Positions 1-64,000 of a stretch of DNA of 64,000 nucleotides are shown in pieces. The position numbers and the translations under genes were made by a program. Numbering within the stretch: the stretch's first letter is position 1; each line of letters starts with the position of its first letter. Source of the DNA: Burkholderiales bacterium RIFCSPLOWO2_02_FULL_57_36 (GTDB lineage: Bacteria > Pseudomonadota > Gammaproteobacteria > Burkholderiales > Burkholderiaceae_D). The stretch lies in the NCBI GenBank assembly GCA_001770855.1, contig MESE01000057.1, forward strand, positions 1 to 64,000, written 5' to 3'. The notes below the pieces were generated by a model that saw only the letters and a list, made by a program, of their open reading frames with translations, did not search any database and had not been told where the DNA came from.

Positions 1-95
1 CAATTTGGTGCATCAGGTCTGCGTTCTGCATAATTGTTTCAGACCACCGAGTATTCTAAAAATTCACGAACTTATTTCTGCGCGGCTCCTTACTC

Positions 96-1133
96 TCAAT
101 CCTGTCGAACCGCCGATGCCATCCGTTTACGCATGGCCGGCGTCATTTCAACATTCCTGTCGGTGTCGATCAGCATCACTTCCTGCAGACCTAGCCGCTC
201 GGCCATTGCGCGCCAATGTTGCGGTCCTGCGAGGAACAGCGGTTTGGAATGACCGTCGGAGCGGGTGCCGGCATCGCTGCCGCCGGAGGTCACGACGGTG
301 ACCGATGCGACCAGATCGGTCGATTCGCCGGTGCGCGGATCGATGATGTGCGGACGGCGCTTGCCGTCTTTCATGAAGTAGCGCTGATAGTCACCGCTGG
401 TGCCGATCGCTTCGTTGTCGTGCAGTTCCATCACCGCGATCGAACCCTCGCCGCGCGGGTCCTGGATGCCGACCGTCCAGGGCCGGTCGCCGGGCCGGCC
501 GATCGCCAGCATGTTGCCGCCGACATTGATGAGTGCGGCCTTCACGCCTTCAGCGCGCAGGATCCGTGCCGCGCGATCAAGTGCATAACCCTTTGCATAG
601 CCGCCCAGATCCAGCATCACCGCCTTGTTGCGGCTTGAAATCACGGCGCCGTCGAAGCGCAGGTCGGTCATGCGCGGATTCGCGTCGACCCAGCGCTTTA
701 TCTCCGCCGCGCTCGGTGCCTGCCGCTTGATATCGCTGGACTGGAAACCCCACAACCGGATCAAGCGGCCGATGGCGGGATTAAACAGGTTGTCCGAACT
801 CTCCGCCAGCATGGCCGCGGCTTTCAGGATATCGACCGTCTCGGCATCCGCCTGATACGGTTCGCCGCGCGCAATGGCGTCGTTAAGTTCGGTCAGCGCG
901 CTGGGTTGCCACGCATGGAACTTGTGGTGCAGACGGTCGAACTCGCGCAGCACCTTCGCGCTCAACTCGCCGGCGCGCTGCTGCGACTCGCCGTGGATGC
1001 TGACCTCGACGCGGGTACCGAACACATGCCCCTGGGTACGATGAACGGCGTCGTTGCGTGCACATCCGCTCAGCACGGACAACAGCACAAGGAACAATGA
1101 ATACCGATAGAGAAAATAACGAACCTGACGCAT
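96..1133 (-). CDS. apbE: ApbE-family FAD:protein FMN transferase (NosX-type), lipoprotein
   Basis: A 345-residue ApbE-family protein. The family transfers FMN from FAD onto a threonine of target flavoproteins outside the cytoplasm. The N-terminus is a lipoprotein signal with lipobox LSGC around residue 24. Family motifs are visible: FGTRVEVS near residue 39, the glycine-rich INVGGNMLAIG, and the C-terminal pair EAIGTSGDYQRYF and HIIDPRTG. It lies downstream of the nos genes, as nosX does in other denitrifiers. NosR in the same cluster carries an SGAT flavinylation motif, so NosR is the likely target (inference). A strong hairpin separates it from the cytochrome gene, so it may also have its own promoter. 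The family call is firm; the name nosX rests on context. Confidence 0.9.
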   Translation of the reverse strand: MRQVRYFLYRYSLFLVLLSVLSGCARNDAVHRTQGHVFGTRVEVSIHGESQQRAGELSAKVLREFDRLHHKFHAWQPSALTELNDAIARGEPYQADAETVDILKAAAMLAESSDNLFNPAIGRLIRLWGFQSSDIKRQAPSAAEIKRWVDANPRMTDLRFDGAVISSRNKAVMLDLGGYAKGYALDRAARILRAEGVKAALINVGGNMLAIGRPGDRPWTVGIQDPRGEGSIAVMELHDNEAIGTSGDYQRYFMKDGKRRPHIIDPRTGESTDLVASVTVVTSGGSDAGTRSDGHSKPLFLAGPQHWRAMAERLGLQEVMLIDTDRNVEMTPAMRKRMASAVRQD

Positions 1134-1167
1134 TGCGCTTTGATACCAAGTGAAATATGCCTGGCTA

Positions 1168-1202
1168 CGGAAAGAGCGCCGAATCGATCGGCGCTCTTTC
1201 CG
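1168..1202 (-). terminator. Hairpin between the cytochrome gene and apbE
   Basis: A perfect 15-bp inverted repeat (arms 1168-1182 and 1188-1202, 5-nt loop ATCGA) lies between the stop of the upstream cytochrome gene and the start of apbE. The distal part of the arm is T-rich but no separate U tract follows, so it may act as a terminator, an attenuator or an mRNA end protector. Confidence 0.6.
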
Positions 1203-1213
1203 TTCCGGCGGAG

Positions 1214-1645
1214 TCAGTTGGCCTTGCTGACCATGAAGTCAACGGCAGCCTTTACGTCCTCATCCTTCAAGCCGGGATTGCCACCCTTGGGCGGCATCAG
1301 CCTGATGCCGTTGAGTGCGTTGGTATGGAGCGTGGCCGTGCCCGTCGCGATACGCGGTCCCCACGCAGCCTTGTCGCCCAGTTTCGGTGCGCCCATGACA
1401 GCAGCGCCGTGGCAGGCAACGCAGCTGGCTTTGTATACTTCTTCGCCTTTGACCAGATCGCCCACGCTTGCCGTGCTGGGCGCGGGTGCGGCCGGCGCTT
1501 CAGCTGCAGGAGCCGGCGCAGGAGCTGGTTGCGCAGCGGGAGCCGGCGCGGATACCGCGGGTGCTTCCACGGGCGGTGCGCTTTTCTCGCCGCATCCGGC
1601 CAATGCTGCTGCAATCACGAACGGTAATAGTTTCAGGGTTTTCAT
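1214..1645 (-). CDS. Small c-type cytochrome, lipoprotein, c5/c551-like
   Basis: A 143-residue monohaem cytochrome c. It has a lipoprotein signal (LAGC near residue 18), then a Pro/Ala-rich linker of about 40 residues, then a class I haem domain with CVACH and a later RLMPPKGG segment that should supply the axial methionine. I chose the ATG at 1645 because AAAGGAG lies 8 nt ahead of it; an ATG three codons upstream sits almost on that Shine-Dalgarno. It follows the nos genes on the same strand, so it may be a periplasmic electron donor to nitrous oxide reductase or NosR (inference). A stem-loop follows its stop. Confidence 0.85.
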   Translation of the reverse strand: MKTLKLLPFVIAAALAGCGEKSAPPVEAPAVSAPAPAAQPAPAPAPAAEAPAAPAPSTASVGDLVKGEEVYKASCVACHGAAVMGAPKLGDKAAWGPRIATGTATLHTNALNGIRLMPPKGGNPGLKDEDVKAAVDFMVSKAN

Positions 1646-1676
1646 TTCGTACATCTCCTTTGGTTTAAAAATTGGA

Positions 1677-2330
1677 TCAGTGTGCCGCCGGCTTCAGTAA
1701 TGGATTGACCAGCAACACATCCAGCAAGCGAGAAAAATTGGTCCAGCAATCCGTGCCGGGAACGGTAACGGGATCGCCGAGGATGCTCCCTTCATCATCA
1801 TGCAGGTGATGCGGGAAGGTCGGACATTCCGGGTGCGTGGGCGCGGTATCGATGCCCAACTCCGCCTCGCCCCAACTCCAGTTGAACAGGTATTCGTCGG
1901 AACTGTAGTAGCGCACTTCCATCTGCAGGCCGCTGTCGAACGACAGAATCAGCGCATCCTGCGCAAGACGCACCGGCTCGGACAGGCGATTCGCGTAATG
2001 CGCCTCCAGCTGTTCCTTCAGCATCAGATGCACGCTGACCGCCGCATCGGCGCCGTCGGCGCCGCCGCCCAACTGCGCGCGCAGATCGCCGCGCACGTGC
2101 AGACGGGTCTGTTCCATGATCAGCGCGCTCAGATAATGGCCGTAGGCCGGATGCTCGCCGACCTGCCAGCTTTTGATCCGGTCAAGCAGGGCCGCTTCAT
2201 CCGCTGCGCCGTATTGCGCGAGCACGGCCTTGCGCGATTCGCGCAGCATATAGTTGGTCTTCGCATACAGCTTCTGCAGATTTTCGGGATCTTCGTAGAT
2301 CTCCATTTCACTATTCATGGCCTGGTCCAT
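1677..2330 (-). CDS. Unrecognised conserved-looking protein in the nos operon
   Basis: A 217-residue soluble, acidic protein with no signal peptide or membrane segment. The start has a good GAGAGG Shine-Dalgarno and lies only 10 bp after the nosL stop, so it is almost certainly co-transcribed. The N-terminal half looks helical (NLQKLYAKTNYMLRESRK). The C-terminal part contains THPECPTFPHHLHDDEG near residue 171, rich in His, Asp and Cys. This resembles my memory of small DUF6516-type proteins, but I cannot confirm it. Because the operon builds copper centres, a cytoplasmic or assembly role is conceivable but unproven. Function unknown. Confidence 0.75.
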   Translation of the reverse strand: MDQAMNSEMEIYEDPENLQKLYAKTNYMLRESRKAVLAQYGAADEAALLDRIKSWQVGEHPAYGHYLSALIMEQTRLHVRGDLRAQLGGGADGADAAVSVHLMLKEQLEAHYANRLSEPVRLAQDALILSFDSGLQMEVRYYSSDEYLFNWSWGEAELGIDTAPTHPECPTFPHHLHDDEGSILGDPVTVPGTDCWTNFSRLLDVLLVNPLLKPAAH

Positions 2331-2340
2331 TGCAATCCTC

Positions 2341-2850
2341 TCAATGCATTTTTTGGTCGTGCGCGGCGCCGCTGTGCAGGTTCACCATCTCGGGCGTGAC
2401 CTGTTCGAACTGCACGATCCTGCCGCCCTCTTTCTTCACGAATTCTTCAGCATCCTGCAGGCTGGCGAAGGCGCCGAAGGTCGCTCCCATCGAACCGTTT
2501 TTCCTGCTGCCCGCCACATACACGGCGGTCTTTGCATCGATCCAGTGTCCTTCAGGATTTTCCCAAAGCGCCTTGCCCATGTCCTGCACGAATATCCCGG
2601 AGACCGGGCGTTTTTGCTCAGGCGCGAGCAGGCTCGCAAACAATTCCATCAAGTCGCAAAAGAAGTCCGGCGCACCTTCCGCATAATGGATCTGCGCCTT
2701 CGGCCCCGGATAATCCTTGAGCACCATGCCGTCCAGCGAACAGGCGGTGCCGCTGTCGGGTTCCTGCGGCATCGCCTGCTGCACCGATTTGCTGCATGCT
2801 GCGAGCAGAATCAGCAGAGCCAGGCTGCCGGCCAATTTGTTTACTCTCAC
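2341..2850 (-). CDS. nosL: NosL, copper-delivery lipoprotein for nitrous oxide reductase
   Basis: A 169-residue lipoprotein (lipobox LLAAC near residue 16). NosL proteins bind Cu(I) in the periplasm and supply NosD during CuZ assembly. Typical features are visible: a Cys-Ser-Leu-Asp-Gly-Met segment, which would supply the Cys and Met ligands, followed by FFCDLMELF, then DMGKALWENPEGHWIDAKTA and a His-containing tail. I chose a GTG start at 2850: it overlaps the nosY stop as GTGA, has GGAG a few bases upstream, and places the signal peptide at the N-terminus. The frame stays open upstream but only as a shadow of nosY. Confidence 0.9.
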   Translation of the reverse strand: MRVNKLAGSLALLILLAACSKSVQQAMPQEPDSGTACSLDGMVLKDYPGPKAQIHYAEGAPDFFCDLMELFASLLAPEQKRPVSGIFVQDMGKALWENPEGHWIDAKTAVYVAGSRKNGSMGATFGAFASLQDAEEFVKKEGGRIVQFEQVTPEMVNLHSGAAHDQKMH

Positions 2851-3671
2851 TTGAATCTCCAGTTGGCGATCAAAAACGGACATACGATCCAACCCAGCAT
2901 GATGCCGCTCAGCACCAGTGGATCGGTCAGGTTTTCCGGCATCACGGTGGCAAGTCCGTACATGGTTTGCACCTGCTCGGAGCCGAAGATATTCAGCAGG
3001 CGGAACACGTCTGCCGGATTGAGCATCAGCAGCACGCCGAACACGGTGCTGTCCAGGCCGCCCTGGCTGGCCACCAGCGCGCCGGTCAGCAACAGATCGA
3101 AAATCAGCACGAAGAAGAACCACAGCGCGATCGCCAGGCCGCTTGCGCGCATGCGGTCCGGCGCCAGCACCGACACCAGCAGGGACAGGCTCAGGAACGC
3201 CATGCCCATCAGAATCGCCGACAGTACAAAGCCAAGATAGTGGGACAGGTCATTGAGGTCCAACTGCGCCGCCAGCGGCAGCAAGCCGGCGCCAAAACCG
3301 GCCACTGTCGAGCATGCCAGCGCCGCCGACAAACCGAGATACTTGCCCAGCAAAATCTCGAAGCGCGTGATCGGCATCGACAGCAGCAACTCCAGCGAAC
3401 CGCGCTCGCGTTCGCCGACGATTGCGTCGTAACCGAGAATCAGCGCGATCAGCGGCACCAGGTAAATCACCAGGCTGACCAGGCTCGCGATCGTCACGTC
3501 GATGCCGCGAAAGCCGACCGCACCCATCTGCGCCGAGCCGAAATACGCGATGGCCAGTGCAAACAGCGCAAAAATCACCACCACCGCCAGCACCCACAGG
3601 TTGCGGATGCGGTCGCGGAATTCCTTGCCGGCGAGGATGCGCACCTGCCTTGGATCGAGTCCCTTAAACAT
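2847..3671 (-). CDS. nosY: NosY, ABC-2 type permease of the NosDFY complex
   Basis: A 274-residue integral membrane protein with six clear hydrophobic segments, including WVLAVVVIFALFALAIAYF, LVSLVIYLVPLIALILGYD and a C-terminal segment ending in IVCPFLIANW. It carries the GERERGSLELLLSMPITR coupling segment typical of NosY/ABC-2 permeases. With NosF and NosD it forms the transporter that matures the CuZ centre. The ATG at 3671 is preceded by GGAGG and overlaps the nosF end by 8 bp. The stop overlaps the nosL start. Confidence 0.93.
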   Translation of the reverse strand: MFKGLDPRQVRILAGKEFRDRIRNLWVLAVVVIFALFALAIAYFGSAQMGAVGFRGIDVTIASLVSLVIYLVPLIALILGYDAIVGERERGSLELLLSMPITRFEILLGKYLGLSAALACSTVAGFGAGLLPLAAQLDLNDLSHYLGFVLSAILMGMAFLSLSLLVSVLAPDRMRASGLAIALWFFFVLIFDLLLTGALVASQGGLDSTVFGVLLMLNPADVFRLLNIFGSEQVQTMYGLATVMPENLTDPLVLSGIMLGWIVCPFLIANWRFK

Positions 3672-4584
3672 GGGAACCTCCATAACCGAGGAACACATCT
3701 TCCAGCGACGGTTCATGCACCACGATATCGTGCACCGCGCCGGCCAGCCCGGTCACGATGCTCAGCACCGCAAGCTTGTGTCCCTGCGGGCATTCGATGC
3801 GCGCGTAGTGCTCGTCGATTTCGACGCCGATCCCGGCGATGTGCACCAGCGCATCGTGCATCCGCTGCCCATGTCCGGCATGCAGGCCGAGCTCGATCAC
3901 CGACGGCAGCACCACTTGCGCGCGCAACTCCGACAGCGTGCCTTGCGCCGCGATGCGTCCCGCGGTGAGGATCACCAGCCGGTCCACCCGTTCCTGGATT
4001 TCGGCCAGGATGTGCGAGGTGATGATGACGGTCGCACCCTGTGCCTGCACTTCGCGCAAGATGCGGTAAAAATCATGAATGCCTTCCGGGTCGAGACCGT
4101 TGGTCGGCTCATCCAGAAACAGCAGATCGGGACTGCCGAGCAGCACCTGCGCAAAACCGAGCCGCTGGCGCATGCCCTTCGAATAGCCGCGCACCCGCCG
4201 TCCGGCCGCGTCCGTCAGTCCGACGCGCGCAAGTATCGGCTCGCACTCGCGGCGCGGCACATGCTTCAGGTCGGCGAACAGACGCAGTACTTCCAGCCCG
4301 GTCAGGTTGTCGTAGGTGACGAAACTTTCGGGAAGATAGCCGATGCGGCGGCGCGCCTGGCGGAAGCCGCGCCCGCCGGTCAATGCGTCATGCACGCGGA
4401 TTTCGCCGCTGGTGGGCGGCATCAACCCGAGCATCAGCTTGAACAGCGTGCTTTTTCCGGCGCCGTTGTGGCCGATCAGGCCGAACATCTCGCCTCTGGC
4501 GACCGACAGGCTGATTCCATCGAGCGCCTGCACGTCGCCGAAACGCTTGGTGACTTCAGTCACCTGTATGGGATTGTTTGCCAC
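3664..4584 (-). CDS. nosF: NosF, ATPase of the NosDFY ABC complex
   Basis: A 306-residue ABC ATPase. Walker A is GHNGAGKST at residues 38-46, the signature region contains the YSKGMRQRLGFAQVLL segment, and Walker B is DLLFLDEPTNGLDPEG, followed by the switch histidine in ITSHILAE. The last 90 residues form a C-terminal extension as in other NosF proteins. The start overlaps the end of nosD by 29 bp and the stop overlaps nosY, which indicates translational coupling through the assembly complex. Confidence 0.95.
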   Translation of the reverse strand: MANNPIQVTEVTKRFGDVQALDGISLSVARGEMFGLIGHNGAGKSTLFKLMLGLMPPTSGEIRVHDALTGGRGFRQARRRIGYLPESFVTYDNLTGLEVLRLFADLKHVPRRECEPILARVGLTDAAGRRVRGYSKGMRQRLGFAQVLLGSPDLLFLDEPTNGLDPEGIHDFYRILREVQAQGATVIITSHILAEIQERVDRLVILTAGRIAAQGTLSELRAQVVLPSVIELGLHAGHGQRMHDALVHIAGIGVEIDEHYARIECPQGHKLAVLSIVTGLAGAVHDIVVHEPSLEDVFLGYGGSHV

Positions 4585-5833
4585 TCCACTGCCTCCAAGC
4601 CTGATTCAAGGGACGCATGCGCGGCTGCTTGTCCACGATGCTGGGCGCGCGCAGCAGCGGGAATTGCCGCGCCACGAAACGCAATGTCTGTATCGATGGG
4701 CTCGACAACAGCAGCTTGAGCAGCGGGTACTGCCAGTTCAGCCGGTCGACCAGGTCGCTGGCTTCGTAAGCCACGTCGCCTTGTCCATCGCCGTTCTGGT
4801 CCCAGCCGCTGTAGTTACTCCAGTAATTACCCTCCGACTTGCCCCACTCTACATCGCGCGACGCGACATATTTCACCTGCTCGCGGTTATCGATGAAGTC
4901 GTTGCCGTCGACCTTGTTGTTGAACGACCCGGCCGATACATGGGCGCCGATCCGATTGCCGATCACCAGGTTGCGCCGCACGGTGTTGTACTCGGCATCG
5001 TAGATAAAAAATCCGCGTGCGTTGCCGGCGACGACGTTGCCTTCGATGACGGAATCCTGGATCGTGCGCAGCATGATGCCGTGATCGCTGTTACCCCATG
5101 CGCGATTATTCCGCACTACCAGATTGCGTACTTCCATCAGCGCCAGGCCACCCCGGTTGAGGTAGCTTTCGTTGTTTTCCCAGGTACTGTGATTGGTATT
5201 CATGTAGTGCGTGCCGTAGCGCAGATGATGAATCTTGTTGCCGCGGAAAATTGCATCGCGCGAGACATCGACGTAAATCCCGTCGCGCGCATGACTGATG
5301 TTATTGCCGAGAACCTGCACGCCCGTCACGTTGAACACCTGCACCCCGTTGCCGCGCGCCGCCGACAACAGGTCGCGCCGGCCGGTGATGATGTTTCGCG
5401 TCACCCGAGCATCCTTCAGGCTTTCCAGCCAGATGCCGAACAGGTTGTGCACCACGTCGCAATCCTGCACCGCCGGCCGGTCCGAACCCGGCTCGAAATA
5501 GATGCCGGCGTTCTGCGCAGTCTGATCGATGCCGCTGTCGCGCACGATGAAACCCTGAATGGTCACGTCGCTGGCGCGCACGCGGATCACGTCACCGGTG
5601 AATTGCCCGCGTATCGTCGGCCTGTCGATGCCCTGCAACACCAGCGGTTTATCGATCAGCAGGTTCTCCGCGTAGTCGCCGCGCATCACCTGCACGGTGT
5701 CGCCGGGACTGGCGGCGCGGATCGTGACGCCGATCGATTGCCCGGGCTTGACCGTCAGCACGGCGCTCCGGGCAACACTGCCGGTCAGGCCAGCCAGCAC
5801 GGTCAGCAAGATGAAGGCAATTGCGCTCTTCAC
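4556..5833 (-). CDS. nosD: NosD, periplasmic right-handed beta-helix copper-assembly protein
   Basis: A 425-residue protein with a Sec signal peptide (residues 1-23) and a long parallel beta-helix made of CASH/NosD repeats such as NLVVRNNRAWGNSDHGIML and DSVIEGNVVAGNARGFFIYD. NosD sits on NosFY in the periplasm and passes copper from NosL to apo-NosZ. The conserved GNYWSNYSGWDQNGDGQGD segment near residue 336 is typical of the family. The gene overlaps nosR by 4 bp (ATGA) and nosF by 29 bp. Confidence 0.95.
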   Translation of the reverse strand: MKSAIAFILLTVLAGLTGSVARSAVLTVKPGQSIGVTIRAASPGDTVQVMRGDYAENLLIDKPLVLQGIDRPTIRGQFTGDVIRVRASDVTIQGFIVRDSGIDQTAQNAGIYFEPGSDRPAVQDCDVVHNLFGIWLESLKDARVTRNIITGRRDLLSAARGNGVQVFNVTGVQVLGNNISHARDGIYVDVSRDAIFRGNKIHHLRYGTHYMNTNHSTWENNESYLNRGGLALMEVRNLVVRNNRAWGNSDHGIMLRTIQDSVIEGNVVAGNARGFFIYDAEYNTVRRNLVIGNRIGAHVSAGSFNNKVDGNDFIDNREQVKYVASRDVEWGKSEGNYWSNYSGWDQNGDGQGDVAYEASDLVDRLNWQYPLLKLLLSSPSIQTLRFVARQFPLLRAPSIVDKQPRMRPLNQAWRQWSGKQSHTGD

Positions 5834-8055
5834 TGGCTTCCCTTGTTAGCGGCCAACTCAGCCGTTTTCTCCGACAGATTGCGCCGCACGGCTTCCAGCG
5901 GAATGAAGTATCCCCTGGCGTCAATCGGCGTGAGCGGCAAGCCGGCCTTCGCACGGCTCTTGCGCTCCTTCACCAGCGGCGGACAGGCATGGTCGTCGTA
6001 GTACATCACCATGCAGTCCAGGCACAGCAGACATTCCTTCTGATCGATGTTGCCGGCCGCATCGATCGCGTGCGAACCGCAACCTGCAGCGCAAGCGTGG
6101 CAAGTCTGGCATTCACTCTTGCGTTTCAGGCCAAACAAACGGAATTTGGTCGGGATCGCGAGGCCGGCGCCGAGCGGGCAGATATACTTGCAGTACGGCC
6201 GCTCGCTGAGTATCGATATACCGAGAATCGCGGCGACGAACAGTGTGTACGGCCACGAGCGATTCCACGCGCCGACCAGGAAGGTGGTCTTGAACGGCTC
6301 GATTTCCGCCAGCATTTCCGCCGTCTCCATCGAATGGAACGACACGCCCAGCAAGACCGCGAACGCAAGGTACTTGCCCCACTTGAGCTTGTCGTGCAGC
6401 TTTTTCGGCAGCAGGCGCTGGAAGCGTTTCAACCCCAGCAGCTGGCCGGCCTTGAACGCCAGATGCTGCAGCGAGCCGAACGGACAGAGCCAGCCGCAGA
6501 ACAGTCCCCTGCCCCAGATCACCATGGTAATAAGGATGAACCACCAGAACATGAAGATGAATGGATCGGACAGGAACAACTCCCACCGCCACTGGTGAAT
6601 CAGCGAATGGAACCAGGTCATGATCTGCGTGATGCTGGGCTGCGCCTTCAGGTAAAAACCGATGAAGCCGACGCTGGCGATCCACAACATGGTGCGCGGA
6701 ATCGAGATCCACGGCTTGCTCTTGCGGGTCGATGCGCGCACCAGCCGATCGCGTTGCGAATACAGCAAGGCGCCGGCGGCGAGAACCAGCAGGAACAGGC
6801 CGAGTTCAAGCTTGCGTCCGATCCAGATCGCTTTCCATACCGCCTCCGGTCGCTCGACATGCGGCCGCCCGCCTTCCAGGTAGCGCGCCGGCAGCCAATA
6901 CTCTTCGTCGAAACGCGTGAAGGTCCTGCTGCCGTTCTGCGCAACGATCTTACTCGCAAGGAAAGTCAGATCCCAAGGCCAAGCCGGGTTGAAGCCGGCC
7001 GAGCGCAGGATGAAAATTCCAGTCTCCTTGAACGCAGGGGTGTCGGCCGGTTGCAGACGGTAAAGATTCAGGTAATCGGTATCGCGGAAGGTAAACGAGA
7101 TCGGGTCCTGCCGGACCTGAATGCGATCGTAAATTCCGCCGCGCACAAACCCCGAACCCTTGAAGGATCCCTGTCCGTTGGCAACAATGAAAATCGCATG
7201 CTCATCCGGCTTCAAATCTTCCATCAGGCGCCGGTAAGCGTGCTCGCCCAGCAGGCTTTTGCCGAGCGTCGGCACATTGAGGTAGCCGAAATACAAATCG
7301 ATGTAGGGCCGGCCGTTGCCGACGACGCCAACCTCGTCCGGCTCAACCTGCAGATGCCGGATGCTGCCTTCCTTCACCAGCGCCGCCCAGTCCAGTTTTT
7401 CATCCAGCGCGGAAAAGCGCGCCGGCGGCTTCGGCACGCTCTTGACGATGCCGACCTGGCTGGCAATCGCATACGCGCTGCGCGAAATCGCCTGGTTCTC
7501 GGCGATTACGGTGACGGTCGCACCGCTCACGCCGTCCAGGCTGATTGTGTCACTCTTGCGCTGCCCCTGGCCGATTTCCATTTTGGCATCGGCGGCCTTG
7601 CCGACATACTGGCGAATGAATTCGACCAGCGTCGATTCCGGAATGCCGGCAAGAAGAATTGGTTCGGAATGCTTGAGAATTCGCACGCCGGTAATGATGC
7701 CGCGCGTGTCCATGCCGATCAGCGTGACGATCGGCTTGCCGGAATAAGCGGGAATATCGACGATGTCGGTGGACAGGAAGACATAGCCGACCACGCGCGT
7801 CTGCCCGTTTTCCAGTGCGTAGGCTTCGACATAGCTCGGCATGCCTTTGCGCTTGGAAAACTGTTGGGCGCTCGGCATAACCTCGGCGCACGGCGCGAGC
7901 GCGCACAGGTCGGGGCCGCTCAATGCCTCGGCGGTCAACTGCGAATCGTACATCGAGGCCCGCGCGGATTGCGCGCCCAGCAACAGGCTGAAACATGCGG
8001 CAATCAGCGCCAGTGAACGGAACAGCAAGTGAGCGGAAAAATGAATCGGTTGCAT
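5830..8055 (-). CDS. nosR: NosR, flavin- and Fe-S-containing membrane protein needed for N2O reduction
   Basis: A 741-residue NosR. Order: signal/membrane segment (1-33), periplasmic FMN-binding domain with the flavinylation motif LDGVSGATVT (likely FMN threonine T180), five to six membrane helices from about residue 415, two CX3CP motifs (CGWLCP and CKYICP), and a C-terminal double 4Fe-4S ferredoxin domain (CQTCHACAAGC and CLLCLDC). NosR is thought to carry electrons from the quinol pool towards NosZ and to support its expression. Here it follows nosZ rather than preceding it. The 334-bp gap to nosZ holds two large palindromes and no convincing FNR box. Confidence 0.95.
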   Translation of the reverse strand: MQPIHFSAHLLFRSLALIAACFSLLLGAQSARASMYDSQLTAEALSGPDLCALAPCAEVMPSAQQFSKRKGMPSYVEAYALENGQTRVVGYVFLSTDIVDIPAYSGKPIVTLIGMDTRGIITGVRILKHSEPILLAGIPESTLVEFIRQYVGKAADAKMEIGQGQRKSDTISLDGVSGATVTVIAENQAISRSAYAIASQVGIVKSVPKPPARFSALDEKLDWAALVKEGSIRHLQVEPDEVGVVGNGRPYIDLYFGYLNVPTLGKSLLGEHAYRRLMEDLKPDEHAIFIVANGQGSFKGSGFVRGGIYDRIQVRQDPISFTFRDTDYLNLYRLQPADTPAFKETGIFILRSAGFNPAWPWDLTFLASKIVAQNGSRTFTRFDEEYWLPARYLEGGRPHVERPEAVWKAIWIGRKLELGLFLLVLAAGALLYSQRDRLVRASTRKSKPWISIPRTMLWIASVGFIGFYLKAQPSITQIMTWFHSLIHQWRWELFLSDPFIFMFWWFILITMVIWGRGLFCGWLCPFGSLQHLAFKAGQLLGLKRFQRLLPKKLHDKLKWGKYLAFAVLLGVSFHSMETAEMLAEIEPFKTTFLVGAWNRSWPYTLFVAAILGISILSERPYCKYICPLGAGLAIPTKFRLFGLKRKSECQTCHACAAGCGSHAIDAAGNIDQKECLLCLDCMVMYYDDHACPPLVKERKSRAKAGLPLTPIDARGYFIPLEAVRRNLSEKTAELAANKGSQ

Positions 8056-8204
8056 AAACTCAGTGAAAGCTTCGGTTTGTACCGGATAAGCGAAATCTTC
8101 GTTTCATCCATTAGCCGACACGATGAATGAGATTCGGTGTCTGATGGCAGTGCGGCCTGGTGCGGCTCGCAACGGCATCGAAGCGCCATGTCGTCGATTG
8201 AATC

Positions 8205-8246
8205 TGTTTCATGAATGCCAGCTGGCAGAGCGGCATTCATGAAACA
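8205..8246. repeat. 15-bp inverted repeat downstream of nosZ
   Basis: Perfect 15-bp arms TGTTTCATGAATGCC (8205-8219) and GGCATTCATGAAACA (8232-8246), with a 12-nt loop that can add three more pairs, and a further AAT/ATT match beyond one mismatch. It lies about 145-185 nt after the nosZ stop. No U tract follows in the nosZ direction, so it may be an mRNA-stabilising or processing hairpin rather than a simple terminator. Confidence 0.7.
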
Positions 8247-8274
8247 AATTCTGAAAAATAGAAGGCTTCGGAAG

Positions 8275-8296
8275 CTGCATGGCGCGCGCCATGCAG
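8275..8296. repeat. 22-bp perfect palindrome downstream of nosZ
   Basis: CTGCATGGCGC followed directly by its reverse complement, GC-rich, about 95 nt after the nosZ stop. It could form a cruciform or an 11-bp RNA stem with little loop, or be a dimeric protein site. Together with the 8205-8246 repeat it could set different mRNA levels for nosZ and the downstream assembly genes. Confidence 0.65.
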
Positions 8297-8388
8297 GCAA
8301 CATAAAGCAGGTGAGACCGTGATGACGGATGACCATGCACTGCGCATCCGTTGCGGCGAGGCGCTTCGCGCCCCGCCGCCTGGCTTCC

Positions 8389-10329
8389 TCAGGCTTCGAC
8401 CAGAAGCCGGCTGCGCATTTCAAGGTGCAGCGCGTGACAGAAATGGGTGCAATAAATCCAGTACGCACCGGCCCTGTCGGCCTTGAATGTGACCGACTTG
8501 GTTTCCTGCGGATTGACGATAAAGTTGATGTTGTAGGTCGGGATCGCACATCCGTGCGCCAGATCCTCAACCTTGTCGTGGTTGGTCAGCGTCAGCGTGA
8601 CTTCATCGCCTTTCCTGACCTTGATGATCGGCAGGCTGAACGTCGGCGCCTGCGACATCATCCGGACATGGACCTTGTTGCCCTTGCGCTCGATACCGGC
8701 CTGCTCCGGAGACTTGACCGCATTGGGGAACTCGTTCATGTCGTAGATCGGGCGCGTCTTGACCATGTCGCGCCGTACGATGATGCCGTCATGCGGCTCA
8801 GGATAGGCGGTGTGATCGGCCAGCAGTTTCATCTTCTCCCCGCTGATGTCGATCAGCTGCTCGGTTTCCGGATGCAGCGGGCCGACCGGCAGGAAGCGGT
8901 CTTTCGAAAACTTGTTGCCGGAGTTGAAGTACTTGCCATCGGCTTCGATAGTTTCGCCCATCGACGCATAACCATGGCCCGGCTGGTAGTGGACGTCGAT
9001 GCGGTCCACGATAAATTTCGCGTTCTTGTCGCCCTTGAAGTGCGCGATTGCGCTGGCGACATTCCATTTGACAAGCTGGCTGTCCAGGAACAGCGAAGTG
9101 TATGCATTGCCTTTGCCGTCGAAACCGGTATGCAACGGGCCGAGGCCGATTTCCGGTTCGGCGACAACGGTGTCGCGTTCCTTGCCCAGTCCGCCCTCGA
9201 ACCAGTTCATCACCAGCGACAGCTCGATGACGGTTGCGGTCGGCGACAACTTGCCGGAGCAAACGAAGTACTTGCCGTCCGGCGAAGCATTCACGCCATG
9301 CGGATTCTTGCCCACCGGTACGTAGCAGGTGATCGAAGTTTTCGGGTCCTTGTTGGCTGCCTTGCGGCCATCCACGACCGGCACCTTGGAATTACCGATG
9401 GTGGTGAACTTGCCATCCTTGATTGCCTGCTCGACGCGGGCGACATGCAGGAACAGGCATGCGTCATGTTCAGACGCCATCATGCCGGCCAGGTCGGCCG
9501 CGTTCTCGACGTTGTACTGGTTGGTCGCCACCAGTTTGCCGTCGTAAGAGGTTGCCACCAGATCCATGTTGCCGTCGACGCGGACTTGCCAGCGCACTTC
9601 CATGGTTGCCGCATCGACGCAGCTGAACAGTCCGCCCCACTTGCTCGGATCGTCCAGATCGCGGCCGTCGTTAGGCAAGGGGATATGGAACTCGGCGCCG
9701 CAGAACACGCGCGTGGTGTAATTGATTTTTTCATCGACCGGATCGCGCTTGTCGGGGAAAATCCCGTGGAAGCCCATCACATTCGGCAGTTCGGTAATCT
9801 TGTCGACTTCCATCGTATCCATGCGAATACGGGCGATGCGCGAATGGATCTTGTCGTTGATGAATAGCCAGCGGCCGTCGTAGGTGCCTTCCTTGTAACT
9901 GCCGTGCACGTGATGCGTGTCGCCGGTGGTGTACTTCAGGCTGCCGTCGGGCCTGGTGCCCATGATGGCTTTGGATTCGTTGGTGATGCCCCAGCCGACC
10001 ATCGGATCGATGTTGAATACCGGGATGCGGCGCAATTCGCGGCCGGAAGGCAGGCCGATAATGCGCGCCTCGCCGGAGTGCCCGCCGCTGGAGAAATGAT
10101 AGTAGTCATCCAGTTGCCCCGGCGCCAACTCATGCGCGCCGCTTGTGGCATTCCCGCTTGCGGCATTCGCACCGGCGGCAGGCTTCGCCGCGGCTTGTTC
10201 CTTGCAACCGCCCAGCGCGAGCGATACACCGGCCATCCCCAGCAATGCACTCTTGCCAAGGAAACGCCGGCGGGTTTCCACTTGCGGAACATCCTTGCCG
10301 TGGTCCGGGGTCTTGTTCATTTTGTCCAT
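8389..10329 (-). CDS. nosZ: NosZ, nitrous oxide reductase (clade I, Tat-exported)
   Basis: A 646-residue multicopper enzyme that reduces N2O to N2 in the periplasm. The N-terminus has a twin-arginine signal (RRRFLGKSALLGMAGVSLAL near residue 20), which marks clade I. The seven-bladed propeller with the CuZ histidines follows, including DTHHVHGSYKEG, CGAEFHIPLPNDG and GKNPHGVNASPDG. The C-terminal cupredoxin domain carries the CuA ligands C627, C631, H635 and M638 in YCTHFCHALHLEM. Length fits the family. It is the first gene of its operon, 107 bp downstream of an FNR/DNR-like site. Confidence 0.98.
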   Translation of the reverse strand: MDKMNKTPDHGKDVPQVETRRRFLGKSALLGMAGVSLALGGCKEQAAAKPAAGANAASGNATSGAHELAPGQLDDYYHFSSGGHSGEARIIGLPSGRELRRIPVFNIDPMVGWGITNESKAIMGTRPDGSLKYTTGDTHHVHGSYKEGTYDGRWLFINDKIHSRIARIRMDTMEVDKITELPNVMGFHGIFPDKRDPVDEKINYTTRVFCGAEFHIPLPNDGRDLDDPSKWGGLFSCVDAATMEVRWQVRVDGNMDLVATSYDGKLVATNQYNVENAADLAGMMASEHDACLFLHVARVEQAIKDGKFTTIGNSKVPVVDGRKAANKDPKTSITCYVPVGKNPHGVNASPDGKYFVCSGKLSPTATVIELSLVMNWFEGGLGKERDTVVAEPEIGLGPLHTGFDGKGNAYTSLFLDSQLVKWNVASAIAHFKGDKNAKFIVDRIDVHYQPGHGYASMGETIEADGKYFNSGNKFSKDRFLPVGPLHPETEQLIDISGEKMKLLADHTAYPEPHDGIIVRRDMVKTRPIYDMNEFPNAVKSPEQAGIERKGNKVHVRMMSQAPTFSLPIIKVRKGDEVTLTLTNHDKVEDLAHGCAIPTYNINFIVNPQETKSVTFKADRAGAYWIYCTHFCHALHLEMRSRLLVEA

Positions 10330-10436
10330 TCAATTTTCTCCAACTGACATTGCTGTTATATGAGCCATGCGGCAAATCGGTTTTCCGCTATCGATTTGGT
10401 ACAGACGTATTGTTGAACTTTAAAAAGTGAAAATAT

Positions 10437-10450
10437 ATGACATGGATCAA
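10437..10450 (-). promoter_or_regulatory. FNR/DNR-like activator box for nosZ
   Basis: ATGACATGGATCAA matches TTGAY-N4-ATCAA with one mismatch. If its centre lies at -41.5, the start of transcription is near 10402, and the -10 hexamer at 10409-10414 reads AACAAT on the minus strand (4 of 6 to consensus). That spacing suits a class II FNR/DNR-activated promoter for nosZ. Confidence 0.6.
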
Positions 10451-10731
10451 TTTTTCCCGGACCACCTTGAAACTGCAGAGAGCCGGAGTGACTATCAATG
10501 CATAGCTATTAAGAACTATTGATGGTTCCGTCAATCCGTCGCTTGTCCCGTTTGCAAGGCATTTTTCCAGCGGCAATCACGGCAGCGGAGATGGAAGGTA
10601 TTCACAATCCGACCTGTCATCGATTGATGAAATATCAAAAAAATGAAGCCGAAAGTCGATTGCAACGCAAATGGTAATGAGCCCGTGCTTTTGACAATTC
10701 AAAAACAGCATTGCACGAGCGCATCCTAAAA

Positions 10732-10745
10732 TTAATCTGAATCAA
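10732..10745 (+). promoter_or_regulatory. FNR/DNR-like box upstream of nrdD
   Basis: TTAATCTGAATCAA matches TTGAT-N4-ATCAA except for one base. It lies 94 bp before the nrdD ATG. I cannot place a good -10 at the ideal distance: the nearest CATACT is at 10778-10783. Activation of the anaerobic reductase operon by an FNR-type protein is therefore plausible but not secured. Confidence 0.45.
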
Positions 10746-10809
10746 GAAAATCAAAAAAACGTCCGCTGCCGGTTGACCATACTACATTTAGTGCCTAACC
10801 TCCATCCAG

Positions 10810-10825
10810 ATACAACAGGTTGTAT
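10810..10825 (+). promoter_or_regulatory. NrdR-box-like palindrome before nrdD
   Basis: ATACAACAGGTTGTAT is a palindrome with 6-bp arms and a 4-bp centre. It agrees with 11 of 16 positions of the NrdR box as I recall it (ACACWATATATWGTGT). It ends 14 bp before the nrdD ATG and just ahead of the GGAGG ribosome site. NrdR usually binds two boxes; only one is seen here, so repression by NrdR is tentative. Confidence 0.35.
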
Positions 10826-10839
10826 ATGTGGAGGATGCA

Positions 10840-12855
10840 ATGGTGACACAAGTAATTTCGCTTCTGCCCCGGATTATCAAGCGCGACGGCAGCATTGCAC
10901 CGTTCGACGGGTGCAAGATCGAGTCGGCGCTGGTGCGGGCCGGGCAAGCCACGGGCGAATACGGCAACATGGAAGCACAGGCATTGACCCGGCGGGTGCT
11001 TTCGCAAAGAATTCCGTTGCTCAATGAGATCGCGCCCGACATCGAGCAGATTCAGGACACCGTGGAAATGGTCTTGTTCGAGTCCGGCTACCGGAAAACC
11101 CTGCGCGCCTACATCGTCTACCGCGAGCAGCACAAAAAATTGCGGAGCGATCGCAAAACCCTGGTCGATGTCGAATCCTCGATCAATGAATACCTGGACC
11201 AGCTCGACTGGCGCGTCAACGCCAATGCCAATCAGGGCTATTCGCTCGGCGGCCTGATCCTCAACGTATCGGGCAAGGTCATTGCCAATTACTGGCTCAA
11301 TCACGTCTACCCGCCGGAAGTCGGCGACGCGCATCGCAACGCCGATATCCATATCCACGACCTCGACATGCTGGCCGGCTATTGCGCCGGCTGGTCGTTG
11401 CGCACCTTGCTCAATGAAGGCTTGAACGGCGTGCCCGGCAAGGTCGAGTCCGGCCCGCCGAAACACATGTCGAGCGCCGTCGGACAAATCGTGAATTTTC
11501 TCGGCACGCTGCAAAACGAATGGGCCGGCGCGCAGGCGTTCAGCTCCTTCGATACTTACATGGCGGCCTATGTCCGCAACGACAATCTGCGCTACGACGA
11601 AGTCAGGCAATCCATCCAGGAACTGATCTACAACCTGAACGTGCCGTCGCGCTGGGGCACGCAAACGCCGTTTACCAACCTGACCTTCGACTGGATCTGC
11701 CCTGAAGACCTGCGCAGCCAGGTGCCGCTGATCGGCGGTCGGGAGATGCCGTTTACCTACGGCGACCTGCAGGCCGAGATGGACATGATCAACCGCGCGT
11801 ATATCGAAGTCATGATGGCGGGCGATGCCAAGGGCCGCGTGTTCACCTTCCCGATCCCGACCTACAACATCACCGAGGATTTCGACTGGTACAGCCCCAA
11901 CGCGGAACTGCTGTTCGACATGACCGCGCGATACGGCCTGCCCTATTTTCAGAATTTCATCAATTCGGAACTCAAGCCGAACATGATCCGCTCGATGTGC
12001 TGCCGCCTGCAACTCGATCTGCGCGAATTGCTCAAGCGCGGCAACGGCCTGTTCGGTTCCGCCGAACAAACCGGATCGCTGGGCGTGGTCACGCTCAATT
12101 GCGCGCGGCTCGGCTACCTGTATCGCGGCGACGAGGCGGCGCTGCTGCGGCGCGTGGACCTGTTGCTCGATCTGGGCAAGGCCAGCCTGGAGATCAAGCG
12201 CAAGGTGATCCAGCGCCACATGGACAACGGCCTCTTCCCTTACACCAAGCGCTATCTCGGCACGCTGCGCAATCACTTCTCCACGCTCGGCGTGAACGGC
12301 ATCAACGAGATGATCCGCAACTTCACCAGCGACGAGCACGACATCACGACCGACTGGGGCTCGGCATTCGCGCTGCGTCTGCTGGACCATGTGCGCGCGC
12401 GCATGTTGGCGTTTCAGGACGAGACCGGCCACATGTACAACCTGGAAGCAACGCCAGCGGAAGGCACGACTTATCGCTTTGCGAAAGAGGACCGCAAGCG
12501 GTTCTCCGACATCCTGCAGGCGGGAACCCCGGACATGCCGTACTACACCAACTCGTCGCAGTTGCCGGTCGGCTTCACCGACGATCCATTCGAAGCGCTT
12601 GAGCGTCAGGATGCGCTGCAGCGCAAATATACTGGCGGCACCGTGCTGCATCTATACATGACCGAACCGCTGTCCAGCCCGGATGCATGCCGCACGCTGA
12701 TCAAGCGCGCACTGAGCCGCTTCCGCCTGCCGTATATCACGATAACGCCGACGTTTTCGATTTGCCCAAAACACGGCTACCTGGCAGGCAGCCATGCGTT
12801 CTGCCCCAAATGCGATACAGACCTCATCGCGCGCAAGGAGAAGGAGGCGGCCTAG
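10840..12855 (+). CDS. nrdD: NrdD, anaerobic ribonucleoside-triphosphate reductase large chain lacking the glycyl-radical domain
   Basis: A 671-residue class III ribonucleotide reductase. Order: ATP-cone (about 5-95), then the ten-stranded barrel with HIHDLDMLAGYCAGW (C182, the radical-transfer cysteine type) and the finger-loop segment MIRSMCCRLQLD (C387/C388, thiyl radical), then a C-terminal zinc site C642-x2-H645 and C655-x2-C658. The chain stops with TAG 13 residues after the zinc site, where one-piece NrdD proteins continue to the RVxGY glycyl-radical loop. That loop is encoded by the next gene. I chose the ATG at 10840 (GGAGG 5 nt upstream) over an in-frame GTG at 10828. It reduces NTPs to dNTPs without oxygen. 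Confidence 0.93.
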   Translation: MVTQVISLLPRIIKRDGSIAPFDGCKIESALVRAGQATGEYGNMEAQALTRRVLSQRIPLLNEIAPDIEQIQDTVEMVLFESGYRKTLRAYIVYREQHKKLRSDRKTLVDVESSINEYLDQLDWRVNANANQGYSLGGLILNVSGKVIANYWLNHVYPPEVGDAHRNADIHIHDLDMLAGYCAGWSLRTLLNEGLNGVPGKVESGPPKHMSSAVGQIVNFLGTLQNEWAGAQAFSSFDTYMAAYVRNDNLRYDEVRQSIQELIYNLNVPSRWGTQTPFTNLTFDWICPEDLRSQVPLIGGREMPFTYGDLQAEMDMINRAYIEVMMAGDAKGRVFTFPIPTYNITEDFDWYSPNAELLFDMTARYGLPYFQNFINSELKPNMIRSMCCRLQLDLRELLKRGNGLFGSAEQTGSLGVVTLNCARLGYLYRGDEAALLRRVDLLLDLGKASLEIKRKVIQRHMDNGLFPYTKRYLGTLRNHFSTLGVNGINEMIRNFTSDEHDITTDWGSAFALRLLDHVRARMLAFQDETGHMYNLEATPAEGTTYRFAKEDRKRFSDILQAGTPDMPYYTNSSQLPVGFTDDPFEALERQDALQRKYTGGTVLHLYMTEPLSSPDACRTLIKRALSRFRLPYITITPTFSICPKHGYLAGSHAFCPKCDTDLIARKEKEAA

Positions 12856-12899
12856 TCTCGCTTTCCCGCCTATCAATTTTCAACCAAAAGGAGAACCAC

Positions 12900-13094
12900 A
12901 TGACCGACTTGAGCATCCAGACCGCACTGACCAGAAAACAAATCGTACTGACGGACGAGGAACGTCAGCCTTGCGAGATATGGACCCGCGTGATGGGCTA
13001 TCACCGTCCAATGTCTTCATTCAATATCGGTAAAAAAGGCGAGTTCCATGAGCGCAAATATTTTGATGAAAAGACTGCCACGCTCGGCAGCTAG
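12900..13094 (+). CDS. Free-standing glycyl-radical domain of NrdD (split subunit)
   Basis: A 64-residue protein that contains the glycyl-radical loop missing from the upstream NrdD: ends of the motif are WTRVMGYHRP and SSFNIGKKGEFHERKYF, with G33 as the radical glycine. The start is clear: AAAAGGAG lies 6 nt before the ATG. The gene begins 44 bp after the NrdD stop, in a different frame, and overlaps nrdG by 47 bp. A single-chain product would need a frameshift. The layout recalls GrcA/YfiD, a stand-alone glycyl-radical unit that repairs pyruvate formate-lyase, but here it appears to be the only source of the radical for this enzyme (inference). Confidence 0.88.
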   Translation: MTDLSIQTALTRKQIVLTDEERQPCEIWTRVMGYHRPMSSFNIGKKGEFHERKYFDEKTATLGS

Positions 13095-13803
13095 TTCGAC
13101 GCAACGCATGCTGAGGGTGGGCGGCATCACGCCGTTCAGCGCAACCGATTACCCGGGCAAACTCGCGGCCGTGGTGTTCGTGCAAGGCTGCCCGTGGCGC
13201 TGCGGCTATTGCCACAATCCGCACCTGCAGCCGCGCCTGCCCGGCGGACCGCTGGATTGGACACGCATTCGCAACCTGCTGCAACGCCGCGTCGGGCTGG
13301 TGGATGCCGTGGTCTTCAGCGGCGGAGAACCGACCATCGATCCATGTCTGGCGAATGCCATCGGCGAGGTACGTGAACTGGGATTCAAGGTGGGCCTGCA
13401 CAGCGGCGGTATTTATCCAACCCGATTCAACGAGATCCTGCCCATGCTGGACTGGGTCGGCTTCGACATCAAAGCGCCGTTCGATCATCGCTACGAACGC
13501 ATCACGGGCGTCGCCGACAGCGCAACCGCCGCACTGGACAGCGCGCAGGCCATCATTTCCAGCAATGTCGACTATGAATTCCGCACGACGATTCATCCGG
13601 CGCTATTGGACGAAGACGACATCATGGCGCTGGCGCAAACCCTGGCCGCCATGGGCGCCACCAGTTACGCGTTGCAGGTCTTTCGTGCCCAGGGCTGCGG
13701 CAGCGCTACGCTGAATGCGGTTCCGGTTACCGGATATCCAAGCGACGACCTAGTGCAGCGCGTCGCCGCGCTATTTCCCGAATTTATCCTGCGCCGCAAT
13801 TGA
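13048..13803 (+). CDS. nrdG: NrdG, radical-SAM activase of anaerobic ribonucleotide reductase
   Basis: A 251-residue radical-SAM protein with the cluster motif CPWRCGYC (C48, C52, C55) and the SAM-binding GGEPTID segment. It generates the glycyl radical on NrdD, here presumably on the 64-residue separate subunit. The ATG at 13048 overlaps that gene by 47 bp and has a GGCGAG-like site ahead; ATGs at 13066 and 13108 lack a ribosome site. This longer type of activase, with the N-terminal RVGGITPFSATDYPGKLAAV, is the pflA-like NrdG form found beside many proteobacterial NrdD genes. Confidence 0.92.
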   Translation: MSANILMKRLPRSAASSTQRMLRVGGITPFSATDYPGKLAAVVFVQGCPWRCGYCHNPHLQPRLPGGPLDWTRIRNLLQRRVGLVDAVVFSGGEPTIDPCLANAIGEVRELGFKVGLHSGGIYPTRFNEILPMLDWVGFDIKAPFDHRYERITGVADSATAALDSAQAIISSNVDYEFRTTIHPALLDEDDIMALAQTLAAMGATSYALQVFRAQGCGSATLNAVPVTGYPSDDLVQRVAALFPEFILRRN

Positions 13804-13842
13804 GACAGCGGCCGCAGTCCGACCCTTGGCGATGCGCTAGCC

Positions 13843-14100
13843 CTAACCGCCGGTCACGGGCGGGAAGAAAGCGACTTCGCAGCCGGGTGAAAGTAGCGTC
13901 TCGGGCGTGGCCATCTGCTGGTTACAGGCGATGCGCAAGGCGCGGCCATCCGCCAATGCCTCCGACCATGGAGCGCCTCTTGCCACAAGATACGCGCGCA
14001 AATCCGCAAGTGTTCTGACCTCCGCCGGAAGCGAAACCGACTCACCGGAGCGACCCAGGGTCTCGCGTACACTCGCAAAGTAGCGAATTTCAAGATTCAT
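13843..14100 (-). CDS. moaD: MoaD, small subunit of molybdopterin synthase
   Basis: An 85-residue ubiquitin-like protein beginning MNLEIRYFASVRE and ending in the diglycine PPVTGG, which carries the thiocarboxylate that donates sulphur to precursor Z. AAGGA lies upstream of the ATG at 14100. It follows moeA on the same strand with a 59-bp gap. Molybdenum cofactor would serve nitrate reductase in a denitrifier. Confidence 0.93.
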   Translation of the reverse strand: MNLEIRYFASVRETLGRSGESVSLPAEVRTLADLRAYLVARGAPWSEALADGRALRIACNQQMATPETLLSPGCEVAFFPPVTGG

Positions 14101-14159
14101 GTTGGTAGGTCCTTGATACGACTGTCGATGATCGTACACTGTTCGAAGTGTGGATCGGA

Positions 14160-15392
14160 TTAATCCATGACACTGGAAAATGGCACGAAACGCACCATGT
14201 CTCCTTCTTTTATGGTGTGGCCGGGCGGCTTGTCCACCAGGCCGTCGCCCCACACCGTCGAAGTCAGCACACCCGATCCCTGGTTGGGGAACAGGTCCAG
14301 CCCGCCGCTGGAGTTTATCCTGGCCCGTAAAAAATGATTCCTCTCTTCCGCTTTGGGCCAGGCAAAGTCGGCGCGCGCCAGAAGAAATCTTGGAGCAACA
14401 TCTTCAACGCCTTGCAAACGCAGGATGAACGGGCGAACAAACAATAGAAAGGTAATGAAGCTGGAAACAGGATTGCCGGGCAATCCGACGAAGAAGGCGG
14501 ACCCGGCGGAATCGGCACGCTTGATCTGCCCGAATGCGAGCGGCTTGCCTGGCTTGATTGCGATCTGCCACACGTCGAGATGTCCTTGCGCCTGCACCGC
14601 CGGTTTGACGTGATCTTCCTCGCCGACCGAAACGCCGCCGGACGTGACGATGAGGTCGTGTTCGCTCGATGCGAGCCGCAAGCTTTCGATGGTCGCATCG
14701 AGCGAGTCGGCAACGGTGCCGCAGTCGGTGACACGGCATCCGAGCCGCTTCAGCAGATTTTGCAGCGTGAAATAATTCGAGTTGTAGATCATGCCCGGCT
14801 TTAACGGCTGACCCGGCATGACAAGCTCGCTTCCGGTGAATAGAACCGCGACCCGTACTCGCCGTCGTACGGATACCGTGTTTAATCCTACCGATGCGGC
14901 AAGGCCGGTTTCCTGAGCACGCATGCGCGTGCCGGACGGCAAAAGCACGCTGCCGGCCTTGATGTCTTCGCCGATGCGGCGGATCGACTCGCCGGCTTTC
15001 GGCGCGCGATGAATGATGACGCCGTCGGCTCCGTGCGGCTCGCATAGCTCTTGCATCACGACCGCATCCGCGCCCGGCGGAATCGATGCGCCGGTAAAGA
15101 TTCGCGCGGCGGTTCCGGCTTCAAGCGGCAGCGGTGAACTGCCTGCGGGAATACGCTGCGAAATCCTGTGTTGTACATCGCCCTGCGCGCAGTCGGCCGC
15201 GCGCACCGCATAGCCATCCATCGCAGCATTGTCTTCGGGCGGAACATTCAATTGCGAAACGAGCGCTTCGGCAAGAATGCGGCCATCGGCATCAAGCGTT
15301 GAAACAATCTCGCTTTCAGGAATTGGCGCAGCGGCTGAAAGAATCCGTTCAAGCGCGGCATCGACACTCAGCATCGGCTGTTTTACGTTCAT
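14160..15392 (-). CDS. moeA: MoeA, molybdopterin molybdenumtransferase
   Basis: A 410-residue MoeA that inserts molybdate into adenylated molybdopterin. Visible family motifs are PPEDNAAMDGYAVRA near residue 52, FTGASIPPGADAVVMQE, the MoCF-domain segment DLIVTSGGVSVGEEDHVK and GLPGNPVSSFITFLLFVRPF near residue 305. Length is normal. It heads a two-gene unit with moaD. The TetR gene upstream on the same strand ends 21 bp before it, so it could be co-transcribed with that regulator. Confidence 0.95.
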   Translation of the reverse strand: MNVKQPMLSVDAALERILSAAAPIPESEIVSTLDADGRILAEALVSQLNVPPEDNAAMDGYAVRAADCAQGDVQHRISQRIPAGSSPLPLEAGTAARIFTGASIPPGADAVVMQELCEPHGADGVIIHRAPKAGESIRRIGEDIKAGSVLLPSGTRMRAQETGLAASVGLNTVSVRRRVRVAVLFTGSELVMPGQPLKPGMIYNSNYFTLQNLLKRLGCRVTDCGTVADSLDATIESLRLASSEHDLIVTSGGVSVGEEDHVKPAVQAQGHLDVWQIAIKPGKPLAFGQIKRADSAGSAFFVGLPGNPVSSFITFLLFVRPFILRLQGVEDVAPRFLLARADFAWPKAEERNHFLRARINSSGGLDLFPNQGSGVLTSTVWGDGLVDKPPGHTIKEGDMVRFVPFSSVMD

Positions 15393-15413
15393 GGAATATT
15401 GGTAAAGAAATGG

Positions 15414-16175
15414 TTACGTAGGCATTGAGATAGGAGCTTGAATGAAAGCCGGCTGAAGAGACTTGCCCTTTTCTTTGGCAATACCGTCCGGTCCAAAGCG
15501 CGATCGGACCAGGTTCACGACACTTTGCGCGAATGCATCGACGCCGGTTTTCGTGGCGCGATATTTCCAGCGTTTGATCGACCAGTCTTCGATCAGCGTC
15601 ATGCAATGCGCGGCCAGCAAAGAGGCATCGTCCGAAGAAAATTTCCCGGTCGCTTCGATCAGCGCGGCAATATTCGACTGGCTGCCGAGCTCGGACGCCT
15701 TTGCGATTTTCCGTTGCGCAGGCTCCAATGCACGCGACTCCAGAAAAACGAAATAAAGCCAGGGCTGAAGAATTTCAGACAGATAGATATGCGCGCGCAA
15801 TATGCACTCGATCTGGTCCAGCGGCGGCGACACATGCTTGAACCAGTTCGGCAATACCTGGGTGACATGGCGCACCATGTCTTCGATCATGGCCGCCAAT
15901 TGATCCTTGCTTTCTATGTATCCGTAGAGTCCGCCCATTGAAAGGCCGGTTTCGCGGCTGAGATCGCGCAAGGTCATCGCGCGAAAACCGACACTGTTGG
16001 CCAGATGGAAGGTGGCGGCAAATATCTTTTCCAGGTTCTCAAGCGCGGTGTCGCGGCGCTTCACGCTGATCCGTTCGCTGTTCCGATCCAGCAGAAGCAC
16101 CCAGATGTTCGCGTCGTTCAATGGCGTCGCCTTGCGGAATTCAGACAAGGTAAAACTTACAGGAAGTGTCTTCAT
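15414..16175 (-). CDS. TetR-family transcriptional regulator
   Basis: A 253-residue regulator. The TetR helix-turn-helix is at about residues 45-95 (FHLANSVGFRAMTLRDLSRETGLSMGGLYGYIESKDQL, quoted only to show its extent by key residues: T68, G79, Y84). About 40 residues precede the usual TetR start, which is longer than normal. The rest is the helical ligand domain. It diverges from the lipase operon, and a near-perfect TetR-type operator lies between them, so autoregulation and control of lipase are likely (inference). Ligand unknown. Confidence 0.88.
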   Translation of the reverse strand: MKTLPVSFTLSEFRKATPLNDANIWVLLLDRNSERISVKRRDTALENLEKIFAATFHLANSVGFRAMTLRDLSRETGLSMGGLYGYIESKDQLAAMIEDMVRHVTQVLPNWFKHVSPPLDQIECILRAHIYLSEILQPWLYFVFLESRALEPAQRKIAKASELGSQSNIAALIEATGKFSSDDASLLAAHCMTLIEDWSIKRWKYRATKTGVDAFAQSVVNLVRSRFGPDGIAKEKGKSLQPAFIQAPISMPT

Positions 16176-17500
<1,325 letters not shown>

Positions 17501-17509
17501 TCAATCGCC

Positions 17510-18451
17510 ATGACATTCAGAAATCCGGTTTTATGGATTGGGGCGGCGGCGCTGGCGGCCGCCTTTTTTATTCCTATGCTGATACAGCAACGGGAAGAGA
17601 TTGTTCCGGAGACCGCCGCCGAGCCGAATCTTTTTCCCTTCGTTCGATCGCTCGAAGGAACCGCTCCGGACGGCAACATCAAAACAGCGTCAGACGATGT
17701 ATTGATCGTGGACGCGGAATTGGCACGATTGTTTGACTACTATCTCGCTGCGGTGGGGGAAAAGCCGCTCGATGCGATCCGCGCAGAAATTGAAAATGAA
17801 CTCGATCGGCGGCTAAAGCCGCTTGCCGCCGCCGAAGCAAAGCGCCTGCTCGCGCGTTACCTCGATTACAAGCATGCGCTGGCGGAAGTGGAGAAAAACG
17901 CTCAATTGGCTGGAGCTTCTGCCAATGCCGCACGCAGCCGCCTGGAAGCAATGCAGCAGGTGCGCGCACGCTTTTTCAGTGCGGCGGAAAGCGATGGATT
18001 GTTCGGCTTTGATGATGCATACGATATGGATGCCGTGGCACGGCTTGAGATCGGCCAGGACAAATCCCTGACCGATGCGCAGCGGCAGGAAAAACTTGCC
18101 GCGGTGAACGCCAAACTCCCTCCTGCGTTGCGTGAGGCGCGGGATGCGCCGCTGCAAATCATCAAGCTGGAGGAATCGGTTGAAAAGATGCGTGCGAACG
18201 GCGCCAGTGAAGACGACATATACCGCATGCGAGCCGCCGCCCTGTCTCCGGAGGCAGCAGCACGCTTCGCGGAAGTTGATCAGGAAGAAGCCGCCTGGAA
18301 AAGCCGCATCACGGCTTATCTTGCCGAACGCAACAAGCTGATGAGCAATACCGTCCATCTTGCGGAACCGGAACGGCAGGCGGCATTGCAGCAGTTGCGG
18401 CAGGCGCGCTTCAACGCCGAGGAGCAAAGAAGGCTCGCCGCGTACGAATAA
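17510..18451 (+). CDS. lifO: Lipase foldase (lipase-specific chaperone, LifO/Lif)
   Basis: A 313-residue protein with one N-terminal membrane anchor (residues 8-24), then a proline/acid linker and an extended helical periplasmic body with many charged heptads. The foldase signature RxxFDYxLSAxGE is present as ARLFDYYLAAVGE near residue 72. It folds the adjacent lipase in the periplasm and remains bound to the inner membrane. Co-transcribed with the lipase gene. Confidence 0.93.
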   Translation: MTFRNPVLWIGAAALAAAFFIPMLIQQREEIVPETAAEPNLFPFVRSLEGTAPDGNIKTASDDVLIVDAELARLFDYYLAAVGEKPLDAIRAEIENELDRRLKPLAAAEAKRLLARYLDYKHALAEVEKNAQLAGASANAARSRLEAMQQVRARFFSAAESDGLFGFDDAYDMDAVARLEIGQDKSLTDAQRQEKLAAVNAKLPPALREARDAPLQIIKLEESVEKMRANGASEDDIYRMRAAALSPEAAARFAEVDQEEAAWKSRITAYLAERNKLMSNTVHLAEPERQAALQQLRQARFNAEEQRRLAAYE

Positions 18452-18572
18452 TCGTTGCAAAGCGGGCCTCGAATTCCATGCTTTGCACAGGGGTACGTTC
18501 GGAAAACGGCGATGATGCATCGGCTGCCGTTCTTGCGTACACTGGCATCTTTGAACTGAAAAGTTATCATCG

Positions 18573-19091
18573 ATGACACGTCCGAAACTTCCAGAAAGCG
18601 CAAATCCGGCTAACGATGGACTGACTCATTTCGATTCGGATGGCCAGGCGCACATGGTCGATGTCGGCGCAAAGGCGGACACTTGCCGAACCGCGGTCGC
18701 CGGCGGCACGATCACCATGAAACCGGCCACACTCGATATCATCAAGTCAGGCTCCGCAAAAAAAGGCGATGTGCTCGGAATTGCCCGAATCGCAGCCATC
18801 ATGGCCGCAAAACGCACCAGCGATTTGATTCCGCTTTGCCATCCACTGGCGCTGACGCATGTTTCCATTGAGTTCGGCATCGACGAAAGTTCATCGAGTA
18901 TTGCCTGTACCGCTCAAGTCGAGACCAGCGGCAAGACCGGAGTCGAAATGGAAGCGCTCACTGCGGTTCAGATCGGCTTGCTCACGATCTATGACATGTG
19001 CAAGGCAGTAGATCGGGGGATGGTCATCAGCAACGTGCGGGTGTTGGAAAAACACGGAGGAAAGTCAGGGGACTGGATCGCGGGACAATGA
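18573..19091 (+). CDS. moaC: MoaC, cyclic pyranopterin monophosphate synthase
   Basis: A 172-residue MoaC, the second enzyme of molybdenum cofactor synthesis acting with MoaA. Motifs include MVDVGAK near residue 28, [23 protein letters not shown] and MCKAVDRGM, which contain the active-site residues. It starts 121 bp after the lipase foldase. The moa genes are therefore split by the lipase unit; moaA and moaE are not in the window. Confidence 0.95.
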
Positions 19092-19175
19092 CCGATCCGG
19101 GAATCTTTATCAGATCCGCGGTATGCAAGTTCACTGACGGTAGTCTTGTTACAGATTCCGCGAACGTTTAATGCA

Positions 19176-19424
19176 TCAGGTCCGAAATCCCTCGGGAGGC
19201 AAATCCATATCCTGGCCGGCAATGGCATCATCCATTTTCTGGGCATTCAGAAAATACTCTCCATCGACTTCGACCGACAAACCGGAATACCGCAGCAAAA
19301 GCAATCCGCGCTCCGGATCGACCGATTCAATGGGATAGACCCGTACCCCGCTCAGGATATGCACCAGGTAGCCGTTTTCCGAATCGATTTCGGAGAACTG
19401 GGAAAGTTCCGACAAATTTGCCAT
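19176..19424 (-). CDS. Small hypothetical protein
   Basis: An 82-residue acidic soluble protein starting MANLSELSQFSEIDSENGY, with a beta-rich look and no cysteines or membrane segment. I chose the ATG at 19424, preceded by AAGAG; an ATG eight codons upstream lacks a ribosome site. Not recognised. It lies convergent to moaC. Confidence 0.55.
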   Translation of the reverse strand: MANLSELSQFSEIDSENGYLVHILSGVRVYPIESVDPERGLLLLRYSGLSVEVDGEYFLNAQKMDDAIAGQDMDLPPEGFRT

Positions 19425-19511
19425 AATTCTTTTACTCTTGGATGGCATTTTCGGGTTATTTCAAACGATGTGAGAATGTAATTGTAACAAAGCCATTCGC
19501 TTGCGACAGAT

Positions 19512-19727
19512 TCATTCAGCGATTAATTCCGCACCGGATCTGCCGCCTTGAAAAACATGGCGTACGCGTTTACCCAAACCGTCCGCCCGGCCTTTGACTT
19601 GGCCCTGATTTTTGCACCGCGCCAATTGGTACATATAGCCATCCACCAGGTCAGTCAGCGACTGTTCGAACTGCAGCGTGCTGGCAGTCGGTAAAACCTG
19701 ATGGAGTAAGCACCCTATCGCAAGCAT
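19512..19727 (-). CDS. Possible small protein, unrecognised
   Basis: A 71-codon frame, MLAIGCLLHQVLPTAS at the start, then QFEQSLTDLVDGYMYQLARC and a basic tail. It reads like protein, with a short hydrophobic start, but has no clear ribosome site, and its frame continues open upstream into an antisense shadow of the next gene. It could be a real secreted peptide, a remnant or chance. It occupies most of the otherwise empty 19449-19763 interval. Confidence 0.3.
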   Translation of the reverse strand: MLAIGCLLHQVLPTASTLQFEQSLTDLVDGYMYQLARCKNQGQVKGRADGLGKRVRHVFQGGRSGAELIAE

Positions 19728-19763
19728 CGCAAGGCCAACGTTTCTAACCAAGGGGAATGCATC

Positions 19764-20072
19764 ATGAGCGTCACAGGTAGCTGGAAACTTACAATGAATA
19801 CGCCGTTCGGCGTACAGACGCCGCTGCTGGAGATCACACAGGAAAACAGCGCATTTGACGGAACCCTGAGCGGGAATAGCGGACTGAACCCGCTCGAAGA
19901 AGTGTCGGTTGACGGGGCGCAGATCAACTTCAAGACAAAGGTGACGACCCCAATGGGAAGCTTTCCCGTATCGTTCAGCGCATCCGTCGATGGAGATGTG
20001 ATGAAAGGGGTGTACCAGACGATGCTGGGCGCTACCGAGTTTGCCGGCGAAAGGATAATACCCCGGGCATAA
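19764..20072 (+). CDS. Small conserved-looking beta-rich protein
   Basis: A 102-residue protein beginning MSVTGSWKLTMNTPFGVQTP, with AAGGGGA ahead of the ATG. Alternating beta pattern and repeated PFG/PMG turns (NTPFGVQT, TTPMGSFPV) suggest a small barrel built of two similar halves, as in lipocalin-like or polyketide-cyclase-unrelated ligand-binding proteins. No signal peptide. Function not recognised. Confidence 0.6.
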   Translation: MSVTGSWKLTMNTPFGVQTPLLEITQENSAFDGTLSGNSGLNPLEEVSVDGAQINFKTKVTTPMGSFPVSFSASVDGDVMKGVYQTMLGATEFAGERIIPRA

Positions 20073-20496
20073 GGCAGGAAGCTTAATGCCCGGCACAAAG
20101 CGCCGTGCCGGAACGATCCGAACTATCGGGATTGACTTTCGCCATCCAACGCTATCGATGCGCCCAATGGCGCGTATATGGTGCTCGGGAACCAGTCGGG
20201 TCCGGTCGGATCGACTTGCGCGTTTTATTTCAATATAGAATTATTTCGTATTGGTCCCGATAACCGAGCAAACGTGCTCGTGCGGTTCACGGTTGCCTTC
20301 ATGTGCGTCCAATCCTGCCAAAATGAACTTGACCGACCGATCAGTCCAACTTACATTTCACTTGGCACAAGAAGATCAAAAGCGGCTGAAAATCCCTTGT
20401 TCACCTCTTACTTTCGGCATTTCCTTTCATTTAGCGTTTGTACCGATATTTCGCCGGCATGCGATGCGCCGGCCCACCTATTTCAAGGAGCTTTAC
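20073..20496. other. Region upstream of the paaY-like gene
   Basis: 424 bp with no convincing gene. The paaY frame is open upstream to 20251 but the good ribosome site AAGGAG is at 20485-20490. A partial palindrome resembling a TetR/PaaR operator lies at 20331-20346. A short CGAGCA-AACG-TGCTCG hairpin is at about 20265-20280. Confidence 0.5.
20331..20346. promoter_or_regulatory. PaaR-like operator candidate
   Basis: GACCGACCGATCAGTC, a palindrome matching at 6 of 8 base pairs, resembles the ACCGACCGGTCGGT type of operator used by TetR-family PaaR repressors of phenylacetate catabolism. It lies 150 bp before the PaaY-like start. The match is suggestive only. Confidence 0.35.
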
Positions 20497-21099
20497 ATGA
20501 CATGCTATTCAATTGAAGGCGTTGTGCCGGTAGTCGATCCGAGTGCTTATGTACATCCGAGCGCGGTATTGATCGGCGACGTCATCGTCGGCCCCGACTG
20601 CTATATCGGCCCCTGTGCCGCCCTGCGCGGGGACTTCGGCCGCATTGAACTGCATCGAGGTGCGAATGTGCAAGACACCTGCGTTATCCACGGCTTTGCC
20701 TCCGCCACTACGGTGGTCGAAGAGAACGGGCACATCGGCCATGGTGCGGTTCTGCACAGCTGCATCGTGCGGCGCGACGCAATGGTCGGCATGAACGCCG
20801 TCGTCATGGATGAAGCCGAGGTCGGCGAAAAGTCGATTGTCGCCGCCAGCGCCTTCGTGCGCGCCGGCATGAAGATCCCGCCGCGCTCACTGGTCGGCGG
20901 CGTTCCCGCCAAGGTCATGCGCGAGCTCACCGAAGAGGAAATCGCGTGGAAGCTGGAAGGCACGCTGACCTATCAGGAGCTGACCAAGCGTTGTCTTGAG
21001 ACCATGATCGAGGTTACTCCCCTGCCCGCGGTGGAACCGAACCGGCCATGCCTGAAAGCATCGGATATCCAACCGGTAATTGCGAAGAGACGAGGGTAA
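20497..21099 (+). CDS. paaY: PaaY-like hexapeptide-repeat thioesterase (gamma carbonic anhydrase fold)
   Basis: A 200-residue left-handed beta-helix protein with hexapeptide repeats (YVHPSAVLIGDVIVGPDCYIG), the zinc-type histidines in NVQDTCVIHGF and HIGHGAVLHSC, and GMNAVVMDEAEVGEKS. Its length and its C-terminal WKLEGTLTYQELTKRC segment match PaaY rather than shorter gamma-CA proteins. PaaY hydrolyses ring-CoA dead-end products in phenylacetate breakdown. Here it stands alone, without other paa genes. Start chosen by AAGGAG 6 nt before the ATG. Confidence 0.85.
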   Translation: MTCYSIEGVVPVVDPSAYVHPSAVLIGDVIVGPDCYIGPCAALRGDFGRIELHRGANVQDTCVIHGFASATTVVEENGHIGHGAVLHSCIVRRDAMVGMNAVVMDEAEVGEKSIVAASAFVRAGMKIPPRSLVGGVPAKVMRELTEEEIAWKLEGTLTYQELTKRCLETMIEVTPLPAVEPNRPCLKASDIQPVIAKRRG

Positions 21100-21265
21100 A
21101 ACGCAAACCCGGACACCGTGGCCAGGAGGCGTGTTCAAGCTGCCGTCAGCCGATTCGCGGCTGAAATTTTCGCAACTCTAAACGAATTTCGGCATGGCCG
21201 GGATAAATACGCTGTGACCGGACAGATCGGTGAACTACGCCTTATGCGCCAGCACTATCCAATAT

Positions 21266-21622
21266 CTAACGATTTACATTGACCGTTCCGTGCACACGTA
21301 TGCTCGGCTCAACAATGATGGGAACTGGTGCAGGCACATATACGTGAGCCGGTGCGGGAGCATACACGGGAGCCTGCTGTGAACGGCTATGGCGGTGACG
21401 CGGCTTCTTGCATTTGCGCTCCTCCTTGTAGTCGCCATTTTTTTCAAGCTTGCGTTCAACTTTGCAGTTGCCGTCCCAGTACTCTTCTTTAAACTCGCGA
21501 TGATCGTGTTTGCGATTCTTCCCGTGACCACTTTCATCCTTGTCCGGATCAGCTACCGCAGCAGACGCGGCAAACACAAGCGAAAGCGAAAACAAGTGGA
21601 TAAAAGGCCGGAAGTTTTTCAT
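21266..21622 (-). CDS. Secreted small charged, proline-rich protein
   Basis: A 118-residue protein with a signal peptide (about 1-24, SAAVA-DP), a strongly charged middle (Lys/Asp/Glu/His, with KVERKLEKNGDYKEERKCKK and two cysteines) and a tail rich in Pro, Ala and Val (YVPAPVPIIVEPS). It looks like a periplasmic or surface protein of low complexity. The ATG at 21622 puts the signal at the N-terminus; a longer start gives 13 extra basic residues. Not recognised. Confidence 0.65.
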   Translation of the reverse strand: MKNFRPFIHLFSLSLVFAASAAVADPDKDESGHGKNRKHDHREFKEEYWDGNCKVERKLEKNGDYKEERKCKKPRHRHSRSQQAPVYAPAPAHVYVPAPVPIIVEPSIRVHGTVNVNR

Positions 21623-21867
21623 GATGTTCTTTCGAGTTGACTCTCGTTTTGAGAGTAGCAAACTATCAGCATATCAGGCGCGTATTAGTTGTAATCGAAT
21701 GTTTCTCTGCAACTTCGATTGGCAAGTTGTCATTTTCGAGATGCAGACTCATTGATTCTTGTAATAGTCCGCTTTGGGTCGGAATCGGGCCGAATCCGCT
21801 AGCCCAGGTACTTCGGTTGGCTTTACTGAAGTTTGACACGGCGTTGACAGTTCGTTGACACTCCAAA

Positions 21868-21900
21868 TAAAAAAAGGGCTAGCCGTTAAGCTAACCCTTT
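21868..21900 (-). terminator. Rho-independent terminator after tRNA-Thr
   Basis: On the minus strand GGGTTAGC, loop TTAACG, GCTAGCCC (8 pairs with one G-U) is followed by TTTTTTT. It begins 12 nt after the tRNA end. Confidence 0.88.
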
Positions 21901-21908
21901 GATTTTAT

Positions 21909-21984
<76 letters not shown>

Positions 21985-21994
21985 GAAGACGCGT

Positions 21995-22000
21995 ATTCTA
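21995..22000 (-). promoter_or_regulatory. Candidate -10 box of tRNA-Thr
   Basis: TAGAAT on the minus strand matches TATAAT at 5 of 6 positions and lies 10 bp before the tRNA. I find no good -35 hexamer at 16-18 bp, so the promoter is only half supported. Confidence 0.4.
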
Positions 22001-22127
22001 TCAAAAAATCAGTCTTAACTGCTAGCATCAAGCGGATTTGCTATGGAACTTCATTGCTCGCGCTCAGTTATCCGCGTCCAGCCAAGGCGCCAGCCCCATG
22101 TTCAGCGCCCCCCGATCCCAATACAGC

Positions 22128-23129
22128 TCACTCCTTGTGGTAGCTGGTAACCAATTCCACTTCACTTTTCGATCCGAGAAAAACCGGCACGCGCTGATGC
22201 AGTCGTTCCGGCTGGATGTCCAGGATGCGCTGCTTGCCGTTGGTCGCCGCGCCGCCGGCCTGTTCGACGATAAACGCCATCGGGTTTGCTTCATACATCA
22301 GGCGCAGCTTGCCGCCCTTGTCCGGTTCACGCAGATCGGCGGGGTACATGAAGATGCCGCCGCGGTTCAGGATGCGATGCACGTCCGCGACCATCGATGC
22401 GATCCAGCGCATGTTGAAATCCTTGCTTCGGGGTCCATCACGACCGGCCAGCATCTCGTCGATGTACCGCTTGACCGGCGAATGCCAGTGGCGGGCATTG
22501 GATGCATTGATTGCAAATTCCTTGGTGTCGGCGGGAATCTGTACATCGCTTTGCGTCATCACCCACGACCCCATTTCACGGTCGAGCGTAAAACATTTCA
22601 CGCCATTGCCGGTGGTCAGTATCAGCATGGTTTGCGGACCGTAGACGGCATAGCCGGCGGCGACCTGCTTGCGCCCGGGCTGTAAAAAATCCTGCTCGGT
22701 CGGCGTGCCCATGCCTTCCGGCGCCTTCAGCACCGAGAAGATCGTGCCGATCGATACGTTGACGTCGATATTGCTGGAGCCGTCGAGCGGATCGAACAGC
22801 AGCATGTACTCGCCTTTCGGATAGCGGTTCGGAATCGGATGAATGGTTTCCATTTCTTCCGATGCCATCGCCGCCAGATGGCCGCCCCATTCGTTTGCCT
22901 GCAACAGGATTTCGTTGGAAATGATGTCGAGTTTCTTTTGAATTTCGCCCTGGATGTTCTCGCTTTGTGTGCTGCCCAGCACATCGCCCAATGCGCCTTT
23001 TCCTACCGCATGGCTGATGGTTTTGCAGGCGCGGGCAACGACTTCGATCAGCAGCCGCAGTTCCGCAGGTATGGTGTTATTCAAGCGTTGTTCTTCAATC
23101 AGGTGCTGCGTGAGGCTGATGCGTTTCAT
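22128..23129 (-). CDS. fbp: Fructose-1,6-bisphosphatase, class I
   Basis: A 333-residue FBPase of gluconeogenesis. The metal-site motif [14 protein letters not shown] is near residue 111 and the substrate segment with GGIFMYPAD is near residue 257. AAGGAAAT precedes the ATG. It follows pepN on the same strand with a 25-bp gap, so the two are probably co-transcribed. Confidence 0.96.
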
Positions 23130-23154
23130 GAATTTCCTTCTGTTTCAACGAGTG

Positions 23155-25833
23155 TCAGTTTGCGAGTGCTTTTGCGATAACTTCCGATACATCCTTCGAT
23201 AATTTTTTGGTGCGCGCGACCTTCTCCAGCGCTGCGCGCATTTTCTCCTGTAGTGCCGGTTCGTACTTGCGCCAGCGGTCCAGCGTGCGGGCCAGGCGCG
23301 CCGCAACCTGCGGATTGATTGCGTTCAACGCTATGACTTGCTCTGCCCAATAGGCATAACCGCTGCCGTCGATTGCGTGGAACTGCGCCGGATTGCCGTT
23401 GCAAAAACTGAATATCAGGCTGCGGGCACGGTTCGGATTTTTCAGCGTAAATGCCGGATGCTTCATCAGCGCGCGTATCGCAGCGACATCGGTAGTACGT
23501 GCCATCGCTTGCAGCGAAAACCATTTGTCGATGACTAGCGCCTCTTGCGAGAAATCGTTGAAGAACCTGTCAAGGGCGGCTTCCTTCCCGGGCGCATGGC
23601 TGTTGACCAATGCCGATAACGCAGCCAGACGATCCGTCATGTTGATGGCGTCGTCGTATTGCTGTTGCGCGAGGCGGTGCGCATCCGCATCGTCAAGCTC
23701 TGTCAGATAGGACAATGCCAGATTTCTCAGGCTGCGCTTTCCGGCGGAACCTGCGTCCGGGCTGTAGGGCCCGGAGGTCTGGTTCGCGTCATAGGCGGCC
23801 GACCAGTCGGCCCGCAATGCCTGTGCCAAGGTACGGCGCAAAAACTGGCGCACCGCATGAATCGCTTGCGGATCAACCACTTCCACCTGTTCGGCGACCA
23901 TGGTTTCGGACGGCAGCGTCAGCGCCAACTCACGAAGCGCCGGATCGAGCGCCGCATTATTCAATGTTGCGCGAAAAGTCCGGCACAGTGTTGCTTCTTC
24001 GTCTGTCGACACGCTGTCCGGCAGGATGCTTGCCTGGATCGTTTTGCCCAGTGCCAGCATGCGGCGCATCGCCAGGCGCTGGCCGGCTTCCCAACGATTG
24101 AATGCATCGCTGTCGTTTGCCATCAGAAAAGCCAGCTCTTCATCGGCGTATTCAAACTGCAGCACCACGGGCGCCGAAAAATTCCGCAACAAAGACGGTA
24201 CCGGCTTTTCGGAAACTTGATTGAACCGGAAGGTTTGCTCCGGCCCGGTCAATTCCAGGGTGCAAGTCGTTTCGCTTTCTGTGCGTGCAATGACTGAGGG
24301 ATCATCCGTGTTCAGCATCATGTCCTGCCCGCGGCTATCGAGCAACCCGATGGCGACCGGGATGTGAAACGGCAGCTTTCTTTCCTGTCCAGGCGTGCCG
24401 GGGCAGGATTGCGACAGCGTAATACTGTACGTCTTGTTTACTTCATCGTAGTGTGTTTCCGCTTTCACATGCGGCGTACCGGCCTGGCTATACCAGCGCT
24501 CGAACTGCGCCAGATCGCGTCCGTTCGCATCGACCATCGCTGCGCGGAAGTCGTCGCAGGTTACCGCCTGCCCGTCATGCCGCTGAAAATAGAGATCCAT
24601 GCCTTTGCGAAAACCATCGCGGCCAAACAAGGTCTGATACATCCGCACCACCTCGGCGCCTTTTTCATAAATGGTTACGGTGTAGAAGTTATTGATTTCA
24701 ACGTAGGAATCGGGCCGCACCGGATGGGCCATCGGCCCTGCATCTTCCGGATACTGCGCTTGCCGCAGTACGCGTACGTCTTCGATCCGCTTGACCGCCC
24801 GCCCGCTGTCGGTACCGATCATGTCGGCGGAAAACTCCTGATCGCGGAAAACCGTCAAGCCTTCTTTTAACGACAACTGAAACCAGTCCCTGCACGTCAC
24901 GCGGTTGCCGGTCCAATTATGGAAATATTCGTGACCAACCACCGCTTCTATATTGGCGTAATCCGCATCCGTGGCAATGCGCGGGTTGGCCAGCACATAC
25001 TTGGTGTTGAAGATGTTCAAACCCTTGTTTTCCATCGCGCCCATGTTGAAGTCGCCTACCGCAACGATCATGAAGCGATCCAGGTCAAGTTCGAGATTGA
25101 AGCGCTCCTCATCCCAGCGGATACTGTTTTTCAGCGACTCCATCGCGTGCTGGGTTTTATCGAGGTTGCCTTCTTCAACCCAGATTTGCAGCAAGACGTC
25201 TCTACCGGACTTCAGTCGAAATTTTTCTTCCTGGCAAACCAGGTCACCTGCTACCAGCGCAAATAGATAGGACGGCTTCTTGAACGGGTCTTCCCATAAC
25301 GCATAGTGGCGGCCGTCGCCCAGATCGCCTTGATCGACCAGGTTGCCATTGGATAGCAGCACTGGATATTTTTCCTTGTCTGCGCGCAACATCACGGTGT
25401 ATTTCGCCATGACGTCCGGCCGATCCGGAAAGTAGGTTATCTTGCGGAATCCTTCGGCTTCACATTGGGTAAAGAAATTTCCATTTGAAACGTACAATCC
25501 CATCAGCGATGTATTCCGTTCTGGATGGGTAATGGTTTCGATATCCAGCGTGACGCGATCCGGGACGTCGGCAATTCGCAAAACTCCATCGGTGATCCGA
25601 TAGTCGCGCTTGCTCAGGACCTTGCCGTTCATGCGAAGCCGAACCAGTTCGAGTGCTTCGCCATGGAGCACCAGTTCTCTGCTTTGGCTTGCGGAATTGT
25701 GTAGCAATGTCAGACGAGTGGAGACGCGCGTTTTCGCCGGATCGAGATCGAAACCTATTTCAACTGTTTCCACCCGATAGGCGGGAGGAACATAATCATG
25801 ACGATAGATCGCGTGGGTATTATCGGTACGCAT
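23155..25833 (-). CDS. pepN: Aminopeptidase N (M1 metallopeptidase)
   Basis: An 892-residue cytosolic M1 aminopeptidase. The exopeptidase motif GAMENKGLNIF and zinc motif HEYFHNWTGNRVTCRDW (HExxH with the distal Glu in LKEGLTVFRDQEF) are intact. C-terminal helical domain is of normal length. I chose the ATG at 25833 (MRTDNTHAIYRHDY), the form conserved in proteobacterial PepN; a start 15 codons upstream is open but unlike the family. Confidence 0.96.
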   Translation of the reverse strand: MRTDNTHAIYRHDYVPPAYRVETVEIGFDLDPAKTRVSTRLTLLHNSASQSRELVLHGEALELVRLRMNGKVLSKRDYRITDGVLRIADVPDRVTLDIETITHPERNTSLMGLYVSNGNFFTQCEAEGFRKITYFPDRPDVMAKYTVMLRADKEKYPVLLSNGNLVDQGDLGDGRHYALWEDPFKKPSYLFALVAGDLVCQEEKFRLKSGRDVLLQIWVEEGNLDKTQHAMESLKNSIRWDEERFNLELDLDRFMIVAVGDFNMGAMENKGLNIFNTKYVLANPRIATDADYANIEAVVGHEYFHNWTGNRVTCRDWFQLSLKEGLTVFRDQEFSADMIGTDSGRAVKRIEDVRVLRQAQYPEDAGPMAHPVRPDSYVEINNFYTVTIYEKGAEVVRMYQTLFGRDGFRKGMDLYFQRHDGQAVTCDDFRAAMVDANGRDLAQFERWYSQAGTPHVKAETHYDEVNKTYSITLSQSCPGTPGQERKLPFHIPVAIGLLDSRGQDMMLNTDDPSVIARTESETTCTLELTGPEQTFRFNQVSEKPVPSLLRNFSAPVVLQFEYADEELAFLMANDSDAFNRWEAGQRLAMRRMLALGKTIQASILPDSVSTDEEATLCRTFRATLNNAALDPALRELALTLPSETMVAEQVEVVDPQAIHAVRQFLRRTLAQALRADWSAAYDANQTSGPYSPDAGSAGKRSLRNLALSYLTELDDADAHRLAQQQYDDAINMTDRLAALSALVNSHAPGKEAALDRFFNDFSQEALVIDKWFSLQAMARTTDVAAIRALMKHPAFTLKNPNRARSLIFSFCNGNPAQFHAIDGSGYAYWAEQVIALNAINPQVAARLARTLDRWRKYEPALQEKMRAALEKVARTKKLSKDVSEVIAKALAN

Positions 25834-25895
25834 AGGAGAGATAGCTGAATTAAGCAGGATGGAGTCCCATTTTACCAATCCATGGAGCCGACATA

Positions 25896-26234
25896 ATGAA
25901 ATTCGTTACATACTTATTCCTGATCACAAGTTTGGCACTTGCATCTTGTACACAGGAGCAACAAAATACCATCAGCCGCTCAGTGCAAAACTGGACTGGA
26001 ACCAACGGCGTGCTTGAATTTTATGCTGGTGACAAGGTGGTGCGCCGTTTCTTGAAGATAGACAAGCTGTCCACCGCGATGGGTACGGAAGATAACCGGC
26101 CACGTCCATATCGTTACGGCTACGGTGTTCTTGATGAGAACTTCAATATGGTTGCGGATGCAAACGAGAAAAAAGTTTATTTCGAGGTCAGCGATTACGG
26201 ATCGAATTATATTTTCTTTGAAAACCCGCGTTGA
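25896..26234 (+). CDS. Small hypothetical lipoprotein
   Basis: A 112-residue protein with signal peptide and lipobox LASC near residue 18. The mature part contains two small beta-rich stretches (GVLEFYAGDKVVRRFLKIDKL and VYFEVSDYGSNYIFFENP). GGAG lies before the ATG. It is divergent from pepN. Unrecognised; an envelope role is expected from the lipobox. Confidence 0.75.
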   Translation: MKFVTYLFLITSLALASCTQEQQNTISRSVQNWTGTNGVLEFYAGDKVVRRFLKIDKLSTAMGTEDNRPRPYRYGYGVLDENFNMVADANEKKVYFEVSDYGSNYIFFENPR

Positions 26235-26350
26235 ATTTCTGATGAATCATGGAATTTGATTTGCAATCTGCCAAGCAGCTGAATGCCGCTTACAAAATTT
26301 AACAGAAAAAATCTTCAATGCGCTTACCATGAGATTTTTCGCCTCAAGGA

Positions 26351-27010
26351 ATGATGATGCGAAGTCGCTTCTCAATACTCGCCGTCACGTTTTGCTTACT
26401 GCTGACGGGATGTGCAACCACGATCCGGAGTGATGTAACGGCTTTTCATGAATGGCCCGCTGAGTTGCGCAACAAGTATTTTGTTTTCGAACGAACGGCA
26501 CAACAGGAAAACAATCTGGAACATCGTGCTTACGAAAATCTGGTGCGCAATGAATTGATGCGCCTGGGCTTGACCGAGGCCGCGAACCCGCAGTCCGCAG
26601 GGCTCAAGGTTGCAATGAGCTACAGCATCAATGTGCGCGACGTGCGTGTGGTGCAACCGGTTCTTGTGGATCCATGGTACAGCTCGCCGTTCTATGGACT
26701 GCACAGATATGGATACGGCTATTACAACCCGCATTACGGACCGTATTATGCGCCGTTCTACAGTCCTTTCTGGTATGGACCGCCGATTGTCGAGCAACGG
26801 GAGACGCGATACCAGCTCGCTGCCCGCCAGCTGAAAATAATAATTTCACGGGCAGCGGATTCAAAAAAACTCTACGATGTGACTGTCAATAGCGAAGGCA
26901 CCAATACCACGCTTGCGGCAGTAATGCCTTACATGGTACGCAGTGCGTTTACTGACTTCCCTGGGAAAAACGGCGTGCCGCGCCAGATTGAATTAAAAAT
27001 GAAACGCTGA
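26351..27010 (+). CDS. DUF4136-type lipoprotein
   Basis: A 219-residue lipoprotein (lipobox LLTGC near residue 21). The order of a short N-terminal domain with TFxxWP-like AFHEWPAEL, a Tyr/Pro/Gly-rich insert (about residues 111-148, many GYGY and YYxP) and a C-terminal strand-helix that ends in a basic KMKR matches DUF4136 outer-membrane lipoproteins. Three ATGs stand in a row; AAGGA abuts the first, so the second or third is the better start. Function of the family is unknown. Confidence 0.78.
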   Translation: MMMRSRFSILAVTFCLLLTGCATTIRSDVTAFHEWPAELRNKYFVFERTAQQENNLEHRAYENLVRNELMRLGLTEAANPQSAGLKVAMSYSINVRDVRVVQPVLVDPWYSSPFYGLHRYGYGYYNPHYGPYYAPFYSPFWYGPPIVEQRETRYQLAARQLKIIISRAADSKKLYDVTVNSEGTNTTLAAVMPYMVRSAFTDFPGKNGVPRQIELKMKR

Positions 27011-27050
27011 AACCGGGCGGCGATGGATTTTTGCAATCCTAATGACATTA

Positions 27051-29243
27051 CTACTCTGCTTCATCGAGCGCGGTAGCCAACGCCCGATCGACAATCGACT
27101 CAGTCGTTACCATGCTCGCGCTTCTGTCACGCAAGATTTGCGCGAGTTCGTCGGCTGTAAATGAGAAAGGCGCTTCGCCTACCCGATTTGTAAAAATAAA
27201 GTGGTTGCGCCGCGGGCTGATCCAGGTCAGCTTGAATTTCGCCCTTTCGCCGTTGTTGCGCGCGAATTCCATCCAGCTTCCTTGCGCGATATCTTCTACT
27301 ATTCTGGTAAATTCATCGTTCCGTTTTTCCCGGTCGTTTTTGAAGCGATTGGACATGCGCCGCTCGCTGGCCTTTTGCGCGACATTAACCGCTGTCTCGA
27401 TTTGATGTCGTGGCGATAATTCGCTCTGGACACGAACCAGTGCGGCATGCCGTTCCGCCAAACTCGAAAAGAACACAACCCGCTCCGGTTCGTTCCATTT
27501 GATTGCGTTGAGCCAGGCATTGACCATGGCCAATATGGAAGGCAGCTTGGTAATTAATTCCTTGCGCTGTTCAGGACTGGTTTTTGGTTTGACGCTCCAG
27601 ACCAGATCATCCATCACGGTCAGCGCTTTCCTGAGCACTTCCGGCTTTTGCTCCTTGACGCTGTGCGCCAAAGTCAGGATGCGCGTCCATTGCGCCTCCA
27701 GGAAGACTTCCACGAAACCCGCCACTTCGCCGGTTTCCACGCGCACGGAAACATCGTGCTCGGCTGACTCCTGAGCCAGGCGCATCCGCTCCTGCCGCAG
27801 CGCTACCGCGATGGGCTCGGCGAGCACGCTCTCCGACAATTTCTCTTCCGCTGCCAGAAAAGATTCAAGGTTTGAGACCACATCGGAAAACAAACTCATT
27901 TGCTGAGTGAATTCCTTCTGAACCCGCTCCACAATCTGCTCCACCATCTTATACAATGGATCGTCGTGTCCCTTGGTCTGATCCCATACCCTGCCCGATT
28001 TCGCCAATGCATCGATCAACTGACGCGCCGGGTGGTTGTCCGTGATAAAGAACTTCTTGTCCAGCAATGCCGCTTTAAGCAGCGGGATCTGAAGCCGGGC
28101 GATCAGCCGCTTCATGTCATCCGGGATGTCCTGCTCGAGAAAGACATAATCGAAAATTTTTGCCAGCAACTCGATCGTGTTTTCATCAATATGGGTCAGG
28201 CTGCCGGCCGGAACATGGTCCTTGACCTTGCGCAAGGTCGTGGCTCCTTGACGCAAATCGAACGACTCGTCATGTGATCCGAGTTGCTCCATCTGACTTT
28301 GCAAGGCTGTCAAATAACCGAACAGCCGTGGCCCGACTTTGACGCTGATGGTATTGTCGCCCCAACTTCCGCCTTCCGTGGCAGGCGCAAAAAGATCCGG
28401 AACGTTCAGGTCATCGCCGCCGGCAGCGCTTTCCGCCTGGCCTTGTTTCCCGGGCTTTTTCGATAAGAGCCAGTCCCGCACCCGGTTATAGCGCGATGCG
28501 TCGCGTTTGGGCACCTTTGGCGGCGGCATGCCGATTTTGTTTTCGGCCCTCTTCTGACGATAAGCCTCGCTCAAATCCGGCAGAACGTTTTGTTCAATCA
28601 GCGCATCGTTCAAACTCAGCAACATCGGCTTGAGCGGCAAGAACAATTCCGGCCCGAGAAGGCGCAGGATCACTTGATGCGATTCGGCTACCGGGTCTAT
28701 CTTGGCCCAGGCCTCGTAAATTGCACGGACGAACACCTGAGGCCGAAACGGATTTTCCGCAGTCGACATTTGATCGCGTCCATACAGCCAGCCGATTCGC
28801 AGATTAAGTGCTTCCATTATTTCGGAAATGTCCCGTTCAAGGGCTTGACTGACATTACTCAGCAACACCTTGTTTTCCATTTCCTCGAAGCTGACCAAGG
28901 ACAAATCTGCATTATTGTCCGGCAAATTGCGGTTACCCCCAGCTTCAAACCGCCGTGCCTCCTGCAGCAATAATTCGCTCAAACGTGCTGCGACCCCTTG
29001 AGTAAAAACGTCGCTATTGATCCGTAAATGATTGAATGCATCAAAACTGAGAGTGGCCTCGTTGGGCCGAACCGTTTGCTCGGACAAGTTGAGCAAAGCA
29101 TCGGTCAAACGCGATGAGAATTCTTCAATTTGCTGAGAAGTAAGTGCTGTCGCAAGCGAGACAAGATTTTGTAATGCCGCCGACCTGCCGGATGGCGATC
29201 TCATTTGCTCCGCCGATGGGCGATCCCTACGAGTAATAGCCAT
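27051..29243 (-). CDS. DUF1631 family protein
   Basis: A 730-residue soluble, mostly helical protein typical of DUF1631, a family sometimes misnamed thymidine phosphorylase. Recognisable points are the middle ELLAKIFDYVFLEQDIPDDMKRLIARLQIPLLKAAL segment (residues about 360-395) and the C-terminal PilZ-like stretch (KLTWISPRRNHFIFTNRVGE). The ATG at 29243 (MAITRRDRP) is preferred over an upstream TTG, as it lacks the low-complexity extension. Its role is unknown; the PilZ-like end hints at cyclic-di-GMP binding (inference). Confidence 0.82.
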   Translation of the reverse strand: MAITRRDRPSAEQMRSPSGRSAALQNLVSLATALTSQQIEEFSSRLTDALLNLSEQTVRPNEATLSFDAFNHLRINSDVFTQGVAARLSELLLQEARRFEAGGNRNLPDNNADLSLVSFEEMENKVLLSNVSQALERDISEIMEALNLRIGWLYGRDQMSTAENPFRPQVFVRAIYEAWAKIDPVAESHQVILRLLGPELFLPLKPMLLSLNDALIEQNVLPDLSEAYRQKRAENKIGMPPPKVPKRDASRYNRVRDWLLSKKPGKQGQAESAAGGDDLNVPDLFAPATEGGSWGDNTISVKVGPRLFGYLTALQSQMEQLGSHDESFDLRQGATTLRKVKDHVPAGSLTHIDENTIELLAKIFDYVFLEQDIPDDMKRLIARLQIPLLKAALLDKKFFITDNHPARQLIDALAKSGRVWDQTKGHDDPLYKMVEQIVERVQKEFTQQMSLFSDVVSNLESFLAAEEKLSESVLAEPIAVALRQERMRLAQESAEHDVSVRVETGEVAGFVEVFLEAQWTRILTLAHSVKEQKPEVLRKALTVMDDLVWSVKPKTSPEQRKELITKLPSILAMVNAWLNAIKWNEPERVVFFSSLAERHAALVRVQSELSPRHQIETAVNVAQKASERRMSNRFKNDREKRNDEFTRIVEDIAQGSWMEFARNNGERAKFKLTWISPRRNHFIFTNRVGEAPFSFTADELAQILRDRSASMVTTESIVDRALATALDEAE

Positions 29244-29441
29244 AGATGAAAATGAACCGAAAGGTTGCGGTACGGTAATTCTAGTTTGCAATCATCAGGA
29301 AATCAAATTGATTGATTGTTATCGTCAATTAAATGGATATATTAGAAAATTAAGGTTGGCATTTTCATATTTATTCAGAGTCGCCATGCATGTTAATGTC
29401 AAAAAGTTATTGAGAAGACAATGCCATTGCGATGAACTTGA

Positions 29442-29621
29442 TCATTGCCTGGAAAAATATGCTTCCGAAGCCCAGGTAAGTACACCAATCAGCATCACCA
29501 CGAACACCAGGACAATCAGCAAGCGTCCGAATTTTGGCGAATCGTCGCTGCCCACCGGCTGCTCTTCCGGATGATGCATGGAATTGTCGAGCGCGTCTTC
29601 AGACTGGTCTTCCATATGCAT
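29442..29621 (-). CDS. Tiny single-pass membrane protein after the quinone oxidoreductase
   Basis: A 59-codon gene. The N-terminal half is acidic and hydrophilic (MHMEDQSEDALDNS and EEQPVGSDDSPKFG), followed by one hydrophobic helix (LLIVLVFVVMLIGVLTWA) and a short tail ending FSRQ. The start lies 3 bp after the TGA of the preceding gene with TGAGG as ribosome site, and a second ATG two codons later is possible. It is probably co-transcribed with the quinone oxidoreductase. Unrecognised. Confidence 0.7.
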   Translation of the reverse strand: MHMEDQSEDALDNSMHHPEEQPVGSDDSPKFGRLLIVLVFVVMLIGVLTWASEAYFSRQ

Positions 29622-29624
29622 GCC

Positions 29625-30599
29625 TCAAGGAATCAAAATAGTGGAGCCGGTAGTCTTGCGCGCCTCAAGATCGCGATGCGCCTGTCCTGCGTCCTTGAGC
29701 GAATAACGCTGATTGATATCGATTTTTATTTTGCCGCTTTCCACCATGGAAAACAGGTCGGCCGTCATGGCTTCCAGATCGGCGCGTTTGGCGGTATAGG
29801 TAAATAATGTGGGACGGGTAATGAACAATGAACCGCGCGACGCCAGTTCATTCAAGCCAAATGGCGGTACCGGACCGGAAGCGCTACCGAAACTGACCAT
29901 CATGCCCAATGGTGAGAGACAATCAAGCGAACCGATGAAGGTGTCCTTGCCGATCGAATCGTATACCACCGGCACACCTTTGCCGCCGGTGATTTGCTTC
30001 ACGCGCTCGACAAAATTTTCCTTGTTGTAATTAATGACATGCGCACATCCATGCGCTTTTGCCAGCGCTCCTTTTTCATCCGAGCCGACCGTGCCAATCA
30101 TGGTGACGCCCAAAGCTCTCGCCCACTGGCACGCGATCAGCCCAACACCGCCGGCTGCTGCATGGAACAGAATCGTCTCGCCGCCATTCAAAGGAAACGT
30201 GCGCTTGAAAAGATACTGGACAGTCAATCCCTGCAGCATCATGGCCGCGGCGGTTTCAAAATCGATTGCGTCGGGCAGCATTACCAAATTCGAAGCCGGC
30301 ATCGTGCGCACTTCAGCATAGGCGCCCGGCGGTCGCCCGGCGTAGGCTACGCGGTCGCCCGGTTTCACATGCGCGACACCTTCACCCACCGCCTCTACCA
30401 CGCCGGCGCCTTCCATGCCCAGTCCGGCAGGCAGCGGCTGCGGATAGAGGCCGGTGCGGAAATAGACATCGATGTAATTTAATCCGCATGCCGCTTGGCG
30501 CACGCGCGCTTCTCCCGGTCCCGGCTCGCCTACTTCGACGTCGACATATTCCATGACCTCAGGGCCGCCGGTTTTGGAAATTCTGATGGCTTTTGGCAT
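29625..30599 (-). CDS. qor: NADPH:quinone oxidoreductase (zeta-crystallin-like MDR)
   Basis: A 324-residue medium-chain dehydrogenase without structural or catalytic zinc cysteines. The NADPH loop AAAGGVGLIACQWA is near residue 150 and the N-terminus CGLNYIDVYFRTGLY is typical of QOR1 enzymes, which reduce quinones by one electron. GGAAGAA precedes the ATG at 30599. A frame extension upstream is a shadow. Confidence 0.93.
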   Translation of the reverse strand: MPKAIRISKTGGPEVMEYVDVEVGEPGPGEARVRQAACGLNYIDVYFRTGLYPQPLPAGLGMEGAGVVEAVGEGVAHVKPGDRVAYAGRPPGAYAEVRTMPASNLVMLPDAIDFETAAAMMLQGLTVQYLFKRTFPLNGGETILFHAAAGGVGLIACQWARALGVTMIGTVGSDEKGALAKAHGCAHVINYNKENFVERVKQITGGKGVPVVYDSIGKDTFIGSLDCLSPLGMMVSFGSASGPVPPFGLNELASRGSLFITRPTLFTYTAKRADLEAMTADLFSMVESGKIKIDINQRYSLKDAGQAHRDLEARKTTGSTILIP

Positions 30600-30766
30600 T
30601 GGGTTCTTCCTTTTACATACGGCATTGATTGAAGACGATGCCGCCTTGCGAGTTGTCCGAGCTGCGTTGATCATGATCATACCGCCATCCGCGATTTACG
30701 ATTCGTGAACTTCGTTATTCATCCTTACCGTATCCATCACAGATGACCTGGCGCATCATGCCGCCG

Positions 30767-31552
30767 TTAAAACGTCCCCGGAAATGCGCCGCCATCGAGC
30801 AGGATATTTTGTCCGGTCATATATCCCGCATGGCTGCTGCACAGGAACGCGCAGGCAGCGCCGAATTCCGCCGTCGTGCCGAAGCGCTGTGCCGGATTTT
30901 GCAAGCGCCGCGCTTCGCGGACTTCTTCGGCACTCTTGCCTGCCGATTTTGCCGCCGCAGCCAGCGTCGCAGTCAGCCGGGCGGTATCGAACGGTCCTGG
31001 CAGCAGATTATTGATCGTCACGTTGTATGCGACCGTCTTGCGCGACACGCCTGCAACAAAGCCGGTCAGGCCAGACCGTGCGCCATTGGACAAACCGAGA
31101 ATGTCGATCGGCGCCTTCACCGCGCTGGAAGTAATGTTGACGATGCGGCCGAAGCGGCGCGCGATCATGCCGTCGACTGTTGCCTTGATCAGTTCGATCG
31201 GCGTCAGCATGTTGGCATCGATGGCCGCAATCCAGTCATCCCGGCTCCAGTTTCGAAAATCGCCGGGCGGGGGCCCGCCCGCATTGTTGATCAGGATGTC
31301 CGGCTGGGGACAGGCTGCCAATGCCTTGGTACGGCCCTCGACGGTCGTGATATCGCAAGCAACGGCCGTCACGGCGGTTCCATCGCCAACGGCACGTCTT
31401 ATTTCGGCGGCGGTCGCCTCCAGGATTTCCGCCGTACGCGCCACCAGCGTAATATGCACGCCTTCGGCCGCCAGGGCTTCCGCACAGCCGCGGCCCAGGC
31501 CTTTGCTGGCGCCGCACACCAATGCATTTTTACCGCGAATACCTAAATCCAT
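30767..31552 (-). CDS. Atypical short-chain dehydrogenase/reductase
   Basis: A 261-residue SDR with the cofactor motif CGASKGLGRG near residue 13 and INNAGGPPPG near residue 88. At the catalytic site, where most SDRs have Ser then YxxxK, it reads TSSAVKAP and then LGLSNGARSG, so the Tyr and Lys are replaced by Ser/Asn and Arg. This substitution marks the BKR_like_SDR_like subgroup, whose reaction is unclear. A GGAG site, overlapping the stop of the upstream transporter gene, precedes the start, so they are co-transcribed. Confidence 0.85.
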   Translation of the reverse strand: MDLGIRGKNALVCGASKGLGRGCAEALAAEGVHITLVARTAEILEATAAEIRRAVGDGTAVTAVACDITTVEGRTKALAACPQPDILINNAGGPPPGDFRNWSRDDWIAAIDANMLTPIELIKATVDGMIARRFGRIVNITSSAVKAPIDILGLSNGARSGLTGFVAGVSRKTVAYNVTINNLLPGPFDTARLTATLAAAAKSAGKSAEEVREARRLQNPAQRFGTTAEFGAACAFLCSSHAGYMTGQNILLDGGAFPGTF

Positions 31553-31561
31553 ATTGTTCTC

Positions 31562-32473
31562 CTAAGCTTTCTTTTTCGACAGCAGATAAATTCCCGACAG
31601 TACCAGAGCGGTGCCTGTCATTTGAATCACGGTAATCGGCTCGCCCAACATCAATGCGCCCATGAAGAGCGTCGAAACGGGCCCCACCATGCCAGCCTGC
31701 GAAGTCGTCGCGGCGCCAATGCGTGACACCGCAATCATCGTCAGGAATACCGGCAATACCGTGCAAAACACGGCATTCACCAACGACAGCACATACACTT
31801 CGTTCGGTTGAACCAGCAGCGCGACCGGCCGCAAAAGGAAAAACTGGGCGATACAGGCGGCACTCGCTACGCACATTGCGTATGCAACCAGCCGAATGGC
31901 CCCGACCCGCCTGACCAACTCACCCGATAGCAATAGATACAGCGCATACGACACTGCGCTTGACAGTACGAATGCGCTGCCCAATGCGACATGTTCACCG
32001 CCAACCCTGACATCGTGAAAAAAGACAAAGACCGTGCCCAGATAAGACGTACCCAATGCCATCCATTCGAGCCCGCTGATTTTTTTCTTCAAGAACAAGG
32101 CCGAAATCAGCAGCACGAAAGAAGGTGTCAGGAACAGAATCAGCCGTTCCAATCCGGCCGAAATATATTGCAAGCCCAGGAAATCGAGAAAACTCGACAG
32201 GTAGTAGCCGAGCAATCCGAGCAGCACAATTTTGCCGCGGTCCGAATTCGTCAATGGCACACTGCTTCTCGCCTGCCATATAGCGATAGCACCGAAAAAA
32301 GGTAACGAGAAAATCATCCGGAAAGCAATCAAGGTGACTGCGTCGACCTGATAGCGGTAAATCAGTTTGGCGACAATCGCTTTGGCGGAAAAAAGAATTG
32401 CGCCCGAAACAGCAATGGTCAAACCAATCAAAAAGGCCTGCCGTGAAGAATACGTGGCAATGGGTGACGTCAT
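31562..32473 (-). CDS. EamA/DMT-family transporter
   Basis: A 303-residue membrane protein with ten predicted helices in two EamA repeats (for example FLIGLTIAVSGAILFSAKAIVA and VYVLSLVNAVFCTVLPVFLTM). The DMT superfamily exports metabolites such as amino acids; the substrate cannot be read here. The ATG at 32473 is preferred; a start 15 codons upstream is open but basic. It is followed 9 bp later by the SDR gene. Confidence 0.85.
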   Translation of the reverse strand: MTSPIATYSSRQAFLIGLTIAVSGAILFSAKAIVAKLIYRYQVDAVTLIAFRMIFSLPFFGAIAIWQARSSVPLTNSDRGKIVLLGLLGYYLSSFLDFLGLQYISAGLERLILFLTPSFVLLISALFLKKKISGLEWMALGTSYLGTVFVFFHDVRVGGEHVALGSAFVLSSAVSYALYLLLSGELVRRVGAIRLVAYAMCVASAACIAQFFLLRPVALLVQPNEVYVLSLVNAVFCTVLPVFLTMIAVSRIGAATTSQAGMVGPVSTLFMGALMLGEPITVIQMTGTALVLSGIYLLSKKKA

Positions 32474-32567
32474 GCCGCGAACCGACCGGTTTCGGCAAGA
32501 TGCACGATGCCGCGCCAATACCGTCTTTCCACCGGAACGCGGTGTATCAAAGGGTCGAATCGCATGG

Positions 32568-34106
32568 TTATTTCTTCAGGATTGATCCCAGCACGCCGCG
32601 AATGATTTCGCGCCCGACCTGGGATCCGATGCTGCGTGCCGCCGATTTCATCATCGCTTCAACCATCGTGTCTTTGCGCCGCGCGACGCCGGCACCACCG
32701 AACAGGCCGCCAAATGCATCCTTCATTTTGTCGCCAACGGAAGGACCCGCGGACTCGGACGCCTTGTCACCTTTTGCCGTGTCGGCTCGCCCTGATGCTG
32801 TGGCCGGTTGCGAACTCGGCATTTCGGCCGCAACCCGGCCTTTGATTTTTTCATATGCGGATTCGCGATCGACGGATTTCTCGTAGACGCCCGCAACGAT
32901 TGAATTGGCAATGACCTCCTTGCGTTCGTCATCGGTTATTGGTCCGATCTGCGAAGCCGGCGACAAGATGAAAGCACGTTCCACCATCGCAGGTCGGCCC
33001 TTTTCGTCCAGAAACGACACCAGCGCCTCGCCGACGGCCAGTTCGGTGATTACCTGCGCCGTATCGAGTTGCGGATTCGGCCGAAAGGTTTCCGCCGCAG
33101 CCTGCACCGCCTTCTGATCGCGCGGCGTATAGGCGCGCAATGCATGCTGGACCCGATTGCCCAACTGCCCCAGCACCGTATCGGGAATATCCAGCGGGTT
33201 TTGGGTGACGAAATAGACGCCGACGCCTTTGGAACGGATCAGCCGCACCACCTGCTCGATTTTCTGCAGAAGCGGCCTGGGCGCTTCATCGAACAACAGA
33301 TGCGCCTCGTCAAAAAAATAAACCAGCTTCGGTTTGTCCAGATCGCCGACTTCGGGCAATTGTTCAAACAATTCCGACAGCATCCACAGCAGAAATGTCG
33401 CGTAAAGACGCGGCGAATTGAGCAGCCTGTCCGCCGCGAGAATATTGACCACGCCTTTGCCGTTTGCATCGGTTTGCAGCAAGTCGTGAATATTCAGCAT
33501 CGGTTCGCCGAAGAACCGGTCACCGCCCTGCTCCTCGATCGCGAGCAATCCGCGCTGGATCGCGCCGATGCTGGCGGCGGAAATATTGCCGTATTCCGTT
33601 TGAAAATTTGCGGCAGTGTCCCCGACCTGCTGCAACATGGCGCGCAAATCCTTTGTGTCCAGCAGCAGCAACCCGTGATCATCGGCAATCTTGAAAACCA
33701 GTTGCAGCACGCCCTCCTGCGTATCGTTCAAATTGAGCATGCGGGCCAGCAACAGCGGTCCGAGATCGGAAATCGTCGCGCGGACAGGGTGTCCTTTTTC
33801 ATCAAAAACATCCCAAAACGTCACCGGGCAAGCCGCCCAAGCGGGTTCATCGATGCTGACGAAATCCAGCCGCTCCTTCATCCGGGAAGTCATCGTCCCG
33901 GCTTTCGCGATGCCGGATAAATCGCCTTTCACATCAGCCATGAAAACCGGCACTCCGCTGTCCGACAATGCCTGCGCAATTACCTGCAGCGTCACCGTTT
34001 TGCCGGTGCCGGTGGCCCCAGTGATACAGCCGTGGCGATTCAATAGCCGAGGCAGCAACTCCAGTTGGTGATGTTCATTTTTTGCAACGACAAGCGGTTT
34101 GATCAT
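32568..34106 (-). CDS. HerA/YjgR-like ATPase (DUF853)
   Basis: A 512-residue P-loop ATPase. Walker A is [11 protein letters not shown] near residue 33, with [17 protein letters not shown] near residue 55 and Walker [17 protein letters not shown] near residue 241. This matches YjgR (DUF853), related to HerA-type translocases. The C-terminal 100 residues are Gly- and Lys-rich and end in a hydrophobic [15 protein letters not shown]. The M24 start fits YjgR from other bacteria. Cellular role unknown. Confidence 0.9.
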
Positions 34107-34255
34107 GAGAATCGGCAATTTTTGGCGAATTTTGAAGGGGGGCGATATGCTAAAATTCCAGTCTGATTTGGCCATGGCGAATTAATTTTAACCATGCGCC
34201 TATCCTGAATTAAAGACCAATAGCCGCTAGCATACTCGTTGAAGAAAGATCCGTC

Positions 34256-34981
34256 ATGGCAGGACACAGCAAATGGGCCAATATCAAGCACAAAAAGGCC
34301 GCCACTGACGCCAAGCGCGGCAAGGTCTGGACCCGGCTGATCAAGGAAATTACCGTTGCCGCGCGTTTGGGCGGCGGCGATATCCCATCCAACCCGCGTT
34401 TGCGCCTTGCGGTGGAAAAAGCGGCCGATGCGAACATGCCAAAAGACAATGTCACACGTGCGATCGCACGCGGCACCGGCGGACTGGATGGCGCCAATTA
34501 CGAAGAAATCCGCTACGAGGGTTACGGCATCAACGGCGCTGCGATCATCGTCGACTGCATGACTGATAATCGGGTACGCACCGTCGCCGAAGTACGTCAT
34601 GCGTTCTCGAAGTTCGGCGGAAACATGGGAACTGAAGGTTCGGTCGCTTTCCTGTTCAAGCATTGCGGCCAGCTTTTCTTTGCTCCAGGCACCAATGAAG
34701 ATGCGTTGATGGAGGCGGCTCTGGAGGCCGGTGCGGAAGATATCATCGCCGACGACGAAGGCGGATTTGAAGTGATTTGCCCGCCACATGATTTTGCAAC
34801 GATAAAAGAAGCGCTGGAGAAAGCCGGCTTCAAGGCAGAAGTAGCTGAAATCGCGATGAAGGCCAGTACCGAAACGGTGTTTACCGGCGACGATGCGGTA
34901 AAAATGCAAAAATTGATCGACGCACTGGAGAATCTGGATGATGTGCAAGAGGTCTATACCAATGCGGTTATAGACGCGTAA
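34256..34981 (+). CDS. yebC: YebC/PmpR family regulatory protein
   Basis: A 241-residue TACO1/YebC-type protein starting [22 protein letters not shown], with the family middle [15 protein letters not shown] and the end segment [10 protein letters not shown]. Family members bind DNA or assist translation at proline stretches. It is divergent from the DUF853 gene. Confidence 0.95.
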
Positions 34982-35145
34982 CGGAAAACCGGTTGCCATA
35001 CTCATCGTGCCGTTTCTTTTATCAGCGTACCGCAGTCCGGCAAACTATATGAACGATGGCAACATCGAATTAATCCATCGCGATATCGCCAATAGCCGCA
35101 AGGCCGACGCAATGTCGCAATTTGAGTGAACAGTCACATCCTCCC

Positions 35146-36420
35146 ATGAAAATACTGGTAGTCGGCTCAGGCGGCCGTGAACACGCCCTGGCCTGGAAAC
35201 TGGCGCAATCGGAGCGCATACAAATGGTGTATGTCGCGCCGGGCAACGGCGGAACCGCGCTCGACGTTCGTCTGAAAAACGTGCCGATCACCGATCCGCT
35301 GTGGTTGGCACAGTTCGTCCAGAAGGAGCACATCGCGCTGACCGTGGTCGGCCCGGAAACACCGCTGGCAGCCGGTATCGTCAACGTATTTCGCGATCAG
35401 GGACTGAAGATATTCGGCCCGACCAAGGAAGCCGCGCAACTCGAAAGCTCCAAGGATTTCGCGAAGGCGTTCATGCAGCGGCACGGCATACCGACCGCCG
35501 AATACCAGACGTTTTCCGACAGCGCCGCGGCGCACGCCTATATCGAGCGCAAGGGTGCGCCGATCGTCATCAAGGCGGACGGCCTGGCCGCCGGCAAAGG
35601 CGTCGTGGTCGCGATGACCGCCGACGAAGCGCATGCGGCGGTCGACATGATGCTATCCGATAACCGGTTCGGCAATGCCGGCGCACGCGTCGTGATAGAA
35701 GAATTTCTCGCAGGCGAAGAAGCCAGCTTTATCGTCATGGTCGATGGAAAAAACGTGTTGCCTCTGGCGACCAGCCAGGATCACAAGCGGCTGCAGGATC
35801 ACGATGAGGGACCGAACACCGGCGGCATGGGCGCTTATTCTCCCGCGCCGATCGTCACACCGGCATTGCATGCGCGCGTAATGCGCGAAATCATCCTGCC
35901 GACTGTGCAAGGCATGGCCAGGGACGGCATTCCATTTACCGGATTCCTGTATGCCGGACTGATGATCGACGCCAAGGGCAATCCGAAAACCCTGGAATTC
36001 AATTGCCGCATGGGCGATCCCGAAACCCAGCCGATCATGGCTCGCTTGAAAACCGACTTGCTGACAGTGATGGAACACGCAGTCAACGGCACGCTCGACA
36101 CCATCGAACTGGAGTGGGATCGCCGCACTGCGTTAGGCGTGGTCATGGCGGCCGCCGGTTATCCGGATGCGCCGCGCAATGGAGACATCATTTCCGGCAT
36201 TCCTGCCGAAACAGCCGATTGTGTGACCTTTCATGCCGGCACGACATTGAAAGACGGCCGGCTCGTCACTTCGGGAGGACGGGTATTGTGCGTGGTCGGG
36301 TTGGGCGACAGCGTCAAAATGGCGCAAAAGCAGGCGTATGCCGGTGTCGACCAGATCCAGTTTGACGGTGCCCAGTATCGGCGCGATATCGGATGGCGGG
36401 CGATCAAGCGCCCCGGCTGA
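35146..36420 (+). CDS. purD: Phosphoribosylamine-glycine ligase
   Basis: A 424-residue ATP-grasp enzyme of purine synthesis. N-terminal MKILVVGSGGREHALAWKL, ATP-grasp segment IVIKADGLAAGKGVVVA near residue 139, and metal-site LEFNCRMGDPETQ near residue 283. I chose the ATG at 35146; an upstream TTG adds eight residues. Confidence 0.97.
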   Translation: MKILVVGSGGREHALAWKLAQSERIQMVYVAPGNGGTALDVRLKNVPITDPLWLAQFVQKEHIALTVVGPETPLAAGIVNVFRDQGLKIFGPTKEAAQLESSKDFAKAFMQRHGIPTAEYQTFSDSAAAHAYIERKGAPIVIKADGLAAGKGVVVAMTADEAHAAVDMMLSDNRFGNAGARVVIEEFLAGEEASFIVMVDGKNVLPLATSQDHKRLQDHDEGPNTGGMGAYSPAPIVTPALHARVMREIILPTVQGMARDGIPFTGFLYAGLMIDAKGNPKTLEFNCRMGDPETQPIMARLKTDLLTVMEHAVNGTLDTIELEWDRRTALGVVMAAAGYPDAPRNGDIISGIPAETADCVTFHAGTTLKDGRLVTSGGRVLCVVGLGDSVKMAQKQAYAGVDQIQFDGAQYRRDIGWRAIKRPG

Positions 36421-36495
36421 CTCCGAATTGCGGTTGCACTGTCAACCATGGGCACGGCGGGGTACAATCCGCTGTGCCTTTTTGTTTTACGCCCC

Positions 36496-37407
36496 GTGAC
36501 CTCCTCCCAGCCTAATTCCTCTGCCGTCAAACTCTATTTGCTCGACTTGCAAACGCAGATCGCCGGCGCGCTGGAAGGCATCGACGGCAAACAGTTCATT
36601 ACCGATGCCTGGGAGCGTCCCGAAGGCGGTGGCGGCATTTCTCGACTGATTGAAGAAGGAAATGTATTCGAGCGCGGCGGCGTCAGTTTCTCGCATGTGG
36701 CGGGCAAAAGCCTGCCGCCCTCCGCCGCAGCCAATCGCCCTGAAATCGCCGGGCGGAATTGGGAAGCAATGGGCGTGTCGCTGGTACTGCACCCGCGCAA
36801 TCCATATGCACCGACCGTGCACATGAATGTGCGCTTTTTTACCACGATGGCAGAAGGACAAGATGCGGTGTGGTGGTTCGGCGGCGGCATGGATTTGACG
36901 CCTTACTATGGATTCGCGGAGGATGCGCGCCACTTTCACCAAACATGCAAGACCGCGCTCGCGCCGTTTGGCGACGATCTGCATCCGCGCTTCAAGAAGT
37001 GGTGCGATGAATATTTCTATCTGAAGCATCGCAAGGAACCGCGCGGCGTCGGCGGAATTTTTTTCGATGACTTCAATGCGCATGGATTTGCGCAGAGCTT
37101 TGCAATGACGCAAAGCGTCGGCAACCACTTCCTTGATGCTTATCTGCCAATTCTGGTTCGGCGGAAAGACGCGCCCTATGGTGAGCGCGAACGGGATTTT
37201 CAGGCGTATCGGCGCGGGCGTTATGTCGAGTTCAACCTGGTATTCGACCGCGGCACATTATTCGGCCTGCAGTCGGGCGGACGCACCGAGTCGATCCTGA
37301 TGTCGCTGCCGCCGATTGTCAAATGGCGCTATAACTGGCAACCCGAAGCCGGCAGCCCGGAAGCCGGACTCTATTCCGATTTCCTGATTCATCAGGACTG
37401 GATATGA
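36496..37407 (+). CDS. hemF: Oxygen-dependent coproporphyrinogen III oxidase
   Basis: A 303-residue HemF of haem synthesis. Conserved stretches: [14 protein letters not shown] near residue 97, [14 protein letters not shown] and [13 protein letters not shown]. The GTG at 36496 gives the family length; an upstream ATG at 36448 adds 16 residues. The 3' end overlaps nadD by 4 bp (ATGA). This is the oxygen-requiring isoform, so an anaerobic enzyme must exist elsewhere for growth without oxygen. Confidence 0.94.
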
Positions 37408-38057
37408 CGCGCCGTTGCGTCGTATTGCTTGGAGGAAGCTTCGATCCGGTACACAATGGTCATGTTGCGTTGGCCGATTATTTTGTGAAGCTGCTGATTC
37501 CCGATGAATTGCGCATTGTCCCGGCCGGTAATCCATGGCAAAAATCGCAACTTCAGGCGAGCGCCGAAGACCGGGTCGAGATGATCAGACGGGCATTCGA
37601 TAAGCTATCGGTTCCAGTGACGATCGATCAACAGGAAATCCGGCGCAACGATGCAAGCTACACAATCGATACGCTGCGTAAGGCAAGAGCTGAATTGGGC
37701 GCCGAAACCTCGATTGTGTTTCTGCTCGGCGCGGATCAATTGCATCAACTCGATACATGGCAAGAGTGGGACAAGCTGTTTGACCTGGCGCACATATGCG
37801 CCGCCTCCCGTCCAGGTTTTGCAACGGACGATCGCCGTATTCCGTCATTGGTTGCCCGCGAATTTCTACGCCGTGCGGCCAGCGCGGATCAGATACGCGA
37901 TGCGCCGCATGGTTTGACTTACCTGGCGTCAAATCTTGCGGTTGATATTTCCGCAACGCAAATTCGATCCGCATTACAGCGCGGAGAGTCACCAGGGTCG
38001 CAGATTCCGGCTGGAGTGCTAGACTATATTCAACAACATCACCTATATCAAAACTAA
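37404..38057 (+). CDS. nadD: Nicotinate-nucleotide adenylyltransferase
   Basis: A 217-residue nucleotidyltransferase with [14 protein letters not shown] at residues 10-23 and the [10 protein letters not shown] motif near residue 191. It makes nicotinic acid adenine dinucleotide for NAD. It overlaps hemF by 4 bp and rsfS by 1 bp. Confidence 0.96.
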
Positions 38058-38695
38058 TGGATATCAAAAAACTGCAAGCCATCGTCATCGACGCCCTCGA
38101 AGATGTAAAAGCGCAAGACATACGTGCGTACGATACCGTTCACCTGACCAGCCTGTTCGATCGCATTGCAATTGCATCCGGCACGTCCAACCGCCAGACC
38201 AAAGCGCTTGCCGCATCGGTACGCGACAAGGTCAAGGAAAGCGGTGGCACGATCCTCAGCATCGAAGGTGAAGACACCGGCGAATGGGTGCTGGTCGATC
38301 TGGGCGACATGATCGTGCACATCATGCAGCCGGCGATTCGCGATTATTATCGGCTTGAAGAAATCTGGGGCGACAAGGAAGTCAAGCTTGGCGCCGCCAA
38401 ACGTATTTCCAATCGCGCAGGATCGGCAACGGACGATGGTGAGCCGGCTCCTAAAAAAGCCGGCCGGCATTTGACCGTCACGCAATCGTCAGATGATGAG
38501 ACGCCCAAAAAATCGGCTGCCCGGAAGACGCCCGCAAAAAAAACGACGGCAGCAAAAACTGCAGCGAGCAAAACGACATCCGCCAAGAAGCCGATTGCCA
38601 AAACAGTAAAAGTTGCCGCGACCAAACGTGCGACCACCGCTGCGAAAAAAGCGCCGGCTAAACGTGCTCCGGCAAAACCAAAAGTGTCCAAGTAA
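38057..38695 (+). CDS. rsfS: Ribosomal silencing factor RsfS with a long basic Ala/Lys tail
   Basis: A 212-residue protein. The RsfS domain occupies about residues 1-112 (HLTSLFDRIAIASGTSNRQT, ending YYRLEEIW). It is followed by a tail of about 95 residues rich in Lys, Ala and Thr (KKAGRHLTV, then repeats of AAKKT/TAAKK type), like histone-H1 or AlgP-type tails. RsfS binds ribosomal protein L14 and blocks subunit joining. The tail is far longer than in usual RsfS (about 105-125 residues) and may bind RNA or DNA (inference). Confidence 0.92.
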   Translation: MDIKKLQAIVIDALEDVKAQDIRAYDTVHLTSLFDRIAIASGTSNRQTKALAASVRDKVKESGGTILSIEGEDTGEWVLVDLGDMIVHIMQPAIRDYYRLEEIWGDKEVKLGAAKRISNRAGSATDDGEPAPKKAGRHLTVTQSSDDETPKKSAARKTPAKKTTAAKTAASKTTSAKKPIAKTVKVAATKRATTAAKKAPAKRAPAKPKVSK

Positions 38696-38704
38696 GCGGC
38701 AAGT

Positions 38705-39175
38705 ATGCAGCTTGTCATTGCTGCCGTAGGCCACAAGATGCCTGCCTGGATCGAGGCAGGCTTTGGCGAATACGCGAAACGCATGCCGCCGGAATGCCGA
38801 ATTCAGCTAAAGGAAATCAAACCTGTCGACCGGTCCGATAGTAAAACCGCCGAAACGGTCATGGCATTGGAGCGCACGCGAATCGAGGCGGCAATCCCGA
38901 AAAACGCGCGTATTATCGTGCTGGATGAGCATGGCAAGGATATTACTACGCTACAATTATCCAGATATTTAATGCAGTGGCAGCAAGATGGTGGTGATGT
39001 TACGTTCGTAATAGGCGGCGCCGATGGTCTGGATGCCGAGTTCAAGAAGCGCGCAAACATGACAATCCGTATCTCCAGTTTGACCTTACCTCATGGAATG
39101 GTAAGAGTACTGCTGGCGGAACAGTTATATCGCGCTTGGTCTATTACGCAGAATCACCCGTATCACCGGGCCTAA
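38705..39175 (+). CDS. rlmH: 23S rRNA (pseudouridine1915-N3)-methyltransferase RlmH
   Basis: A 156-residue SPOUT methyltransferase. [12 protein letters not shown] near residue 98 and [23 protein letters not shown] near residue 122 mark the knotted cofactor site. Co-transcribed after rsfS with a 9-bp gap, a common pairing of two ribosome-related genes. Confidence 0.97.
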
Positions 39176-39181
39176 TGACGA

Positions 39182-39802
39182 ATGAAACCGACTGACCAGA
39201 AAATTTACCTGGCTTCAAAAAGTCCGCGCAGGCGCGAGTTGCTGCGTCAGATTGGTGTCGAATTCGAATTATTGATGCTGCGCGATCATACGTCGAGAGG
39301 GCCGGAAGTCAGTGAGACGCCACTTCCCGGAGAGTCTCCGGATGATTATGTCGCACGCGTCGCGCTTGAAAAAGCCCAATGCGCGCATCAGACCATGTTG
39401 TTGCGCAAGCTGCCTGTCCGCCCGGTTCTGGCGGCCGATACCACGGTGACCGTCGACGGACGCATTCTCGGCAAGCCAGTCGGCATGACCGAGGCAGTAA
39501 GCATGTTGAAGTCCCTGTCAGGGCGCACGCACCAGGTACTGACCAGTATCGCGGTCCAGCATCTTGAAGACACCTGGCAAATTACGCAACGTTCGGACGT
39601 TGCCTTCGGCATTGTGCCGGACGATGTCATTCGCGCTTACTGTACGCTGCAAGAACCTTATGACAAGGCCGGCGGCTACGCGGTTCAGGGCCAAGCCGCC
39701 GTGTTCATCGAAGCAATCGCCGGCAGCTACTCCGGCATCATGGGTTTGCCGCTGTTCGAAACCGCACAACTGTTAAGGCAAGCCGGCATCCGCATTCTAT
39801 GA
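39182..39802 (+). CDS. maf: Maf-type nucleotide pyrophosphatase
   Basis: A 206-residue Maf/Ham1-like phosphatase. It begins with LASKSPRRRELLRQIG, has the ADTTVTVDG segment near residue 80 and YDKAGGYAVQG near residue 160. Hydrolyses dTTP/UTP or modified nucleotides. It overlaps rng by 4 bp. Confidence 0.95.
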   Translation: MKPTDQKIYLASKSPRRRELLRQIGVEFELLMLRDHTSRGPEVSETPLPGESPDDYVARVALEKAQCAHQTMLLRKLPVRPVLAADTTVTVDGRILGKPVGMTEAVSMLKSLSGRTHQVLTSIAVQHLEDTWQITQRSDVAFGIVPDDVIRAYCTLQEPYDKAGGYAVQGQAAVFIEAIAGSYSGIMGLPLFETAQLLRQAGIRIL

Positions 39803-41262
39803 GTGAAAACATACTCATCAATATCACCCCCCAGGAAACTCGTGTCGCGCTGATTCTGCAAGGCGCTGTCCAAGAACTGCATATCGAGCGCACCGCATCG
39901 CGCGGCCGTGCGGGAAATGTCTATCTCGGCAAGGTGGCTCGGGTACTGCCCGGCATGCAATCGGCCTTTATCGATATCGGTCTGGAACGCGCCGCATTTT
40001 TACACGTAGCCGACATCTGGGAAGCGCGTCCGCATGACGGATCGACGACGCCGGTGCTGCCGATCGAAAAATTGTTGTTCGATGGACAGGCGCTTCTCGT
40101 GCAAGTGATCAAGGATCCGATCGGTACAAAAGGCGCACGGCTGTCGACCCAGATTTCGATCGCGGGCCGCATGCTGGTTTATCTTCCGCAGGATCCGCAT
40201 ATCGGTATTTCGCAACGCATCGAGGATGAAGCCGAGCGCGAATTGCTGCGCCAGAAAGTGCAGCGGCTGCTGCCTCCCGAGGAACGGGGCGGTTTCATTA
40301 TCCGCACCATGGCCGAAGACGCCGCCGACCAGGATCTGCAAATGGATATCGCGTATTTGCGCAAGACCTGGTCCACCATTGCGCAACAAGCCAAGATCAA
40401 ACCGCCGCCGACACTGCTATACCAGGATCTGAGTCTGGCGCAACGCGTGCTGCGTGATTTCGTCGGCGATGAAACCGCGACCATTCAAGTCGATTCGCGC
40501 GAGAATTTTTTGAAGCTGCAGGAATTCGGCTCTACCTACACGCCATCGGTATTGCTCAAGCTGGTGCACTATACCGGTGAACGCCCCCTGTTCGATTTGT
40601 ATGGCGTGGAAGAAGAGATTCAGCGGGCGCTGGGCCGGCGCGTCGACCTGAAGTCGGGCGGGTACCTGATCATCGACCAGACCGAAGCGATGACGACGAT
40701 CGATGTCAATACCGGCAGTTATGTCACCGGCCGCAATTTCGACGACACGATTTTCAAGACCAACCTGGAAGCGGCGCTTGCAATCGCGCGTCAGCTGCGC
40801 TTGCGCAATCTCGGCGGCATCATCATCCTCGATTTCATCGATATGGAAAACGAGGAGCACAAAAGCGCCGTATTGGCGGAATTGCACAAGGCACTTACCC
40901 GGGACCGCACGAAAATTTCGGTTTCGGAATTTTCCGCGCTGGGCCTGGTCGAAATGACGCGCAAGCGCACGCGCGAATCGCTCGCGCATATATTGTGCGA
41001 ACCCTGTCCTGCCTGCAGCGGCAAAGGTCAGGTCAAGACCGCACGCACGGTTTGCTATGAAATCCTGCGCGAATTGTTGCGCGAAGCCAGGCAGTTCAAT
41101 CCTCGTGAATTTCGCATTCTCGCTTCGCAAGTGGTGATCGACATGTTTCTGGAAGAAGAGTCCCAGCACCTTGCGATGCTCGGCGACTTTATCGGAAAAC
41201 CGATCTCGCTGCAGGTGGAAACCGTCTATCATCAGGAGCAGTACGACATTATCCTGATGTAG
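39799..41262 (+). CDS. rng: Ribonuclease G
   Basis: A 487-residue RNase E/G-family endonuclease. S1-like N-terminus (GNVYLGKVARVLPGMQSAFIDIG), catalytic region with IDQTEAMTTIDVNTGSYVTG and LRNLGGIIILDFIDM, and the zinc-link CPACSGKGQV near residue 408. Length matches RNase G rather than the longer RNase E. It matures 16S rRNA and degrades mRNA. Confidence 0.96.
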   Translation: MSENILINITPQETRVALILQGAVQELHIERTASRGRAGNVYLGKVARVLPGMQSAFIDIGLERAAFLHVADIWEARPHDGSTTPVLPIEKLLFDGQALLVQVIKDPIGTKGARLSTQISIAGRMLVYLPQDPHIGISQRIEDEAERELLRQKVQRLLPPEERGGFIIRTMAEDAADQDLQMDIAYLRKTWSTIAQQAKIKPPPTLLYQDLSLAQRVLRDFVGDETATIQVDSRENFLKLQEFGSTYTPSVLLKLVHYTGERPLFDLYGVEEEIQRALGRRVDLKSGGYLIIDQTEAMTTIDVNTGSYVTGRNFDDTIFKTNLEAALAIARQLRLRNLGGIIILDFIDMENEEHKSAVLAELHKALTRDRTKISVSEFSALGLVEMTRKRTRESLAHILCEPCPACSGKGQVKTARTVCYEILRELLREARQFNPREFRILASQVVIDMFLEEESQHLAMLGDFIGKPISLQVETVYHQEQYDIILM

Positions 41263-41468
41263 AAATCGGCATGCCCGGTGATGTTGAATCATGCGATTCA
41301 TCATTGTGAACCGCAAATGTGGTCACGCGGCCATGAAAATTATCCCGGTTGAAATTCCCGGCTTGAAAACTCGAAGACTATCCCTTTGCAGTTATTGAAA
41401 TAGAACGCTGGGCGCCATGAATCAGGAAATTGGTAAGCTGGTGTGAACCGGCAAAGTGAAGGATGAGT

Positions 41469-42431
41469 ATGAATGCATTGCCAAAATTTGATGATATAAA
41501 AATATTGGTGGCCGGCGATGTGATGCTGGATCGCTACTGGTTTGGCGATGTCAATCGCATCTCGCCGGAAGCTCCGGTGCCGGTACTCAAGGTCCAGCGT
41601 GTCGAAGAACGTCCCGGCGGCGCGGCCAACGTCGCCCGCAATATCGCGGCACTCGGCGCGCACTGCATGCTGCTCTCGGTAGTCGGTACCGACGAAGCAG
41701 GCACAAGCCTGGAAAGACTGCTGAGTGAGCATGGCCATCTTACCGCGCTGCTGCACCGCGACCCCAGCATTTCCACCATTATCAAGCTGCGTGCCATCGC
41801 GCGACATCAACAGTTGCTGCGGATTGATTTCGAAACCGCTCCGAGCCATGAAATACTGCACGCCGTACTGGCGGATTTCCGCGCGCAGCTGCCGCTGGCC
41901 GACGTGGTGATTTTGTCCGATTACGGCAAAGGCGGGCTGGCGCACATTGTCGAAATGATTCAATTGGCGCGTGAAGCGGGCAAACCGGTTCTGGTCGATC
42001 CCAAGGGAGACGATTACCAGCGTTATCGCGGCGCGACCGTGCTCACGCCGAATCTCAAGGAATTCCGTGAAGTGGCGGGCAGTTGGAAGAACGAAGCAGA
42101 ACTCAGCAAAAAAGCGGGCGAGCTTCGCACCGAATTGAAACTGGATGCGCTGCTTGTCACACGCAGCGAAGATGGCATGAGCCTGTATCGCGACCATGAA
42201 GTGCTGCACGAACCGACGCATACTCGCGAAGTATTCGATGTCAGCGGCGCCGGCGATACCGTGATCGCCACGTTGGCGGTGATGCTCGCAAGCGGTGCAG
42301 ATTTGTCCGATGCGATGCGAGTTGCCAATCGGGCAGCCGGCATTGTGGTCGGCAAGCTGGGGACGGCATCGGTTACGCGCGAGGAAATCGTGCGGGACAT
42401 GGAATTAGCCACAGAAGGATTCAAGGCTTAA
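41469..42431 (+). CDS. hldE1: D-glycero-beta-D-manno-heptose-7-phosphate kinase (HldE kinase domain)
   Basis: A 320-residue PfkB-family kinase. GDVMLDRYWFGDV near residue 17 and the ATP/catalytic motif FDVSGAGDTVIATLAVML near residue 260 are present. In many enterics this domain is fused to an adenylyltransferase as HldE; here it is separate. The AAGG site gives best spacing for the ATG at 41469; an ATG two codons upstream is alternative. It precedes hldD in the ADP-heptose pathway of LPS core. Confidence 0.93.
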   Translation: MNALPKFDDIKILVAGDVMLDRYWFGDVNRISPEAPVPVLKVQRVEERPGGAANVARNIAALGAHCMLLSVVGTDEAGTSLERLLSEHGHLTALLHRDPSISTIIKLRAIARHQQLLRIDFETAPSHEILHAVLADFRAQLPLADVVILSDYGKGGLAHIVEMIQLAREAGKPVLVDPKGDDYQRYRGATVLTPNLKEFREVAGSWKNEAELSKKAGELRTELKLDALLVTRSEDGMSLYRDHEVLHEPTHTREVFDVSGAGDTVIATLAVMLASGADLSDAMRVANRAAGIVVGKLGTASVTREEIVRDMELATEGFKA

Positions 42432-42501
42432 TATTTTTCTTTCTATCCTGCGTCCCATTCCAGGATGACCATTCACCGTACAGACAAACGGAGTGAAATA
42501 A

Positions 42502-43500
42502 ATGCTTTACATTATCACCGGCGCCGCCGGATTCATCGGCTCGAACCTGGTCAGGGCGCTCAACAAGCGCGGCGAGAACAATATTATCGCGGTGGATAAT
42601 CTCAAGAATGCAGATAAATTCAAGAACCTGGTGGATTGCGACATCGCCGACTACCTGGACAAGGCGGACTTCCTGAAGAAGATACAGGATGGTGCTTTTG
42701 ATGGGCAAGTTGGCGCAATCCTGCATCAGGGCGCCTGTTCCGACACCATGGAAACGGATGGCCGCTACATGATGGAGAACAATTACCACTACACATTGGC
42801 GTTGCTGAATTACTGTCAGAATAAAAACATCCCGTTTCTATATGCATCTTCCGCGTCTGTCTATGGCGGCGGCAGCGTATTTAAAGAAGACCGAGAATAC
42901 GAAGCGCCGCTGAACGTATATGCATACTCAAAATTCCTGTTCGACCAGATCGTGCGGCGCCGCTGGGACCAGCGCAGCGGACAAATCGTGGGGCTGCGCT
43001 ACTTCAACGTATACGGCTCCGGCGAGGCGCACAAAGGACGCATGGCTTCGGTCGCCTATCACTTCTTCAACCAGTTTCGCGCAGAAGGCCGGGGCAAGTT
43101 ATTTGAAGGCTGCGACGGTTATGCGCATGGCGCGCAGTTGCGCGATTTCGTCTCGATCGAGGATGTGGTCAAGGTAAACATGTATTTCCTTGATAACCCG
43201 GACAAATCGGGCATCTTCAATCTCGGCACCGGACAGGCGCAGAGTTTCAACGACATGGCCGTGGCGACCATCAATACCTTGCGCACCGCTCAAGACGAGC
43301 CCGCGTTAAGCCTCGCCGAACTGCAACAGCAGGAAATCATCAGCTACATCCCTTTCCCCGACCAACTACGCGGAAAATACCAAAGCTATACACAGGCGGA
43401 TATCGGCGCATTGCGCAACATCGGCTACACGGAAGCGTTCTTGAGCGTCGAACAAGGTGTTGCACATTATGTGACGCAGATGTTGAAGAAGGCTGCTTGA
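42502..43500 (+). CDS. hldD: ADP-L-glycero-D-manno-heptose-6-epimerase
   Basis: A 332-residue SDR epimerase with [12 protein letters not shown] at residue 6 and the catalytic YAYSKFLFD segment near residue 141. GGAG lies upstream of the ATG. It makes the final ADP-heptose donor for LPS core, together with the kinase just upstream. Confidence 0.97.
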
Positions 43501-43690
43501 TATTTTTCGACGTCTTTGCCTTCGAATGAAATTGCCGACAATGGCACTCTTGAAAAGCAGATGGACCGGTGATAATCGGGCCACAAGCTGCCGCAAATTT
43601 GCAAATGGAAAACATGTAGTCTGCTCTGATAAACAAACGTGTTTTCCATCCCTTTGCCCCTTCGGGATTCACTTGCAATAGATCAGCACC

Positions 43691-44839
43691 ATGCCACTTT
43701 CACCTTTCGAGCACCAACCGCCCCGTCGCATCCTTCTGATATGCCCCCAGCGCATTGGCGACGTGTTGCTCGCAACCCCTTTGGCCCGCTCCCTGAAAAA
43801 AGCCTGGCCTGAGGCAGAACTCCACTTCCTGGTGTTCAAGGGCACTGAGGGCGTATTGGCAGGGAACCCGGATATCGATCGAGTCATCGCTTTTCCTCAG
43901 CGCACCGATTGGCGCGAGAAAGTGGCGCAATTCCGGGAATTGTGGCGCCAATATGACCTGGCGGTATCAACGATCGCCACCGACCGAGCTCGATTATACG
44001 GCTGGGTAGGTGCTCGATTCCGCATCGGTTTCATTACCGACAGCGAAAAGGGTAAAACCCTGCTACTTGACCGCTGGCTGAAATTCGATGACCGGGGTAC
44101 TCACACGGTTACCATGGGATTACGCCTGACTGAATTGCTCGGCATTGCTCCCTGTTATCAGGTGGTGCCACCGGCTATTGCGCCCGATCGTCGTAATGCA
44201 TTCTTCGCCCGACTGAATTCCTTGACAGGACAAAACTATGTCGTGCTGCACCCATCGCCAAAATTCGCATACAAGATGTGGCGCCAGGAAGGTTGGGTCG
44301 AATTGGCGCAATGGCTACAGCAACAAGGATTGCGCGTCGTGCTGACCGGAGGACCGGATGCTGACGAAAGAGCCTATGCCGACGCAATCGCGCAGCAGGT
44401 GTCTGCGGTCAATCTGGCAGGCGATTTATTGTTGGCAGAAACAGCGGAACTGGTCGTCCACGCCAAATTGTTTGTCGGCCCGGACACTGCAGTAACCCAT
44501 ATCGCTGCCGCCGTCGGCACACCCACCATCGCCCTGTTTGGCCCGTCCAATCCGGTCAAGTGGGGTCCTTGGCCCAAAAGTTGGAATCGTCCGGAGAGTC
44601 CTTGGCCATGGCGCGGTGGCGGTAATCAGGGAAATGTCAGGTTAATTCAGGGGCAAGGTGACTGCGTGCCCTGTCTTCTGGAAGGTTGCAACCGCCACCC
44701 GGGCAGCAGCAGCGTGTGCCTGCAGCAGATATCCAGCGGTACACTTATTGCCGCTGCCCAAGCGATAATGACTGCTCAACTGGGGCGTTTCAACGGAGCG
44801 TCATTGTCATTAGCGAGCATCGCACCCAGCCATAGGTAG
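43691..44839 (+). CDS. Glycosyltransferase family 9, LPS heptosyltransferase-like
   Basis: A 382-residue GT9 protein: N-terminal RRILLICPQRIGDVLLATPLARSL, then VLHPSPKFAYKMWR near residue 184 and the donor-site FVGPDTAVTHIAAAVGTPTIALFGPSNP. A cysteine-rich stretch (DCVPCLLEGCNRHPG) near residue 323 resembles the C-terminal signature of heptosyltransferase III (WaaQ). The acceptor cannot be fixed from sequence. Its last 64 bp overlap the 3' end of the convergent O-antigen ligase gene. Confidence 0.88.
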   Translation: MPLSPFEHQPPRRILLICPQRIGDVLLATPLARSLKKAWPEAELHFLVFKGTEGVLAGNPDIDRVIAFPQRTDWREKVAQFRELWRQYDLAVSTIATDRARLYGWVGARFRIGFITDSEKGKTLLLDRWLKFDDRGTHTVTMGLRLTELLGIAPCYQVVPPAIAPDRRNAFFARLNSLTGQNYVVLHPSPKFAYKMWRQEGWVELAQWLQQQGLRVVLTGGPDADERAYADAIAQQVSAVNLAGDLLLAETAELVVHAKLFVGPDTAVTHIAAAVGTPTIALFGPSNPVKWGPWPKSWNRPESPWPWRGGGNQGNVRLIQGQGDCVPCLLEGCNRHPGSSSVCLQQISSGTLIAAAQAIMTAQLGRFNGASLSLASIAPSHR

Positions 44840-46005
44840 ATGAAAGTTCCTTCGGAAAAAGTCGAGAAATGAGAATTCGCCAAGCTCGTAATACACCAAG
44901 CAAAAAGTACTCCCAGTCCGAGCATTCTATAGGGTGCTGAAGCTCGCTGCGCCAGCGCTGAAGCCAGGAAGGCCAAAAATATTGCCAGGCCAGCCAAGCC
45001 GTGTTCGGCGGCTATCTTCAGAAACTGATTATGTGGATCGCCAGTCAATGTACCGGCAACGCCATCCTTGCCGTCAATCTGGAGCCGGTAGGCTTCTTGG
45101 AATGCGCCGGTACCGTAGCCAAACAGCGGGCGCTCATTGATCATAGTGACGGTATTCTTCCAAAAAAACATGCGAATACCCATCGAAGTTACCGTGTGCG
45201 CCTGATGGTAAGTCTCCGCTTCATCCAGCCCCTGTGTAATACGTTGACGAGAAAGAGGCGAGACAGCTAGAAGCGTAATAATCAGACCAAATGTCGTGAC
45301 GGCTAGCAGCACCGACTTGAGCGTCACAGTACGATTGACGAAAAGCGATCCTGCAACCAGTACGAGACTGCATGTCAGCAAAACCACATAACCACTACGG
45401 CCTGGCGTAACTAGCGCAATATTCACCACTAGCAGCAATGTGCATACACCGAAAAAGAGGCGTTCCGCCATACTGCCTGCAGCGGGACGAAGTCCCAAAG
45501 TAGCCGCGGCAAACGCGGCGACGCCGAATATCATTCCCTGAGTCGCATGATTACGGATCACGATGCCGAACTGCTGGGATGGGACTGGAAAAGCAGTATG
45601 CGTCAGCCAACCGAAATATGAGGCCAGCGCGCTGGCAACCGATACCCCGATCAGTACATGCACGAGCCGCAATTTCCAGCGCGGCTCATCGAATAAGGCT
45701 ATCGCCAGAGGCAGTAAGAGCAGCTTGCGCCAGCCGCTCCACATACCAAGCACTTCACTTGGACTGGCAATGCTGTATATAACACCGACGCTGAGTACGG
45801 CATAGAACGCCAAGGCGCCAATCACCAGCGGCTGGCGGCATGCCAGCAAGACTCTGCCGCGCAATTCGGATGAAGCAAGCACCACAATCACCAGCAGCAG
45901 TTGAGCCAGATTGGTGACCGGCGGCGAAAATAACAAGGCGACCAGCATGGCGATTACAAGCCAGCGGGCACCGTTAAGAGATCGGGAGGAAGTGAATTTG
46001 TGCAT
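44776..46005 (-). CDS. waaL: O-antigen ligase-like protein (WaaL/Wzy_C)
   Basis: A 409-residue membrane protein with about 11-12 helices and the periplasmic loop typical of WaaL: NERPLFGYGTGAFQEAYR near residue 291 and GDPHNQFLKIAAEHGLAG near residue 319. WaaL ligases attach O-polysaccharide to lipid A-core; Wzy polymerases share the domain, so the assignment rests on its LPS-core neighbourhood. It starts 9 bp after GT25. Confidence 0.85.
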   Translation of the reverse strand: MHKFTSSRSLNGARWLVIAMLVALLFSPPVTNLAQLLLVIVVLASSELRGRVLLACRQPLVIGALAFYAVLSVGVIYSIASPSEVLGMWSGWRKLLLLPLAIALFDEPRWKLRLVHVLIGVSVASALASYFGWLTHTAFPVPSQQFGIVIRNHATQGMIFGVAAFAAATLGLRPAAGSMAERLFFGVCTLLLVVNIALVTPGRSGYVVLLTCSLVLVAGSLFVNRTVTLKSVLLAVTTFGLIITLLAVSPLSRQRITQGLDEAETYHQAHTVTSMGIRMFFWKNTVTMINERPLFGYGTGAFQEAYRLQIDGKDGVAGTLTGDPHNQFLKIAAEHGLAGLAIFLAFLASALAQRASAPYRMLGLGVLFAWCITSLANSHFSTFSEGTFIYLWLGAMLANDNDAPLKRPS

Positions 46006-46014
46006 TGACGGGAC

Positions 46015-46851
46015 TTAGTGAGGGATACTGCCGAAAATCGCTTTCAGACGAACTAACCATTCGCGCGCTCGACGGCGCTGGAATTTGTTCCATTGATTTC
46101 TTAATATGTTGTAGCGACGACTGTGTTTTTGACGATGACCATCCAGTGCGCTGTCGAAAATTCCCAGCACGCTCCCCTGCTCGACAATCGGCTGGCGCAT
46201 CCAGTACTGCCTGGTTTTCTGCTCTCGATCGATATGGCGCATGAGATGGTCGGCCGGCAGCGTGACCGGATTCAGCGCCAGCCAATCCAAACGGCGGACC
46301 ATGGCGGCCAAGTCGTACACGCAACCTTCAGCCGTGGCGATAGGCAGTTCCACCAGCGGACCGGGGGCCAGGAAATAATGATCGGGCACCTTGGTATCCA
46401 TGCCCCCAAGAAAAATCAGCCATCCCTCGGCGAGCCGATCGGCAGCTGTCATCACATCATTAAAGCGTTCGATGAAATCCTTGGACAACAGTGCGTCGTC
46501 TTCAAATACCAGAATCCGCCGGTAACCACGACTGACCGCATCGCGCCAAATTTGAATGTTTTTCAATACCAGCGACTGATGCGCCGTTTTCATGTCCGAT
46601 AGTCCGAAGGTCGCCCTGACCAGATCATTATCCAGTTCATCGGCGTCATGATCAAACATGAATTGAAATACGATTCCGTGTTTCGCCATTTCCGATTTGA
46701 TATGCGTGATGCGATTGGTGAAGCTTTTGACACAAAGTACATAGACGGCATCAACTCTGTCATTAACCGTTTGTCCCGACAAGGCAAGATCGGATGGACT
46801 AATCGGTCCGTCAACCTCAGTGAAAGGTAGTGATGAAGACAGGATTTTCAT
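46015..46851 (-). CDS. Glycosyltransferase family 25 (LPS biosynthesis)
   Basis: A 278-residue GT25-type transferase. RVDAVYVLCVKSFTNRITHIKSEM near residue 32 and the metal/sugar-nucleotide DxD-type ILVFEDDALLSKDF near residue 117 are visible. GT25 enzymes add beta-1,4-galactose or related sugars to LPS core or LOS. ATG at 46851 chosen; a longer form adds 23 residues not typical of the family. Confidence 0.85.
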   Translation of the reverse strand: MKILSSSLPFTEVDGPISPSDLALSGQTVNDRVDAVYVLCVKSFTNRITHIKSEMAKHGIVFQFMFDHDADELDNDLVRATFGLSDMKTAHQSLVLKNIQIWRDAVSRGYRRILVFEDDALLSKDFIERFNDVMTAADRLAEGWLIFLGGMDTKVPDHYFLAPGPLVELPIATAEGCVYDLAAMVRRLDWLALNPVTLPADHLMRHIDREQKTRQYWMRQPIVEQGSVLGIFDSALDGHRQKHSRRYNILRNQWNKFQRRRAREWLVRLKAIFGSIPH

Positions 46852-47047
46852 AATCAAATATCTTTCGAATTTTCGCAGAAATAAATTTGCATATTCATCC
46901 GTGCTTGCAGATAGGTTCAACGTGCGCGTTTACGCGCAGCACGATGGGTACGCGACATCCGGATCGCTGGCATTCGACCGAATTTTAGCTTCTTGTATCT
47001 GAGTGCCTGCCGCACGTTCGGAATCCCGAAAAGAAGCCACAATATGA

Positions 47048-48094
47048 TCAACGCATTTCGAGCATTGACTGCAACGGCTTCCAAATCATATCGGCAGACA
47101 TATTCTGCATGCAACGATGATGGCCTAAAGGACATTCCCGTTGCTTGCAAGGCGCGCAATCCAAATGCAACGACAAGGCTCTTGACACCTCTGAAAATGG
47201 CGGCGTGTTATCCGAGTCAGTGGGGCCATACATCGCAACGATTGGACGGTTTAATGCCGAAGCAATATTCATTAACCCTGAATCGTTGCTGACTACTGCA
47301 TCGGCTTTCGCAATCAACGCAATCGCCTGATCCAGCGTGGTAATACCGGAGAGATTTAGCAGTTCAGGAACGACAGCGGTAATCTCGTCGCACACCGGCC
47401 TATCCTTGCCGGAACCAAGCAGCATGACCTGCGCATCGGGGTAGGTATTTCGGATAATTTGCGCCAATTGGGCGAAATGGATTGCAGGCCATCGCTTGGC
47501 TGAGCCGAACTCCGCGCCTGGCGCGAAAACGATCAAAGGCCTGCCAAGCGTCAAGCCAAACCTTTCCGCTATTTCGTCCTTTTGCTTATCTGCGACCACC
47601 AGCGTCGGACGAGGCACAACAGACGGCACGGGGGCAACCGGCACAGGCGTTTCCGCCAATGCCGCATATAGCGATACCATCGGACGTGGCGCAACCGGCG
47701 AATCATAATGCATTACGTTGAGCAAACCGTAGCGCATCTCGCCCCTATAACCGATACGGCGCGGGATACCGGCCAACCAAGGAATCAGCGCAAATTTAAA
47801 GGTATTAGGCAATACGTATGCTTCCGCATATCGGCGCTGCCGAAGGCGTTGAGCGATCTCCCAGCGTTCCCGCAATTGCAGGACGCCGTGCCGGAACGGC
47901 GATTCCAGTACGGTATCGACCTCGCGCATCGCGCGCCATACCGGTGCTACCCAGGTCGGCGCCAGCACGTCGATCGGGGTGGCCGGATGGCGCCTCTTGA
48001 GAAGCTGCAACAGAGGTTGTGCAATGACTGCATCGCCGATCCAGTTTGGCGAAATGATCAATATGCGCGTCCGCGCGGATGAAGTCACTTTCAT
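47048..48094 (-). CDS. waaF: LPS heptosyltransferase II
   Basis: A 348-residue GT9 enzyme: RILIISPNWIGDAVIAQPLLQLL near residue 10, VFAPGAEFGSAKRWP near residue 187 and the donor site VSNDSGLMNIASALNRPIVAMYGPTD near residue 270. The cysteine pair CAPCKQRECPLGHHRC matches WaaF (ADP-heptose:LPS heptosyltransferase II). It overlaps the preceding peroxidase-like gene by 4 bp (ATGA). Confidence 0.93.
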   Translation of the reverse strand: MKVTSSARTRILIISPNWIGDAVIAQPLLQLLKRRHPATPIDVLAPTWVAPVWRAMREVDTVLESPFRHGVLQLRERWEIAQRLRQRRYAEAYVLPNTFKFALIPWLAGIPRRIGYRGEMRYGLLNVMHYDSPVAPRPMVSLYAALAETPVPVAPVPSVVPRPTLVVADKQKDEIAERFGLTLGRPLIVFAPGAEFGSAKRWPAIHFAQLAQIIRNTYPDAQVMLLGSGKDRPVCDEITAVVPELLNLSGITTLDQAIALIAKADAVVSNDSGLMNIASALNRPIVAMYGPTDSDNTPPFSEVSRALSLHLDCAPCKQRECPLGHHRCMQNMSADMIWKPLQSMLEMR

Positions 48095-48678
48095 TTGCGT
48101 GGAACACGTCCCATCAGGAAAAATTCGTCATTCGGCCGCATCGATATTGTGTTCGCCATCCGATTCGACAAGCCAAAGAAAGCGGTAACCGCCGTAATGT
48201 CCCAGATATCTTCGTCGTCGAAACCGTGCGTGCGCAATTCCGCATAGTCCTCATCCGTCACCTCCTGTGAATCAAGGCAAACCTTGATTGCAAAATCGAG
48301 CATCGCCTTTTGCCGCGGCGTGATATCGGCTTTCAGATGATTGGCTGCTACCTGATCGGCGATAAGCGGATTTTTCGAATAGATGCGCAACAGCGCACCG
48401 TGCGCCACCACACAATAAAGGCACCCGTTTTTTGCACTGGTTGCGGTCACGATCATTTCGCGATCCGCTTTAGTCAGAGTGCCGGTTTCCTTCAGCATCA
48501 GTGCATCGTGATATGCAAAGAACGCTCGAAACTCGGCCGGACGATGTGCAAGTGCGAGGAACACGTTCGGGACAAAGCCGGCTTTCTCCTGAACCGACAA
48601 AATAACTTGCCGAATATCGTCTGGCAGGTTATTCAGTTCCGGCACCGGGAAACGGGATAGAGGATATAAATCAGACAT
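48091..48678 (-). CDS. Peroxidase-related enzyme (AhpD/CMD family)
   Basis: A 195-residue carboxymuconolactone decarboxylase-family protein. The AhpD catalytic core is CLYCVVAHGALLR (CxxC then His) near residue 86, with the E at the position typical of AhpD. It looks like the peroxidase-related enzyme group (TIGR01926-type). It sits within the msbA-waaF operon, overlapping msbA by 1 bp and waaF by 4 bp. Its place in an LPS operon is odd; a role in thiol or peroxide defence is only inferred. Confidence 0.88.
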   Translation of the reverse strand: MSDLYPLSRFPVPELNNLPDDIRQVILSVQEKAGFVPNVFLALAHRPAEFRAFFAYHDALMLKETGTLTKADREMIVTATSAKNGCLYCVVAHGALLRIYSKNPLIADQVAANHLKADITPRQKAMLDFAIKVCLDSQEVTDEDYAELRTHGFDDEDIWDITAVTAFFGLSNRMANTISMRPNDEFFLMGRVPRK

Positions 48679-50420
48679 CAGATGCCCTCCTTGGAAAATT
48701 GCAAATGGTAGAGATTGGCATAGACGCCGTTCCCGGCCAGGAGCTCCGCATGCGAACCAATTTCCACAATGCGACCGTCCGACAGAACCACGATACGACT
48801 CGCCCGTTCAATAGTAGACAGACGATGCGCAATAACCAGCGTGGTCCTGTCATGCATCAATTGATTGAGCGCCTCCTGTACCGCACGTTCTGATTCTGAA
48901 TCCAATGCGGAAGTCGCTTCATCAAGGATTAAAATCGGAGCGTTCTTGTAGATGGCGCGCGCGATGGCCAAACGCTGTCGCTGCCCCCCGGACAAGCGCG
49001 TACCGTTATCGCCGATCGGCGTTTGCAGGCCTTGCGGCAAGTTGGCGATGACATCGGCCAAATGCGCGGCTTTGGCGGCCGCTTCGATGCGAATATGATC
49101 GGGGGCTGGATCTCCATATGCGATATTGGCGGCGACCGTATCGTCAAACAAAACAACGTGTTGACTAACCACGGCCATTTGCGCGCGCAAGCTCTCCAGA
49201 GAAATCTGTTCAATCGGCTCACCATCCAATCGAATTTCGCCGGTGCTGACTGAATAGAAGTTCGGGACCAGATTCACAAGGGTCGACTTCCCTCCTCCAG
49301 ACATACCGACAAATGCAATTGTTTCTCCCGGCATCACCGTCAGATCGATACTCGATAACGCGAGTCGACTCTGGCCAGGATATTGAAAGCCGACTGCGAT
49401 GAAATCGAGCCGGCCTGCAGCACGCTTATCCAATATTTTTCCACCGGTACGTTCCGGCGATGCATCGATCAATCCGAACACTGCGTCCGATGCCGCCAGT
49501 CCACGCTGCAATGGCCCGTTCACTTCGGCCAAATGCTTCAACGGAGTCAGCAACATCAACATTGCAGTAATGAACGACGCAAAGCCGCCCACGGTTGCCT
49601 GTCCTTGGCTAGCTTGAATCAATGCAATAACAATGACTACCGATACTGCACAGGCGGTCATGATTTGAGTGATAGGGACCGTAGCCGCATAGGTAATCGC
49701 CATACGCATTGCGTAATTGCGCAACTTCTCTGCGCGTTGTGCAAAGCGGGCCTTTTCATATTGTTGACCTCCAAATACCTTGATTACCTGGTGCGCTCTG
49801 GTGGTTTCCTCGATCACTTGGGTCAATTCTGCGTTGATTGTCAAAAAATTCTGCGTCAACTTGCGCAATCGCTTTCCCGTAAGGCGTACCACAATGGCGA
49901 TCAGCGGTATTAGCACCAAGGTAATCAGTGTCAGGCGCCAGTTAAGCCACATCAGATAGCTCAGCAACCCGATAACGGTCAACGTATCGCGTATCAAGGA
50001 AATGAATACGTTTTTGATCATATCGACAATTTGCTGAACCTCGAACATCATCGAATTGATTACCGCCCCCACTGAACTCGTTGCATAAAAACCGAGTGGC
50101 ACATCCAGCAGCCGATTGAAGGTTTGCTGTCGCAGCCGGTTCAAAACGCGGGTCGTCACCCAAGTCATCATGTAGGTGGTCATGAAAGTGGACACACCGC
50201 GAAGCGTAAAAATGCCTATGACGAAAACCGGGACGGCCCATATCGAAAAAGTCGGTCCACCCTCAACCGAAAAACCCTTGTCCAGTAAAACTTTCATCAT
50301 TGCAGCCAATGCGGGTTCCGTCGCAGCAGTGAATATCATGCCGAGAAACGCGAGCGCCAAACGCCCCTTGTAAGGGGGTAGCATCAACGCAAGCCGCTTT
50401 AGATGCGAATGCTTTTTCAT
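48678..50420 (-). CDS. msbA: MsbA, lipid A-core exporter
   Basis: A 580-residue ABC exporter: six N-terminal membrane helices, then the ATPase with Walker A GMSGGGKSTLVNL near residue 372, signature LSGGQRQRLAIARA and Walker B APILILDEATSALDSE. It flips lipid A-core across the inner membrane. First gene of a minus-strand operon that runs into the peroxidase-like gene, waaF, GT25 and waaL. Confidence 0.95.
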   Translation of the reverse strand: MKKHSHLKRLALMLPPYKGRLALAFLGMIFTAATEPALAAMMKVLLDKGFSVEGGPTFSIWAVPVFVIGIFTLRGVSTFMTTYMMTWVTTRVLNRLRQQTFNRLLDVPLGFYATSSVGAVINSMMFEVQQIVDMIKNVFISLIRDTLTVIGLLSYLMWLNWRLTLITLVLIPLIAIVVRLTGKRLRKLTQNFLTINAELTQVIEETTRAHQVIKVFGGQQYEKARFAQRAEKLRNYAMRMAITYAATVPITQIMTACAVSVVIVIALIQASQGQATVGGFASFITAMLMLLTPLKHLAEVNGPLQRGLAASDAVFGLIDASPERTGGKILDKRAAGRLDFIAVGFQYPGQSRLALSSIDLTVMPGETIAFVGMSGGGKSTLVNLVPNFYSVSTGEIRLDGEPIEQISLESLRAQMAVVSQHVVLFDDTVAANIAYGDPAPDHIRIEAAAKAAHLADVIANLPQGLQTPIGDNGTRLSGGQRQRLAIARAIYKNAPILILDEATSALDSESERAVQEALNQLMHDRTTLVIAHRLSTIERASRIVVLSDGRIVEIGSHAELLAGNGVYANLYHLQFSKEGI

Positions 50421-50883
50421 CGGTTAGCTTTCTGGGTCATTCACTTTGCGAAATCGACAACAACCTTCGCTATTTTTAAAAAACCAACGAAATTTCGTCG
50501 AAGACGGAATCGTTGCATTGCCGATTTAGGGTCATTCGTCCACTTATCCATTTTGACGCAAGACGCGTGGCCGCCAATCAGATTGGGCACGATTATATTT
50601 GATTATTCCCTGATGAAACCACCGGTCTCGATATCCCGATTCTCTCAATCAGGGTACAACGCACATGAATATCCTATAATCCGCTTGGAATTCCACCGAA
50701 CCCGTTCCGCGAACAATCGCGATAATGGGGCCTTACGATGTAAGACAGTGTGCTTTTGCCATCCAGGTGAGCGTTACATGACGCATTATCGGCCCAATGC
50801 ACGACGCCTTTTATGCCTCACGATGAGCTTCCAGAAAACTCATTGACGTACTACCCAACCAAAGGTCGGTCTTGAATAATGCC
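50421..50883. other. Intergenic region between msbA and the GT2 gene
   Basis: 463 bp without a convincing gene. It separates two divergent units. A TATAAT at 50675-50680 on the plus strand could serve the GT2 gene, but no good -35 is visible. I see no repeat. Confidence 0.5.
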
Positions 50884-51744
50884 ATGTTGATTTCCGTCGT
50901 CGTCACCACATATAACCGTCCCGATGCATTGCATGCAGTGATAACGGCCTTGATGGACCAAACGGATACGAACTTCGAAGTACTCATTTCAGACGATGGC
51001 TCTTCCGAGCAGACCCGGCGAACAATTGCTTCGTTAATGCATCGACAATACGCACGCAAACCCAAGAGAGTAATACACGCCTGGCAGCCGGATCAGGGCT
51101 TCAGAGCATCTGCGGCGCGCAATATGGGGGTGTTTGCGTCATGCGGAGATTACGTCATTTTTCTTGACGGCGACTGCATTCCAAGACCCGAATTCGTAGA
51201 ACGGCACCGAGTGCTCGCCGAACCTGGCTTTATGGTTTCCGGTAGCCGGGTCCTTCTGTCTTCGAAGCTTACGAGGCGTATCCTCTCGTGCGAGCAGTTG
51301 GTTCCACCGCACCTGCAAGATATGAGGTACTGGCTCAGACAGCGACTGTCAGGACATGCAAACAAAGTTCTTCCTTTGCTCTATTTTCCAGATCATCCAC
51401 TGCGGCACTATCGTTCAGTGAAATGGAGTCGGATCAAAAGCTGCAATCTCGCGATCTGGAGACGGGATTTTGTAGCCGTGAATGGATTTGATGAAAGCTT
51501 TGTCGGCTGGGGCCACGAGGATGCCGATCTGGTATTGCGCCTGGCTCGTCTCGGTATCAAACGCAAGGGCGGTGCATTCTCCACCGAGGTGTTCCATCTG
51601 TGGCACAACGAAAATACCCGTGCAACCGAGTCGGAAAATCGCCATCGCGTCGAAGAACGAATCAAGACCGGACTCATTGAAGCTACTATCGGATTGAGCG
51701 ACCATCCTCAGCCGGACCAGAGGATCGAGAAAATTATCGGGTAG
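50884..51744 (+). CDS. Glycosyltransferase family 2 with galactosyltransferase-like C-terminus
   Basis: A 286-residue GT-A enzyme. N-terminal LISVVVTTYNRPDALHAVI, DxD-type VIFLDGDCIPRP near residue 97, and a C-terminal GWGHEDADLVLRLARLGI as in glyco_transf_7C domains. The ATG at 50884 is used; a TTG four codons upstream is possible. Likely adds a sugar to LPS core or O-antigen; acceptor unknown. Confidence 0.87.
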   Translation: MLISVVVTTYNRPDALHAVITALMDQTDTNFEVLISDDGSSEQTRRTIASLMHRQYARKPKRVIHAWQPDQGFRASAARNMGVFASCGDYVIFLDGDCIPRPEFVERHRVLAEPGFMVSGSRVLLSSKLTRRILSCEQLVPPHLQDMRYWLRQRLSGHANKVLPLLYFPDHPLRHYRSVKWSRIKSCNLAIWRRDFVAVNGFDESFVGWGHEDADLVLRLARLGIKRKGGAFSTEVFHLWHNENTRATESENRHRVEERIKTGLIEATIGLSDHPQPDQRIEKIIG

Positions 51745-51762
51745 CCAGCCAAAATACGCAAT

Positions 51763-54700
51763 TCAATATTCGAACCAAACGTTTTCCTGCTTTAGCCATT
51801 CGCCCAATTTCGAGCGTAGCGCGTCATCCGCGCGTACCCGCCAATCATCCGATAACCTGATCTCGCCTTGAACGCCGTCCCTCATGTATTGCAACACGAT
51901 CGGGCAGGAAGTTCCGCTTTGCTGATACGGTGCAATCAAGTCACGGAGTTTCCTGGCATCTGCCTGGCCGTTCATTGAAAGGCGCAGGGCCTTGCCGAAC
52001 AATGCACGTGCTGCCGCAATATCCATTATCTTGTCCGCGGTAATGCGCAATCCGCCGGAAAACCGATCTTCCGATACTTTTCCCTGCACTGCCAGGAATT
52101 CATCCTCTTTAAACAAATTCTTGTTCGGATCGTACAGCTCGTTGTACACCGTGACATCGACGGTCGCACTTGCGTCGTCCAGGGTCACGATCACCATCTT
52201 GCCGCGCTGGGTCATTTGCGTACGCACCGCCGAAATAATGCCGGCGATCACTCTTGGCTCCCGCGCCGGAGCGAGATCGCATAGCTTGGTTCTGGCGAAT
52301 TTCCGGACTTCGTCTGCATAGGCATTAAACAGATGGCCCGACAGATAAAAACCGAGCGCCGTTTTCTCTTCGGTCAACTTTTGCTTTTCAGTCCATGGTG
52401 TCGCCCTTATGTACTCCGGCGCCGTCTCCATATCGTCATTGTCGCCGCCGAACAGGCTGACCTGATTTGCCGACGCTTCGGCTTGGTCCGCACATTCCAT
52501 CGCATAGCTGACCGATGCCAGCAGAATCGCCCGATCGACATTGAAACAATCGAATGCGCCACCGCGAATCAATGACTCGATCGTGCGCCGGTTGATCTGG
52601 CGCTTGTCGACACGCTTGCAGAAATCGAACAGATCGGTAAACGGTTTTTCCTGCCGTGCCGCGACGATTGCTTCAATCGCGCTCTGACCGGAACCCTTTA
52701 CCGCGCCCAAACCGTAGCGTATCTGCGTTACCTTCTTCTTGGTCACGCTCGGCGGGTCGCCCACCGGCATGAAGCGATAATCCGACAGGTTGATATCCGG
52801 CGGTAGCAGGCTCAGACCGCACACATCGATCGCATCTTCAACCAGGATCTTGATCTTGTCGGTGTCGTCCATGGCGAGCGACAAGTTGGCCGCCATGAAG
52901 GCAGCCGGATGATGCGCCTTCAGATAGGCAGTGTGATAGGACAGCAATGCATAGGCGGCGGCATGCGACTTGTTGAAGCCGTAACCGGCGAACTTTTCCA
53001 TCAAGTCGAAAATCTCATCGGCCTTCTCTTGCGACAAGCCATCCTTCGCGGCGCCGTCGCGGAAAATCTGCCGATGCTGGGCCATTTCTTCGGCTTTTTT
53101 CTTGCCCATCGCACGACGCAACAGATCCGCGCCGCCGAGCGAGTAGCCGCCGACCACCTGCGCCATCTGCATCACCTGCTCCTGATAGACCATGATGCCG
53201 TAAGTCTCGGACAGGATGCCTTCGGTCCGCGGATCGGGATAATCGAAACGCTCGCCGTGCTTGCGCTTGCAGAAATCAGGAATCAGGTCCATCGGGCCCG
53301 GACGGTAAAGCGCCACCAGCGCAATGATGTCTTCAAAGCGATCCGGCCGGGCATCTTTCAGCATGCCCTGCATGCCGCGGCTTTCCAGCTGGAATACAGC
53401 AACCGTTTTCGCCTTGGTGAGCAAGTCGTATGACGCTGCATCCTTGAGCGACAAGGTCTCCAGGCTGAAATCCGCCATCGCCGGGTCGAGTTGCTTGATA
53501 TAGCGCACCGCACGATCGAGGATCGTCAGCGTGGTCAGACCAAGAAAGTCGAACTTGACCAGGCCGACCGCTTCCACGTCGTCCTTGTCGTATTGCGACA
53601 CGACGCCTGCATCGCCGCCCTGCGTGTACAGCGGACAGAAATCGGTCAGCTTGCCGGGAGCGATCAACACGCCGCCGGCGTGCATGCCGATATTGCGTGC
53701 AATGCCTTCGACCTTCTGCGCCAGCTCAAGCAGCTGCTTGACCTCTTCCTCGTTTTCGTAGCGTTCCTTGAGCATCGGCTCTTCATTGAGCGCATCGGCA
53801 AGCGTCACCAGCTTGCCCGGCTTGAATGGAATCAGCTTGGAAATGCCGTCGCAAAAGTTGTATCCCATGTCGAGCACGCGCCCGACGTCGCGCACCGCCC
53901 CCTTGGCCGCCATGGTGCCGAAAGTCGCGATCTGCGATACTGCGTCCTTGCCGTAGCGTTCCTTGACGTACTGGATCACGCGGTCGCGCCCTTCCTGGCA
54001 AAAATCGATATCGAAGTCGGGCATCGATACCCGCTCAGGATTCAGGAAGCGCTCGAACAGCAGGTTGTAGGCAAGTGGATCAAGGTCGGTGATCGACAGC
54101 GAATACGCAACCAGCGAACCGGCGCCGGAACCACGGCCCGGGCCGACCGGTACGCCATTGTTCTTGGCCCACTGGATAAAGTCGGCAACGATCAGAAAAT
54201 AGCCGGGAAACCCCATCTTGCTGATAGTATCGGTCTCGAATTTCAAACGCGCTTCATAGCGCGGCCGCTCTTGCTCACGCACCGCATCGTCCGGATAGAG
54301 ATGCAGCAGACGGCTGTTCAAGCCTTGCTGCGCTTCCATCACCAGAAACGCATCGATCGTGACGCCGTCCGGTGTCGGAAAGTGCGGCAATTTCGGCTTG
54401 CCCAGTTCCAGGGTCAAATTGCAGCGCTTGGCGATTTCTAGCGAATTTTGCAACGCCGCCGGGATATCGGCAAACAGTTCCGCCATCTCGGCTTGCGTCT
54501 TGAAGCATTGCTGATCGTTGAAACGCCGTATGCGGCGTGAATTGGCGAGAATTTCCCCTTCGGCAATGCAGGTACGCGCTTCATGCGCGGTAAATTCTTC
54601 CTTGGTCAAGAATTGCACTGGATGTGTTGCGACCACCGGCAGTTGCAATTTGGCGGCCAGTTCGATCGATAGCCGCACCTGCTTTTCCATGTTGGGCTGG

Positions 54701-55227
54701 CCGGCGCGCTGTATCTCGATATAAAAGTGGCCTGGAAAAATATCGGCCCAGTGCCTGGCGCAGCGTTCGGCTGCGGCGGAATTGCCGTTCTCGATCGCGA
54801 TTCCAATATCGCCGAAATGCGCGCCTGATAATACGATCAATCCATCGCGCGGCTGCAATTGCTGCAGCCACTCGGTGCGGATTTCAGCGCGGCCGCGATG
54901 CAGATTGGTCAGCCACGCTTTCGATAACAGTTCACATAGCTGCAGATAACCGGCGGAATTTTTCGCCAACAATAAAAGCCGCGACGGTTTGTCGCGATCA
55001 TCGTTGTTCGTGATCCAGACGTCGCAACCAACGATCGGCTTGACGCCTTTGCCGCGCGCCGCTTTGTAAAACTTGACCATGCCGAACAGATTCGACAGAT
55101 CGGAGATTGCAAGCGCCGGTTGCGCGTCTTTGGCGGCCGCTGCAACGACGTCATCGATACGGACCAAGCCATCGACGATTGAATATTCTGAATGAAGACG
55201 GAGATGGATAAATTGCGGTGAAGTCAT
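51763..55227 (-). CDS. dnaE: DNA polymerase III alpha subunit
   Basis: An 1154-residue replicative polymerase. PHP domain at the N-terminus (FIHLRLHSEYSIVDG), polymerase active site near residue 395 (PDFDIDFCQEGRD), and later KSHAAAYALLSYHTAYLKAHHP. The C-terminal OB-fold and tau-binding region follow. Length is normal for DnaE1. Confidence 0.98.
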   Translation of the reverse strand: MTSPQFIHLRLHSEYSIVDGLVRIDDVVAAAAKDAQPALAISDLSNLFGMVKFYKAARGKGVKPIVGCDVWITNNDDRDKPSRLLLLAKNSAGYLQLCELLSKAWLTNLHRGRAEIRTEWLQQLQPRDGLIVLSGAHFGDIGIAIENGNSAAAERCARHWADIFPGHFYIEIQRAGQPNMEKQVRLSIELAAKLQLPVVATHPVQFLTKEEFTAHEARTCIAEGEILANSRRIRRFNDQQCFKTQAEMAELFADIPAALQNSLEIAKRCNLTLELGKPKLPHFPTPDGVTIDAFLVMEAQQGLNSRLLHLYPDDAVREQERPRYEARLKFETDTISKMGFPGYFLIVADFIQWAKNNGVPVGPGRGSGAGSLVAYSLSITDLDPLAYNLLFERFLNPERVSMPDFDIDFCQEGRDRVIQYVKERYGKDAVSQIATFGTMAAKGAVRDVGRVLDMGYNFCDGISKLIPFKPGKLVTLADALNEEPMLKERYENEEEVKQLLELAQKVEGIARNIGMHAGGVLIAPGKLTDFCPLYTQGGDAGVVSQYDKDDVEAVGLVKFDFLGLTTLTILDRAVRYIKQLDPAMADFSLETLSLKDAASYDLLTKAKTVAVFQLESRGMQGMLKDARPDRFEDIIALVALYRPGPMDLIPDFCKRKHGERFDYPDPRTEGILSETYGIMVYQEQVMQMAQVVGGYSLGGADLLRRAMGKKKAEEMAQHRQIFRDGAAKDGLSQEKADEIFDLMEKFAGYGFNKSHAAAYALLSYHTAYLKAHHPAAFMAANLSLAMDDTDKIKILVEDAIDVCGLSLLPPDINLSDYRFMPVGDPPSVTKKKVTQIRYGLGAVKGSGQSAIEAIVAARQEKPFTDLFDFCKRVDKRQINRRTIESLIRGGAFDCFNVDRAILLASVSYAMECADQAEASANQVSLFGGDNDDMETAPEYIRATPWTEKQKLTEEKTALGFYLSGHLFNAYADEVRKFARTKLCDLAPAREPRVIAGIISAVRTQMTQRGKMVIVTLDDASATVDVTVYNELYDPNKNLFKEDEFLAVQGKVSEDRFSGGLRITADKIMDIAAARALFGKALRLSMNGQADARKLRDLIAPYQQSGTSCPIVLQYMRDGVQGEIRLSDDWRVRADDALRSKLGEWLKQENVWFEY

Positions 55228-55333
55228 TGCGGTATTTTAACCGCTAGAAACCATGCAGAGAATGCCGATTTGGGAATCGTGAAAACGAAGTTTATAATAC
55301 CGATAAATCAATGACTTAGCGAAAATTACCGGT

Positions 55334-56212
55334 ATGCAATCCAGTTATAATTACGTCAATATTGCCGCTTATAAATTCATTAGCTTCAACGACACAGTCG
55401 AGAAACGCCCGCAATTTCAAGCCTTGTGCAAACAGCTGGAGTTGAAAGGGACGATCCTGTTGACTCCTGAAGGAATCAACCTGTTTTTGGCGGGTTTGCG
55501 TGAACCGGTCGATCGTTTTCTGGAATGGTTGCGCTCAGATGCGCGCTTTGCGGATATTCAAGTCAAGGAAAGCTATTCGGAAGAACAGCCGTTCAATCGC
55601 ATGCTAGTCAAGCTCAAGCGGGAAATCATCACGATGAACAACCCGCTGATCCAACCGGAAAAAGGTCGTGCACCCGCAGTCGAACCGGCCACATTGAAAC
55701 GCTGGCTGGACCAGGGCCATGACGACTCGGGCAAGCCGGTGGTCATGCTCGACACGCGCAATGCATTCGAAGTCGACGTCGGCAGTTTCGACGACACCAT
55801 CGATTACCGCATCGACAAGTTCAGCGAATTTCCGGAAGCGGTCGCGCAGCACAAGGATGCGCTCGCGGGAAAAACCGTCGTGACATTCTGCACCGGCGGC
55901 ATCCGCTGCGAAAAGGCTGCGATCCATATGCAAAACGTCGGCTTTGACAGCGTTTACCAGCTGGACGGCGGAATTTTGAAGTACTTCGAAGATGTCGGTG
56001 GCGCGCACTATACCGGCGACTGTTTTGTTTTCGATCGGCGCACTGCATTGAATCCGAAACTGGAACCGACTCCGACCGTGCAGTGTTATGCCTGTCGTGC
56101 GATAGTGACACCGCGCGAACAGATTTCGCCGCTGTACGTCTATGGCGTTTCATGTCCGCATTGCGCATCCATGGCAGCAAACGCCAATGAGGCCGCATCG
56201 AAGGCCGCATAA
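55334..56212 (+). CDS. trhO: tRNA uridine(34) hydroxylase TrhO (rhodanese-related)
   Basis: A 292-residue UPF0176/TrhO protein. N-terminal acylphosphatase-like domain ([17 protein letters not shown]), central rhodanese domain with the active-site loop [11 protein letters not shown] (C186), and a C-terminal zinc-like [12 protein letters not shown] with CPHC. TrhO makes 5-hydroxyuridine at tRNA position 34. It is divergent from dnaE. Confidence 0.94.
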
Positions 56213-56229
56213 CCCGTCATTGCAAGCAA

Positions 56230-56928
56230 TCAAGGCAGGTCGAACAACAGTAGTTCGGCTTGTCGGCCCCGGTTCAGTTCGATTTCCGTTTCTTCGAGAA
56301 ACTTGAGCGCATCGCCGGCCTTGAGTGCAACGCCGTTCGCTGAAATGTCGCCGCGTGCAACATGCAGATAGGCACGGCGTCCTGCCGGAATCGCGATCCG
56401 GGCATGCTCGTTGTCGTCGAATAGACCGACATACAGTTTTGCATCCTGATGAATCGTCACCGATCCATCGCGGCCATCCGGACTGGCGACCAGGCGCAAC
56501 TGTCCGCGCTTCTGTGTCGCATCGAAATTCCTTTCTTCATAGCCGGGTTCGACACCGAGCACATTCGGTTCTATCCATATCTGCAGCAGATGGGTCTTTT
56601 GCTGCGCCGAGTGGTTGAACTCGGAATGCCGGACACCGGTGCCGGCACTCATGCGCTGCACATTGCCGGGACGGATCACGCTGCCGTTTCCCATGCTGTC
56701 CTTGTGCCCGAGCTCGCCTTCCAGCACATAGGTGATGATTTCCATGTCCCGGTGCGCATGGGTGCCGAACCCGGTGCCGGGAGCGATCCAGTCTTCATTG
56801 ATGACACGCAACGGACCAAAACCGATTTGAGTGGAATCGTAATAGTCCGCGAATGAAAAAGTATGATATGAATCCAGCCAGCCATGATTCGCATGGCCGC
56901 GGTCTTCGCTTTTGCGTACTTCGATCAT
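56230..56928 (-). CDS. Pirin family protein
   Basis: A 232-residue bicupin. HDHMH-type metal site appears as [17 protein letters not shown] near residue 55, followed by [21 protein letters not shown]. This matches the YhhW/pirin group, some of which act as quercetinases. It is convergent with trhO. Confidence 0.92.
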
Positions 56929-57276
56929 GTCAGTGCCTCCATTTGTAGAACAGCGTTAATCACTACACGATTATAGAATCCGGGCGCACCATGAATGCTG
57001 ATCAAGTTCCGGAAATTCGCAATAGCTCTCCCAAAATATTTCCGCTACGGCCGTTCATCAAGAACGGCTTGTAATAACTCACAGGCAAACCGCCTGTCCT
57101 CAATTACTGCCGATTCATTCCGCTGGAAACCGGCTTCGTCCCTTTTGTGAACTTTCGTCACGTTTACATATTAGCCTGCCGATGCCGAACCAAATATCAA
57201 GGTTCACCGGTAGCCCTTTAGGCAATTCCGAAAATGGGGTCGGCTTTCATCGTTCCAATCAAGCCCAGGATAAAAA
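56929..57276. other. Intergenic region after pirin
   Basis: 348 bp without a convincing gene. A short hairpin GCCGTTC-ATCAA-GAACGGC lies at 57050-57068, followed by TTGT, too weak to call as a terminator. Nothing else is recognised. Confidence 0.4.
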
Positions 57277-57474
57277 ATGAGCTTACCAAAACCCGCAAGC
57301 AAATGGACGCGCCTGGCATCAGGATTGTTGGTAGTGGCAACCCTGAAAGGATGCGGCAGCGCAGACGCTTTACCCTCTCCCGTTCCCGCCGAGCCGACGC
57401 GGGCCCAAACCGACTCACGTTCCGCCGACTCCGTTACGTACGGCAATCGCTTCAACTCTCCTCTTCTTTATTAG
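57277..57474 (+). CDS. Possible small lipoprotein
   Basis: A 65-codon frame with a basic start, a hydrophobic stretch (LASGLLVVATLKGCGS) and a Cys that could be lipidated, though Lys at -2 is unusual for a lipobox. The mature part is short and Pro/Ser-rich. AGGA lies 8 nt ahead of the ATG. It may be an entericidin-like small lipoprotein or spurious. Confidence 0.4.
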   Translation: MSLPKPASKWTRLASGLLVVATLKGCGSADALPSPVPAEPTRAQTDSRSADSVTYGNRFNSPLLY

Positions 57475-57669
57475 GATAGGTGCATATTCGAATATTTATA
57501 CTTGGAGACAATTCGGCTCGCACCCATACGCTGCTGCAAGAGCTGGTGCGATCAGTTAAGAGGTTCCATCATGACTTACCTGGATCTCTTGCGGCATGTG
57601 TGTCATTTACAGATATGATTAAGTATCTTCTCAAAATAAAAAGCCGGCAATTCTACTGACGGTAAAACA

Positions 57670-58830
57670 TTGGATAACACTCAGAAAACCGACATCGATT
57701 CTGCAACCAGCACCATGCAGAAATCATCTTCTCTCTGGTATCACCGCGATTTCGCGATGACCGGTGTCGCCATCGTGTTGGTGGGTGCGACTGTGCTGGT
57801 TCTGCGCGCATACTTACCAAGGTGGGTTTTCGGAGGACACAATCCTGTCAACTGGTTGTGGCCTGTCACAATTTTTGCGTCTTACGTAGTACTCGGATTG
57901 GTGGCGCTGATCAGCGTGCGCGCCATCGACATATGGTTCAACCGGCGCACGATAGTGCCGCTATGGAGACCTATCGTCGTAGGCACAGTGGCAATTGTGA
58001 TGGCTACCGGCACAACCACAGGCATTATGATCGCCCCATTGTCCCGCTTGATTCTCGGTAGGGACCCAAGTTTGATCGGCATGTGGACTTTGAGCAGCGT
58101 TCTTGCTACCACCGCTTATATATGTTTCCTTCTGAACCGAGCTTCCGTAGCACAGCGTGAACAGGCATTTCGTTTACAGCTTGAAGCAGGCCTGCTTGGC
58201 ACCGCCCTGGCCGAGGCCGAGCTATCGACGCTGGAAGCGCAGATTGAACCTCATTTTTTATTCAACACATTGGCGCATGTAAAACGGCAATACCGAATCA
58301 ATGCAGCAGCCGCAGATCAGATGCTCGCGGCATTGATCGATTATCTTGATCGTGCGTTACCCGCCTTGAAGCGCACCGATTGGACCCTCGGGGATGAACT
58401 GGACCTGATTCAGGTTTATCTCGAAATCCTGACCCAACGGTTCGGAGCGCGGTTCCGTTTTTCAATCAGCGCGTTCGACAAAGATCGGACGATATGTCTT
58501 CCCGCACTGACCGTGGTGACGCTGGTCGAAAATGCCATACGTCATGGGCTTGGACCAAAATCCGGCAGCGGTTTTGTATCGATCCATGCAGAAAGTGAAA
58601 ATGCAGTACTCGTAATCGAAGTATGCGATGACGGCGTAGGGCTTCGCCAATCTTCAGGCAGCGGCCTCGGACTCGCGTCAATACGTGCCCGGCTGCAGCT
58701 TACGTTCGGCGATATGGCAGTGCTGAAAGTCGAGCCGAGGCATCCTGACGGCGTTCGCTCATCTATCCGGATTCCAACGGCCGTCTGCCATGCGAACGTT
58801 ACTCAAACAGAACTGGTTATCAGTCAATAG
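57670..58830 (+). CDS. LytS-like membrane sensor histidine kinase
   Basis: A 386-residue membrane kinase. Four hydrophobic helices (about 31-47, 64-82, 103-125, 138-155) with short loops are followed by the His_kinase domain, with the phospho-acceptor H195 in QIEPHFLFNTL. The N box LVENAIRHGLG (N288), G1 box CDDGVGL (D320/D321) and G2 box GSGLGLASIRARL make a full HATPase domain. The start is a TTG at 57670; an ATG at 57715 is possible. It precedes a degenerate relative and a LytTR regulator, so it should phosphorylate that regulator. Confidence 0.88.
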   Translation: MDNTQKTDIDSATSTMQKSSSLWYHRDFAMTGVAIVLVGATVLVLRAYLPRWVFGGHNPVNWLWPVTIFASYVVLGLVALISVRAIDIWFNRRTIVPLWRPIVVGTVAIVMATGTTTGIMIAPLSRLILGRDPSLIGMWTLSSVLATTAYICFLLNRASVAQREQAFRLQLEAGLLGTALAEAELSTLEAQIEPHFLFNTLAHVKRQYRINAAAADQMLAALIDYLDRALPALKRTDWTLGDELDLIQVYLEILTQRFGARFRFSISAFDKDRTICLPALTVVTLVENAIRHGLGPKSGSGFVSIHAESENAVLVIEVCDDGVGLRQSSGSGLGLASIRARLQLTFGDMAVLKVEPRHPDGVRSSIRIPTAVCHANVTQTELVISQ

Positions 58831-59899
58831 CGACGGCAATATGGATAGCCTCTTCGAACGCATAGTTCGCCGCGTGCGCACGGTCGGATTGCCGTCTCTA
58901 CTGTGGGCAATGGTCGGCAGCGTCGCAGGCATGGTATGGGCGCTCCCAATTTTAGCGCCCATGATCCAGGAGTATGGGTATCTGCTCTGGTTATTCCGTG
59001 GAATATTTTCTTCATTTGTCAGTGCCTTTATTCTTATCCTCGCACTTTGCATCGGTGCGAGCAACGGCACGGACATGGCACAGCGTCCGATACGGTTTCT
59101 GCTGGCATTGATGATTGGTGCGATGTGCGCAACCGCAGCAATCTGGGGCATTGACGTCGGCATAGGAATAAAATCGCCTTTTTCATTGGCCGGCAGACTG
59201 ATGAATAGCTGGCTCACCATTTTGGTTTTCGGCGGCGTGTTCGGCTGGGCGGCCGTTCTGAGTATGCGCTACACCGAAGATCAAGGCAGATTGGCAATGT
59301 TGCTAGGGCGACGCGCCATACTTTCCCGGCAGTTGGCGCAATCGCGCCTGTTAACGGCGCGTGCTCAGATTGACCCGGAGCTGGTCGTGCGCGTATTGAA
59401 TAATGTACGTATCCGTTATCGTTCGTGCCCTCCAGACGCGGTTGCACTGCTGGACCGACTTATAGAGTTCTTGCGGTTGGCGATGAATCGAACACGCGCA
59501 CCACAAGTGACATTTGCCACTGAGTTGGCGCTATTACGTGCCTATCTCATATTGCGCCAATCCGAAACCGGGACAGTTATCCACTTGCAAAACAAGCATG
59601 AGGTAGATGGATCACAGCGACACAAGTTGATCACCATCCCATTGGTTCTGATAGCAAAATGCATAATGGAGGAAATACCTCTAAAAAAATCAGATCAGAT
59701 AACATTTCATCTTGAGGTGAACAACACGCACATCGTTGTCGATTTATATACCGGTGATACAAGCATTTCTGAGGACAGCATGGCTCGGGTACGCCACGGC
59801 CTGCGGGCGTTGCCTGGGAATGGCGAGGAGTTGGATATACTCCATTATTCGAGCGGTTTTGGAGGCAATCGGTATGTGGTCCATGCAGCGACTGTCTGA
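58790..59899 (+). CDS. Degenerate paralogue of the LytS-like kinase (likely pseudokinase)
   Basis: A 369-residue membrane protein with four helices near residues 36-55, 66-90, 103-125 and 141-158, then a cytoplasmic part that aligns to the upstream kinase: QIDPELVVRVLNNVRIRY against QIEPHFLFNTLAHVKRQY. The phospho-acceptor His becomes E197. The N box LVENAIRHG becomes LIAKCIMEE, losing the Asn, and the G1 DDGVG becomes TGDTS. It therefore cannot be an active histidine kinase by the usual mechanism, but the frame is intact. It overlaps the kinase by 41 bp and the regulator by 26 bp. ATG at 58841 is an alternative start. Confidence 0.82.
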   Translation: MRTLLKQNWLSVNSDGNMDSLFERIVRRVRTVGLPSLLWAMVGSVAGMVWALPILAPMIQEYGYLLWLFRGIFSSFVSAFILILALCIGASNGTDMAQRPIRFLLALMIGAMCATAAIWGIDVGIGIKSPFSLAGRLMNSWLTILVFGGVFGWAAVLSMRYTEDQGRLAMLLGRRAILSRQLAQSRLLTARAQIDPELVVRVLNNVRIRYRSCPPDAVALLDRLIEFLRLAMNRTRAPQVTFATELALLRAYLILRQSETGTVIHLQNKHEVDGSQRHKLITIPLVLIAKCIMEEIPLKKSDQITFHLEVNNTHIVVDLYTGDTSISEDSMARVRHGLRALPGNGEELDILHYSSGFGGNRYVVHAATV

Positions 59900-60647
59900 A
59901 ACTCGGCCCACCGCGCTGATCGTGGAAGACGAGCCCGCGCTGTGCGATGAGTTGCATGAAGCATTGCGCACTCTATGGCCGGAGCTTCATATTGTTGCGA
60001 TGGCTCAAAATGGGCTTGAGGCGCTACGGAAAATTACGGAATACCGGCCCGATATCATTTTTCTGGATATTCAAATCCCGGAGCCCAATGGACTTGATGT
60101 TGCCCGCTTTATTGGCGACCGCTGTCATGTCGTGTTTGTAACGGCGTACGATGCGCATGCCGTCGATGCATTCGAAAACGGTGCGGTGGATTACATACTG
60201 AAGCCGTTCAGTGACAAACGTCTCGCGGTGACCGTCCAGCGACTCAAGAAAAAACTGGCGCACTCCCCACCCGATCTGGTTAGCCTGGTTGACCAACTGC
60301 AAGAACCTGGAGCGCGCTCCCGGCATTTGCGATGGATCACCGCTGCGGTTGGAAAATCGTTACGCATGATTATGATTGATGAAGTTGTTTTTTTTCAGTC
60401 CGATCAAAAATATACGCGGGTGGCGCTTGCAGGCTCTGAAGTGTTGATCAAAAAATCGCTGAAGGAATTGCTGACCGGACTCGATCCGGAACAGTTCTGG
60501 CAAATTCATCGCTCTACTGTTGTCAACACACTGGAAATCTCCTCGATCGAACCCAACATCGCTGGACAATTGACGGTGAGATTGAAAAACCGTCGAGAAC
60601 AGTTGGCAGTGTCCGAGTCGTTCGTCAAGCGTTTCCGGCAAATGTGA
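59874..60647 (+). CDS. LytTR-family response regulator
   Basis: A 257-residue regulator with a receiver domain at residues 13-125 (LIVEDEP, phospho-acceptor D65 in IIFLDIQIPEPNG, and the lysine in YILKPF) and a C-terminal LytTR DNA-binding domain (about 155-257: VFFQSDQKYTRVAL and IHRSTVVNTLEISSIEP). The ATG at 59874 has GGAGG ahead of it and overlaps the previous gene. LytTR sites were not identified. Confidence 0.93.
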   Translation: MWSMQRLSETRPTALIVEDEPALCDELHEALRTLWPELHIVAMAQNGLEALRKITEYRPDIIFLDIQIPEPNGLDVARFIGDRCHVVFVTAYDAHAVDAFENGAVDYILKPFSDKRLAVTVQRLKKKLAHSPPDLVSLVDQLQEPGARSRHLRWITAAVGKSLRMIMIDEVVFFQSDQKYTRVALAGSEVLIKKSLKELLTGLDPEQFWQIHRSTVVNTLEISSIEPNIAGQLTVRLKNRREQLAVSESFVKRFRQM

Positions 60648-60751
60648 GTATGCAATTCATAATCAAGAGTTTTACCGGCAATTTCCCAGCACGGTTTCTG
60701 AATATGACAACACGCTTTCTCCCGCGACCGGCATTCCAGAACCGCTGAAAC

Positions 60752-61636
60752 ATGGCTTCAACTGACTATATCGGCCGTTTTGCCCCCTCTCCAACCGGCC
60801 CGCTGCACATCGGTTCGCTGGTCGCGGCAATGGCCAGTTATCTGGATGCAAAGGTGCATCACGGACAATGGCTGGTGCGAATCGAAGATATCGATGAAGC
60901 GCGTAGCGTGCCCGGTGCGGCACAGTCCATCCTGCAGTGTCTGGCAAATCTCGGCATGTATTGGGATGGCGAAGTGGTATGGCAAAGCGAGCGCCATGCC
61001 TTGTATCAAGCCGCATTCGAGCGAATCAACGACTTCACCTATCCATGCGGATGTTCGCGCCGCGAGATCGCGGATTCCCGCTTGGGAACATCATCGGATG
61101 GCGCGGCGATTTATCCCGGAACCTGCCGCAATGGATTGCAAGCCGGAAAAGCGGCCCGCGCATTTCGCTTGCGCGTACCTGACGCTGCGCATTCCGATGA
61201 AACCATTACGTTTGAAGATCGCTGGGCCGGCTTGGTAGCGCAGCATCTGGCATCGGAAGTCGGCGACTTCGTCCTCAAGCGTGCTGACGGATTCTGGGCT
61301 TATCAATTGGCGGTCGTCGTCGACGACGCCGCGCAAGGCGTTACTCACGTAGTGCGCGGTGCAGACCTGCTCGAGTCGACTGCCAGGCAGATTTATCTGC
61401 AACGTTTATTGAAGTTATCGACACCGCAGTACCTGCATGTGCCCGTAGTGACCAATCCAGCGGGAGAAAAGCTGTCCAAGCAGACGGGAGCGCAAGCCAT
61501 CGACCCGGGCAGGCCAGAACAGGCATTGATTGAAGCGGCAAATTTTCTGGGCCTGTCGATCGGCCCGGCAGAGTCGGTTGATGCGTTTTGGCGCAAGGCC
61601 ACCAGCGCCTGGGCCCACCGATTTTCGGATCGGTGA
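60752..61636 (+). CDS. gluQ: Glutamyl-Q tRNA(Asp) synthetase
   Basis: A 294-residue truncated glutamyl-tRNA synthetase relative. It has the HIGH-type PSPTGPLHIGSLVAA near residue 14, zinc-type CGCSRREI near residue 98 and KLSKQTG for KMSKS near residue 237. It lacks the anticodon-binding half and attaches glutamate to queuosine of tRNA-Asp. Confidence 0.95.
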   Translation: MASTDYIGRFAPSPTGPLHIGSLVAAMASYLDAKVHHGQWLVRIEDIDEARSVPGAAQSILQCLANLGMYWDGEVVWQSERHALYQAAFERINDFTYPCGCSRREIADSRLGTSSDGAAIYPGTCRNGLQAGKAARAFRLRVPDAAHSDETITFEDRWAGLVAQHLASEVGDFVLKRADGFWAYQLAVVVDDAAQGVTHVVRGADLLESTARQIYLQRLLKLSTPQYLHVPVVTNPAGEKLSKQTGAQAIDPGRPEQALIEAANFLGLSIGPAESVDAFWRKATSAWAHRFSDR

Positions 61637-61645
61637 CGGTAACGA

Positions 61646-63100
61646 TCAGCGCTTGGGCGTGCCGCCCAGAAGCGCCGCTTTTTTCTGCGGCTTTGCCGAC
61701 CCGCCCTGTTTGGACGAGTCGGTTTTCGGTGCGGCATCCGGAGGCGCCTCGGGCTCATAAGGTTTCAGAAACCAGGGATCAATCTTTTCCTTGCGCGGTG
61801 CCGGGACATGGGCGCCGCTGCGTGCTTGCGCCGCAGTACGCGCCGGACGCTGCTCCGCTTCGCCGCGTCGCGGACGCCGATCGGCCGGCCGTTCATCGTT
61901 ACGCGCTGTTTGCGTGGTCGTAAACCCGGTCAGCTGGACCGGTACGAACTTATGCTTGATCATCTTTTCGATGTCGGCCAGTAGTCGCGCATCCTTGTCC
62001 GAATACAGCGAGATCGCATCGCCTGAGGCGCCGGCGCGGCCGGTGCGCCCGATACGATGCACGTAGTCTTCGGCGTTATACGGTAGATCGTAGTTGATGA
62101 CACAGGGCAGTTCGGCAATATCCAGGCCGCGCGCCGCAACGTCGGTCGCCACCAGTACATCGATCGTGCCGCTCTTGAACGCCTCGAGCGCAGCCATACG
62201 CTCGGCTTGCGATTTGTCGCCGTGGATCGCCGAAGCCTTGACGCCCTCCTGCTCCAACTGGCGCGCCAGTCGCGATGCGCCGATCTTGGTATTGGAGAAA
62301 ACCAGTACCTGCTTCAAGTCGCGCCCGCGTATCAGGTGAACTACCGCGTCGCGTTTTGCCTCTTCAGCCACCTTGTACACTGCCTGGGTTACATTGTCCG
62401 CAGTCGCGTTGCCGCGCGCCACTTCGATGGTGATCGGATCATTCAGGAAAGTGGCGGCCAGCTTTTTGATTTCAGCGGAAAACGTGGCTGAAAACATCAG
62501 GTTCTGACGTTGCTTGGGCAGCAGGTTGATGATGCGCTGCAAGTCCGGCAAAAACCCCATGTCGAGCATGCGATCGGCTTCATCCATGACCAGGATTTGC
62601 GTTTGCGACAGGTTCAGTGTTTTTTGCTGGACATGGTCGAGCAGGCGTCCCGGCGTCGCGATCAGGATTTCAACGCCGGAGCGCAACGCAGCCGTTTGCG
62701 GCGTCATATCCATGCCGCCGAACACCACGGTGGACCGCAATGGCGTGTAACGTGAATAGGTTTTCACATTGTCGGCCACCTGATCGGCCAGTTCGCGCGT
62801 CGGCGTCAGGATCAATGCCCTGACCGGATGGCGCGCCGGCGATGCGCTGGCATTTGCAGTCGCCAGTAACAGTTGAATGATCGGTAGTGCAAACCCCGCA
62901 GTCTTGCCGGTTCCTGTTTGCGCCGCACCCATTACATCGCGTCCCTGCATCACGATCGGGATCGCCTCGGCCTGGATCGGCGTCGGGTGAACATATCCCT
63001 GATCGGCGAGCGCGCGCAAAATATCGGGGGAAAGTCCAAAATCTTCAAAACGAACCGCGAGTGGGGCGGCGTGCGTGGAGGTTAACAGCGTGTCTGACAT
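61646..63100 (-). CDS. rhlE: DEAD-box RNA helicase, RhlE-like
   Basis: A 484-residue helicase with Q motif (FEDFGLSPDILRAL), Walker A AQTGTGKTAGF, DEAD in ILVMDEADRMLDMGF, SAT in MFSATFS and HRIGRTGRAG. A basic low-complexity tail of about 90 residues follows (many Arg, Ala, Pro). The start MSDTLLTSTH at 63100 is preferred over one eight codons upstream. Convergent with gluQ. Confidence 0.93.
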   Translation of the reverse strand: MSDTLLTSTHAAPLAVRFEDFGLSPDILRALADQGYVHPTPIQAEAIPIVMQGRDVMGAAQTGTGKTAGFALPIIQLLLATANASASPARHPVRALILTPTRELADQVADNVKTYSRYTPLRSTVVFGGMDMTPQTAALRSGVEILIATPGRLLDHVQQKTLNLSQTQILVMDEADRMLDMGFLPDLQRIINLLPKQRQNLMFSATFSAEIKKLAATFLNDPITIEVARGNATADNVTQAVYKVAEEAKRDAVVHLIRGRDLKQVLVFSNTKIGASRLARQLEQEGVKASAIHGDKSQAERMAALEAFKSGTIDVLVATDVAARGLDIAELPCVINYDLPYNAEDYVHRIGRTGRAGASGDAISLYSDKDARLLADIEKMIKHKFVPVQLTGFTTTQTARNDERPADRRPRRGEAEQRPARTAAQARSGAHVPAPRKEKIDPWFLKPYEPEAPPDAAPKTDSSKQGGSAKPQKKAALLGGTPKR

Positions 63101-63569
63101 AGGCAATAGGATGGGCCTGAACAAGGCCGAAAGTTAAGCACAGCGTGGCGGACCGGTCCGCAAGCACCGCTTTTGATAAACAACCTAACATTATACGCCT
63201 GCATATCGGACGTGGCTCATTTCCCGGCTTCGTCATGGAATGGCGCCGCCAAGTATTTACTTTGACCGCCCGGCTCTTGAAAGATTGATGAAAAGTCATC
63301 GGCGACCATATGTTCTTGGGGAGCAATTGGCGATGAAGGACTTAACCATGCCGGTGCAGCGGGGCGAAAAAAGATTTCGGCGCGTGGAGAAACAGGCGCG
63401 AACGGCTTCCGCCGACCTTCAGTACTCCACCGGAACTACCGCTCCATTCGAAATAATGCGCATTATTGTGAAATACTCTTCCCTTGATGAAATAAATATT
63501 CCGGGCAAGGCCAGTTCATTATTGGAAAATCATGCTTTACACAATCAACACGGACGCAATTGCAGTTTT
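63101..63569. other. Intergenic region before the partial GT2 gene
   Basis: 469 bp without a convincing gene. The frame of the following glycosyltransferase is open back to an ATG at 63288, which would add 94 residues, but the GT2 core begins exactly at 63570. I see no repeat or terminator. Confidence 0.5.
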
Positions 63570-64000
63570 ATGAAACTATCGGTCATCGTCATCACGAAGA
63601 ATGAGGCAGCCAATATTCAGGCCTGCCTGGACAGCGTCGCATTTGCGAATCAGTGGATCGTCGTGGACTCGGGGAGCGCCGACGGCACCGTTGCCATCGC
63701 GCGCGCGGCAGGCGCGACCATTATCGAAACCGCGGATTGGCCCGGCTTCGGTCCGCAGAAAGCGCGGGCGCTTGCTGCTGCCAGCGGCGAATGGGTGTTG
63801 TCGATCGATGCCGATGAACGGATTACCCCTGAACTTGCCCGCGAAATCAACCGGGTCATCAGCCAGCCGGAAGCGGCCGATGCATACGAGATCCCGCGCA
63901 GTTCCTGGTACTGCGGCCGTTTCATCCGGCACTCCGGCTGGTCGCCCGACTACGTCACTCGCCTTTTCAAACGCAACAAGGCAAGGTTTTCGGACGATAT
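63570..64000 (+). CDS. Glycosyltransferase family 2, LPS core type (partial, runs off the window)
   Basis: The first 143 codons of a GT2 enzyme, cut by the window edge. It begins MKLSVIVITKNEAANIQACL, with the DSGSADGT turn near residue 32, and LSIDADERITPEL near residue 75 as the DxD-type metal site. This matches WaaE/KdtX-like beta-1,4-glucosyltransferases of LPS core. The preferred start is the ATG at 63570; no strong ribosome site is seen, and an upstream in-frame ATG at 63288 exists. Confidence 0.85.
   Translation, partial: MKLSVIVITKNEAANIQACLDSVAFANQWIVVDSGSADGTVAIARAAGATIIETADWPGFGPQKARALAAASGEWVLSIDADERITPELAREINRVISQPEAADAYEIPRSSWYCGRFIRHSGWSPDYVTRLFKRNKARFSDD

Follow-up and report, generated by a model that had tools for sequence, protein, structure and literature searches.

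Most histidine kinases are homodimers, and whether such a dimer needs the His site and the ATPase domain of each subunit is usually probed with engineered mixed dimers. Standard LytS/LytTR systems are two-component systems, with one kinase and one regulator (PMC5552118). Departures from the one-kinase design have been described in other groups. In the FasBCA system of group A Streptococcus, a FasB-FasC heterodimer has been shown by two-hybrid assays; FasC is a proposed pseudokinase whose CA domain is dispensable, this domain being supplied by FasB, while its phospho-acceptor His (H246) is kept and required (PMC12675982). In DivL-CckA (Caulobacter) and RetS-GacS (Pseudomonas), an inactive or modulatory histidine kinase homolog controls the active kinase by direct contact (PMC9491836, PMC12189002). 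In Corynebacterium glutamicum, a variant of ChrS without its CA domain still affects signaling through a kinase that is its paralog; heterodimerization occurs between native ChrS and HrrS but was not seen for the truncated ChrS in two-hybrid assays (PMC9491836).

The operon described here lies in the window, i.e., the whole stretch of 64,000 nucleotides that was analyzed, and comprises three intact and overlapping open reading frames (ORFs), referred to below as HK, pseudoHK, and RR:

57670..58830, + strand: HK gene, active LytS-type sensor histidine kinase (Pfam, AF2 model)
58790..59899, + strand: pseudoHK gene, predicted pseudo-histidine kinase of 369 aa (Pfam, BLASTP, Foldseek)
59874..60647, + strand: RR gene, LytTR-type response regulator with a receiver and a LytTR DNA-binding domain (Pfam)
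58790..58830, + strand: overlap of 41 nt between the HK and pseudoHK genes (ORF coordinates)

These coordinates bear out the intact second gene and the gene overlaps reported by the first-pass annotation, and the 41-nt overlap suggests that translation of HK and pseudoHK is coupled. The start of HK is ambiguous, since position 57670 is a TTG and the ATG at 57715 fits the nearest relative better; RR probably starts at the ATG at 59874 (giving MWS...), which matches the nearest relative, whose RR is 78% identical to that of the window, with 59883 as the alternative. Pfam assigned HK to His_kinase (PF06580, 6.6e-18) and HATPase_c (4.3e-7) and RR to Response_reg (9e-21) and LytTR (2e-22). For pseudoHK, Pfam gave a match to PF06580 (1.3e-7, above the curated cutoff) and none to HATPase_c; the profile search thus placed it in the kinase's own family and not in an unrelated one, the outcome that the first-pass annotation had named as refuting its proposal.

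As in BtsS/BtsR, YpdA/YpdB, and LytSR, a PF06580 kinase with a multi-pass membrane part is encoded together with a LytTR response regulator. However, those systems have no second, His-less kinase paralog, while in the window pseudoHK is located between HK and RR. The operon is, hence, a variant of the LytS/LytTR systems rather than a standard member, because it has the kinase and the LytTR regulator but not the composition of one kinase and one regulator. The layout had been called atypical from the sequence alone, in agreement with our survey, in which kinases lacking such a partner sit with their regulator only.

HK and pseudoHK are paralogs, with a BLASTP E value (3e-10) that is not expected by chance. 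The window HK has the H-box QIEPHFLFN (with H195), the N-box LVENAIRHG, the G1 box DDGVG, and also the G2 box. In pseudoHK, the place of the H-box is taken by QIDPELVVR, where D195-P196-E197 replaces E-P-H, and the N-box Asn, G1, and G2 are all missing in the HMM alignment. Two substitutions proposed earlier, Glu for the phospho-acceptor His (E197, in A-Q-I-D-P-E, versus H195 of HK) and the loss of the G1 glycines, were thus recovered. The third, a Lys at the position of the N-box Asn, has to be corrected, since in the BLAST alignment it is a Glu (I-M-E-E) that faces this residue of HK; the Asn is absent either way.

The AF2 models, single-chain predictions of moderate confidence from alignments of five sequences (pLDDT of 71 for HK and 73 for pseudoHK), consist in both cases of about four transmembrane helices, a DHp hairpin (DHp-like in pseudoHK), and a CA domain, which in pseudoHK is a CA-like alpha/beta domain with shorter helices than in HK. 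The best PDB match of both models with Foldseek was the kinase domain of GanS (6swk), with E values of 6.5e-11 (HK) and 1.8e-5 (pseudoHK). At the level of sequence profiles against the PDB, HK also matched GanS, while no kinase was found with pseudoHK. As modeled, pseudoHK retains a CA-like fold although its ATP-binding motifs are gone. A chance resemblance to kinases was ruled out by the agreement of Pfam, BLAST, and Foldseek. From its residues, we consider pseudoHK a histidine pseudokinase, that is, a kinase homolog without the phospho-acceptor His or the ATP-binding motifs and predicted to be inactive.

The three-gene module was found in at least 34 operons from 31 genomes, belonging to at least five families of a single order (Burkholderiales). 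These counts are lower bounds from sampled genomes and a survey with sequence profiles: at least 7 of 246 genomes in the family of the window (f1), 12 of 67 in f19 (with 15 operons), 9 of 71 in f10, 2 of 28 in f22, and 1 of 4 in f6. Outside the family of the window, the module is carried by genomes G056, G172, G174, and G415, by many more in the family of G415, and by additional members of the families of G174 and G056. Named members include Massilia glaciei B448-2, Massilia sp. CF038, Massilia sp. H-1 (a noisy assembly), and two groundwater Burkholderiales MAGs. The presence of the three-gene layout in relatives, one of the checks proposed at first, thus extends to at least five families, which rules out an independent and recent decay in the genome of the window only. 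Within f1, the distribution is patchy, and the HK/RR lineage as a whole can therefore do without the module.

Used as the sole query, the second protein mostly retrieves ordinary kinases because these are better conserved, and a scan of the genome contigs with this single query gave no match. We used positional inspection instead, together with a pseudoHK profile built from the alignment of the f1 members. When 369 genomes of the class were searched (E ≤ 1e-12), only weaker matches came up beyond the window, and the three inspected were ordinary His-bearing kinases.

The phospho-acceptor His is replaced in all the second proteins (34 of 34) by E, D, Q, R, T, or A, and the Asn of the FLF-N motif that follows it is replaced in almost all of them; their partner HKs, where the sequence is readable and complete, keep the His, the N-box, G1, and G2. 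The RR gene is present in every operon. The genes are arranged as HK-pseudoHK-RR in all families but f10, whose operons run RR-HK-pseudoHK, so that HK and pseudoHK stay adjacent even when RR takes the first position. Both genes overlap in 19 of the 21 related pairs measured, mostly by 4 nt, and in G1005 and G1021 they form a single ORF of 744 or 745 aa in which PF06580 is found twice.

The phylogenetic tree of the kinases (103 rows, 24 of them partner HKs) clustered the partner HKs in one part, with 2 label changes versus 22 in shuffles; a more careful tree gave 3 versus 21, and a single clade of partner HKs was not rejected (p-AU 0.44). In a tree of the DHp region, the 21 pseudoHKs formed one group (1 change, SH-aLRT 94), separate from a group of the partner HKs (SH-aLRT 92); this grouping became weaker yet was kept when the H-box was masked (2 and 3 changes). 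The module regulators clustered as well, with 3 changes, one of which corresponds to locus L244, entered as nonmodule. Because the alignment is short and some pseudoHK branches are long, these trees make a single ancient origin of the module no more than likely. We also found, in G800 (L246:2635-5807), a tandem of two nearly identical LytS kinases, both His bearing, before one LytTR regulator; such an undegenerated tandem may parallel the initial stage of the module.

One account of a kinase copy without catalytic residues is a duplicate that has no function and is decaying, and a few data go in this direction. The remnant of the CA domain is relaxed (dN/dS up to 0.77), the second gene of G899 (L249:2525-3762, a two-contig genome) is split by a frameshift next to intact HK and RR genes, either a real loss or a sequencing error, and that of G989, a noisy assembly, is broken at several points. 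These two genomes are the exceptions to an expectation that otherwise stood, namely that the second gene would not be randomly lost or frameshifted in relatives. Its frame is intact in at least five families, the overlap with HK is conserved, and there are HK-pseudoHK fusions. In close pairs, few in number and analyzed by a simple method, dN/dS was 0.20 to 0.41 for pseudoHK and 0.18 to 0.28 for HK, and the intervals for pseudoHK stayed below 0.55. A functionless duplicate is therefore largely refuted and very improbable. A sequencing frameshift or a pseudogene was ruled out by the intact frames and a dN/dS well below 1.

Selection is not uniform along pseudoHK. The dN/dS values were 0.10 to 0.36 for the linker and DHp, 0.29 to 0.42 for the transmembrane region, and 0.31 to 0.77 for the CA remnant, and the CA domain has been entirely lost in pseudoHKs of different lineages (G056, G172, G174, and, in the family of the window, L242 and L245). 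Thus, pseudoHK is under purifying selection that is strongest in DHp and weakest in an ATPase domain that is decaying and has been repeatedly deleted. With the DHp and transmembrane parts constrained and the CA domain relaxed or lost, the retained function must sit in the membrane and DHp parts. DHp is the site of kinase dimerization and of contact with the regulator. RocA and LiaF provide examples of proteins that modulate their kinases. Along the latter lines, pseudoHK could be a ligand-binding accessory protein that acts through its membrane part, its DHp-like helices serving only as a coiled-coil contact. The purifying selection on the transmembrane region and the repeated loss of the CA domain would fit such a role, but DHp is more conserved than the transmembrane part, beyond the needs of a bare coiled coil, and we consider this explanation improbable.

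The constraint on DHp, which also binds receivers, lends itself to another explanation. As the most constrained part of a protein encoded in every case with an RR gene, it could belong to a separate homodimeric membrane sensor, unmixed with the kinase, whose DHp-like helices bind the receiver of the LytTR regulator, or this regulator in its phosphorylated form, and which acts as a decoy, a scaffold, or a phosphatase. However, the fusion with HK and the adjacency to it where RR has moved tie pseudoHK to the kinase, and the candidate phosphatase residues (the His and the Asn of FLF-N) are replaced in almost all pseudoHKs. This homodimer seems unlikely too, if a little less so than the accessory protein.

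The constraint on DHp, the decay of the CA domain, the cotranslation, the adjacency to HK, and the fusions are therefore best explained by an HK:pseudoHK heterodimer, in which the dead copy is probably a working half of a two-part sensor. HK would form an asymmetric sensor with its cotranslated paralog, joined through the DHp helices and the membrane domains of both proteins; the active HK would then phosphorylate the LytTR regulator. The dead subunit would add a membrane sensor of its own and set the kinase/phosphatase state of the active one, its ATPase domain being dispensable and in decay. We infer the heterodimer, the sensing role, and the direction of control, and give this asymmetric sensor, with a dead subunit that senses or sets the output of the kinase, a probability of roughly 0.6. 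A stricter version, which we hold more tentatively and at somewhat less than even odds, is an obligate and vertically inherited asymmetric kinase, in which each signaling dimer combines a catalytic subunit that bears the His with a dedicated subunit that lacks both His and ATPase. If true, such sensors would by design possess only one site of phosphorylation and one catalytic domain each.

The nearest described system is FasBCA, which likewise has two membrane proteins resembling sensor kinases and one regulator per operon. Nevertheless, FasC keeps its His, whereas this residue is missing in the 34 pseudoHKs; in FasBCA, the His and the CA domain are needed from different subunits, whereas here HK keeps both and pseudoHK is without both. 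The likeness would be one of design, ancestry apart. DivL-CckA and RetS-GacS belong to other kinase families and differ in domain makeup from the HK/pseudoHK module. In the reports cited above, neither pair is described as sharing an operon with a single LytTR regulator, while here the pair is cotranslated and sometimes fused. The ChrS variant is a laboratory-evolved frameshift in which the His is kept, unlike the naturally conserved His-less partner of this module. In the open-access literature on pseudokinases with LytTR regulators, we found no report of this module.

The module represents a natural pair of a live and a dead kinase that has persisted for long in evolution; some of its forms lack the CA domain of the dead half, and others are fused. 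Because nature has kept such pairs, subunit roles, cis versus trans phosphorylation, and the signal input of pseudo-histidine kinases can be tested directly in environmental bacteria, Massilia glaciei among them.

Upstream of HK in the window (57277-57659), there are a 65-aa lipoprotein-like start and a 59-aa ORF, neither with a Pfam match, and no direct repeats resembling LytTR operators were found just upstream of the operon. In four of six relatives from the family of the window, the operon adjoins a serine hydrolase of the PF00144 (beta-lactamase-like) family (L270:7024-8238, L267:2509-3807, L269:3415-4677, and L268:2787-3742), immediately upstream and codirectional in three of the four; it may be a regulated target or a signal-related partner gene. 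The hydrolase is absent from the window, and a decayed remnant of it just upstream of the operon received no support from tblastn. In G172, a small cupin-like ORF is located between the LytTR regulator and pseudoHK, and there is an in-frame TAG near the N terminus of RR (L084:5174-6038), either real or an assembly error. Lastly, Massilia glaciei and Massilia sp. H-1 carry a gene for a gag-asp/retropepsin-like aspartyl protease near the operon (L266:2-787 and L268:6565-7312).
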